40,827 nucleotides of DNA, taken from positions 1 through 40,827 of the forward strand of contig JAQTXJ010000015.1 of NCBI GenBank assembly GCA_028688815.1, written 5' to 3'. The stretch is from a bacterium (GTDB lineage Bacteria > Hydrothermota > UBA3073 > JACQXS01 > JAQTXJ01). Below, one piece after another: positions 1 through 40,827 of the stretch. The position numbers and the translations under genes were made by a program. Within the stretch, counting starts at the first letter, position 1; every line of letters begins with the position of its first letter. The notes beneath the pieces are model-generated. The model saw nothing but the letters and a program-made list of their open reading frames with translations, had not been told where the DNA came from and did no database searches.

Positions 1-291
1 TTTTTTGAAATTCTTGCGAGTTGCAAAACCCCCGAATTAGTTTTTGAAAAGCTTAGTAAGGGATATAAACTCGGGTATCACAAAGCGGTAAAATTAGTAG
101 AATTATTAAGGGTTGCAGAAATCTGGGGCGTAACGGATTTAGATGCTAATACTCTAAAAAGCTTATTTATAAAGCCCTTTTCTTCTTTACAGGAAGCGGT
201 GGATAAGGCAATAGGCAAGAAAGGCGAAAACGCAAAAGTTCTGTTTTTAATGGATGGGAGTGTCACGGTACCGGTGTGTTCGGGGTTGTAA
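1..291 (+). CDS. LarA-like nickel-dependent racemase, C-terminal end (partial)
   Basis: Frame 1 is open from the window edge to the TAA at 289-291 and gives 96 residues. The text fits the C-terminus of the LarA/DUF2088 family: a 'GYKLGYHKAVKL' segment (family: lGgHKa), then 'PFSSLQEAVDKAIGKKG' and a terminal 'VLFLMDGSVTVPV', like the family's hydrophobic strand and glycine-rich end. LarA proteins interconvert lactate or other 2-hydroxy-acid stereoisomers using a pincer nickel cofactor. The catalytic N-terminal part lies outside the window, so substrate cannot be judged. Family recognition is from memory of the motif order and is fairly confident; the exact subfamily is not. Confidence 0.72.
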   Translation, partial: FFEILASCKTPELVFEKLSKGYKLGYHKAVKLVELLRVAEIWGVTDLDANTLKSLFIKPFSSLQEAVDKAIGKKGENAKVLFLMDGSVTVPVCSGL

Positions 292-334
292 TTTTTTTTA
301 ACGCTCTAATTTTTTCCACTTTTTTATTTTAACC

Positions 335-371
335 TTGACAGTTTTTGAATGTTTTTGTAGTAAAGTAGAAT
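335..371 (+). promoter_or_regulatory. Putative promoter for the 406-2411 gene pair
   Basis: A perfect TTGACA lies at 335-340. Candidate -10 boxes are TAGTAA at 358-363 (17-base spacer), TAAAGT at 361-366 (20-base spacer) and TAGAAT at 366-371 (25-base spacer). A good ribosome site (AAGGAG) follows just before the ATG at 406. The -35 is convincing; the choice of -10 is not. Confidence 0.5.
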
Positions 372-405
372 ATAAAAATTAAAAGCTAACATATAAGGAG
401 TCAAA

Positions 406-1920
406 ATGAAATTATTAAAATGGGCATTTATATTTTTTGTTGCGAGTTCTCTTTCCGCTTATGAATTAAAGTTGGGTTCGGCAGGACTCGGACTTATAAA
501 TGACAGCAAAGCTGAAGTTACTTTCAAAGTAAACAACTCCATAGATAAACCTTTTTCTATGAGAGTAATGCTTAAACACGAATACGTAAGTTCCTATAAA
601 AAACTTGTTGTTGATTTAACGGATACAGTAATTGCCAAGTTTTACCCGGACAAAAAAGAATATTCGTTTTCTATTGGAACGGGAGAGTATGTTCTTGAAC
701 TTTGCGACGCAGAAGGCTTCGAAATAAGACTCGAGAAAGATAAAGTTACTGTTGGTAATGATATGTATATTAAAGACGGGAAAGCCGTTTATACGAAACC
801 GATAAATATGTTCATTGAATCGAACATTATATTAATTAAAGGAAAACTTGTTGCGGATAATTCGATAATACAGGTTGCCCGCGAATTGTGTGTGAATAAA
901 CACGGCAAGGGCTCTTCTACCGTAGAAACGTATAAACTTAAAATTACGAATGGTCAGATAGATGGGATATTGCAAGAAGAAGGCGATTATGATATAAGCG
1001 TTCTTTCCGTAGAACTTCCCAAGCTTAATCCTGAACTTGTTACGGCGCAGGTGGAACTTACGCCGAATTCTTTCACTGCAAAAAAAGGGCCGAACAATAA
1101 TCTTATAATTAAAGTAACCCCGAAAATCCAAAAAGTAGCAATATCTTCCAATATATCGGAAACCTATGTCATAGAAAAACCGAATCTCACTTATTATGAT
1201 TTAAATAAAATAATTCATAACGTTTCACCGACAATAACGCCGATGCCTTATCCTCATCCGATAGAAGTTGGAACGGGAGAATACTTATTGGAGTGCATAA
1301 AAGACGGTAAAATATACAGAAAAAAGATGTGGGTTCCGCCTGTTTCCAGTATGGATATGTATAGACTTGAGGATTGGTTTGATAATAGCTATGAAGTTGG
1401 GTATTCCATTGCTAAAACGGGTTGCACAGGCATAGAAAAAGAAATTTTATATAAAAATTATAATATGCAATTGATAGGTTCCCCAAATTATGATGAAGAC
1501 GTACCCGTATTTATAGGGAATAAAAAATATACTATCAAGTTTCATGCAACCAGAGATAAAAATAATGTATCTTCAGATTTTTCAATTGATAACATAAAAA
1601 GCAATGTTTTGGATTTGACAGAAATAGCTCCTCCTCCTTTGGCAGCGAGCAAGAAACCAACTACGCTAGATGACCTTTATAACAAAGTTAAATCGCAATT
1701 TAACGGGAGATATACTCCGGGAAACGAAGGAACAGTTATTTTAGAAAAAAGTTTATACTCTTCGCCTTTCAGGATAGATTTCAAGGCGAATTTACAGTTT
1801 AGCAAAGAGAACGGCAAATGGGTAGGTTTGGCAATGGAAGGGAATACGATATCGTATAAAGTGTATCAACTTGAAGTAGAAAGAGTTAACCTTTTGGATT
1901 TTTTTAATAAGGATAATTAA
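406..1920 (+). CDS. Secreted protein of unknown function
   Basis: A 504-residue protein with an AAGGAG site 6 bases before its ATG. Residues 1-18 form a typical signal peptide (MKLLKWAFIFFVASSLSA). The body looks like all-beta repeated domains. Two matching strands, 'IGTGEYVLEL' near residue 92 and 'VGTGEYLLEC' near residue 285, suggest an internal duplication. I do not recognise a family, and there is no Por-type sorting domain at the C-terminus, unlike most secreted proteins in this window. The stop overlaps the start of the next gene by one base (TAATG), so the two are probably translated together. A periplasmic or surface role is inferred only from the signal peptide. Confidence 0.8.
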   Translation: MKLLKWAFIFFVASSLSAYELKLGSAGLGLINDSKAEVTFKVNNSIDKPFSMRVMLKHEYVSSYKKLVVDLTDTVIAKFYPDKKEYSFSIGTGEYVLELCDAEGFEIRLEKDKVTVGNDMYIKDGKAVYTKPINMFIESNIILIKGKLVADNSIIQVARELCVNKHGKGSSTVETYKLKITNGQIDGILQEEGDYDISVLSVELPKLNPELVTAQVELTPNSFTAKKGPNNNLIIKVTPKIQKVAISSNISETYVIEKPNLTYYDLNKIIHNVSPTITPMPYPHPIEVGTGEYLLECIKDGKIYRKKMWVPPVSSMDMYRLEDWFDNSYEVGYSIAKTGCTGIEKEILYKNYNMQLIGSPNYDEDVPVFIGNKKYTIKFHATRDKNNVSSDFSIDNIKSNVLDLTEIAPPPLAASKKPTTLDDLYNKVKSQFNGRYTPGNEGTVILEKSLYSSPFRIDFKANLQFSKENGKWVGLAMEGNTISYKVYQLEVERVNLLDFFNKDN

Positions 1921-2411
1921 TGACACCTGATATTAAATCTGCATACGGGAAGATTACATATCGCAAGTTAAGTGATTTGAAGACATACTTTTCCGACCAG
2001 AAAGCAGTAGAGGAAATATTAAAGAAATCCGACCCCATTCTTTATGAAGTTTACGAGAATGAGGTTCCCAAAGAAGAAGAACATCTTACTTTTGCCACGA
2101 CTATTCTTTATCCCGGTAAAGTAGGGAACGAATTTTATTTCACCAAGGGGCATTTTCATTTTGAGCCTGACGGGGCAGAAGTGACGATTGGAATACAGGG
2201 AACGGGTATGGTATTGCTTCAGAACAGGGAAAATCAGGTTAAGTCCGAACCGCTGAAACCGTTTAGCGTTGCATATTCTTCGCCCGGGTGGGCGCATAGA
2301 GTCGTGAATAACTCTACCGAAAAGCTTGTTTTTCTTTCTATCTGCAGGGCAGATGTAGGTCACGATTACGAGACCATAATTAAGAAAGGGTTTGGACTAC
2401 CAAACCGATAA
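1920..2411 (+). CDS. Cupin-type glucose-6-phosphate isomerase
   Basis: 163 residues. The sequence follows the archaeal cupin phosphoglucose isomerase family (PF06560): 'TILYPGKVGNEFYFTKGHFH', then E87, 'GIQGTGMVLLQ', 'GWAHRVVN' and 'ADVGHDY'. The metal ligands of the Pyrococcus enzyme correspond to H78, H80, E87 and H126, all present. The reaction is fructose-6-phosphate to glucose-6-phosphate in glycolysis or gluconeogenesis, in the cytoplasm. This metal-dependent cupin enzyme is unrelated to the usual PGI and is mostly archaeal, so transfer from archaea is plausible. The ATG shares its A with the TAA of the upstream secreted-protein gene, and an AAGGA sits just ahead. The coupling to a secreted protein has no obvious metabolic logic. 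Confidence 0.88.
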   Translation: MTPDIKSAYGKITYRKLSDLKTYFSDQKAVEEILKKSDPILYEVYENEVPKEEEHLTFATTILYPGKVGNEFYFTKGHFHFEPDGAEVTIGIQGTGMVLLQNRENQVKSEPLKPFSVAYSSPGWAHRVVNNSTEKLVFLSICRADVGHDYETIIKKGFGLPNR

Positions 2412-2481
2412 ATTTTCACCCAGCAAAGAGACTGCAACAAAGTTAGTAAGAGTTTGCAACGAAACAAATACCAGCAAAAAA

Positions 2482-2510
2482 GTCCTCCTGGGTTTAGCAG
2501 AAGGGCTTCC
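2482..2510 (-). terminator. Possible terminator for the 2523-7528 operon
   Basis: Read on the - strand, an imperfect hairpin (AAG, CC and CTG arms pairing CAG, GG and CTT around symmetric mismatches) runs into a T6 tract at 2477-2482. It lies just past the stop at 2523. The stem is weak. CAACAAAG at 2435-2442 can also pair with CTTTGTTG at 2510-2517. Confidence 0.35.
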
Positions 2511-2522
2511 TTTGTTGTCTTC

Positions 2523-5500
2523 TTACTTCATCAATACTAATTTCTTCGTTTCTTTATAATCACCTGCTTTAAACTTCGCAAAATAGACACCTGCAGGATA
2601 ATTCTTTGATTCAAGCTTTTCCCTGTAATAACCGGGTAACCTTTCTCCGGCTATCAATGTCTTTACACATCGTCCTGTAACATCATACAATTTCAATGAC
2701 ACAAATGAAGTCCTTGGTATTGAATACTTAATCGTTGTTTTGTTTATGAACGGATTTGGATAGTTTTGATATAATCTGAATACAAGAGGCGCTTCCATTT
2801 CTTTCCCTTGTGGGCCGCCACTTGATGGAAGTGGTGCTTGATTTATCGTTCCTGTGTGTCCGGCTGTTGCTCCACCACTTGCAGTTCCACCCGAGACAGA
2901 AATGTTTCCTACGGAGAAACTTATGCTATCACTGTATATTCTTACTCTACCACCCGCTCCTCCGCCACCGTAGGCGTTTGAAATTACTCCTCCGTTTCCA
3001 CCTTTTGCATTGATTGTCCCGTTTCCTAAAAATTGTTTTGCATAAATTAATACGCTACCACCTGAGCCGCCGCCTGCCGCATAACCCGTCTTTGTTATGC
3101 CATTGCTGCCGCTTGCTGAAATTGTCCCATTTAGTAGTATTTTACCTGTTCCATCCCAACATATGAGTTTTACCATACCACCGCCGCTGCCACCGCCCCA
3201 TCTGTAACCATTTGTTGTTCCCCAGTCTCCGCCGCCGCTTCCCAAACTGTCAGGAGTTAAAGTGTCGCCATAAGTTATTCCGCTGTCTCCTATTCCGCCT
3301 TGTGTATGATAGTTTCCGTATCCTCCGGAATTTCCGTATCCTGCGCCTCCACCACCATGTGAGGCACTTCCTGTGTGACCATAACCTGTTCCATGGTTGT
3401 GGCAATATCCTTTTTCATCTGCTAACAAATAACTTGAGGAATTTACTATTATACTGTCTGTCGCCTTTAATTCGATATTACTTGTTATTGTATCTCCCGA
3501 AGTTAGTCTTATCCATTTATCCGTAAATTCTACACCATTAATAAATCCTGATTTATCGTCAGTATTCGTTATTGTGTTTACAGGAGATAAGACAAGTCTT
3601 ACGTAGTTATCTGTTTGTTTGACAAAAGCTGTGCCGGGTTGTCCATCTATAGCATTATTCGGGCCATTACCTCCACTTACATCTACCCTGCCTGTAAAAG
3701 AAGAATTATTATACAAAATTTGAATTCTTCCTCCGGCTCCGCCTCCGCCGTCAGGAGTGCTTCCATTTGCGCCATTTCCACCTTTACTGGAGATAGTTCC
3801 TGTTCCCGATAATCTATTTGTCTGTATTAATATACTGCCTCCGCTGCCCCCGCCTGCTACTTTGCCATCGCTTCCTGTCCCATCTTTTCCATTACTTCGG
3901 ATTATCCCTGCTACGTTTAGTCCTCCCAAACATTTTAACCTGATAACTCCACCGCCTGCTCCACCTTTTCCCCAGAGCGTTACGTCGGAGTTGCCGCCAC
4001 CGCTTCCCATATCAAACGAATTTTCAAGATTTCCATACGCATAACCGCCGTATTTTGAAGTGTCGCCTTGTAAATTATTGCCGCCATGTCCGCCTCGACC
4101 GCCAAACCCGGCTCCGCCTGCGCCGTAAGAAGAAGCGCCCTGAGTTCCTGCGCCGGGACCTTCGCCTGCTAAATAACCTGCGCTGTCTGCATCGAATGTT
4201 CCCTGGATGTCTATAGAATCGGCAGATATTGCAATCCAGCCGGTGGTATTAACAGCTCTTGTTGCTACTTTTGCAGTCTTCCCACTATTGATTTTGAAAG
4301 TGCTGACGTTCCAGAAAGTGCCGTATATTGTGGTATCGTTAGCAATTGTCCAATCGGCATGATTGTAGTCATATCCGGGTGGATTATATATCACTTTTCC
4401 TGTCATTTTCAGCGTGTCTCCCCAGTAATTTGCCTGAGCAAACACACTGTCGTTTGCGGCATTATATAAATTCCATGTGTTGTTATAAATGGAGTTCATA
4501 CCATCGTCGTTTGTGCTGCCATTTCTTAAGTTCCCTAAGTTTACCAAATTAGTATTTGAATTTACATATACTCCGACACTATCACTTGTAATTAAGTTAT
4601 TTGTTGCAAGCACTGAACCGCCATTTGCATATAATCCGTATTTAGCATTTCGTATTTCGCAACCGCGGAATTCAGCAGTTCCTCCCGTATCTATTCTTAT
4701 TCCGAACCAATCAGTCAGACCGGCAGAGGTAAAAACGGCAGAATTCGCAATTAAATTCCCTTTGACTATTAATTCACACTTTGTCGTATCTTTGCCGCTT
4801 TTTCCCGTATCCTGGTCCGGGATGGAATATACCGTAACATCAGGACATATTGTCAGGGTAACACCGGAATCTATCACAAGGTCGCCGATGATATTGTACG
4901 TCCCGCTATCCCATACGGTAGTATCCATTATGTGTCCCATAAATCCGAAATCTCTCCTGTAATCGTTGTATAATTTGGTAGCTAATTTCTTGGCTGAATC
5001 CTGGCTTGGGTATGAAGCAGGAGTTTGAAGACTCATATAATGATTGAACTCAAAGCAGACCATCTTTTCTACGTAAGGAGCTTCAGTATCCCTTTGAGCA
5101 AGTACTGTTTCAATATCGGCAGGGATAAATGTATTTGTTCCAACTGTTTTAAAGTTTTCTATGTCGGTCCAGAAGCTAATTTTATTGGTATCGATAACGT
5201 TGTGGGCGTCGCATTGTTCTTTCATAATCTGGAAATAAGGAGGAACGGTATCCAATGGAAACCTCCCGGAACCGATTCCGTCCTGAATGGCGAGAATGTC
5301 AATGCCACTTAATTTTACAAGACTGTCAACCCAGCATCTGAAAGAATTGCGATCTTCATACCATATAGTTGTTGAATCATCGCTCCATATTCTTGTATCA
5401 AAGTAAGGAGATATTATAACTGGCTTGCCAGATAAAGCCTCACAGGTGTCTGTAATAACCTTCCAGTATCTGGAAATTTGCGCAATCTCCTTAAACCTTT

Positions 5501-6023
5501 CTCCACGCTCAACTAAATTATTAAATTCCTCCGGGATATACCAACCTGCGAAAGAGGAATGCTTATTGTTAGCATAATATTTTGTATATAATTCGTGTAT
5601 TAATTCAATGTTTCTTTTAGCATAGTTATTAAGAGTGTCTGTCTCAAAATACTCGAATTTTCCTCTTTTCCACAAAGTCCCCATATAAACTTCCATTCCC
5701 ATACTATCACAAACAGATAGAATAGTGTCTAAAATATCTTTATTCCCGAGCTGAGTTATAGTATGAAATTGCGGGTCAGTAGGGTTGGGATAATATACAT
5801 ATATTGTGCTTGCATCTCCTAGTCCGTCTGAGAGCGCTGTCCATTGGATTATAAGTTTATTCATCCCAATATCTCGCATATAGGTGAATTCTTTTTTCCA
5901 TTCTTTTTTATTCCATTCCAATGTGCTTTCATTCTCACCAATCTGTAAAAAGGACCCCTCTATCGTTTTTGAATAAACGGGAGCGACAAGGAACAATGTC
6001 ATACACAATAGAATGTATTTCAT
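2523..6023 (-). CDS. Large secreted protein: DUF4434-like barrel, beta-helix, duplicated glycine-rich region, sorting domain
   Basis: 1166 residues with a signal peptide (1-18). Residues about 20-360 resemble the DUF4434 glycoside-hydrolase-like barrel: 'GSFLQIGE', 'MRDIGMNKLIIQWT' and 'GWYIPEEFNN', with E165/E166 a likely active-site acid. About 375-560 is beta-helix-like ('GTYNIIGDLVIDSGVTLTI', 'CEIRNAKYGLYANGGSVLAT'). About 590-805 and 855-1060 are two copies of a glycine-rich module; both hold 'GGGSGGS(I/V)LI' and 'GGGGAGGR(I/V)(Q/R)I'. About 1080-1166 is a Por/T9SS-type sorting domain ('LYQNYPNPF', 'LKLYDVTGRCVKTL', 'AGVYFAKF', ending KLVLMK). The ATG overlaps the stop of the upstream FG-GAP gene (ATGA), with GGGGAGG eight bases ahead. 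Probably a surface polysaccharide-active or adhesive protein; substrate unknown. Confidence 0.85.
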   Translation of the reverse strand: MKYILLCMTLFLVAPVYSKTIEGSFLQIGENESTLEWNKKEWKKEFTYMRDIGMNKLIIQWTALSDGLGDASTIYVYYPNPTDPQFHTITQLGNKDILDTILSVCDSMGMEVYMGTLWKRGKFEYFETDTLNNYAKRNIELIHELYTKYYANNKHSSFAGWYIPEEFNNLVERGERFKEIAQISRYWKVITDTCEALSGKPVIISPYFDTRIWSDDSTTIWYEDRNSFRCWVDSLVKLSGIDILAIQDGIGSGRFPLDTVPPYFQIMKEQCDAHNVIDTNKISFWTDIENFKTVGTNTFIPADIETVLAQRDTEAPYVEKMVCFEFNHYMSLQTPASYPSQDSAKKLATKLYNDYRRDFGFMGHIMDTTVWDSGTYNIIGDLVIDSGVTLTICPDVTVYSIPDQDTGKSGKDTTKCELIVKGNLIANSAVFTSAGLTDWFGIRIDTGGTAEFRGCEIRNAKYGLYANGGSVLATNNLITSDSVGVYVNSNTNLVNLGNLRNGSTNDDGMNSIYNNTWNLYNAANDSVFAQANYWGDTLKMTGKVIYNPPGYDYNHADWTIANDTTIYGTFWNVSTFKINSGKTAKVATRAVNTTGWIAISADSIDIQGTFDADSAGYLAGEGPGAGTQGASSYGAGGAGFGGRGGHGGNNLQGDTSKYGGYAYGNLENSFDMGSGGGNSDVTLWGKGGAGGGVIRLKCLGGLNVAGIIRSNGKDGTGSDGKVAGGGSGGSILIQTNRLSGTGTISSKGGNGANGSTPDGGGGAGGRIQILYNNSSFTGRVDVSGGNGPNNAIDGQPGTAFVKQTDNYVRLVLSPVNTITNTDDKSGFINGVEFTDKWIRLTSGDTITSNIELKATDSIIVNSSSYLLADEKGYCHNHGTGYGHTGSASHGGGGAGYGNSGGYGNYHTQGGIGDSGITYGDTLTPDSLGSGGGDWGTTNGYRWGGGSGGGMVKLICWDGTGKILLNGTISASGSNGITKTGYAAGGGSGGSVLIYAKQFLGNGTINAKGGNGGVISNAYGGGGAGGRVRIYSDSISFSVGNISVSGGTASGGATAGHTGTINQAPLPSSGGPQGKEMEAPLVFRLYQNYPNPFINKTTIKYSIPRTSFVSLKLYDVTGRCVKTLIAGERLPGYYREKLESKNYPAGVYFAKFKAGDYKETKKLVLMK

Positions 6024-7528
6024 TGCATCCTCCCCGTTGAAGTTACTTTTGTTGCTTTCGTTACTTTTACTTCTTTAGTTCCCGTAGAGGTATTTAACCT
6101 GCAGAAATAAGTCCCATCAGGCACATTTTTGCCGTTATTATCTTTTCCATTCCAGGTTATAGCCCCATTATCCTTATTAAGCGCTAATATTCTTACTAAT
6201 TTCCCGCTTACATCATAAATCTGTATTTTTGTTTTACTGTCCGCTGATCCGCCTGAGGCGGATCCACTGATCACTGTTGTTTGCACAAATGGATTTGGGC
6301 TTGCCCTGAGGGTAGTCGAAGGGTTTTTGATATTTAACGGTTCTTCCGTTCCTACCGAATGGCCTGTCCATACTTCGGCAAATGATGTAATAAGTGGGGT
6401 TTGACAATATATTGGTCTTGCAATTATAAATTCTGAGTAACCATCATTGTTCATATCTCCTGCTGTGCTGATAAACTGAATCCAACTGTATTTAGCACTA
6501 TTTTCTGTCTGCCAATCAGATTGGGTATCCATAGAATCTCCTCCATAATATAAATAGGCTTTACCTCTGCCAGAATTATATGCCCCTGTTTTTTCCGTAA
6601 TTAATACATCTGCAAATGTATCCCCATTTACATCTCCTGCATAAGCTACGTGTTCCCCGAAATTGGAATCAGGAGAAGCTCCGTTAAATGTTATATCAGG
6701 AGTATTATGTGTAGCCGGAGGATTCCCTCCATAAAAGATATATGCTTTACCATAAATCCCGGCAGATTTGCTTCCGATTATTACATCTTCATATCCATCC
6801 TTATTTACGTCTCCTGCTTTTGCAAAGTCCGAGATATTACTTGTTGTAAAATACCAATCTGGTATATTATCAGGAGAAGTTCCTCCATAATAAACAAATA
6901 CAGTATCTCCTCTTTTTATCAATGCATCGCAATATCCGTCTCCATTTATGTCTGCTCCTTCTCTGGCGGGAAGACCGGGAATTCTTAAATCGGAAATTGT
7001 ATCTATTGGGTTCCCGCCAAAATAGATATAGCTTGAATCATTATCCCCGATAATTATATCCTCATATTTATCACCATTGAAATTATGAAGACTACTCATA
7101 TAATTGCCAAAACTCGCATCCCCATCACGTCTAAATTTTGAATCAGGTATTGTATCTACAACTGAGCTTCCAAAGTAAAGCTTTGCTATATGATTATCTT
7201 CCATAATAAAATCTGAAACGCTATCACCGTTAAAATCCCCCCAAGTACAAGAATAAAAGCCTCCCGAACCATCTCCCGTTAATCCTGCATCTGGAATTGT
7301 GTCTATCATACTACCCCCAAAATAAATGCTCATAGGAAAATCAAGGCTAGCATATGGATTATTTATAATTATATCATCATACCCATCTCCGTTTACGTCC
7401 CCTATTGGTCCAATAGTATAAGTTTCCGCACTTCGCCAACCTAACACCCTTTGAAAAGTCTGTCCCCAAATATTCCCCGCAAGTACCATAATACTTGCTA
7501 CCACCAAACTACTAAATACTTTTTTCAT
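6020..7528 (-). CDS. Secreted FG-GAP beta-propeller protein with sorting domain
   Basis: The ORF is open from 7651, but the start is placed at 7528 because GAGGGGG precedes that ATG and a signal peptide (MKKVFSSLVVASIMVLAGN) begins there. The protein is 502 residues. Seven FG-GAP-type calcium loops are visible (for example VNGDGYDDIII, FNGDSVSDFIM, INGDGYCDALI, VNKDGYEDVII, MNNDGYSEFII), as expected for a seven-bladed integrin-alpha-like propeller. The C-terminus is a FlgD-like sorting domain ('KIQIYDVSGKLVRIL', 'WNGKDNNGKNVPDGTYFCRL'). Between propeller and sorting domain the gene carries two short palindromic repeats in frame (6246-6264 and 6304-6323). It overlaps the next gene by ATGA. TTGACT at 7605-7600 may be its -35. 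Role inferred: surface adhesion or ligand binding. Confidence 0.85.
   Translation of the reverse strand: MKKVFSSLVVASIMVLAGNIWGQTFQRVLGWRSAETYTIGPIGDVNGDGYDDIIINNPYASLDFPMSIYFGGSMIDTIPDAGLTGDGSGGFYSCTWGDFNGDSVSDFIMEDNHIAKLYFGSSVVDTIPDSKFRRDGDASFGNYMSSLHNFNGDKYEDIIIGDNDSSYIYFGGNPIDTISDLRIPGLPAREGADINGDGYCDALIKRGDTVFVYYGGTSPDNIPDWYFTTSNISDFAKAGDVNKDGYEDVIIGSKSAGIYGKAYIFYGGNPPATHNTPDITFNGASPDSNFGEHVAYAGDVNGDTFADVLITEKTGAYNSGRGKAYLYYGGDSMDTQSDWQTENSAKYSWIQFISTAGDMNNDGYSEFIIARPIYCQTPLITSFAEVWTGHSVGTEEPLNIKNPSTTLRASPNPFVQTTVISGSASGGSADSKTKIQIYDVSGKLVRILALNKDNGAITWNGKDNNGKNVPDGTYFCRLNTSTGTKEVKVTKATKVTSTGRMQ
6246..6264. repeat. In-frame palindrome, CCGCCTGAGGCGG family
   Basis: GATCCGCCTGAGGCGGATC has perfect 9-base arms around one central base. 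It lies inside the coding sequence of the FG-GAP gene and encodes part of a low-complexity Ser/Gly/Ala linker. A near-identical core occurs at 33821-33835, and relatives at 17091-17132. Confidence 0.8.
6304..6323. repeat. Short dispersed-type repeat inside a gene
   Basis: CCCTGAGGGTAGTCGAAGGG, an imperfect palindrome resembling the 'CTTCGACT...CTCAG' intergenic repeats common in many bacterial genomes. Here it is in frame and encodes 'PSTTLRA' just before the sorting domain. Only one copy was seen in this window. Confidence 0.5.
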
Positions 7529-7777
7529 CTTATCCCCCTCTTGATTAATTTTCCGATTTCTACAGATTGCTATTCCTACATATCTGCATAATTTTATTAA
7601 GTCAATAAATAAATTAAATGAATATTGCATTCCCATTTTAATTCTTGTCAAGAAAAAAGGATTGGCAAATATCTATATTTTAGGACATTTTTCCACATTT
7701 TTGAAAAAAACTTAGTTTTAATGTGTCTTGTTTGTAATGCAATAAAAACTGCTAACACATTATTTCTTATTTCCCTG

Positions 7778-7810
7778 TTGACAAATCCTTGTTTAAATAA
7801 CACATATATG
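7778..7810 (+). promoter_or_regulatory. Putative promoter of the subtilase gene
   Basis: TTGACA at 7778-7783 and TATATG at 7805-7810, 21 bases apart. The same unusual spacing occurs before the C25 protease, the transglutaminase and the selenoprotein. Confidence 0.5.
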
Positions 7811-7840
7811 TATATACTTTAGTTTAGAATTATAGGGGAA

Positions 7841-7940
7841 AGTTGGAGCAATCGCTCCTGAAATCGTGAACTCCAACTAAAACCACGAACTTTGTTCGGG
7901 ATAAGATAGAGTAATTCGTCTAAAGTCGAAAACTCTATCT
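7841..7940 (+). promoter_or_regulatory. Tandem hairpins in the subtilase leader
   Basis: AGTTGGAG (7841-7848) pairs with CTCCAACT (7871-7878). AGATAGAGT (7904-7912) pairs with ACTCTATCT (7932-7940), with an inner TTCG/CGAA pair. A smaller CGAAC/GTTCG hairpin (7886-7898) lies between them. The second stem ends immediately before AAGGAGG, so it could affect translation or mRNA stability. It matches no riboswitch class I know. Confidence 0.55.
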
Positions 7941-7951
7941 AAGGAGGCATT

Positions 7952-10399
7952 ATGAATAAAACTATAAGGTTTTTGTTACTAATATGTTTTGGGATAGTAT
8001 TTGCAGGGAGCACCGTTTCCGAAAGGTCATTTTTTAACTCTAAAGAGAAGTTTAAGATTGCAAAGACCAACGGGATAGAAAACTCTTCTAAACTAAAGGG
8101 CGCAACCAAGGGAGAAATAGATACTATAACCCCGGAGTTAGCTTCGCCTTATTATATTTTTTCGTCGGAATACAGGAATTCTTATAAAGTAACGAAGTTT
8201 ACTCCGATGCTTCCTTGTTCCCTTCGGCAGATTTGGGTTGGCGCAGGAGGAAGCACGGCAGGGTCTAAGATATGCAGTATTTTTGTTTGGAGTGATGCAG
8301 GAACCGCTCCCGGGACGATATTGTTTAGCGACACTATGACTTTTGCGGCGGAATCCGCAGGTTATCTTTATTGGAACAGCCATACTTTACCGACTCCCAT
8401 AAGAATGGCGGGTTCTTTTTGGGTAGGCAGCAAAGAAAACGATACTTTGTTTCCAACCACAGGGTTTGATGAAACTATGAGTTTGCCTTCGCAATTTAGT
8501 TTTAACGGCAGCAGTTGGGTAGCGGGCGATTCTATTACATTTGATTATATGAACGCGGTAGCCGTAAAATACGAACTAAGCGGAACGGCTGATATAAGCG
8601 CTTCACCATCCCCACTTGTGATGCAAATAGCGGCTATTGCCAAAAAGTCGCTGCCACAACCTCCCGTATCGCCGTTATCCTTGCTTAGCGAAGATGACGA
8701 AAAATACTGGCAAGATATAGTTCCCGGGGAATTCATAATCGGTTATAATAATCAAATAGACGTCAAAAAAGCGACCTTAAAACAGATGGGCATAGCACAA
8801 AAAAGTGTAACTTTGGCAGATAAGGAACTCGGAGATAACTTTATACTTGTTAAAGTAGCGGGCACGCTTGAAGAGGAAAAAGCATTCATAAAAGCAATGA
8901 AAGTAAAATCAAATGTTTCATCAATAGAGCCAAATAGGATAATGAAACTTTTCAAAAACCCGAACGATCCTTATTTTTCTTCATACCAGTGGGACAAGAG
9001 AAACGTTAATGCGCCGGGGGCGTGGGCTTATGGTTGGGGAAATGACAGTATATCAATCGGTATAGTTGATCAGGGCACGCAATATACGCATCCCGATTTG
9101 AGTGCAAGATATGGTACAGTTAAGGGGTATGACTACGTGGACGGCGATGCTGACCCCATAAATGCGGTTGCCGCAGAGGCTCACGGAACGCATTGTTCCG
9201 GCAATGCGGCTGCAACGGTTAACAATGGAGTAGGAATTGCAGGAATGGCAAACGCAAGGCTTTATTCATTAAGAGTAATGAGTTCTACCGGTGGAGGTAC
9301 AACTACGGCAATTGGAAACGGAATACAATGGTGCACAAGTAATGGCGTAAAAATAATATCTATGAGTATTGGGGGCGGTGGTCCTTCAACTTTTGTTAAC
9401 TCAAAATGTCAGGCATTCTGGAATGGGGGCGGGCTAATATTTGCGGCAAGCGGAAATGATGGGAGAGATACTACCATATACCCCGCGGCTTATGCGAATG
9501 TAATTGCGGTTGGGTCAACAGGCACAACTAATAAACGGTCTTCTTTTAGTGATTACGGGAATTATTTAGACCTTGTTGCTCCGGGTGAAAATATTTGTTC
9601 AACCATCCCCGGGAGCACTTATGAGGCTGGATGGAGCGGCACGTCTATGGCGTGTCCACAGGCTGCAGGAGGCGCCGCACTTGTGTGGGCAGCAAAAACA
9701 TCTTTAACGAATTCACAAATAAGGGACATTTTACTTAATACTGCAACTGACCTTGGAACTACGGGTTGGGACAAAGAATATGGCTGGGGGAAGATTAATC
9801 TACAGGCTGCCGTTATTGCGGCAAAAGGGGCTTCCGCTATGACCGGCGATACGGGAATACTTACGGTTTATAATTCGCCTTCTACTTCGGGAAATTTAGC
9901 CGTTTCCGACATTACATACCACTCATCATGGATTAGCTCTGTGAGCCCAACGAGTTTCGGACTCGTTCCCGGAAATTCTGCAGGAGTTACCGTTATTGTA
10001 TTGGCGAGCCTTGAAACAGGCTATTATTACGATACTTTATTTATTGCTTCAAATGACCCGGATAACAATCCGTATCTCGTACCTGTGGTTTTAAAAGTGG
10101 GTGATGTCGGGATGGAAGAGAACTCGGATTTTGGATTGCGTAATGCGGATTTAGGCGTCTTTCCGAACCCGACTACAAAAGCGTTATCCGTAAAATTTGC
10201 CATTTCTGCTTCCCAGAATGTTAGTTTGAAGATTTATGATGCTGCAGGACGAATGGTAAAAACGGTTTTCGACGAAGTTAAAAAAGCAGGTTCATATAAC
10301 CCGACAGTAAATATGACGGGAATGAATTCCGGTATTTATTTTGTTTTGTTAAAAACGGGAAATCATACGATATCTAAAAAAGTAACTCTGATTAAATAG
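7952..10399 (+). CDS. Secreted subtilisin-like serine protease (S8) with sorting domain
   Basis: 815 residues, strong AAGGAGG ribosome site, signal peptide 1-19. Residues about 60-215 form a beta-rich N-terminal domain. About 255-335 look like an inhibitor-I9-type propeptide ('PGEFIIGYN', 'SSIEPNRIMKL'). The S8 catalytic domain spans about 350-625 with D373 ('GIVDQGTQYTHPDL'), H411 ('EAHGTHCSGNA'), oxyanion N502 ('ASGNDG') and S565 ('SGTSMACPQAAG'), so the triad is complete. An immunoglobulin-like linker follows, then a Por/T9SS-type sorting domain from about 735 ('VFPNPTTKALSVKF', 'LKIYDAAGRMVKTV', 'NSGIYFVLLKTG', ending KKVTLIK). It is a likely exported, surface-anchored or released endopeptidase for protein scavenging. 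It converges with the AlkD gene, with only 24 bases between. Confidence 0.93.
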   Translation: MNKTIRFLLLICFGIVFAGSTVSERSFFNSKEKFKIAKTNGIENSSKLKGATKGEIDTITPELASPYYIFSSEYRNSYKVTKFTPMLPCSLRQIWVGAGGSTAGSKICSIFVWSDAGTAPGTILFSDTMTFAAESAGYLYWNSHTLPTPIRMAGSFWVGSKENDTLFPTTGFDETMSLPSQFSFNGSSWVAGDSITFDYMNAVAVKYELSGTADISASPSPLVMQIAAIAKKSLPQPPVSPLSLLSEDDEKYWQDIVPGEFIIGYNNQIDVKKATLKQMGIAQKSVTLADKELGDNFILVKVAGTLEEEKAFIKAMKVKSNVSSIEPNRIMKLFKNPNDPYFSSYQWDKRNVNAPGAWAYGWGNDSISIGIVDQGTQYTHPDLSARYGTVKGYDYVDGDADPINAVAAEAHGTHCSGNAAATVNNGVGIAGMANARLYSLRVMSSTGGGTTTAIGNGIQWCTSNGVKIISMSIGGGGPSTFVNSKCQAFWNGGGLIFAASGNDGRDTTIYPAAYANVIAVGSTGTTNKRSSFSDYGNYLDLVAPGENICSTIPGSTYEAGWSGTSMACPQAAGGAALVWAAKTSLTNSQIRDILLNTATDLGTTGWDKEYGWGKINLQAAVIAAKGASAMTGDTGILTVYNSPSTSGNLAVSDITYHSSWISSVSPTSFGLVPGNSAGVTVIVLASLETGYYYDTLFIASNDPDNNPYLVPVVLKVGDVGMEENSDFGLRNADLGVFPNPTTKALSVKFAISASQNVSLKIYDAAGRMVKTVFDEVKKAGSYNPTVNMTGMNSGIYFVLLKTGNHTISKKVTLIK

Positions 10400-10423
10400 G
10401 AAAAGATATTTAATAAAAGGTAA

Positions 10424-11140
10424 TTATTTTTCGGGCTTTTTCAGGTAGAACTGTCGTTTCTTTTCGGGAAATCGTTCAATCGCATAGCGAAGCATAGTTC
10501 TGGGCATAGTTGTGTAGTGCTTTTTTAAGAACTGTTCTTCAAGCTCTTCACTGCAGCGTTTTCCTACTTCTCTTAGCATCCATCCAACGGCTTTGTGCAT
10601 TAAATCGTGTTTATCGTCTTTTAATATGAAAGCTATTTTAAGAGTATCTTCTGGTTTATTTTGCATTATATAATAAAACGTAGAAAGAATCGAAATTCTT
10701 CTTTCCCAGAGATTTGAAGATTTGGCAAGTTTATAAAGGATTGATTTATCTTTATCTTCTAAATAAGGTCCAACAATTTTGTATGCGGATAAGTCAACCA
10801 AATCCCAGTTGTTAATTTGTTTGGTGTTTTTAATATAGAAATTGTAGATTTCTTTTTGTTGTTTTGAATCGGTTTTTTTGTATTTTAATATAAGAATTTG
10901 CAGACAGATTTGTCGCTCCTCGTGAATCTTGCTTTTAATTAAATCCTGCAAGTCCTGCATTGAAAGGTCGGCATATTTCTTTGCAATCTTTTTTTGCTCC
11001 GGGACGGTAAGTCCTAAAAAGATGTCTCCTTCTCCGTATTCTCCTTTGCCGGTTTTAAAAAACCTCTGGTAGATTAGGGCTTTTTCCTTAGAAGCGTTCC
11101 GTGCGAGTTCGCGTTTGAAATCTTTAAGAAGTTTGCTCAT
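10424..11140 (-). CDS. alkD: AlkD-family DNA alkylation repair glycosylase
   Basis: 238 residues of HEAT-like helices, PF08713. Residues matching the Bacillus cereus AlkD base-recognition set are visible: W112 and D116 in 'NNWDLVDLSAY', R148 in 'LWERRISIL', and W187 in 'AVGWMLREVGK'. AlkD excises cationic or bulky N3/N7-alkyl purines without flipping the base. The ATG overlaps the stop of the upstream HEAT-repeat gene (ATGA), so the two form an operon. The gene symbol is given for the family; activity is inferred. Confidence 0.92.
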   Translation of the reverse strand: MSKLLKDFKRELARNASKEKALIYQRFFKTGKGEYGEGDIFLGLTVPEQKKIAKKYADLSMQDLQDLIKSKIHEERQICLQILILKYKKTDSKQQKEIYNFYIKNTKQINNWDLVDLSAYKIVGPYLEDKDKSILYKLAKSSNLWERRISILSTFYYIMQNKPEDTLKIAFILKDDKHDLMHKAVGWMLREVGKRCSEELEEQFLKKHYTTMPRTMLRYAIERFPEKKRQFYLKKPEK

Positions 11141-11670
11141 AATTTTTTCTTGTCAATTGCTTTCAATGCTTTAACATAAACATTTTTAACGCCGTTATTT
11201 TTTTCGTTCTTGATAATTTTCTCAAAAATCGGCAATAACCGTTTTCTGGTTTCGGGATTATTTTTGGCAATTTCCGAAAGAGCATAAGCGGCACACCATT
11301 TTATAACCGTGGTATTGATTTTGTCATCGGTAGTATTTTTTAAAAGATAAGGAATTGCTTTAGCCGTTTTTTCCGGATAATCTTTTGACATATTGCCGAT
11401 GGCTTCCGGCACGCCCCACTTAACTCTTGGCAATTTGTAATTGATATATTCGAGAAGCGTATCAATATGCGGAGCAAGGAGTTCTGGGTTTGATGCCGAA
11501 ATGTGTTTCATCGCGTCAGCGCAACTGCCCTTGTCAACATCAGAGGCAGAAACAAAATACTCAACAAATTCTTTAACCGGAATTTTCTTTTGGCAAACCG
11601 CCTCGACCAGCTTTGTTTGTTTTTCTTTGGGCTTAATGTCGGATTCAAGAATTTCTTTTATTCGTCCCAT
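11137..11670 (-). CDS. HEAT-repeat protein in operon with AlkD
   Basis: 177 residues, almost all alpha-helical, with HEAT-like repeats ('GVPEAIGNMSKDYPEKTAKAIPYLLK', 'WCAAYALSEIAKNNPETRKRLLPIFEKI', quoted in parts). GGAGGAAAT precedes the ATG. HEAT-repeat proteins are scaffolds; adjacency to AlkD, itself a HEAT-like fold, suggests a partner or accessory in alkylation-damage handling. No catalytic motif is visible. It overlaps alkD by ATGA. Confidence 0.8.
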   Translation of the reverse strand: MGRIKEILESDIKPKEKQTKLVEAVCQKKIPVKEFVEYFVSASDVDKGSCADAMKHISASNPELLAPHIDTLLEYINYKLPRVKWGVPEAIGNMSKDYPEKTAKAIPYLLKNTTDDKINTTVIKWCAAYALSEIAKNNPETRKRLLPIFEKIIKNEKNNGVKNVYVKALKAIDKKKL

Positions 11671-11697
11671 ATTTCCTCCTACCTGCCTTTTACCTTA

Positions 11698-11756
11698 AAT
11701 TCATTGCAATTATTTGTCAATTTTTTATTGACAGTGTTACTTCCTTAATATAACAA
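11698..11756. promoter_or_regulatory. Back-to-back promoters between HEAT and CxxC genes
   Basis: TGTCAA (11715-11720, i.e. TTGACA on the - strand) and TTGACA (11728-11733, + strand) form an inverted repeat around a T-rich heptamer. The + strand has TATAAC at 11749-11754 (15-base spacer) or TAACAA at 11751-11756 (17). The - strand has TAAGGT 17 bases on. The two promoters would share or compete for one site. Confidence 0.5.
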
Positions 11757-11763
11757 TGAGTAT

Positions 11764-11901
11764 ATGAAAAAGTTGGCATTAAGTATTTTGTGTCTTGTTG
11801 TGGTTGTCGCATTGCTTGCGTATGGAATTAAATCGGGGCAAGTTTCGGAAGTAGAGACAAATGCCGATTATCTTTGTCTTTCTTGCATCGGGATAGGATA
11901 A
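11764..11901 (+). CDS. Small membrane CxxC protein, CD1871A-like
   Basis: 45 residues: a lysine start (MKKLALSILCLVVVVALLAY), one hydrophobic helix of about 17 residues, a short extracytoplasmic linker, and a C-terminal 'YLCLSCIGIG'. The C-x-x-C-I-G end and the size fit the 'CD1871A family CXXC motif-containing protein', small proteins found beside membrane 4Fe-4S proteins. That assignment is from memory of the motif. Promoter elements lie just upstream. The NapH-like ferredoxin gene starts 39 bases downstream, so the pair is probably co-transcribed. The CxxC may be a dithiol redox site or a metal/cluster ligand. It is easily missed by gene callers because of its length. Confidence 0.72.
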   Translation: MKKLALSILCLVVVVALLAYGIKSGQVSEVETNADYLCLSCIGIG

Positions 11902-11911
11902 AATAATTACC

Positions 11912-11930
11912 CTCAAGCTAGAAGCTTGAG
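11912..11930. repeat. Short palindrome CTCAAGC...GCTTGAG
   Basis: CTCAAGCTAGAAGCTTGAG, a perfect 7-bp stem with a 5-base loop in the gap between the small CxxC gene and the membrane ferredoxin gene. It may be a dispersed repeat or a stability hairpin. It leaves little room for a ribosome site for the next gene. Confidence 0.55.
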
Positions 11931-11940
11931 TTACAATTCT

Positions 11941-12792
11941 ATGTATAGAAAACTTGTTCAGTTCGGAACTTTCTTATTAACAAACAGCAATTTCCATAAG
12001 ACTATTTACCAGGGAAAAACAAAACAGTTATGTATCCCCGGGCTTCATTGTTACGCCTGTCCTCTGACCAGAGTGTCCTGTCCTATGGGTTCATTCCAGC
12101 ATTTTATCGGGATGAAACAATTCCCGTTATACGTTTTTGGATTTATCGGAACGCTTGGAGTTGTATGGGGAAGACTGGCTTGCGGGTTCTTTTGTCCGTT
12201 CGGGTTAGTCCAGGAACTTTTATACAAAATAAAAACCTACAAGATAAAACTCGCAAAAGTATTTAACTACGGGAAGTATGTGGTACTGTTCGGCGTTGCG
12301 ATTATAGTCGTATGGATAACCGGAGACCCGTGGTTTTGTAAAATCTGCCCGTCGGGGATTCTTGCCGGGGGCATACCACAAGTGTTAATCGACAAGGAAT
12401 TAAGACCTCTTCTCGGATGGCTGTTTTATATGAAATATACGATTATTTTACTGGTAATAATAGGGTCAATATTCATTAAAAGGGTATTCTGCAGAACTAT
12501 GTGTCCGCTTGGAGCAATGTGGGGATTGTTTAATAAAGTTAGTTTTATGAAGCTTGCAGTAGATAAAGATAAATGTATTCAGTGCGGTATGTGTGAAAAA
12601 GTTTGTCCTACGGATGTTAAAATGTATGAAGCGGTAGATAACCCGGGAGTAGCAAATACGCCGGAATGCGTAAGATGTTTTAGCTGCAAATCCGTATGCC
12701 CGATGAATGCGATAAAGGTTAACGCCACCGGCACTTGTACCCACACTGAAGACAACGTTTCGCCTCAGCAATCGCCAACTCCTGCGAACTAA
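11941..12792 (+). CDS. NapH/CcoG-like membrane 4Fe-4S ferredoxin
   Basis: 283 residues from the ATG at 11941; an in-frame TTG at 11926 is possible but lies within a palindrome. An N-terminal cysteine cluster ('CIPGLHCYACPLTRVSCP') is followed by three membrane stretches. Each has a C-x3-CP motif at its edge: 'CGFFCPFG', 'CKICPSG' and 'CRTMCPLG'. The C-terminus is a two-cluster ferredoxin: 'CIQCGMCEKVCP' and 'CVRCFSCKSVCP'. This matches NapH/NosR/CcoG-like membrane proteins that pass electrons across or along the membrane. Upstream lies the CxxC small protein. The last 74 bases overlap the GltD-like gene on the opposite strand. Electron donor and acceptor are not identifiable; the neighbouring flavoprotein and CcdA-type protein are candidate partners. 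Confidence 0.85.
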   Translation: MYRKLVQFGTFLLTNSNFHKTIYQGKTKQLCIPGLHCYACPLTRVSCPMGSFQHFIGMKQFPLYVFGFIGTLGVVWGRLACGFFCPFGLVQELLYKIKTYKIKLAKVFNYGKYVVLFGVAIIVVWITGDPWFCKICPSGILAGGIPQVLIDKELRPLLGWLFYMKYTIILLVIIGSIFIKRVFCRTMCPLGAMWGLFNKVSFMKLAVDKDKCIQCGMCEKVCPTDVKMYEAVDNPGVANTPECVRCFSCKSVCPMNAIKVNATGTCTHTEDNVSPQQSPTPAN

Positions 12793-14422
12793 CCTGTTCA
12801 ACTTCTTTGAAGTTTTTCCTATCCTTAATTAGCGTTAAATCAATTCTCTTTTTCTCGCCCGGATTTTTTTGAGTCCATGCCGCATCGGGTAAATTAGCTG
12901 GAGTATAAGTTTCAACGAAACTTAACATTTCTTCCAGTTTGGCTTTGAATCCACGCAAATATATGTCAATTTCTTTTGCGCCTCTTTTGCCCATTACTAT
13001 AGCTTCTATGGCTATACGGGGTCCCGTAACAAAATCTCCACCTGCAAATACATTAGGAAGCGGCGTCTTTGAGCTTACGTTGTGAATATCTTTTGTCCTG
13101 TTGTTCGGGATTTGAATTTTATCCGCAAAGGAAGCTTCTCTTGTTTGTCCGATAGCGATAATTATGTTATCACAATCAATGGTCATAGTCGTTTTTTCAT
13201 CAAACACGGGTTTGAAATTACCTTTCTTATCAAAGACGGAAGTACATTTTTTAAACTCAACTTCTGTCACTTTCCCGTCTTTTTCTATTATTTTTTTAGG
13301 CCCCCAGCCGTTGTTAATTTTGATTCCTTCGTCCAGACTTTCTTCTACTTCCGGAGGGCAGGCGGGCATCTCTTTCCGGGACTCAAGGCATATTAAATTA
13401 ACTTCTTTTGCGTTTAATCTGAAGGCGGTTCTTGCTGCATCAATGGCAACGTTTCCTCCTCCGATTACGAGAGTTTTTTTATTAGCAAAAGATTCGAATC
13501 CGGTAGGATTGCTTGGTTTTGTTGCTTTTAAGAAATCTATCCCGTAATAAACTCCCGATAAGTTTTCTCCTTCTATGTTAAGTTTTTGGGCAATACCCGT
13601 CCCCGTAGCTATAAAGACGGCGTCGAAATCTTTTGTTATCGTATCGAAAGAAACCTGACTGCCGTCAGGCAAGTCATCTTTCCCGACTTCTGTTCCCGAT
13701 TTTATTGTAATACCGGAATCTTCAATTAGTTCTGTTTCCTGCAAAAGGACATCTTTTGGCAGTCTGTATTCAGGGATGGAAATTCTCAGCATCCCACCCA
13801 TTTCTTTTTCTTTTTCAAAAATCGTAACGGCGTATCCTTTTTTTCTTAGCTCGTAAGCGCAGGTAAGTCCTGCCGGTCCGCCGCCGATTACGGCAACTTT
13901 TTTAGATTGTAGATTTTGATCTTTGACCTTTAAGATAGGAGTAATGCGAACGCTGGTGCTTGCATACTCGCTAATGGCTCTTTTAAGGCGTCTTATTGCG
14001 AGTGGGCTTTCAATGCCTTTTCGCGAACATTTCGCTTCGCAGGGAGCAGGACATATCCTGCCGAGTGTCCCAACAAAAGGAGTCACATTGGCAATAACTT
14101 TATATGCGTCGTCGAATTTATTATTGGCTAAAAGCGAGACATATTCCGATACTCTAACATGTGCAGGGCACCCGTCTTCGCAAGGAGAAGAAAGATAAAA
14201 AGGACCTTTATATGCGTCTATTATATTGGCAACCCAGATTATAAACCATGCGAATAGAATTCCAATAAACCAGGGGTTGAAACCTGTCCATATCATTTTG
14301 AAAAACCATATTGACAGGAAAAATAACAGGAAGATAAAAATTCCTGCGCCCCATCTTTTTCTGTATAATTGACCTAATCCCGGAATAATAGAAAGTACAC
14401 CTGCGATTAATCTTTTTTTCAT
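12719..14422 (-). CDS. GltD-like FAD/NAD(P) oxidoreductase with N-terminal membrane domain
   Basis: 567 residues from the ATG at 14422, chosen because it forms an ATGA overlap with the upstream stop and has GGGGG seven bases ahead; the ORF is open to 14452. Residues 1-70 hold a TM2-like motif ('SIIPGLGQLYRKRWGAGI') and two hydrophobic helices. About 78-160 are the GltD-type cysteine-rich domain (C81, C85, C124, C128, C132: 'CEDGCPAHVRV', 'ICPAPCEAKC'). Then come an FAD motif ('VIGGGPAGLTCAYEL'), an NAD(P) motif ('VIGGGNVAIDAARTA') and 'FAGGDFVTGP'. The end, 'AIAEAKRCLQCGYKC', carries the family's terminal CxxC. No glutamate-synthase large subunit is nearby, so it is more likely a membrane-bound NAD(P)H:acceptor oxidoreductase feeding the neighbouring redox proteins. 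Confidence 0.87.
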   Translation of the reverse strand: MKKRLIAGVLSIIPGLGQLYRKRWGAGIFIFLLFFLSIWFFKMIWTGFNPWFIGILFAWFIIWVANIIDAYKGPFYLSSPCEDGCPAHVRVSEYVSLLANNKFDDAYKVIANVTPFVGTLGRICPAPCEAKCSRKGIESPLAIRRLKRAISEYASTSVRITPILKVKDQNLQSKKVAVIGGGPAGLTCAYELRKKGYAVTIFEKEKEMGGMLRISIPEYRLPKDVLLQETELIEDSGITIKSGTEVGKDDLPDGSQVSFDTITKDFDAVFIATGTGIAQKLNIEGENLSGVYYGIDFLKATKPSNPTGFESFANKKTLVIGGGNVAIDAARTAFRLNAKEVNLICLESRKEMPACPPEVEESLDEGIKINNGWGPKKIIEKDGKVTEVEFKKCTSVFDKKGNFKPVFDEKTTMTIDCDNIIIAIGQTREASFADKIQIPNNRTKDIHNVSSKTPLPNVFAGGDFVTGPRIAIEAIVMGKRGAKEIDIYLRGFKAKLEEMLSFVETYTPANLPDAAWTQKNPGEKKRIDLTLIKDRKNFKEVEQVSSQELAIAEAKRCLQCGYKCRWR

Positions 14423-15498
14423 TTCCATACCCCCGCTATTTTTTTGCCACAAAATTTACATTTACCGTTAACCATTATATCGTTTTCCATTACATAATAT
14501 CCTTTACGTTTTATTACTATTCTTCTACAACTCGGGCAATAAGTATTTTCGGATGCGTTCCCCGGTATGTTTCCTATGTATACGTATTTTAATCCTGCTT
14601 TTTGGGCTATCTTGCAAGCTCGTTCAAGTGTCGTTACGGGTGTAGGCGGAAGGTCTTTTAATTTATACATAGGCCAGAATCTTGAAAAATGTAAAGGGAC
14701 ATCGGCACCCAAACTATCGCGTATCCATTGGCACATTTTTCTTATGTTTGCGGAATCGTCATTTTTTGTCGGGACGATAAGGTTCGTTATTTCAAGCCAT
14801 ACCCCTTCTCTTTTTAGTATTTTCAAACTCTGTAAAACCGGCGCCAAACTACCCAAACACATTTCCTGGTAATATTCTTCCGTGAATCCTTTTAAGTCTA
14901 TATTGGCGGCATCGAGATATTTACATAGCTCTTTTAATGGTTCGGGGTTGATATATCCCGATGAATGCATTGTCGTTTTAAGTCCTGCTTTGTGAGCAAG
15001 TTGAACGATGTCAAACATATACTCGTAAAAGATGGTAGGTTCGGAGTAAGTAAAAGCAAGCGAAAGACAGCCATTTTCTTTTGCGGATTTTACGATTTCG
15101 TCCGGCTGCATAGGAATGTTAAGAGTATGTTCGGGCAGGGATTGAGAAATATCCCAGTTCTGGCAGAACTTGCATTTCAAGTTACAACCCGCAGTTGCAA
15201 TTGAGAAAGCCGTGCTGCCGGGAAGGAAATGGAACAATGGTTTCTTTTCTATAGGGTCTATATTTACTGCGCAGGGCATCCCATAAACCATAGTGAATAG
15301 TTTGCCATCCTTGTTTTCCCTGACTCCGCAGATTCCTCTTTGAGCGGGATTAATTATGCAACGCCTTGGACATAAGTTGCATTGAACTGATTTTTTGTCA
15401 AGTGCTTCCCAGTATTTTGCAGGGTAAGGGGTAAGTTTAGTTTCCTCGGCAAAGAGTAAAGAAATAGATACCAGAGATAAAACCACAAACAAAAACAT
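14419..15498 (-). CDS. amrS: AmrS-type radical SAM enzyme with N-terminal signal/anchor
   Basis: 359 residues from the ATG at 15498. The ORF is open to 15546, but its first 16 residues are encoded by an inserted repeat. Start uncertain: AAGG touches the 15498 ATG. Residues 1-18 are a hydrophobic signal or anchor (MFLFVVLSLVSISLLFAEE). It fits the radical SAM member of the AmmeMemoRadiSam system: 'CNLCPRRC' and 'RGICGVREN', the cluster motif C105-x3-C109-x2-C112 ('CNLKCKFCQNW'), 'AFTYSEPTIFYEY', and a C-terminal zinc-like 'CPSCRRIVIKRKGY' with 'CKFCGKKIAGVW'. No AMMECR1 or Memo gene lies nearby. The reaction is unknown for the family. An export signal on a radical SAM enzyme is odd, since the cluster needs reducing conditions. 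It overlaps the next gene by ATGA. Confidence 0.85.
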   Translation of the reverse strand: MFLFVVLSLVSISLLFAEETKLTPYPAKYWEALDKKSVQCNLCPRRCIINPAQRGICGVRENKDGKLFTMVYGMPCAVNIDPIEKKPLFHFLPGSTAFSIATAGCNLKCKFCQNWDISQSLPEHTLNIPMQPDEIVKSAKENGCLSLAFTYSEPTIFYEYMFDIVQLAHKAGLKTTMHSSGYINPEPLKELCKYLDAANIDLKGFTEEYYQEMCLGSLAPVLQSLKILKREGVWLEITNLIVPTKNDDSANIRKMCQWIRDSLGADVPLHFSRFWPMYKLKDLPPTPVTTLERACKIAQKAGLKYVYIGNIPGNASENTYCPSCRRIVIKRKGYYVMENDIMVNGKCKFCGKKIAGVWK

Positions 15499-15511
15499 CC
15501 TTATTTTTTGT

Positions 15512-15946
15512 CCGCGAATGAACGCGAATTTACGCGAATTTTTCATAAATTAACCTTTTCCATTCAAGTTTGCTGTTACCGAAATTTATTATAAGTCCTA
15601 ATTGCAAATTAGAGGCTTTTAAATAATTTAAAAGCTGTGATTCTTCTGTAGAAGTAATTTTATTTAATGCTTTTATCTCAACTATAATTTTTTCAAAACA
15701 GAAAAAATCGGCAATATACTCTTTTTTTAGAACAATGTTTCCATATTTTATTAGAAGTTTCTTTTGAGCCTCGTAAGGTATTTGTTTATTTTTAAATTCA
15801 ATTTCCAGCGCTTCTTGATATACCGGTTCTAAGAAACCTCTTCCAAGAATTTTTGATACTTCCATTGCGGCCCCTACAATTTGATAAACTTCTTCCTGAA
15901 ATATTATATCTTTTTTACATTCGTGTTCATTCGCGTTTATTCGCGG
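15512..15946. mobile_element. GxxExxY cassette bounded by 28-bp inverted repeats
   Basis: CCGCGAATGAACGCGAAT... at 15512-15539 and its reverse complement at 15919-15946 match at 24 of 28 positions. Between them lies most of the GxxExxY gene, whose stop codon (15530-15532) is supplied by the left repeat. The cassette separates two genes of one operon (thioredoxin-CcdA and AmrS-like). The structure resembles a small transposable unit, but no transposase is encoded and no target duplication was established. Confidence 0.6.
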
Positions 15947-16006
15947 AAGGCTCATTTCTTCTTCTGTTAAATTATGTTTTTTATTAGTTTGTAGTTGTTC
16001 GTTCAT
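15530..16006 (-). CDS. GxxExxY protein (PDDEXK_3 family)
   Basis: 158 residues, or 141 if the second Met (15955) is the start. The family signature is present: 'GRGFLEPVYQEALEIEF' (G-x-x-E-x-x-Y), 'LIKYGNIVLKKEYIADFF', then 'IVEIKALNKIT' giving the D...ExK core of the PDDEXK nuclease superfamily (PF13366), ending 'LQLGLIINFGNSKLEWKR'. Function is not established; a nuclease-like fold has been proposed. Residues around 19-33 and the last few are encoded by the flanking inverted repeats. It starts 11 bases after the thioredoxin-CcdA stop, in a transcription unit it appears to have invaded. Confidence 0.82.
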   Translation of the reverse strand: MNEQLQTNKKHNLTEEEMSLPRINANEHECKKDIIFQEEVYQIVGAAMEVSKILGRGFLEPVYQEALEIEFKNKQIPYEAQKKLLIKYGNIVLKKEYIADFFCFEKIIVEIKALNKITSTEESQLLNYLKASNLQLGLIINFGNSKLEWKRLIYEKFA

Positions 16007-16017
16007 TAGAATTCTTT

Positions 16018-17235
16018 TTATTTCAGTATTAACATCAAAGCGCAGAGTGCAAACAAAACAATAGCAGTTGCAAGTTTTACGGGAGCCAGATTTTTATTCA
16101 TTAAAGCGCCGAGTCTTTTGGAACTCATTCCCCAGTAAACGAATATAAATATAAAAACCAGTGGCGTAACAAAAAGTAAATTATATATCAAAAGATAAAA
16201 AATGGCTTTTACTTTTAATGCTGGCACACCAATAATATATGTTATGGTAGGAAGGTATACCTGTCCTGTGCAAATAGTTTCCAGAATTGATATGATGACT
16301 CCCACGACAAAAGCAGTCGCATATAAAATAGCGGGATGTCGTTCAATACTTAGTTTATCTCTGATCATAAAATGAATTGTCTTTTTTATGTAATCGGGTA
16401 ATTGGAGCGCCATATCCGTTGCCCTGCCTTTTCTGCACAACCAATAATCGTATAAGTTTATACATCCTATTATGAAAGCAAAGACCGCGATGGCGTAATA
16501 TATTATTTTTGACAAAAGGATAAAACCTTCCATATGTATTGCGAGTCTAAGCAATCCGATTCCTATAAGAAAATAAGTAATGAATACGGCTAAAGTAAAA
16601 GACAACCCGCACCAAAGTATATTTTTTCGTTTGTATTCTACATAAGCCAGATAGGATATTAAAAATATAAGCGTAGCAAATGCGCAGGGGTTTATGCTGT
16701 CAACAAGACCGGCGGCGATTATGGAAAAGATGGAGAATTTTTTAAACCTGTCTATAATGCTGTGCTTTGCATCAACGGGTGTTTGTATCAAATCGGATGG
16801 TTCCGCAGGAGACTTCCATGATTTTTTTTGTTCTATAACTTCGTTTAATTCCAATTCTTTTACGATTTCTATAAAGAAGGTATCGGCAAGGAATAAAGCA
16901 GGCGTAACCAGTATTAGTTTTTCCGGCACTTTATATTTTTTTGACAGTGTTTCATACAAAAGAATGCTCTGGGAGTCGGCAATGTTAAATCTTTTTATTT
17001 CCAAATCTTTATATTTTTCTGAGATTCTTTTTAACGTATGTTCCACTCTTGAACATTCTGAACAACCGGTTTTGTAGAAATAAACAATCACCGCCGAGGC
17101 GGGATGTCCCACCACCGCTCCGCCTGAGTCGGTCGCTAAGTGTTTTGTAGAGGAGGGAGTAATTTTAGATTCTTGGGCAGAAAGTAAAGAAAGAGTAGCA
17201 AAACACAACAAAATAAAAATATATTTGCTTTTCAT
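16018..17235 (-). CDS. Thioredoxin-like/CcdA (DsbD-type) fusion protein
   Basis: 405 residues from the ATG at 17235 (ATGA overlap with the upstream selenoprotein gene; the ORF is open to 17259). Signal peptide 1-20. Residues about 48-135 are a thioredoxin-like domain with C58-S-E-C61 in 'YFYKTGCSECSRVE'. About 170-405 are a CcdA/DsbD six-helix-type membrane domain with C184 ('DSINPCAFATLIF') and C322 ('ETICTGQVYLPTI'), the cysteine pair that carries reducing equivalents across the membrane. It likely reduces periplasmic thiol partners using cytoplasmic thioredoxin. Residues about 31-46 come from an in-frame palindromic repeat. Its linker ('SIIDRFKKF') and last helix ('AIVLFALCALMLILK') recur in the upstream gene, implying tandem duplication. 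Confidence 0.9.
   Translation of the reverse strand: MKSKYIFILLCFATLSLLSAQESKITPSSTKHLATDSGGAVVGHPASAVIVYFYKTGCSECSRVEHTLKRISEKYKDLEIKRFNIADSQSILLYETLSKKYKVPEKLILVTPALFLADTFFIEIVKELELNEVIEQKKSWKSPAEPSDLIQTPVDAKHSIIDRFKKFSIFSIIAAGLVDSINPCAFATLIFLISYLAYVEYKRKNILWCGLSFTLAVFITYFLIGIGLLRLAIHMEGFILLSKIIYYAIAVFAFIIGCINLYDYWLCRKGRATDMALQLPDYIKKTIHFMIRDKLSIERHPAILYATAFVVGVIISILETICTGQVYLPTITYIIGVPALKVKAIFYLLIYNLLFVTPLVFIFIFVYWGMSSKRLGALMNKNLAPVKLATAIVLFALCALMLILK
17091..17132. repeat. In-frame palindromic repeat cluster
   Basis: CCGCCGAGGCGGG (17091-17103), GGGATGTCCC (17101-17110) and CCGCCTGAGTCGG (17120-17132) crowd into 42 bases, equal to 14 codons. They lie between the signal peptide and thioredoxin domain of the CcdA fusion gene and leave the frame open. 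Related cores occur at 6246-6264 and 33821-33835. Confidence 0.7.
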
Positions 17236-17927
17236 TTTAATACTATTATCAAAGCACAAATTACAAACAACACAATTGCGATTATTATTATAGAAGCAGC
17301 CGGAAATTTTTTAAATCTTTCTATTATGCTAAATTTTTTATGGGCAGGCTTTTGTATTGAATTACTTGATTTGGTTACCTTGCCGATTGGCAGGTATGTT
17401 TTTTTAATAACTGATGTATCGGCAGTGTTTGTTAAACTTTCAGGAACTTGTTTTTGAGTTGTTACGGAATCAACTGCTTTTGATTTTTTATTTTGAAATG
17501 TTTTTTTTATGTTAGTGTCCTGACTGCTGTTAGGCTTTCCCTTTTGGTAGACAGGCAAGTTATCAGAACTTGTATCCTTGATTGTGCTGTCCTGAGGAGT
17601 GTTTGCCATCAACGAATCCCAGTTCATTGATTTTATTTCGTCTTTGCCGATGAGTGGTATATTTTTCGTCAGGGTGTTATTTATTTTTTCGTGTATAATC
17701 ATCCCGGGCCAGTCTTTTACGTATATATTGTAATCTTTTTCTATTGTATTGAGGTAGTCCATTCCTGCGTCTGTATCTACGTTATAGGGAGTTACTTTTA
17801 TGTGATGTTTTTCCTCTAGTTTGGGCAGGATATTCATCACTACCCACTGGCATTTTGGTCAGCCGGGGGAATGGAAAAAGTCTATGCCGGTAATTGAGAG
17901 GAACAAAAAATATAAGGGTAGCAACAT
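17232..17927 (-). CDS. Thioredoxin-like selenoprotein (Sec at in-frame TGA 17859-17861)
   Basis: Read from the ATG at 17927 through one in-frame TGA, the protein is 231 residues; reading only downstream gives a headless ORF starting at a GTG (17840). Residues 1-18 are hydrophobic (signal or anchor). The TGA is codon 23 in 'FFHSPG-U-P-K-C-QWV', the first position of a thioredoxin CxxC motif. A fold-like continuation follows ('ILPKLEEKHHIKVTPYNVD', then 'WPGMII' where the cis-Pro loop belongs, then 'LIGKDEI'). Residues about 90-195 are a polar linker. The end has 'SIIERFKKF' and a membrane helix 'AIVLFVICALIIVLK', both matching the downstream thioredoxin-CcdA paralogue, which has Cys at the Sec position. 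A SECIS-like hairpin follows the TGA. TGA is an ordinary stop elsewhere in the window. No selA/B/C/D is present here. A point mutation or sequencing error is the alternative. Confidence 0.8.
17823..17861 (-). promoter_or_regulatory. Putative bacterial SECIS element
   Basis: Starting 14 bases after the UGA (17861-17859), GGGUAG (17845-17840) pairs with CUGCCC (17828-17823), including one U-G pair. A single U (17839) is bulged. GAU (17838-17836) pairs with AUC (17831-17829), and the loop is GAAU (17835-17832). E. coli fdhF has the same plan: stem, bulged U, 3 bp, and a G-starting four-base loop bound by SelB. The loop G is 24 bases past the UGA, within the range known for bacterial SECIS elements. 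Confidence 0.75.
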
Positions 17928-17939
17928 AATAATTATCTG

Positions 17940-17972
17940 ACTATAAGGTATGGTTAATATCTTAAATGTCAA
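17940..17972 (-). promoter_or_regulatory. Putative promoter of the selenoprotein operon
   Basis: TTGACA at 17972-17967 and TATAGT at 17945-17940 (read on the - strand), 21 bases apart. Transcription would begin only a few bases before the ATG at 17927. There is no Shine-Dalgarno sequence. Confidence 0.5.
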
Positions 17973-18072
17973 ATAGTTTTTGAGTTTTTATCTTATGTTG
18001 TTTTAACTTTAAAAAGCATGAATTATACAAATAATAGATTTTTTTATCAAACCAATATTCTGTTTGATAAGC

Positions 18073-18153
18073 AAGAAACAATGGAAAGCTACCAAATTGA
18101 AGTCAAAGTGATTTCTACTATTCTTTTCTGATTGACTGGTAGCCGTGTTTCTT
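18073..18153. repeat. 81-base imperfect inverted repeat downstream of the C25 protease gene
   Basis: AAGAAACA (18073-18080) pairs with TGTTTCTT (18146-18153), GCTACCA (18088-18094) with TGGTAGC (18137-18143), and AGTCA with TGACT further in. It lies 13 bases past the protease stop (- strand). It may be a transcript-end or stability structure, or a decayed insertion. It has no run of T to mark a classic terminator. Confidence 0.55.
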
Positions 18154-18166
18154 AGCGCCTTGTCCT

Positions 18167-21121
18167 TTACTTCATTAAAATCAATTTCCCCGTAACTTTT
18201 GAATTTCCGGTTTTCAGACGCACAAAATAAATACCGTTTGATAATTTTTCGGTATCTAGTTTTATGTTATACGTTCCTGCTTTTTGTTCTCCGTTAACAA
18301 GCGTTTTAACCTGTCTGCCGCTTAAATCATAAAGTTCCACAGATACCTTATTATTAAACGGTATCTGGTAACTTATAATCGTTGACCTTACAACCGGGTT
18401 TGGATAAGCTTTTACATTTACGGACACGTTATAATCTGACGTACTCGTTTCCGAAACTCCTTGTGTTGATACGGTCAAAATCACAGGTTCTTTATATGTA
18501 CCTTCATCAGGGTCGTTTGACGTGATTCTCAAAGTATCCAGATAAATACCTTCCGCAAGTCCTGCCGGCTGTACGCTCACCAAAACGGAAGACGATTCCC
18601 CCGGTGCAAGAGTCATAGTTGTTTTTGACAAGTCAGCAATCCACGGCGCCGTATAAGTTATATTTGATACTGAAAGACTGGTCGGTAGTCCGCCCCTGTT
18701 GCACACCCATATTGTTCCATCTTGAGTAGCCGGAGCAGTAACACCAAAATGAGCCAAAGCCGGGTCCCCATAAAGATTGAATGCCATGCAATTAACCCAT
18801 TTATTCTGCGCTGCTCCCGTTCCCCCCATATAATTTTGACGGCCAAGGTCAAATGCAGGTCCTACTTTTGCATGTGAGACGCTAGTATCTTTAAGCAACT
18901 TATTGAAAAAATATTTTTCCATAACATTTGCAGGATTTGTATAAACAGACCTGCTTGCCGCGCATACGCTGACACATCCCTGGTTCAATAATGCTGCTCC
19001 CAAATTATTTGTTGTCTCGGGATGTCCTAATAAACAGGACATAAGAAAAGCATCCGCGGGATAATTATCATCCAACGCAGAAACATCCGAAGTTGATAGT
19101 ATTTGAGGATATACAATTTCACCGTTACTTTCCGGGACGCCATTACCATTGTCCGTTGCCCATACCATACGACCACAGTCTTGAAGCCACCCGTGCGAGT
19201 TTAAAGCAAAAATCCCCATTCCATCCCAACGGTTTTTTATGTTTACTTTTGTCAAACTGTCCGTACACGAATAAGTGCTCTTTGTTCTTCCCTGTTTTTC
19301 ATATAATAATGTAGCAGTTGAACGATTAATAATACTGCTGTTCATAATATCTTCAAGTACGGAAGCCCCGTCAAGAAGAGCTCCTCCGCCACCATCCTGA
19401 TTGGAAAACTGCAACATCGCACCCGCGCAAAGCGCTTTTGTCTTATATGCGGCATCGGTATTTCCCTCGAAATCTATGATTTTTTGAGTTATATGCGCAA
19501 TCTTTGTGGCGTCACTCCACGGAATTCTTCCAACATATACTTCCCCGACATAATCAGGGGAATCATTTCCTCCCGTGCCCCCGGAAGAACTCAAAATTTC
19601 TCCCCAGTAACTGTCCCCGTCTTTATTCCAGGAACTGGCATCGGCAGTTCCAAGGTCAGAGTAATACAAATCAGTAGCAATAGGATAATCGTAAGCATCT
19701 ATTGCCCAACTTGGTAAAGCAGTGTTACTCTGGATATAACAAATTCGCATCGGAATATTCGCATTATCCCCTACTATTAACACATACTTTATCCCCCATT
19801 GACCTACGGGATATTTTTCTCTTAAAAAATTCCTTATCTTCTGCTGGATATCAACCCCGGTACAAGCACTATTTATAGAATCTTTTGTTACTATGGTTAC
19901 TTTATAACCTAACGCCGATTTCCATGTTGCAAGTGCTGCACAAGCCGATCGCATCGCAGCCGTAGTTATAATTACGTAATCATACGTCGGTGCTTTCGGT
20001 TCTCCCTTATAGGTATACCACTCCTTAGCCTGTTCAAAATTGTAAATAAACCCCATCGCTTCCTCTTCCGCAAGGTTATCCGATGCCAATCTCTTATATT
20101 CTGCTTCTTTATCCGCATCGAATCTGTATTTCACTTTAACCTGTAAATTAGATACATAAGTTAATTGCCCGGTTACTGCATTATATTGCACAGGATAAAC
20201 CGCTACTGTTACAAGGTTGTATTTTCTTAAATTCCCGGTAGACACTAATTCTCCTTTTACTGCAGGATATTGTGTGTTTGATGAATAAACAGCTTGTTTA
20301 TTATTATTATATTCTTCATAGCAACTAGCAATCTTACTTTTATCATCTCTCATAGGAAAAACAACCGGTGCCGGAGCAATGTTATACTTGCCTGTGAGAG
20401 GAACGCTGTTTCCTATTACTTCTACCCCTTCAACCGTTCCTTGCGGTGGGATTGCAAGAATTATAGTCTTGAACGGTAATGCCGGCTTACCGGGCTCGCC
20501 CGTTTTATCAAACCCTTTTATATCTATATTATGAACGCCTGCGCTTATTTCTTTTATATCGAAAGCAGGAACATCTACATCAACGGTTACTTCATTTGAT
20601 GTCCACGAACAGCTCATATATTTATATTCAGGCATATGATAATAATATGATAACTTATCCGGAGTTACATCTATATCTGGCGCTCCTCCTTGCGCCCAAT
20701 AATAACTATGTGTATATTCGTTATCTGCTTCCGAAGATTCCGTGATAGCCCCAAGTGGGTCAACAACGAGTTTCATTGTATTGGCTCCCACAACAGAAAC
20801 TGTGCTTTGTAAAAATTTCACCTTCAAAGTACTTCCGGCAGCAAGCGAAGGGAAGGTATACGATTTAATAACTGAATCCTCTCGCATTATCTTGACATCA
20901 AAGCTGGAAGTAACGTTCTGGTCACCATTATTGGTAACAGCCCAGCTATAATAGTATGGAGTCCCAGTATATAAAGTATCATCCAGAACCGTATCCTGGG
21001 TAACGGAACAAACTAACGGAGCGCTCCACCCGGTTAAAGCAACAGGAGTAAGATTAGGCAGAGCAAAGAGTTTCGCTGAAAATAAAAATATACCAAATAT
21101 CAAAAATTTAATTTTATTCAT
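18167..21121 (-). CDS. Gingipain-like cysteine protease (peptidase C25) with sorting domain
   Basis: 984 residues, AGGAGGAG ribosome site, signal peptide 1-20. Residues about 22-142 are a CARDB-like domain ('YYYSWAVTNNGDQNV', 'DPLGAITESSEADNEY'). About 175-370 resemble the C25 propeptide. The C25 catalytic domain runs about 378-792: 'YDYVIITTAAM', 'KYVLIVGDNANIP', 'YVGRIPWSD', catalytic H643 ('ALNSHGWLQDCG') and C696 ('AFLMSCLLGHPE'), closing with the typical 'YGDPALAHFG'. An immunoglobulin-like segment and a Por/T9SS-type sorting domain end the protein ('AYPNPVVRSTIISY', 'VELYDLSGRQVKTL', 'NGIYFVRLKTG', KLILMK). It is a likely secreted endopeptidase; cleavage specificity cannot be told from sequence. 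Confidence 0.93.
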   Translation of the reverse strand: MNKIKFLIFGIFLFSAKLFALPNLTPVALTGWSAPLVCSVTQDTVLDDTLYTGTPYYYSWAVTNNGDQNVTSSFDVKIMREDSVIKSYTFPSLAAGSTLKVKFLQSTVSVVGANTMKLVVDPLGAITESSEADNEYTHSYYWAQGGAPDIDVTPDKLSYYYHMPEYKYMSCSWTSNEVTVDVDVPAFDIKEISAGVHNIDIKGFDKTGEPGKPALPFKTIILAIPPQGTVEGVEVIGNSVPLTGKYNIAPAPVVFPMRDDKSKIASCYEEYNNNKQAVYSSNTQYPAVKGELVSTGNLRKYNLVTVAVYPVQYNAVTGQLTYVSNLQVKVKYRFDADKEAEYKRLASDNLAEEEAMGFIYNFEQAKEWYTYKGEPKAPTYDYVIITTAAMRSACAALATWKSALGYKVTIVTKDSINSACTGVDIQQKIRNFLREKYPVGQWGIKYVLIVGDNANIPMRICYIQSNTALPSWAIDAYDYPIATDLYYSDLGTADASSWNKDGDSYWGEILSSSGGTGGNDSPDYVGEVYVGRIPWSDATKIAHITQKIIDFEGNTDAAYKTKALCAGAMLQFSNQDGGGGALLDGASVLEDIMNSSIINRSTATLLYEKQGRTKSTYSCTDSLTKVNIKNRWDGMGIFALNSHGWLQDCGRMVWATDNGNGVPESNGEIVYPQILSTSDVSALDDNYPADAFLMSCLLGHPETTNNLGAALLNQGCVSVCAASRSVYTNPANVMEKYFFNKLLKDTSVSHAKVGPAFDLGRQNYMGGTGAAQNKWVNCMAFNLYGDPALAHFGVTAPATQDGTIWVCNRGGLPTSLSVSNITYTAPWIADLSKTTMTLAPGESSSVLVSVQPAGLAEGIYLDTLRITSNDPDEGTYKEPVILTVSTQGVSETSTSDYNVSVNVKAYPNPVVRSTIISYQIPFNNKVSVELYDLSGRQVKTLVNGEQKAGTYNIKLDTEKLSNGIYFVRLKTGNSKVTGKLILMK

Positions 21122-21171
21122 AACTCCTCCTAATATAGAACCTTTATTGTGACTTTACTTTATTTATATAA

Positions 21172-21204
21172 ATTATATATGATACTTTTAGATAATATTG
21201 TCAA
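21172..21204 (-). promoter_or_regulatory. Promoter of the C25 protease gene
   Basis: Perfect TTGACA (21204-21199) and perfect TATAAT (21177-21172) on the - strand, 21 bases apart. The gene starts at 21121 after a strong ribosome site. Confidence 0.6.
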
Positions 21205-21330
21205 CTAACTTTTATTATTTTTTAGAAGCCCTTTGGCGACAGCCATTAGTCCGCGGGTGGATTATTCCGCAAAACGTTACGCCATTTTAATACTTGTCTT
21301 ACTCAGGAGGAGCAGTTTGGTATAAAATAT

Positions 21331-21359
21331 TTGACAATATTTATTTATTATGTTAACTT
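21331..21359 (+). promoter_or_regulatory. Putative promoter of fabD
   Basis: TTGACA at 21331-21336 and, after 17 bases, TAACTT at 21354-21359 preceded by TG (extended -10). Transcription starting seven bases past the -10 would begin at or next to the ATG at 21366, so the message would be leaderless. No Shine-Dalgarno sequence is present. Confidence 0.5.
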
Positions 21360-21365
21360 AAAAGT

Positions 21366-22265
21366 ATGTCTAATTTTGCTTTTGTTTTCCCGGGGCAGGG
21401 GGCTCAATTTGTCGGTATGGGGAAAGATCTCTATGAGAAGTATAACGAAATAAAATCCTTATATGAAAAAGCAAATGAGATTCTTGGTATAGACATAAAA
21501 AAAATATCTTTTGAAGGTCCCGAAAACGAACTCAAGGAATCCAAAAATGCCCAGATAGCAATAGTTCTCCACTCGGTAGCATCTTACAACCTTTTAATTC
21601 AAAAAGGGGTAACTCCTTCCGTAACTGCGGGACATTCGCTCGGCGAATATGCTGCTCTTATTGCTGCAAATGCCATTGATTTTGACGATGCTCTCCAGCT
21701 TGTCAGATTCAGGGGAGAATTGATGTCAAGAGCAGGGGAAGCTAGCCCGGGTACAATGGCAGCAGTTCTTGGAATGCCTGCTGATAAAATAGAGCAGATA
21801 ATTTCTGAAATCGGGAGTCCCACACTTGTTGTTGCGAACTATAATTCACCGATGCAAACGGTCATTTCAGGCGATATCGAAGGAATAAAAAAAGCGTCCG
21901 AGTTATTAAAAACCCGCGGGGCAAAAAGGGTTATGCCTTTACAGGTAAGCGGCGCGTTCCATTCTCCGTTAATGGAATCTGCTTTCAAAACATTTAAATT
22001 AGCGTTAGAAAAAATAGAGATCAAAAATCCATCCATTCCTGTTGTTCCGAATGTTACGGGAAAACTTACGTCATCAGCCGAAGAAATAAAAGAAAATTTG
22101 GGCAAACAAATTATATCTTCCGTAAGGTGGGTAGATACAGTAAAAAATATTGTTTCTGCCGGAACAACTTCATTCGTAGAATTAGGACCGGGCAAAGTGT
22201 TAACAGGTTTAATCAAACAAATCTCCCCCGAAGCCGAACTTACGGGTTTGGAAAACTACTCATAA
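21366..22265 (+). CDS. fabD: Malonyl-CoA:ACP transacylase
   Basis: 299 residues, normal family length. It transfers malonyl from CoA to acyl carrier protein to start fatty-acid elongation in the cytoplasm. 'FPGQGAQFVGMG' opens the protein; nucleophile S91 lies in 'GHSLGEYAA', substrate arginine R116 in 'RFRGELM', and catalytic H199 in 'SGAFHSPLM'. A C-terminal 'ELGPGKVLTGLIK' completes the family pattern. It heads a + strand run ending in fabG, with a methyltransferase and a TPR protein between. The start has no ribosome site and sits where transcription probably begins. Confidence 0.95.
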   Translation: MSNFAFVFPGQGAQFVGMGKDLYEKYNEIKSLYEKANEILGIDIKKISFEGPENELKESKNAQIAIVLHSVASYNLLIQKGVTPSVTAGHSLGEYAALIAANAIDFDDALQLVRFRGELMSRAGEASPGTMAAVLGMPADKIEQIISEIGSPTLVVANYNSPMQTVISGDIEGIKKASELLKTRGAKRVMPLQVSGAFHSPLMESAFKTFKLALEKIEIKNPSIPVVPNVTGKLTSSAEEIKENLGKQIISSVRWVDTVKNIVSAGTTSFVELGPGKVLTGLIKQISPEAELTGLENYS

Positions 22266-22289
22266 TTTCGTGTCCACACCAAAAAAACT

Positions 22290-23123
22290 GTGAAACCAAC
22301 GATTGATTGGGGATTAAAGTTTTTTCATGACGTGTTACAACTGGAAGCGCTGCATTTTGGTTACTGGGAAGGTATTTCAAACAATAGTAACTCCGGACTA
22401 AACTTAGAAACTCTCAAGTTGGCGCAAAAAAATTATACCAAACAATTAATAGAGGCCATTCCTGAAAATGTTAAGACATTGCTTGATGTAGGGGCGGGGA
22501 CAGGCGAAGTTGCGAAAGAACTGGTTTCCAAGGGATATACAGTAGAAGCTGTGTCTCCGGATACTTACCAGTATGAAATTTGTAAAGCTAAATGTCCACA
22601 GATGCCTTTTCATAGGACAAAATTTGAGAAGCTTGATATAAAAAAATCGTTTGATGCCATACTTATGTTAGAGAGTTGCCAGTACCTGAAATTAGACCCT
22701 GCGTTCAAAAACTGCAAGAAACTATTAAAAGAAAATGGGTACATTCTTATTTCTGATTATTTTAGAAAAGTTAAAGAGAATTATTACAGGACAACACATA
22801 CGCTGGAAGATTTCTACAATGCCGTGGAGAAAAATAATTTTGAAATTGTGTATGAGAAAGATATAACCGAAGGAGTTTTGCCAACATTAACACTTGGAAA
22901 ACAATTTTATTTAAATTATGCGGTTCCTGTAACAAAAATAATTACTGGATATTTTTCGGACAAAATTCCGTTACTAACAAAAATTCTTAAATTTGTATTT
23001 TCTCCCCAGTTAAAAAAAATTAAATATTATGTTTACACGCATACTCCTGAAAAACTTGATGTTGACAAATTCAGAAAAAATATTGAATATAAAATAATAT
23101 TATTGAAGAATTCTATTCACTGA
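22290..23123 (+). CDS. SAM-dependent methyltransferase
   Basis: 277 residues from a GTG start, no clear ribosome site. Motif I is 'LLDVGAGTGEVAKEL' (about residues 64-78). Post-I is 'VEAVSPD'. A Rossmann-like 'FDAILMLESCQYL' and 'LLKENGYILISDYF' follow, as in class I methyltransferases acting on small molecules. The N-terminal 'LEALHFGYWEG' resembles small-molecule and tocopherol/sterol-type methyltransferases. The substrate is unknown. The position between fabD and fabG suggests a lipid or quinone substrate, but that is weak. Confidence 0.82.
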   Translation: MKPTIDWGLKFFHDVLQLEALHFGYWEGISNNSNSGLNLETLKLAQKNYTKQLIEAIPENVKTLLDVGAGTGEVAKELVSKGYTVEAVSPDTYQYEICKAKCPQMPFHRTKFEKLDIKKSFDAILMLESCQYLKLDPAFKNCKKLLKENGYILISDYFRKVKENYYRTTHTLEDFYNAVEKNNFEIVYEKDITEGVLPTLTLGKQFYLNYAVPVTKIITGYFSDKIPLLTKILKFVFSPQLKKIKYYVYTHTPEKLDVDKFRKNIEYKIILLKNSIH

Positions 23124-23131
23124 AAAACCAA

Positions 23132-23545
23132 ATGAAAAAATCTATTTTTTTGATTATAATAATTTGTTGTCTGGCAGGCTGGGGGACTTATTATCTTGTC
23201 AAACTATGTTTTGCCAGAACATATTATAACAGAGGGGTTGCTCTTGCTAAAAATGAATTGTATGAAGAATCAATTAGTTCTTATGAAAAAGCAATCAAAT
23301 GCGAACCACATTATGTTGAGGCATGGTGCTCAAAAGCAATTTCATTTTTTAGACTTGGCAAATATGACGAGGCGCTTAAGGCGGTTGAAAGAGCAACGGA
23401 GTTAGCGCCGGATTACCCTTTTGTATGGAACAGTAAAGCATGGTTACTCGAGACACTTGGACGAAAAGAAGAAGCAAAGGAAGCATACAAAAAAATGGCT
23501 GCTTGTAAAAAATCAAGAGCAGCAAAAAATAAAATTAAATTGTAG
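23132..23545 (+). CDS. Membrane-anchored TPR protein
   Basis: 137 residues. An N-terminal hydrophobic helix (about 5-24, 'IFLIIIICCLAGWGTYYLV') is followed by about three TPR units ('YNRGVALAKNELYEESISSY', 'WCSKAISFFRLGKYDEAL', 'WNSKAWLLETLGRKEEA'). TPRs are protein-binding scaffolds. It lies 8 bases after the methyltransferase stop and its stop codon falls at the left arm of a hairpin before fabG. Function unknown. Confidence 0.8.
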   Translation: MKKSIFLIIIICCLAGWGTYYLVKLCFARTYYNRGVALAKNELYEESISSYEKAIKCEPHYVEAWCSKAISFFRLGKYDEALKAVERATELAPDYPFVWNSKAWLLETLGRKEEAKEAYKKMAACKKSRAAKNKIKL

Positions 23546-23590
23546 AAGAGCACGCCTGTTTACTCCGGGAGAAACAATATTTGCTCTTCT
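23544..23590 (+). promoter_or_regulatory. Hairpin in the fabG leader
   Basis: AGAAGAGCA (23544-23552) and TGCTCTTCT (23582-23590) form a perfect 9-bp stem with a 29-base loop. The strong AGGAGG site of fabG starts nine bases later. The left arm overlaps the TPR gene stop. It could be an mRNA processing, stability or translation-control element. Confidence 0.5.
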
Positions 23591-23608
23591 TTGTAATAGG
23601 AGGATAAA

Positions 23609-24304
23609 ATGAAAACAGCAATCGTTACTGGCGGCGCAAAAGGTATTGGTTTAGCAATTGCCAAAAAACTTATCGTCGACGGAAATAAAGTCATAATTTT
23701 TGATGTCGTTCCGGAAGGGGAAACAATCGCATCACAAATAGGTGCAGAATTCAAAAAAGTCGATATCAGCAATCATACCGAAGTAACCACTATTGCAAAA
23801 CCCCTTGATGTAGACATCCTGATAAATAATGCAGGCATAAGTATAGATAATCTTCTCATCCGTATGAAAGAATCGGACTGGGATAAAGTCATATCCGTAA
23901 ATCTTAAGGGTGTATTTAACTGTACTTATGCGGTTCTTCCGACAATGATAAAAAAACGCTGGGGCAGAATCGTAAATATGTCTTCCGTTATAGGGATAAT
24001 GGGAAATAAAGGTCAAACAAGTTACTCCGCTTCAAAAGCCGGGATAATAGGTTTCACAAAATCCGTTGCCAAAGAAGTTGCCTCAAGAAACATAACCTGT
24101 AATGCAATTGCGCCGGGATATATCTCAACCGATATGACGGATAAACTACCGCAGGAAGTAAAAGATGCTTACCTGAAAACCATTCCTCTTGCAAGACCCG
24201 GCACACCCGAAGAAATCGCCGAACTTGTAAATTTTTTAATTTCGGATAACGCAAGTTACATCACAGGACAAGTAATAAATATCGACGGCGGAATGGTTAT
24301 GTAG
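23609..24304 (+). CDS. fabG: 3-oxoacyl-ACP reductase
   Basis: 231 residues, short-chain dehydrogenase of FabG type. It reduces 3-oxoacyl-ACP to 3-hydroxyacyl-ACP with NADPH. Cofactor motif 'TGGAKGIGLAIA' (7-18), 'INNAGIS' (72-78), catalytic N98, S126, Y139 and K143 ('SYSASKAG'), and the C-terminal 'YITGQVINIDGGMVM' typical of FabG. It is slightly shorter than E. coli FabG. Preceded by AGGAGG and a hairpin. Together with fabD it marks part of a fatty-acid synthesis cluster. Confidence 0.94.
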   Translation: MKTAIVTGGAKGIGLAIAKKLIVDGNKVIIFDVVPEGETIASQIGAEFKKVDISNHTEVTTIAKPLDVDILINNAGISIDNLLIRMKESDWDKVISVNLKGVFNCTYAVLPTMIKKRWGRIVNMSSVIGIMGNKGQTSYSASKAGIIGFTKSVAKEVASRNITCNAIAPGYISTDMTDKLPQEVKDAYLKTIPLARPGTPEEIAELVNFLISDNASYITGQVINIDGGMVM

Positions 24305-24370
24305 AATTTTTTAACATATCATTCGTTGTAAACTTCTTTATCCAACAGTAATCTCTGGAAACAAAAAAAC

Positions 24371-24399
24371 TTGACAATACACCCTTGCCGAAATATTAT
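24371..24399 (+). promoter_or_regulatory. Promoter of the VCBS-repeat gene
   Basis: Perfect TTGACA (24371-24376), 17-base spacer, TATTAT (24394-24399). The gene starts at 24420, giving a leader of about 14 bases. Confidence 0.7.
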
Positions 24400-24419
24400 T
24401 TTTAAGCTGGAAGTCAGGA

Positions 24420-26291
24420 ATGAAAATACTAATCTTATTAAGTCTTTTGTCTAATTTATTCGAACAAACAGACTGGATGGGCGGAAAAGGTATGGAAGGT
24501 CCCGTCAATACGTGGGGGACACGATACTACACGGATAATGACAGTATCACCGTTGCAAGCGAAGGACAAATTTCGCTTGTAGCGACGGGATGGAATTACA
24601 CAAACTGGACTAAACATACCGTAGAAGCAAATCCCGGGATAGAGCCTCATGCGCAGGGGTTACTTCCTGCCGACATAAACAATGACGGCAAAAAAGACCT
24701 TGTCGCCCACACCAATGGCCAAGTTGTCTGGTACGAGAACACCGGAAATTGGAACGTATGGACAAAACATATAGTAGGAAATGCAAGCAGTGCCGTTTCT
24801 CATACTCCCTGCACGTGGCCTGCAGATATCAACAAAGACAAACAAATTGATATAGTCGTTGCCTCCGACATCGGACTCGGCTGGTTCCAGAATCTTGGAA
24901 ACGGCGCATCATGGAGTTCTTTTAAACCGGCAAACGATACGACTTCTTATCACAGGTGTTTTACGACTGACTGGGACATGGATGGAGATATTGATATAAT
25001 AGGAGTACGTAATAATAGTGGGATTTTGACCGGCCGTATATGTTTCTACTTTAATAACGGGGCTAATAATTTTTCATATAATTTCGGGTTAGGTTTCGGA
25101 ACTGCTTTGGAAGCATGGCGCGTTTACTCTGCCGATTTCAATAATGACGGATACCCGGATATTTCTTCCGTATATAATTATACATATATTTTCCTGAATG
25201 ACCCGGTAACGCATAAAATTGTTTCGAGTAATTATTACTTCCAGCAAGGTTCTTCCCAACCCGATTTTGATGGAGCATGGGCTGTAGATATAAATATGGA
25301 TGGCTATAAAGACCTCGTAACCGCAGCTTATTTTGAATCAATGGGCGGACCTACGAATGGTTTTTGGGCGCATATAAACGACGGGACAGGACTTAATTTT
25401 ACCCGCCAACTCCTTGTCACAGACCCACTGGGCGAATACACCGACGGCGCTATGGCAAGGGATATTGATATGGACGGGAAACCTGACATAGCTGGCGTTT
25501 TATCAAAAGTAGGCTGGTTCCGCCAAACAGGAAATTTAACTTTCACGTTATACCCCATAGACGTTCTTCCCACGGATTCTATTTCTCACTGGATTTACGT
25601 TGAAGACATAGACAATAAATGCACGCCCGATATGGAACTTCTTGTAACCCGCTGGGGAGCGCATTTAGTTTATGAAAATAATATGCTCACCGGTTTTGCC
25701 CCAAGAGGCGAAGTAGTTTCTTCCATACTCCAGTTAAATACGCAGACAAGACGTCTTCAATGGTTTGGTTGGGAAGCCTGTATTCCCGGAGATTCGACTC
25801 TTGCTTTTTCCTGGAGAACGGATACTTCGGTTAATGCGCTGCAGGCAAAACCATGGACAACAAAATATTACCCGGCACAAGAAATAGATAGTTTGCCCTT
25901 TTCAGGGATGCTGCCCTGTTATAAATACTTCCAGTATAAAGTTGAGTTCCGTCCAAATGCCTCCCCGCTTGATGTTCCGGTTCTTTATAGAGTCTGGCTA
26001 AGAGATACGGTTTGCACTCCTTCAGCAACGGAAGAAAAGTCTTTGTCGAAAAACTCTCTTTCATTAAAAGTTTCTGGAAACAGTATTTTGTTAAACATAC
26101 CATATGACATAAAAGATGTAAAACTCTCTATCTATAGTACTGCGGGCAATCTTGTTAAAACGCTTTACAAGGGCAACCTCTCTGCAAATAAATATACTTT
26201 TGTTTCAGAAATCCGTGCAAAAGGGGTTTACCTCGTAGTTTTGAAAACATCTGTTGGTAACAAAACAGCAAAACTTATTAAGTTGAAATAA
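24420..26291 (+). CDS. Secreted VCBS/FG-GAP repeat protein
   Basis: 623 residues. A short hydrophobic signal (MKILILLSLLSNLF) leads into repeated calcium-binding loops of VCBS/FG-GAP type: DINNDGKKDLV, DINKDKQIDIV, DWDMDGDIDII, DFNNDGYPDIS, DINMDGYKDLV, DIDMDGKPDIA. These build a beta-propeller. About residues 540-623 form a degenerate Por/T9SS-like sorting domain ('VKLSIYSTAGNLVKTLYKG', 'KGVYLVVLKT', ending KLIKLK). It is probably displayed on the surface or released; the ligand is unknown. It is monocistronic, with its own 17-base-spacer promoter, and is followed by murI with a separate promoter. Confidence 0.85.
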   Translation: MKILILLSLLSNLFEQTDWMGGKGMEGPVNTWGTRYYTDNDSITVASEGQISLVATGWNYTNWTKHTVEANPGIEPHAQGLLPADINNDGKKDLVAHTNGQVVWYENTGNWNVWTKHIVGNASSAVSHTPCTWPADINKDKQIDIVVASDIGLGWFQNLGNGASWSSFKPANDTTSYHRCFTTDWDMDGDIDIIGVRNNSGILTGRICFYFNNGANNFSYNFGLGFGTALEAWRVYSADFNNDGYPDISSVYNYTYIFLNDPVTHKIVSSNYYFQQGSSQPDFDGAWAVDINMDGYKDLVTAAYFESMGGPTNGFWAHINDGTGLNFTRQLLVTDPLGEYTDGAMARDIDMDGKPDIAGVLSKVGWFRQTGNLTFTLYPIDVLPTDSISHWIYVEDIDNKCTPDMELLVTRWGAHLVYENNMLTGFAPRGEVVSSILQLNTQTRRLQWFGWEACIPGDSTLAFSWRTDTSVNALQAKPWTTKYYPAQEIDSLPFSGMLPCYKYFQYKVEFRPNASPLDVPVLYRVWLRDTVCTPSATEEKSLSKNSLSLKVSGNSILLNIPYDIKDVKLSIYSTAGNLVKTLYKGNLSANKYTFVSEIRAKGVYLVVLKTSVGNKTAKLIKLK

Positions 26292-26309
26292 AATCTTTTT
26301 GAATATTTA

Positions 26310-26337
26310 TTGACTAAACATTCTCCACGAATATATT
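26310..26337 (+). promoter_or_regulatory. Promoter of murI
   Basis: TTGACT (26310-26315), 16-base spacer, TATATT (26332-26337). Transcription would start within a few bases of the ATG at 26347, and no ribosome site is present, which suggests a leaderless message. Confidence 0.55.
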
Positions 26338-26346
26338 ACACTTTAT

Positions 26347-27138
26347 ATGAACAAACCTATCGGAATATTCGACTCCGGAATCGGCGGGCTTACCGTAGTA
26401 AAAGCGGTTTTAAAAACACTACCCGAAGAACAGATTGTTTATTTTGGCGATACCGCCAGAGTTCCTTACGGAAATAAATCTACGCTTACCATTAGAAAAT
26501 TCTCCTACCAGATAGCACAATTTCTTGTCTCCCACGATGTCAAATTTATAGTTGTTGCCTGTAATACCGTATCCGCTACTTCTCTGGATTGGCTTACTTC
26601 TCACTATTTATTACCGATTATTGGAGTTATCGAACCTGCTGTAGAAGATGCCATAAAAGCGACTAAAAACAACAAAATAGGAGTTATCGGGACAAGAGCA
26701 ACCATAGAAAGCAACGCTTATCAAAACAGCATATTGCATAAAAGACCGAACGCAAAAGTTTATTCTTATCCTTGTCCGTTATTAGTTCCGCTTGCGGAAG
26801 AAGGCTGGTTAGATTCGCCTGCAACTAAGATAATTTTGAATGATTACCTTTACCCTCTTAAGAAAAAAGGCATAGATACTTTAATACTTGGATGCACACA
26901 TTACCCATTGTTAGAAAACACCATTCAGGAAGTTATGGGGAAAAATGTGACATTAGTAAATTCAGCGGATTCTGTAGCAAAGAAAGTGAAAGCGATTTTA
27001 CACAAAAGCAAAAAAACTGCTGATGCAAAAATAAAAGCCCCTAATAAATTTTACTTCTCCGATATCCCACGCCAATTCAGCACATTGACAAAAAACTTCC
27101 TCGGCGTAAAAATAAAATACATAAAAACTACCCTCTAA
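26347..27138 (+). CDS. murI: Glutamate racemase
   Basis: 263 residues. It makes D-glutamate for peptidoglycan in the cytoplasm. 'GIFDSGIGGLTV' (6-17) provides D9 and S10; 'YFGDTARVPYG' follows. The catalytic cysteines are C72 ('ACNTVSA') and C183 ('LGCTHYPLL'), both present. The C-terminus has the usual 'FYFSDIPRQFSTL'-type end. It is followed by a strong terminator shared with the convergent FKBP gene. Confidence 0.96.
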   Translation: MNKPIGIFDSGIGGLTVVKAVLKTLPEEQIVYFGDTARVPYGNKSTLTIRKFSYQIAQFLVSHDVKFIVVACNTVSATSLDWLTSHYLLPIIGVIEPAVEDAIKATKNNKIGVIGTRATIESNAYQNSILHKRPNAKVYSYPCPLLVPLAEEGWLDSPATKIILNDYLYPLKKKGIDTLILGCTHYPLLENTIQEVMGKNVTLVNSADSVAKKVKAILHKSKKTADAKIKAPNKFYFSDIPRQFSTLTKNFLGVKIKYIKTTL

Positions 27139-27165
27139 TATTTATTCTGTAAATATTAGCTATTT

Positions 27166-27209
27166 AAAAAGAAAGCCCTTTCCAGGAATGGAAAAAGCTT
27201 TCTTTTTTT
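27166..27209. terminator. Bidirectional intrinsic terminator between murI and the FKBP gene
   Basis: AAAAAGAAAGC (27166-27176) pairs with GCTTTCTTTTT (27197-27207), with an inner TTTCC/GGAAA stem. It has A- and T-tracts at both ends. A weaker AT-rich hairpin (27135-27159) lies just before it. Confidence 0.85.
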
Positions 27210-27227
27210 ATCTTATTCTTCTGTAAT

Positions 27228-27677
27228 TTACTTATCCTGTACGTCTATCAGTTCTACTTCAAAAATCAATGTTGCATTTGGTGGAATGACTCCGCCTGCG
27301 CCTCTTTCTCCATAACCAAGCGCAGAAGGAATAATGAGTTTACGTTTGCCGTTTACTTTCATACCTGCAACTCCTTCATCCCAACCCTTAATAACCTGTT
27401 GCGCTCCAAGGTCAAAACCGAATGGCTGTCCCCTGTCTACGGAACTGTCAAATTTTGTGCCATCCTCAAGCCAACCCGTGTAATGGACAAAAACCTTTTT
27501 CCCGGACTCGGCTACTTTCCCTGTTCCCACTTTTAAATCTACATATTTTAAACCCGATGGAGTAGTAACAACTGCCGGTTCTCCCACTTTTTTAGGTTTT
27601 TCGGAACTACACCCCGAAAACATACAAAGAAAAGATACTGCGCTAACCAAAGCAAAACTTAAATCTTTTATACACAT
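27228..27677 (-). CDS. FKBP-type peptidyl-prolyl isomerase lipoprotein
   Basis: 149 residues. Signal peptide with lipobox 'FSGC' (lipidation at C23) and AGGAGG before the ATG. The FKBP domain covers about 45-147: '[19 protein letters not shown]', '[19 protein letters not shown]', '[25 protein letters not shown]'. It catalyses cis-trans proline isomerisation of exported proteins, anchored to a membrane facing the periplasm. That suits a genome with many secreted proteins. TTGACT at 27725-27720 with a weak -10 17 bases on may be its promoter. Confidence 0.94.
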
Positions 27678-27761
27678 TTTTGCCTCCTAATTTTGCAGTT
27701 AACTATGTTTTTTACAAAAAGTCAAACTTTTTCTATTCTCAAAAATAAAATAACTAAAAAG

Positions 27762-27790
27762 TTGACAAAAAAGAGTTATATTGTTACATT
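27762..27790 (+). promoter_or_regulatory. Promoter of tRNA-Val and the genes after it
   Basis: TTGACA (27762-27767), 17-base spacer, TACATT (27785-27790). It lies about 50 bases before the tRNA. Confidence 0.6.
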
Positions 27791-27842
27791 AACGCTATAT
27801 TAAAGATTTATGAAAAACGCTATTCGTCTACAATGTACAAGG

Positions 27843-27916
27843 GGGCGGATAGCTCAGCTGGTTAGAGCGTCGGTCTCACATACCGGAGGTCATGGGTTCA
27901 AATCCCTTTCCGCCCA
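27843..27916 (+). tRNA. tRNA-Val (anticodon CAC)
   Basis: A 74-base cloverleaf. Acceptor GGGCGGA pairs with TCCGCCC (27909-27915) with discriminator A. The D arm is GCTC/GAGC. The anticodon arm is TCGGT/ACCGG with loop CTCACAT, so the anticodon is CAC (valine, GUG). The variable loop is AGGTC and the T loop TTCAAAT. The T stem has one T-T mismatch. No CCA is encoded. The next gene begins 10 bases later. Confidence 0.9.
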
Positions 27917-27926
27917 GATTAAATAA

Positions 27927-28634
27927 GTGAAAAAAGACTTACAGGCTTTATGTGGACTGCAGCATATTGACACGGAAATTATCACACGAGAAGCAAGGAT
28001 AAAAAACATCCCGCTTGAAATAGAAAAACTAAGCAAAGACTTACTCGTAAAAGAAGAAGATTTCAAAAAAAAGGAAGCAGACCTTCAAAAGTTTACCACC
28101 AAAACAAGACAATTAGAGCAATCTATTGAAGACGCCAAAGATAAGATAACGAAATATAAATCTCAGTTACTGCAAATAAAAACCAACAAGGAATACCAGG
28201 CTATATTGCAGGAAATAAGCACAGAACAGGCAAAAATATCCGCTTACGAAGAAGAAATTCTTGAGACGTTGGCTCAGAATGAAACTCTGACAAAAGAATT
28301 TCAGGGACTACGTAACCAGATGGAGAACAACAAAAAAGATACTCAACTTTCTCAACAGGAATTAAACAAAGAGCTTGAGACCGTAAAACAAGAATTGTCA
28401 GTCAAAATAAAAGAACGGGTAGAACTTACAAAATCTATTTCAAAGTCTTTGTTTGTTAAATACGAACATATAAAACAAGGCAGACACGGTATAGGTATCG
28501 CAGAAATATCCGGTTCCACCTGCAAAGGATGCAATGCCCTTCTCCCACCTCAAGTAATTGCCGAAGTTCAAAAGGGCGAGAAAATCTGGGTTTGCGATTC
28601 CTGTGGCAGAATCCTTATATGGCATGATGAGTAA
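27927..28634 (+). CDS. Coiled-coil protein with C4 zinc ribbon
   Basis: 235 residues from a GTG directly after the tRNA. Residues about 10-175 are a long antiparallel-type coiled coil rich in Lys/Glu/Gln. The end is a zinc ribbon with 'CKGCNALLPP' and 'VCDSCGRILIW' (PF02591 type). Members of this family are widespread and nearly uncharacterised; some structures suggest binding to other proteins or nucleic acid. No ribosome site is present. If the tRNA 3' end is trimmed from a shared transcript, the message would begin about 10 bases before the GTG. It is 5 bases from the TPR gene downstream. Confidence 0.85.
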   Translation: MKKDLQALCGLQHIDTEIITREARIKNIPLEIEKLSKDLLVKEEDFKKKEADLQKFTTKTRQLEQSIEDAKDKITKYKSQLLQIKTNKEYQAILQEISTEQAKISAYEEEILETLAQNETLTKEFQGLRNQMENNKKDTQLSQQELNKELETVKQELSVKIKERVELTKSISKSLFVKYEHIKQGRHGIGIAEISGSTCKGCNALLPPQVIAEVQKGEKIWVCDSCGRILIWHDE

Positions 28635-28639
28635 AACAG

Positions 28640-30583
28640 ATGCTTTGTGTTTTCTTTCTCTTTGTTTCAACGCCTGACCTTAGTTTTATGGAATCCGTCC
28701 TAGGCGAAGCGATGACGGGCGATTATTTTTTCAACCTCTCCAAATACGAAAAAGCCCTTGAAATATATACATTAGCTTCCAAAGAAAACCCCTCTTCCAT
28801 GCTTGACAAAAAACTTATTTTGTGTAAGAATCGGTTGAATATGAAACGGGATAATGAAAAATACATATCCGCTTTTAACGCCTTTAAAAAAGGCGATACA
28901 CTGCTTGCTAAAAATCTTTTCTCCCAAATAAATGATTTGTATTCGCTTGGCATTATTAATTATAAACAAAACTTAATTGACGATGCTTATAATTATTTTT
29001 ATCAAACAAATAATCTTTACGGCAAAGGATTATGTAAATATAAAACCGGCGATTATAACTCCGCGATAACTTATTTATCACAAGTCCAAAACTCCACGGA
29101 TGCCGATTTATTTATTGCAGAGGCTTATTATAAACTCAACGAGTTCAAAAATGCAGAAAAACACTACTACGAAGTATTAAAAGATTCTTCCTTAAAACAC
29201 GATGCTTTATACGGACTTGCCTGGTCTCATTATAAATTGAATCGTTTCTCCGAATCGGCAAATGAATTCGCCAAATTCTCTACTGACTACCATAACGATA
29301 CATTATGCCCCAAAGCCTTATACTATTCTGCTATGTCCTTTTATTATAACAATAACATCTCAAAAAGTCTGGAATACTTTTCAAAAGTAAGAGACAATTA
29401 TCCCGGTTTTGAACTTATGGAATCGGTTTATTACTGGCTTGGCAAATTATACTACAGCCAATCAAATTTTCAGGCTTCCCTGGATGAACTAAAACTTTTA
29501 ATATCTAAATTCCCGGAATCTAAATCTGTTCCGGAATCTTATTTGTTATGCGGAGACTGTTATTACAATATACCAAATTACGACTCTGCAATATGTTATT
29601 ACAACAAAATAAAAGGCCCCGAATGGCACCTTGACGAGGCAAGATTTAGAATTGAAAAATGTTATTTAAAACTTGGAAAATACTATTCATATATAGACGC
29701 CCTATCCAACTTTATACGCAAATATCCCGAATCTCCGCGTTCTCCATCGTTAGCCATTGAAATTGCCCGTTACTGGACAAAAAAAGAAAGGTTCTCCGAT
29801 GCCATTGCCGCTTACAATAAAATGATTCAACAGTTCAGCTGGTCAAATATTATCAATGATGCCAGATATGAGTTGGCTCAATGTTATTTGCATGTTGGAA
29901 AATCTGACGAAGCCATAACTATTTACCAGGAATTGTTACAAACAAGCTTATGCCAAAAGGTTCAACTTAAGATTGCAAACACTTATTTTGAGATAGAAAA
30001 TTATAATCAGGCTCTTAACGAATACAACACCGTAATTGACAAATATCCAAAATCTTCCGAAGCAAAAGAAGCTAAATTTAAGATAGGCGTTACTTACGAA
30101 TTATTACAAAAACCAACGGAAGCGCGAAAGTTCTTCCAGAAATTCATAAACGAATACCCCGAAGACACCAAATTGTGGGACATTAAACTGCGAATTGCAA
30201 AAACCTACTGGAATGAAGGGTTCATAGACCAATACAAAAAATCTTTACTTGATGTCGACGCGCACGGATCCGTGGAAACTAGCAGGGAAGCAGATTTCTT
30301 GCTGGGTAACCTTTATTTTAACGAATCCGATTATAAAAACGCTAAAATCTTCTATATTAAAGCCTCTGACAAGTACGAAAACATCGATTCTAAGGCTCGT
30401 GCCTTACTTGGAGCAGCAAAATGCACAGAATTGTTGACAAAAACAGAAGACGCTATAAAGTTATACGAAAGTGTTATTTTATTGTCGCCAAACCCTTTAT
30501 TAGAAAGGGAAGCAAGTGAAAAACTTAAAAATTTAAGAAGAGAGGATACTAAAAATGAGCAACATACTGCCAACCCCGATTGA
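28640..30583 (+). CDS. Secreted or periplasmic TPR-repeat protein
   Basis: 647 residues. The N-terminus is a short hydrophobic signal (MLCVFFLFVSTPDLSF). The rest is a long chain of TPR or TPR-like repeats ('YYKLNEFKNAEKHYYEVLKD', 'YELAQCYLHVGKSDEAI', 'YWLGKLYYSQSNFQASLDEL'), as in YbgF/BamD/Tol-Pal-associated scaffolds. I see no catalytic domain. Its last 29 bases overlap the start of gyrA in another frame, so the two are probably co-transcribed. Function could be envelope assembly; this is inferred from repeat type and signal only. Confidence 0.85.
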   Translation: MLCVFFLFVSTPDLSFMESVLGEAMTGDYFFNLSKYEKALEIYTLASKENPSSMLDKKLILCKNRLNMKRDNEKYISAFNAFKKGDTLLAKNLFSQINDLYSLGIINYKQNLIDDAYNYFYQTNNLYGKGLCKYKTGDYNSAITYLSQVQNSTDADLFIAEAYYKLNEFKNAEKHYYEVLKDSSLKHDALYGLAWSHYKLNRFSESANEFAKFSTDYHNDTLCPKALYYSAMSFYYNNNISKSLEYFSKVRDNYPGFELMESVYYWLGKLYYSQSNFQASLDELKLLISKFPESKSVPESYLLCGDCYYNIPNYDSAICYYNKIKGPEWHLDEARFRIEKCYLKLGKYYSYIDALSNFIRKYPESPRSPSLAIEIARYWTKKERFSDAIAAYNKMIQQFSWSNIINDARYELAQCYLHVGKSDEAITIYQELLQTSLCQKVQLKIANTYFEIENYNQALNEYNTVIDKYPKSSEAKEAKFKIGVTYELLQKPTEARKFFQKFINEYPEDTKLWDIKLRIAKTYWNEGFIDQYKKSLLDVDAHGSVETSREADFLLGNLYFNESDYKNAKIFYIKASDKYENIDSKARALLGAAKCTELLTKTEDAIKLYESVILLSPNPLLEREASEKLKNLRREDTKNEQHTANPD

Positions 30584-33008
30584 AGAAGAAGTAAAAAATT
30601 CTTATCTTGCGTATTCGATGAGTGTAATTGTGAGTAGGGCATTGCCGGACGTCAGGGACGGCTTAAAACCTGTTCACCGCAGAATTTTATACGCTATGTA
30701 TAAACTCGGGCTTGTTCATAATCACGGTTACAGAAAATGTGCAACGGTTGTAGGAGAAGTTCTGGGTAAATATCACCCTCACGGAGATAATGCCGTATAC
30801 GACACTTTAGTCCGTATGGTACAGACTTTTTCTATGAGGTGTCCGCTTGTTGACGGGCAGGGGAACTTTGGAAGTATTGACGGTGATAATGCTGCAGCTT
30901 ACAGATACACCGAAGCAAGAATGACCCAAATTGCAGAACTTATGCTTCAGGATATTGAAAAAGAAACCGTTTTATTTAAACCGAATTTTGATAACAGACT
31001 TGAAGAACCCGATGTCCTGCCATCAGTATTCCCGAATTTACTCGTTAACGGAACTTCAGGAATCGCTGTTGGTATGGCTACAAACTTGCCCCCTCATAAT
31101 CTTGGTGAAGTTGTAGATGCATTGGCAGCGCTTATTGATAACCCCGATATTGAAGATTTTTTCCCTTATATAAAGGGGCCTGATTTCCCAACTGGAGCTT
31201 TAATCGTAGGCGAAGAAGGAATACGTTCCGCTTATTCAACGGGCAGGGGAAAAATTACACTCAAAGCTGTTGCAGAAATAGAAGAAAATCACAGAACAGC
31301 AATAATTATAACTGAACTCCCATACCAGGTCAACAAAGCAGACCTTATCACAAACATCGCAGACCTTGTTAGAAGCAAGAGAATAGAAGGCATATCAAAC
31401 ATAAGAGACGAATCCGACCGTGACGGGATAAGAGTAGTCATTGAACTTAAAAACAATGCCCCTTCACAAATAATACTCAACAAATTATTCAAACACACCT
31501 CGATGCAGACAACCTTTGGCGTAATAATGATAGTTCTCCAGGACGGCGTTCCAAAACTTATGACCCTTAAGGAAATGCTCAACGCTTTTCTTGAACACCG
31601 CTATGTTGTGGTAAAAAGGAGAACGGAATTCGACCTCAAAGAAAACGAAAAAAGAGCGCACATACTTGAAGGTTTAAAAATAGCAGTCGAAAATATTGAT
31701 GCAGTCGTTAAAATTATACGTACGTCAAAAACCACTGAAGATGCAAAGAGAGACCTCATCGCCAAGTTTATTTTGAGCGAACCTCAGGTAAATGCGATAC
31801 TGGATATGAGGCTTGCAAGACTCGTAGGACTTGAAACTCAGAAACTGGAAAACGAATACAAAGAAACCATAAAAATAATCAAAGGGTTGAGACAAATTCT
31901 CTCATCCAAGAAAACCATAATGGAAGTAATTAAGGCAGAGCTCTTGAGTCTCAAAGAAAAATTTGCCGATAAGAGAAGAACAAGAATACTTAAAAAAGAA
32001 CTCAAGGAACTTGACATAACCGACCTTATCGCAAACGAACCCGAAATAATCACGTTAACCGCAAAAGGTCACATCAAACGTTCCAAGCCCAGCGCTTACA
32101 GGAAACAATTCAGGGGCGGAAAAGGATTGATTGCCGCCACACTTGCGCCGGAAGACAAGATAATACAAAGCTTTGAAGCCGATACGCATTCGGATATATT
32201 CTTCTTAACGAATCTCGGTAGATGTTACAAAGCCAAAGTATACGAACTTCCCGAATTTGAGCGTGCCGCAAGAGGCAGGTCTATCGTTAATTTCCTGCCA
32301 TTAAAAGAAAAAGAATACATAAAAGTTGCGCTTCCTTTGAAAGATTCAAAGAAAGACGATGCTCTTATTATCGTTACGATAAAAGGATTGATAAAGAAGA
32401 CAATTATGTCCGCTTATGACAACTTACGAAAAACCGGAATTATCGCCATCTCCCTTAGAGAGGGCGACGAGATTGCTTTCGCGGATATAGTTAAGCCGAA
32501 GAATTGTATTCTTATGGTTACGGAAAAGGGCAAAGTAATAAGATTTGACGAATCAAAAGTTCGCGCCTGCGGACGAACGGCGCAAGGCGTCAGAGGAATA
32601 AAACTTAAAGGAAATGATAAAGTCATATACGTAACTCCTGCTGCAGATACAAAACAAAGCTTGCTTATAGTAACGAAAAAAGGGTATGCAAAGAGAGTCG
32701 TCATAGACAAAATTAGAATTACCAACAGGGGTGGAAGCGGAGTCATTGGAAACAAAGAAGAATTGGCAATGTGTGAACTTGTTAAAGTTGACGAATCTGA
32801 AATACTTATTACTACCTCAAACGGTAAAACACTGAGAACTCCGGTAAAAAATGTAAGAAAGATGGGCAGGTCAGCGCGTGGAGTCAGAGTCATAAACCTG
32901 GAGAAAACCGATATAGTAGCAGACGTCCAGGTTATCACTGAAGATGTTGTTCCTCCGGCTGAAGATAAAACCAAACCGGCGGAACCACCAAAAGAAAAAG
33001 CCAAATAG
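30555..33008 (+). CDS. gyrA: DNA gyrase subunit A
   Basis: 817 residues, full length. It is the breakage-reunion subunit that introduces negative supercoils with GyrB. '[20 protein letters not shown]' opens the protein. Catalytic Y118 lies in '[11 protein letters not shown]'. A beta-pinwheel C-terminal domain carries a slightly altered GyrA box, QFRGGKG (518-524; canonical QRRGGKG), which favours gyrase over topoisomerase IV. In the quinolone region '[15 protein letters not shown]' the residue matching E. coli S83 is N79, while D83 (E. coli D87) is kept. GAGGA precedes the ATG, which overlaps the TPR gene. gyrB is not in the window. Confidence 0.96.
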
Positions 33009-33023
33009 ATTTTCTATTTAGAC

Positions 33024-33057
33024 AAAAGAAGGGCGGATTTTAATCCGCCTTTCTTTT
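33024..33057. terminator. Bidirectional intrinsic terminator after gyrA
   Basis: GGCGGATT (33032-33039) pairs with AATCCGCC (33042-33049), and flanking AAAAGAA/TTCTTTT extends the stem. A tracts and T tracts flank it. It separates gyrA from the convergent GH16-like gene. Confidence 0.88.
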
Positions 33058-33072
33058 TATTATCCTTTCCCC

Positions 33073-33807
33073 TCACTTCACAAACTCAAACTTCCTCACA
33101 ACAACTTCCGCATCCAAACTATCCGATGGCGCTCTCCCGTTAACCAGCCACAAATTAATCTTTACCTTCACATCCCCGGATTCAGGAATTCCATCCTTCG
33201 TATAATTCCAAACCTTTATAACATTAGTGCTGTCAGGTATAACATACTTCTCCCCGCATATACTCTGGAAATATACAATACCCTTTTGCCAGTTAAAACT
33301 ATGAACGGAATAGTTGTCCTGTAGTTTAACATTAAACCTGTACACGTTTCCCAAAACATTCCACGGTTGGACTACAAACTGCCCGTTATACCCACCCGAA
33401 CCTCCCCACCGCGACAACTCTATATCAATTTCACGATGGTTGTATTCCGCGCTGTCGCTATACGTTGACATTCCTAAAAATACATTCTTGTCCAAACTGT
33501 CTACCCTGCTCCCAAGATACAAAATATATCTCCCATACCCGAAACTTTTTTCGGAATTTATTTCCACGCAATCCCATTTATCTTCCCTGCGCGTAATCTT
33601 CAAATGCAAATATCCGTCCTTATCAACCCATATGTTTTTTTTAGATTTGGAAAAATAATTGGGGCCCGGTGAGACTAAACTATCAGAAGTTTTTATTATC
33701 CAAGTGTATCCCGAAAAAACTAAAGTATCATTTCCCGGGATGCTTAATTTACTACTATCTGCTATATTAGAAACGCTCAACAATAAAAACAAACCAATCA
33801 CTTGCAT
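33073..33807 (-). CDS. Secreted GH16-like protein
   Basis: 244 residues. Signal peptide about 1-18 (MQVIGLFLLLSVSNIADS). The middle has the GH16/concanavalin-like pattern: 'DGYLHLKITRRED', 'FGYGRYILYLGSRVDS', then 'NHREIDIELSRWG'. In the last, E126-I-D128-I-E130 matches the ExDxE catalytic motif of GH16 beta-glucanases. A 'HSFNWQKGIVYFQ' strand follows, as in the family. It probably hydrolyses or binds a beta-glucan or similar glycan outside the cell. No sorting domain is present. The start region abuts a palindromic repeat (33821-33835), so its promoter is unclear. Confidence 0.78.
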   Translation of the reverse strand: MQVIGLFLLLSVSNIADSSKLSIPGNDTLVFSGYTWIIKTSDSLVSPGPNYFSKSKKNIWVDKDGYLHLKITRREDKWDCVEINSEKSFGYGRYILYLGSRVDSLDKNVFLGMSTYSDSAEYNHREIDIELSRWGGSGGYNGQFVVQPWNVLGNVYRFNVKLQDNYSVHSFNWQKGIVYFQSICGEKYVIPDSTNVIKVWNYTKDGIPESGDVKVKINLWLVNGRAPSDSLDAEVVVRKFEFVK

Positions 33808-33820
33808 AATCTATTTTCGG

Positions 33821-33835
33821 TCCGCCTCAGGCGGA
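33821..33835. repeat. Palindrome TCCGCCTCAGGCGGA
   Basis: Perfect 7-base arms around one base, upstream of the GH16-like gene. It has the same core as the in-frame palindromes at 6246-6264 and 17120-17132. The remainder of the gap to 33956 resembles degenerate intergenic repeat text ('TTTCGTGG' style) with no gene. Confidence 0.75.
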
Positions 33836-33956
33836 TTACTCCTCAATTACCAGTGGTTAATCCTGTCTGAATTTCCACTTTTCGTGGTTTCTTTTGTGAT
33901 TTTGTGCTTTCGTGGCAATGTCTTTGTTTTTACATTTTTCTGCTCAGAAATTATCC

Positions 33957-34790
33957 CTACTTATGACTCTTCGAAAGGGTTTTCGACTCAATCTTACGCA
34001 GGATGGTCTTAATCTTTTTACTCAACGCCTGTTTCAACACTTCCTGCGAACTCCATTCTATGATGGCAACCCCCTTGAAATCAAGACAATGCGATGTCCC
34101 TTTGCGCGCGGTAAAAATTATTTCCTTGCCAACCGCATACGCAAACCCGATTAAATAATAAAAATTGTGTTTGCTTTCCGTTAAGTCCACAATTATAATA
34201 TTACTTTTCGCCATCTCTTCCAGAGCAACACTATTGACCTTGTCTTTGCCTACAATCTCGTCTACTCTGACGGGTCTGTATTCGAATTCCCGTATAACCG
34301 GCAAAACACTATTTTCATAAGCAGAGTTTAACAACTTCGACTTAAAATCCATTATTACGAACACTTGTTTTTTATCGGGCATAAATGAAAGCTGGAGCAA
34401 AGATTTTGAATCTGAAAAAGATTTATTTAACAACGCCGCTTCTATTACTTCCTGCGTGCACTCTTTGTTTCTGAATCTGCGGGATAACAACCTGTCCCCG
34501 GTTTTCCTTCCGTATAAAGGATTAATCGTTTTAAATACTTTAAGATAAGACACGGCTCCAAAATTCGCTATCGCTTTATTTTCGCCGTAAGGCGCCACCA
34601 GAACGACCTGTTTATTTATGTACGGGATAATTAATTCCTGCAAAAGCTCTTCATACCCGAAATTCGCCCACCAGTGAAAAGCCGTCTCCCCTGTCCACAA
34701 AACCGTGTGATAATATGTTCCTCCCTCTTCGGGATTGCCGTTTAAAATTTGTATGATTTGATTTATTCCATCTACAAAAAACTTTTTCAA
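33957..34790 (-). CDS. TIR/nucleoside-deoxyribosyltransferase-like protein
   Basis: 277 residues from a TTG start with GGAGGT six bases ahead. The C-terminal half (about 140-245) is Rossmann-like: 'KKQVFVIMDFKSKLLNSAYE', 'YRPVRVDEI', 'MAKSNIIIVDLTESKHNFYY', 'GFAYAVGKEIIFTA'. This matches the predicted nucleotide-binding TIR-like/deoxyribosyltransferase group that usually reads 'aDLT..NPNVFYELGLAHA.GK'. Here the usual glutamate of 'FYELG' is replaced (HNFYYLIG), so catalysis may be lost or altered. The N-terminal half ('GETAFHWWANFGYEELLQEL') is unrecognised and may be a sensor. Related proteins occur in defence settings, but no defence neighbour is visible here. Confidence 0.6.
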   Translation of the reverse strand: MKKFFVDGINQIIQILNGNPEEGGTYYHTVLWTGETAFHWWANFGYEELLQELIIPYINKQVVLVAPYGENKAIANFGAVSYLKVFKTINPLYGRKTGDRLLSRRFRNKECTQEVIEAALLNKSFSDSKSLLQLSFMPDKKQVFVIMDFKSKLLNSAYENSVLPVIREFEYRPVRVDEIVGKDKVNSVALEEMAKSNIIIVDLTESKHNFYYLIGFAYAVGKEIIFTARKGTSHCLDFKGVAIIEWSSQEVLKQALSKKIKTILRKIESKTLSKSHK

Positions 34791-34878
34791 ACTACCTCCT
34801 CACTTCTTATGCTCAAGATAATTTATCAACCCGCTTTTGTCAAATTTTTTTAGAATTAAGACGATTTTATTTTTATGT

Positions 34879-34911
34879 TTGACAAATAGCGTTCTTAATT
34901 ACATATATAAT
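34879..34911 (+). promoter_or_regulatory. Promoter of the transglutaminase-like gene
   Basis: Perfect TTGACA (34879-34884) and perfect TATAAT (34906-34911), 21 bases apart. TATATA at 34904-34909 gives a 19-base alternative. Confidence 0.6.
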
Positions 34912-34957
34912 TATTCTTTAACTTGTAAAATGAAGAAATTAGAAAAATTGAGAGAGG

Positions 34958-35017
34958 GTAGGCAATGCTTTTATGCCTTGCCTGGATTTGATAGGGCATA
35001 AAAGCCCTATCTGCCCC
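34958..35017 (+). promoter_or_regulatory. Leader with mutually exclusive hairpins
   Basis: Two local hairpins are possible: AGGCAA (34960-34965) with TTGCCT (34978-34983), and ATAGGGC (34991-34997) with GCCCTAT (35004-35010). Instead, GCTTTTATGCC (34967-34977) is an exact reverse complement of GGCATAAAAGC (34995-35005), giving an alternative 11-bp stem. AAAGGAGGG and the ATG follow within about 20 bases. The element may be a switch, or a dispersed repeat similar to 38523-38548. Confidence 0.5.
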
Positions 35018-35037
35018 ACTTTAAAAAAGGAGGGAAT

Positions 35038-37266
35038 ATGACTTTTTTAATCTTTATGTTTGCCGTACTCACTTCAAAGGAAAACACGGAAACGGGGCTG
35101 CCTGTTCAAAAACTTCAAATAGTAGGTGATGTAACTAAAGAAGTTATTATGGGCAATATCCCCCGCCCAACAAAAAATAAAATCTTTTCCCAAAATAAAA
35201 AATCCGCCGCAGATTGGGCCTTCAAAGATACCTGCTCCTTCTACGGCAGGATAAAAAACAAAGCAGATTATGTCGTAGCGGTTGACTCCTTCGGGCTTCA
35301 TCCTGTTCTTTCCGATACCCTTACTACCATAGCAAAACAGGCAGTAGACGCATCACCCGAATGGATACGAATCCCGCTGTGGGATAATTTTGCTCTTATG
35401 GGCACTATGGGACAAGACGTTTTTGGAGCGCTTATCCTTTCCGCGCCTTCTCTTTACAGAGACGAACTCGCATTTATAATCGCACGAACCGAACCGGTTA
35501 TTTTGGAACACTATAATACTAACCCTCAAATATTTCTGGATAATGTAAGCCTTATATATAAAAACGATAGCCTGCTCGATTACGTCCGCCTTGTCGAATA
35601 CTCTGATTATACTACCGCAAAATATAAAATAGCGGATAAAGGTGATGACACTACGGAAATTGAAATTCCGAAAGAAGAATATTACTGGAACGTCGTTCAC
35701 CCAATCATTACAAATGAAGCCCTTTTCTATGTAAACCCTAAAACAGGAAAAGAAGCCGCTCCCCCAACCGGGGTTTTCTGGAGAGATTATTTGTTTAATT
35801 ATCCTGATACCTGCCCCGCAACTGTAGTCAGCGTCTACCCCGATCAAAACGATACCATAGTAGCAGGTTTTGTCTCCCCCATACTAAAAGACCTTCTTGC
35901 CGGAGAAAAACTTCTATACAACGGCAGAACGGATAACCCGAACGATAATGGCGCTATCGGAATCGTAAATAATTGGATAAGGGATATTCTTGTTTTTAAC
36001 TCCGGCACGGAAAGACCACGCCAACCCGTAAGAATATTCCATATACATATCGGTAGATGCGGAGAACATGCCGTTATAACTGCCGCCGCCTCAAGAGCCG
36101 CACTGATACCTACTAATGACCCTTACGACGTCTGCAGGGACCATACATGGAACGAATGGTACGATACACAATGGCGGGGTTGGGAACCAATCAATAATTA
36201 CGTTAACTCCACTTCCCACTACGAAGACGATGGATGGCAGTTTAATAACGTTTTCGCCTGGAGAGGCGACGGGTATAATTATGACGTAACGCCTAGATAT
36301 ACACCTTATTGCACGCTTACGGTTATCGTGAAAGATAAAGATAGCTTACCTGTTGATGGCGCGCAGGTCAGGCTGGGATGCGTTTTCTTTGATGACCCGC
36401 TGGATTCTTTCCCTTATTTTGGAAATAAAAGGTATACGGATTCTGACGGCAGAGTGGACTTTTTGGTCGGCGATACAAGAGACTACTTTATAAACCTGAA
36501 AGCAGGTACCCGTGGTTTTTACCCGGGGGGGGACCAGTTGTACAAAATAGTAACAGGCTCCGTCGCAGGACAACATTATAATTGGTCGCATAATCTCTCG
36601 GGAGCTCAACCAAAAGTTTCCGTAACTCAAGATACTTTGTCGGATATGTCGGAATTCTATAAAATAGAAGCCAATTTTGGCGTTCAAAAGGAAATCGTCC
36701 GCGGACAAGCCCTGTACGCGTCTCCCGAACTGTCCATTATACAAAGATATGGCGAATACTTTGATGCTGCTAAAAACATAGAATTTTTTATCTGCGATTC
36801 TTCAAACTTTGTACTCTATAAAGCAGGTTCCGCTTTCCAGGCTTTTGAAATCGGACGTAACGTGGATTCAGGAGTTGTTAGCTTTATCTGCCCGAAAGGT
36901 AAATGGTATGTAGTATTCTCTACAAAAGACTTGGTTGAAGATGAAGAAGTCGTAAGGCTCAACGTACAGCTTTATAAAAATAATACCGGGATTGAAGACT
37001 CTCCCAAAAACAAATTCTATTTCAGCATTCTACCGAGTCCTTTCAAAACGTCTTCTTCCATTGATTTTATGCTTCCGGCGACGGAAAAAGTAAACCTTGC
37101 GCTGTATGACTTAAGCGGAAGATGCGTGAAGAAATTCATCAACAATGAAATCAGAACCGGCAGACAACAAATTACACTAACCGGTAAAAATATAAAGAAC
37201 GGTATATACTTTATACGCTTTACCACCGATACCAGAACTATAACAAAGAAAATAGTTAAGATGTAG
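35038..37266 (+). CDS. Secreted transglutaminase-like protein with sorting domain
   Basis: 742 residues, strong GGAGGG ribosome site, short hydrophobic N-terminus (MTFLIFMFAVLTS). A transglutaminase-like core lies about 325-400 with C341 ('GRCGEHAVITAAASRAALIP') and H369 ('CRDHTWNEWYD'), plus 'WRGWEPINNYV' where the third residue is expected. This is a papain-like fold used for protein cross-linking or peptide hydrolysis. About 425-510 is a carboxypeptidase-regulatory-like beta domain ('VKDKDSLPVDGAQVRLG', 'TDSDGRVDFLVG'). The C-terminus is a Por/T9SS-type sorting domain ('LALYDLSGRCVKKF', 'NGIYFIRFTTD', ending KKIVKM). It is probably an exported protease or protein-modifying enzyme. Confidence 0.88.
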   Translation: MTFLIFMFAVLTSKENTETGLPVQKLQIVGDVTKEVIMGNIPRPTKNKIFSQNKKSAADWAFKDTCSFYGRIKNKADYVVAVDSFGLHPVLSDTLTTIAKQAVDASPEWIRIPLWDNFALMGTMGQDVFGALILSAPSLYRDELAFIIARTEPVILEHYNTNPQIFLDNVSLIYKNDSLLDYVRLVEYSDYTTAKYKIADKGDDTTEIEIPKEEYYWNVVHPIITNEALFYVNPKTGKEAAPPTGVFWRDYLFNYPDTCPATVVSVYPDQNDTIVAGFVSPILKDLLAGEKLLYNGRTDNPNDNGAIGIVNNWIRDILVFNSGTERPRQPVRIFHIHIGRCGEHAVITAAASRAALIPTNDPYDVCRDHTWNEWYDTQWRGWEPINNYVNSTSHYEDDGWQFNNVFAWRGDGYNYDVTPRYTPYCTLTVIVKDKDSLPVDGAQVRLGCVFFDDPLDSFPYFGNKRYTDSDGRVDFLVGDTRDYFINLKAGTRGFYPGGDQLYKIVTGSVAGQHYNWSHNLSGAQPKVSVTQDTLSDMSEFYKIEANFGVQKEIVRGQALYASPELSIIQRYGEYFDAAKNIEFFICDSSNFVLYKAGSAFQAFEIGRNVDSGVVSFICPKGKWYVVFSTKDLVEDEEVVRLNVQLYKNNTGIEDSPKNKFYFSILPSPFKTSSSIDFMLPATEKVNLALYDLSGRCVKKFINNEIRTGRQQITLTGKNIKNGIYFIRFTTDTRTITKKIVKM

Positions 37267-37276
37267 TTCTTTTGTA

Positions 37277-37312
37277 GGGGCGACCCGTTGGGGCGACCCG
37301 TTGGGTCGCCCC
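37277..37312. repeat. GGGGCGACCC palindrome with internal 13-base duplication
   Basis: GGGGCGACCCGTT occurs twice in tandem (37277-37289, 37290-37302), followed by the pairing arm GGGTCGCCCC (37303-37312). Either copy can form the 10-bp stem. It lies 10 bases after the transglutaminase stop and may act as its terminator, though there is no immediate T-run. The style matches widespread bacterial intergenic palindromes. Confidence 0.7.
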
Positions 37313-37339
37313 TGTGATTCGCTTTTTTGTCTGTTGACT

Positions 37340-37366
37340 TATAAGTCCTATATGTCTTATATGTCC
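37340..37366. repeat. Three tandem 9-base repeats
   Basis: TATAAGTCC, TATATGTCT and TATATGTCC in tandem, starting two bases past a TTGACT (37334-37339), upstream of the membrane-protein gene at 37379. Confidence 0.6.
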
Positions 37367-37378
37367 TATTAAAAAAAA

Positions 37379-38119
37379 ATGAAACGCTTAAGTTGGCAAA
37401 CGCGCGCAGCAATAGTCTTAATCATATTATCTGTATTGCTGTATATGATTTTCTTTGCAATTTTCAAAGATGCCAATCTGATGTTTATGTATTTACTCGC
37501 GGGACTTGCCTTTTTGCCTATTGAGATTCTGCTAGTTACTTTCATACTTAATAAATTATTAACAGAAAGGGAAAAACGTATCCTCCTGGAAAAAATGAAT
37601 ATGGTTATAGGCGTTTTTTTCAGCGAAATCGGGACAAAACTTATAATTTATTTCTCGGATTTTGACCCCGAACTCGATAAAATAAAAAAAGACTTAATCG
37701 TAACCGATAACTGGTCCGAAAAGAAATTCAACGATGTCAGCCTCAAACTTAAAAGCTACGATTATTTTATCGAAAGCAAAAAGATTGACCTGAAAAAATT
37801 AAAAACATTCCTGAAAGAAAAAAGAAATTTCTCAATCCGTTTGTTGGAGAATCCAAACTTGCTCGAACACGAATCTTTTACCGAACTCCTCAGGGCGTTA
37901 TTCCATCTCACGGAAGAGCTCGAAAGCAGGGACTCGATGGAAAATCTCCCGGAAAATGATTACAAACATCTCAACGGGGATATAAAAAGAGTGTATGTTT
38001 TGCTGGTTCACCAGTGGCTGGATTATATGAAATACTTAAAAAATAATTATCCTTATCTGTTTTCGCTTGCTATGAGGACAAACCCCTTCGATAAAACCGC
38101 ATCCCCCTACATAAAATAA
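37379..38119 (+). CDS. Conserved-looking membrane protein of unknown function
   Basis: 246 residues. Two N-terminal membrane helices (about 11-28 and 33-57: 'AAIVLIILSVLLYMIFFAIF', 'YLLAGLAFLPIEILLVTFIL') precede a soluble, helical, charged domain that ends 'YPYLFSLAMRTNPF'. I do not recognise a named family. There is no clear ribosome site; A9 precedes the ATG. It stands alone between two repeat-rich gaps. Confidence 0.75.
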   Translation: MKRLSWQTRAAIVLIILSVLLYMIFFAIFKDANLMFMYLLAGLAFLPIEILLVTFILNKLLTEREKRILLEKMNMVIGVFFSEIGTKLIIYFSDFDPELDKIKKDLIVTDNWSEKKFNDVSLKLKSYDYFIESKKIDLKKLKTFLKEKRNFSIRLLENPNLLEHESFTELLRALFHLTEELESRDSMENLPENDYKHLNGDIKRVYVLLVHQWLDYMKYLKNNYPYLFSLAMRTNPFDKTASPYIK

Positions 38120-38480
38120 CCCCGTTGAGTTTTGTTCTTCTCGTTAGAATTTCTGTTATCTGATCCTCTGATTTCCTGATAATCTACCCCTCAGATAGAA
38201 TTAAAGAGGTAAGAAATATTCACCGCAGAGACGCAGAGCACGCAAAGGACAGAAAGATGCAAGACTTTGCGAATTTTTTATCCGTGTTTATTTGCGTTAA
38301 TCTGCGGTTAAAATCCCTCTTTGTTGTCCGATGTTTTTTCTGCTATCCTGTCTGCCCGCCTCTGGAGGGTTAATCCTGTCCGTATTATCTGTTTTTCTTT
38401 ATCTGTGAAAATCCGTGTCTGTTATCCGTGGCTAATATTTCTTTCTGTCTTCTGTTTTTCGTCCTTTGTTTTTTTCCCGA

Positions 38481-38507
38481 TTGACAATTCTATATATAAG
38501 ATATAAG
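38481..38507 (+). promoter_or_regulatory. Putative mutL promoter
   Basis: TTGACA (38481-38486) and TATAAG (38502-38507, 15-base spacer). TATACA 22 bases on is an alternative. Confidence 0.45.
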
Positions 38508-38522
38508 GTATACATTATTGGG

Positions 38523-38548
38523 TAGGTAGGGCTTTAATGCCCTACCTA
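38523..38548 (+). promoter_or_regulatory. Hairpin in the mutL leader
   Basis: TAGGTAGGGC (38523-38532) pairs perfectly with GCCCTACCTA (38539-38548) around a TTTAAT loop. The core GGGC-loop-GCCC resembles the hairpin at 34994-35007 before the transglutaminase gene. AAGAGG, 20 bases before the ATG, is a weak ribosome site. It could be a shared repeat or a regulatory hairpin. Confidence 0.55.
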
Positions 38549-38570
38549 ATTAAGAGGTTTCTTATTTAAA

Positions 38571-40151
38571 ATGGAATCACGAATTATAAAACTTTCCGAA
38601 GATATAATCGCAAAGATTGCCGCAGGAGAAGTTATAGAACGCCCCGCTTCCTGCATTAAAGAATTAATCGAAAATGCAATTGACGCAGGCGCAACAACCA
38701 TATCCTGTGAAGTTAAAGGGAACGGAGTTCCCGAACTTAAAGTCATTGACGACGGGTTCGGGATGACTTCCGACGAAATAGAAATCGCCGTCCAACCCCA
38801 TACCACAAGTAAACTCAAAACCGAAAAGGATTTATTCAACATAAAACACTTCGGGTTCAGGGGAGAAGCCCTCGCTTCCATATGCAAAGTAGCAGAAGTG
38901 GAAATCACTTCCCGCGTTGCTTCCGAACCAAACGGAAATTACATAAAAGTGCGGGACGACCAAATACTCGAAAAAAAACCTGCATCAAGAAATACGGGAA
39001 CGACAATAAAAATTAAAGACCTATTCTATTCTATGCCCGCGCGAAGAAAATTCCTGAAATCCGCACCGGTCGAACTTAAACACATTATAAACGTAATCCA
39101 GAATATGGCGCTCGTGTATCCTGATATCGCTTTTACTCTTACGCACGACGACAAAGAAATCATAAAATTTCCAAAATCGGACTTGAAACACAGGATACTT
39201 GCAATGCTTGGAAATGATTTTCTTGCCTCGCTTGCTCCCATAGAACATAAAGTTTTGGATTTCGTATTCAGCGGATACTTGTCAAAACCTTTCAGTTTTG
39301 CGGAACACCCGAAGCAATTTATTTTCATAAATAACAGAACGTGCAGGGATAGAATAGTAAGACGCGCCATAGAAAACGCATACGCCGTTCCGATGAAAGA
39401 AAGGATCCCGTCGTTTGTAGTGTTCCTCAAGGTGCCACCGGAATTCATAGACGTAAACGTTCATCCACGAAAAGAAGAAGTGCGCTTCAAAGACGAATCT
39501 TTTATTTATAACTTGATAATAAACGGAATACGAATGGGACTGGGAATAAAAGGTTTTACGGGACAGGAACAATATCAGGTTCTGGAAGAAGCTTTTGACC
39601 CGAAGGAATGCGAAGTATGGCAGCTGCATAATTCTTATATATTTGCCCAGACTCCGTCAGGACTACTGATTGTTGACCAACACGCGGCGCACGAACGAAT
39701 TATGTTTGAAAGGGTAATGAGGGAAAAAGGCACGTCGCAAAAACTGCTTTTTCCCGTAGTTGCAGAGCTTACGGACATAGAAGAAAAGTTCTTGTTGGAA
39801 TATAAAGATTGTCTTATAAAGTTAGGTTTTGAGATAGAAGAATTCGGGAAAGCTACGTACAGGATTACTGCTATTCCTTCCGTATTAAAGGAATGCACGG
39901 TGTCGGAATTCAAGTCGTTGTTGTCCGAGTTGCAGGAGAACGAAGCGATAAGCGAAGACAAATTTACGAATGCCGCAAAAAGGGTTGCCTGCAGGGCATC
40001 GGTAATGGCGGGGACTATTATGAAAACGCGGGAAATGCAGTCGCTTCTGGACCAGCTGTTTCATACGAATAACCCATATTTCTGCCCGCACGGCAGACCG
40101 ACAATAATAAAATTGACAAGAGAAGAATTGGAACGTAAATTCGGAAGATGA
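38571..40151 (+). CDS. mutL: DNA mismatch repair protein MutL (endonuclease type)
   Basis: 526 residues, with a shorter linker than most. The N-terminal GHKL ATPase has E31 and N35 ('KELIENAIDAGA'), 'DDGFGM' and 'GFRGEALASI'. 'VNVHPRKEEVRF' closes the transducer domain. The C-terminal domain carries the endonuclease motif DQHA(x)2E(x)4E beginning at D369, and C505 in 'CPHGRPT'. MutL therefore probably nicks DNA itself, as in bacteria lacking MutH. No mutS is in view. Direct repeats at 38221 and 40162 bracket the gene. Confidence 0.96.
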   Translation: MESRIIKLSEDIIAKIAAGEVIERPASCIKELIENAIDAGATTISCEVKGNGVPELKVIDDGFGMTSDEIEIAVQPHTTSKLKTEKDLFNIKHFGFRGEALASICKVAEVEITSRVASEPNGNYIKVRDDQILEKKPASRNTGTTIKIKDLFYSMPARRKFLKSAPVELKHIINVIQNMALVYPDIAFTLTHDDKEIIKFPKSDLKHRILAMLGNDFLASLAPIEHKVLDFVFSGYLSKPFSFAEHPKQFIFINNRTCRDRIVRRAIENAYAVPMKERIPSFVVFLKVPPEFIDVNVHPRKEEVRFKDESFIYNLIINGIRMGLGIKGFTGQEQYQVLEEAFDPKECEVWQLHNSYIFAQTPSGLLIVDQHAAHERIMFERVMREKGTSQKLLFPVVAELTDIEEKFLLEYKDCLIKLGFEIEEFGKATYRITAIPSVLKECTVSEFKSLLSELQENEAISEDKFTNAAKRVACRASVMAGTIMKTREMQSLLDQLFHTNNPYFCPHGRPTIIKLTREELERKFGR

Positions 40152-40155
40152 GAAG

Positions 40156-40190
40156 AATATTCACCGCAGAGACGCAAAGCACGCAGAGAA
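40156..40190. repeat. CACCGCAGAGACGCA repeat after mutL
   Basis: The core at 40162-40176 is identical to 38221-38235 and continues with similar 'AGCACGCA' text. Same orientation, 1.94 kb apart, one on each side of mutL. Such 'CACCGCAGAGACGC' repeats are common between genes in many bacteria. Confidence 0.75.
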
Positions 40191-40284
40191 AAGAAAACAA
40201 AAATAAAATTGAGGGTTAAAAGACAACAGAATAGAGAGAAAAAAATAAAGAGGGCACAGAGAAAAAGTCTGCGTCCTAAAAAAA

Positions 40285-40575
40285 ATGAGAATAGATAGTC
40301 ATCCGATAGTGCAGTTCAAAAGAGAAAAGAAAACCACTTTTTATTTTGAAGACAAAGAAATTGAAGCTTATGAAGGAGAGACCATAGCTGCCGCACTTAT
40401 AGCCGCGGGAGTAAAAGTCTTCCAGCACAGCAAACATCATAACAGGCCGCGGGGGTTCTTTTGCGCAATTGGTAAATGTTCCAGCTGTCTTATGGAGGTC
40501 AATGGAGTCCTAAACCAGATGACCTGTATGCGGTTGGTAGAACAAGGTATGCGCGTGAAAAGACAGAAAATATAA
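40285..40575 (+). CDS. Small 2Fe-2S ferredoxin-like protein
   Basis: 96 residues, stand-alone Fer2-type domain (PF13510 style). Ligands C60, C65, C68 and C81 give C-x4-C-x2-C-x12-C ('CAIGKCSSCLMEVNG', 'MTC'). The N-terminal 'YEGETIAAALIAAGVKVF' fits the beta-grasp fold. Such domains usually form the N-terminus or small subunit of amino-acid oxidases/dehydrogenases (sarcosine oxidase alpha, HcnA, proline dehydrogenase complexes). No partner is in the window; the + strand ends in a terminator just after, so the partner is not downstream. No ribosome site is present. Confidence 0.85.
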   Translation: MRIDSHPIVQFKREKKTTFYFEDKEIEAYEGETIAAALIAAGVKVFQHSKHHNRPRGFFCAIGKCSSCLMEVNGVLNQMTCMRLVEQGMRVKRQKI

Positions 40576-40627
40576 GCCTATTTGTAAAATTCTTATCCCT
40601 TATAGTTGTATACTAAAGAAAAACAAA

Positions 40628-40661
40628 TGGATAGGTAGGATGACGTCATTCTACCTATCCA
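40628..40661. terminator. Long palindrome between convergent genes
   Basis: A 34-base near-perfect palindrome. TGGATAGGTAG (40628-40638) pairs with CTACCTATCCA (40651-40661), and ATGA/TCAT pair within after one G-T pair. It lies between the 2Fe-2S gene stop (40575) and the - strand gene ending at 40670, with A/T-rich flanks. It probably ends both transcripts. Confidence 0.7.
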
Positions 40662-40669
40662 CTTATATT

Positions 40670-40827
40670 TTATCTCATTAAAATTAACTTCTTTGTTAGC
40701 TTATAATCCCCGGCTGCAAACTTCGTAAAATAAATTCCCGAAGCTAATTTCTTTCCTGCGTTATCTCTGCCATCCCATCTGGCCACATAATATCCCGGCT
40801 TCTCTTCCCTGTCTATTAATGCGCAAA
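40670..40827 (-). CDS. C-terminal sorting domain of a secreted protein (partial)
   Basis: 51 residues are visible before the window edge. It reads a FlgD-like/Por-type sorting domain: 'GYYVARWDGRDNAGKKL', 'ASGIYFTKFAAGDYKLTK', ending KKLILMR. The stop TAA is at 40672-40670. The rest of the gene lies to the right. The 'WDGRDNAGKKLASGIYF' wording is close to FlgD-like immunoglobulin domains, as in the 6020-7528 protein. Confidence 0.85.
   Translation of the reverse strand, partial: CALIDREEKPGYYVARWDGRDNAGKKLASGIYFTKFAAGDYKLTKKLILMR

Follow-up and report, generated by a model that had tools for sequence, protein, structure and literature searches.

A putative UxxC selenoprotein in a Hydrothermota bacterium, split off from the N-terminus of a Trx1-Trx2-membrane protein

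Does an in-frame TGA at the active site of a thioredoxin-like gene in a Hydrothermota bacterium encode selenocysteine (Sec), and to what kind of protein does that site belong? The gene, ORF1, lies on the minus strand of a 40,827-nucleotide stretch of DNA (the window), which is contig C48 of a 2.67-Mb draft assembly in 157 contigs (92.26% complete). In an ORF list made with the standard stops it is represented only by a headless GTG ORF (17232..17840, 202 residues) devoid of the active site. Translation through the TGA bears out what an earlier note on this DNA had described between 17927 and 17232 on the minus strand, namely an ATG, a hydrophobic leader, the segment FFHSPG, an in-frame TGA, and then P-K-C, as well as the 208-codon open frame and the 231-residue read-through product. 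The Sec-containing coding sequence, as delimited by this translation and by homology on both sides of the TGA, spans 17235..17927 on the minus strand, with its ATG (codon 1) at 17927-17925 and its own stop TGA at 17232-17234. It is comprised of a short hydrophobic leader of about 14 residues (17886..17927), a thioredoxin-fold domain, Trx1 (approximately residues 10-108; 17604..17900), a polar, low-confidence linker (17328..17603; pLDDT blocks of 38-53 across residues 111-200), and a C-terminal membrane helix (approximately residues 210-230; 17238..17300) recognized both from a helix at 210-230 in the structural model and from similarity to the end of the downstream gene, ORF2 (all on the minus strand). 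The ATG is shared with a congeneric genome, and a 1-nt gap 5' of it favors this start. Codon 23 (TGA, 17859..17861, minus strand) is the proposed Sec of U-P-K-C and Cys26 (TGC, 17850..17852, minus strand) its second active-site residue, so that in the context FFHSPG-U-PKC the TGA occupies the first position of a CxxC-like site.

At the stop frequency of the same strand, 208 open codons after the TGA have a chance probability of 2.8e-5. A read-through scan of the window (at least 10 codons before the TGA, at least 40 after it, and under 60 nt of overlap with other ORFs) returned five candidates, in which the frame continues past the TGA for 69, 41, 48, 45, and 208 codons. The longest of them is ORF1, which has a Cys three residues past the TGA. 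Wholesale recoding of TGA, deemed unlikely in the earlier note, is rejected, since 8 of 28 hand-picked gene-like ORFs in the window terminate at TGA, including ORF1 itself and the genes at 6020 and 14419.

The AlphaFold2 model of the 231-residue protein (alignment A4) has a mean pLDDT of 71.1 and a pTM of 0.51, with Trx1 reaching a pLDDT of 93-97 over residues 21-80 and 95 over residues 91-100. Thioredoxins predominate among the Foldseek matches to this model, 25 of which have an E of up to 0.001 (best E 1.8e-4), and the model predicts a thioredoxin fold with the UxxC motif at the first helix and P74 as the invariant proline. In alignment A6, both P74 and the Cys aligned with Cys26 are present in 33/33 rows.

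The only other genome of the genus returned by searches is that of bacterium isolate STD1_36 (JAQUPX010000001.1; hereafter G001), in which one uninterrupted gene, 530 codons long when counted from the conserved ATG (534 from an upstream ATG), encodes Trx1 (UPKC), the linker, a second thioredoxin domain, Trx2 (CSEC), and a membrane domain. Here, too, TGA stands at the same codon, on a 953,578-base contig, and 57 identical nucleotides surround it in both genomes. The Trx1 regions of the two copies align without gaps and the locus shows 87% nucleotide identity over 338 bases. Between the window and G001, codons 24-108 have a dN of 0.103 and a dS of 0.484 (dN/dS ~0.21), pointing to purifying selection downstream of the TGA, and codons 1-22 have a dN of 0.02 and a dS of 0.33. 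Synonymous changes affect 1/17 degenerate codons near the TGA as against 16/66 elsewhere, a lower but not significantly different proportion (p = 0.084).

For a wider comparison, we studied the best 80 of 582 confirmed hits. Fifty of these 80 named loci aligned at the Trx1 site (49 with Cys, one with TGA) and 30 did not align there. Eight of the 50 (ORFs of 356-375 residues), in which one codon matched both the Trx1 and the Trx2 sites, were dropped; they remain rows of A4, the alignment behind the 231-residue model, and are absent from A6. In the resulting 42 two-thioredoxin loci, which are titled from many phyla and each have the order Trx1-Trx2-membrane within one ORF, codon 23 is TGC in 30, TGT in 11, and TGA in one, which is that of G001; hence the codons at this position are 41 Cys and one TGA, and the random codons that the earlier note had named as counter-evidence are absent from these loci. 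Both Trx2 cysteines and both membrane cysteines occur in 80/80 named loci, the latter partly by construction, as the locus-scan patterns contained the two membrane cysteines. A profile search across the phylum matched 59/147 genomes, with TGA-containing rows from the window's own genome (G000), G001, and G024; in the last the TGA is an ordinary stop at the far end of the frame and the active site reads ECPHC. The site as read in the best 30 loci of this search displays two Cys motifs in 28, one in two, and a stop in none, and the remaining rows contain no internal stops. The TGA form thus appears to be confined to two genomes, both of one genus (2/2 genus genomes). In ORF1, the sequence is accordingly conserved as coding both before and after the in-frame TGA, and homologs have Cys at the equivalent site, which is the combination by which we recognize a selenoprotein.

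The genome also encodes most of the Sec machinery. SelB (372.9 bits in a profile search against a cut-off of 242.25) and tRNA-Sec (70.3 bits against a gathering threshold of 47; a tRNA-SeC with anticodon tca according to ARAGORN) are both encoded on contig C118, and selA (518.4 bits) runs off the end of contig C2, with its last part at the end of C118; the two contig ends overlap across some 246 bases and differ at one or more of them. Thus, three of the four components that the earlier note had proposed to seek were recovered, and the fourth, selD, was not found over its cut-off in the draft assembly (best score 57.1 bits). G001 possesses selD (397 bits; read through, an in-frame TGA in this gene gives GGGUAAK), selB (372.6 bits), selA (578.7 bits), and tRNA-Sec. 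In G001, selD is flanked (C3:42561-46490) by a gene that we take to be PurM-like and by an Omp28-like gene, the product of which has a UxxC site and a T9SS-type tail. Since the PurM-like neighbor is likewise missing from the window's genome (26% match at best), and an Omp28-like gene on contig C31 (9387-10325 of 10329) is truncated at its 5' end where the contig stops, the absence of selD from the draft is likely an assembly gap. SelA scores over its cut-off in 20/60 relatives searched (own genome counted), and a search of the window's genome for formate dehydrogenase found none. The Sec genes, the Cys or TGA at codon 23 of the homologs, and the gap-free Trx1 alignment support the central proposal of the earlier note, a UxxC thioredoxin-fold selenoprotein: codon 23 very probably specifies an active-site Sec in a thioredoxin attached to the membrane.

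Further TGA genes came from a search of the window's genome with the G001 Omp28-like protein. Of 246 candidates, 150 were scored; most of these cover the sorting tail, and six loci cover the thioredoxin part, each with one TGA that corresponds to the U of UxxC. These lie on contigs C31 (two), C153, C53, C45, and C29, with two in tandem at a contig end. All TGA genes found by these searches in the window's genome are UxxC thioredoxin-like.

Downstream of the UGA of ORF1, folding yields a SECIS-like hairpin (17822..17846, minus strand) of 10 bp with one bulge and the apical loop GAAU at 17832-17835, 23 nt past the UGA. The bSECIS rules, as given in the accessible text of PMC13188914, are a loop of 3-9 nt, a stem of 4-16 bp, a G in the first two loop bases, a spacing of 16-37 nt, and an MFE of at most -7.5 kcal/mol. 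The hairpin conforms to these in both the window and G001 (loop GAAU, 10 bp, spacing 23, stem -11.5 kcal/mol), as scored by a script that tried seven segment lengths, kept the best, and left the upper stem limit unapplied. The segment 17820-17861 has an MFE of -12.3 kcal/mol and a z of -3.29, and 17812-17864 a z of -2.13; 17800-17862 adopts another fold with a weaker z of -1.89, and a longer G001 segment has a z of -1.07. As 33/1068 TGA triplets of the window (~3%) pass the same test, it is supportive rather than proof; further, the hairpin regions are identical in the window and G001, leaving no base-pair covariation to compare. Three of the genome's own six Omp28-like TGAs pass (one at -13.1 kcal/mol with the loop GGTC), which exceeds the ~3% background for genes that are related and not independent; the other three and the G001 Omp28-like TGA fail, and the G001 selD TGA passes narrowly at -7.6. 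An Rfam search of the window found a tRNA and nothing else. The hairpin is a candidate SECIS element that supports Sec decoding.

ORF2 (16018..17235, minus strand; ATG at 17235 preferred to TTG at 17259) codes for a leader, Trx2 with the motif C-S-E-C, and a DsbD/CcdA-like membrane domain, and its start ATG shares bases with the stop TGA of ORF1 in an ATGA overlap (17232..17235, minus strand). It is 92.9% identical in nucleotide sequence to the second part of the fused G001 gene over 1077 columns. A PDDEXK_3 gene comes next after ORF2 in the window and a similar-looking gene, as judged by eye, also comes next in G001. ORF2 had been described in the earlier note as a paralog with G-C-S-E-C; the gene is real, and it mainly carries the other domains (Trx2 and the membrane part) of the fused relatives. 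Likewise, the leader, UxxC fold, linker, and helix listed as a novel free-standing layout are all seen, but they are not those of a separate family: a stand-alone family is rejected given the fused form in G001, and ORF1 appears to derive from the N-terminal domain, now separated, of a Trx1-Trx2-membrane (DsbD/CcdA-like) protein that is widespread.

The weakest part of this assignment is the DsbD/CcdA-like nature of the membrane domain. At E 0.01 the membrane part matches PF13386 (DsbD_2) in 4/32 members and PF02683 (DsbD_TM) in 1/32. The 50 matches listed by Foldseek for the 530-residue G001 model include thioredoxin-type structures, none under E 0.001, and no DsbD/CcdA. We take the cysteine motifs NPCAFA and CTGQ to mark the domain as DsbD/CcdA-like. 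The matches for the 32 members (alignment A5) include no Pfam or NCBIfam model that spans the whole Trx1-Trx2-membrane family.

We propose that the SelA/SelB/tRNA-Sec system decodes the codon-23 TGA as Sec, aided by the downstream hairpin, to yield a membrane-attached thioredoxin-fold domain with the active site U-P-K-C. Cytoplasmic reducing power would then pass to the membrane domain (the NPCAFA and CTGQ cysteines), from there to Trx2 (CSEC), and finally to Trx1 (UPKC), the selenol of which would reduce exported partners, possibly the Omp28-like UxxC proteins of the same genome. We infer this electron route, the extracytoplasmic location, and the substrates from the domain architecture and, on balance, we lean toward the relay from the membrane domain via Trx2 to Trx1, with ORF1 likely to function as an exported thiol/selenol reductase fed via its membrane partner. 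Signal-like leaders, noted by eye at the beginning of some relatives, suggest that the thioredoxin domains face outward. A possible, if less favored, reading leaves the Sec decoding untouched and contests just this mechanism: Trx1 might be an oxidase, an isomerase, or a metal- or metalloid-handling domain rather than the reductase end of a relay. Weak matches to the ArsG arsenical permease model in 25/32 family members of A5 (best E 5.1e-9) and the faint profile similarity of Trx1 to DsbA-like proteins and to copper-resistance proteins speak for such a role; however, the two proteins for which an ArsG score was read (~31 bits) fall far below the 200-bit cut-off, and the Trx2 and membrane Cys pairs seen in all 80 loci of the best 80 of 582, the membrane pair partly by construction, fit relay chemistry.

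The ATGA overlap additionally suggests that translation of ORF2 may depend on the TGA being read. Given that the Sec codon lies 22 codons into ORF1, that the two genes overlap, and that the sister species has a single frame, one might speculate, rather tentatively, that selenium gates the membrane electron line, whose Sec end would serve the exported UxxC Omp28-like proteins: without selenium, ribosomes would halt at codon 23 and the membrane partner would hardly be made, and with selenium the line would be built.

How the gene came to be split can be partly traced within ORF1, in which Trx1 and the linker are followed by a piece resembling the stretch before the first membrane helix and then by one resembling the last membrane helix. 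At nucleotide level, the C-terminal helix resembles the final part of ORF2 (46 nt, 76%, E 5.7e-5); the region just before it matches the ORF2 stretch that precedes the first membrane helix (26 nt, 88%, E 5.7e-5). Because the same nucleotide comparison also gives a non-collinear 19-nt match (E 6.9e-4), the assignment of these pieces as remnants draws on their E-values, their order, and their frame together; the C-terminal helix is probably what is left of the membrane domain's last helix. Since outgroups have the fused form, the gene was probably split in the window's lineage, with the sister species keeping the fusion, and a tandem duplication with complementary deletions would be its simplest account. 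A different kind of break is observed in G005, a genome of the same order, where a Trx1-Trx2-membrane ORF (L042:8589-9674) hits a TAG inside the membrane domain, the rest lying in another frame further on, and selA occurs in two abutting pieces; both breaks are possibly assembly errors.

The split raises a further reading, viz., that the TGA is a true stop and ORF1 a pseudogene decaying after the fused protein was broken up. ORF1 resembles a partial duplicate from which Trx2 and the bulk of the membrane domain are gone, and its linker aligns poorly with that of G001, both of which are in line with such decay. Nevertheless, we consider it very improbable: the same TGA occurs within the otherwise open fused gene of G001 and is hence likely older than the split, the dN/dS over codons 24-108 is low, the frame stays open up to a stop overlapping the next start, and the genome has Sec machinery along with other TGA-UxxC genes. 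Sec decoding of the TGA together with the origin of ORF1 as a detached domain of a Trx1-Trx2-membrane protein is, taken as one claim, an account in which we place high confidence.

Still less credible is a regulatory TGA that ends a 22-codon leader, with a second protein initiated from an internal GTG or ATG. The ORF list does contain a GTG ORF from 17840, but its shortened product would lack the first strand and the active site of the fold, and the codons before the TGA align in frame with those of the Cys-containing homologs that read straight through, including the first strand. Least credible of all is that sequencing or assembly turned a TGC or TGT into this TGA, which is conceivable in a fragmented draft of 157 contigs, but countered by the same TGA on the long contig of G001, a second genome 87% identical at this locus, and by six more TGA-UxxC genes in the genome.

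Sec decoding thus being the preferred reading, we compared the ORF1 product with known selenoproteins. Among NCBIfam models, TIGR02187 (PDO_seleno_TRX), NF053656 (redoxin_TUGYCR), and NF041212 (Uxx_star) describe thioredoxin/glutaredoxin-like proteins with named Sec forms, the first containing a tandem pair of such units. None of the three matches the window protein or the G001 protein at E up to 1, and weak matches occur in 4, 3, and 1 of 32 members, respectively (best E 0.0012, 0.00088, and 0.0075). The Omp28-related selenoprotein (NF045500) is also a UxxC thioredoxin-like protein, but of a different family: the window protein is unmatched by it at E up to 1, and the G001 Omp28-like protein, which carries a T9SS-type tail and lacks a DsbD match, reaches 71.5 bits where the cut-off of the model is 200. 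The DsbD/CcdA reductases (PF02683, PF13386) resemble the present family in joining a membrane electron carrier to thioredoxin domains; a Sec form of these was not found in our literature search, and their Pfam models reach E 0.01 in just the few members enumerated above. Thioredoxin UxxC selenoproteins (PF00085; Table 1 of PMC13188914) share the thioredoxin fold and Sec at the first active-site position, whereas the ORF1 product is membrane-attached and has a membrane partner gene; PF00085 leaves the 231-residue protein unmatched and, in the G001 protein, aligns with Trx2. TsoB (NF045694), a rhodanese/DsbD fusion-like selenoprotein, is similarly named for a DsbD-like part, but has UxxxxU with two Sec (PMC13188914, Table 1) as against UxxC in ORF1; its model leaves the window and G001 proteins unmatched at E up to 1 and matches 1/32 members at E 0.0064. 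The 2026 catalog in PMC13188914 counts 119 prokaryotic selenoprotein families and subfamilies, and its Table 1 does not name a tandem thioredoxin with a membrane domain, with TsoB being the nearest by name; in the accessible text, CcdA and 'cytochrome c biogenesis' occur 0 times and DsbD once. In a literature search, judged mostly from listings, we recognized no report of a Trx1-Trx2-membrane selenoprotein. UxxC thioredoxin-fold selenoproteins are already well known as a kind, and the Sec form of the Trx1-Trx2-membrane protein is one not named in the catalog's Table 1.

The locus would add a selenoprotein group overlooked by standard gene calling and would associate Sec with a thioredoxin system coupled to the membrane instead of with a soluble enzyme. 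It would also place a Cys/Sec exchange within one genus (2/2 genomes) of a widespread family and provide a case of a fused Sec gene that was split while the Sec codon persisted. The same phylum includes records titled WOR-3 and Stahlbacteria, and a literature search yielded a single paper in which both 'WOR-3' and 'selenocysteine' occur. Elsewhere in the window, the minus-strand gene run 3' of the Sec gene includes a pyridine nucleotide-disulfide oxidoreductase with a Fer4_20 domain (12719-14452, minus strand). Two further genes (18167-21121, minus strand; 7952-10399, plus strand) code for proteins of the peptidase C25 and subtilase types that carry T9SS sorting domains at their C-termini, and T9SS-type tails are very numerous in this genome.
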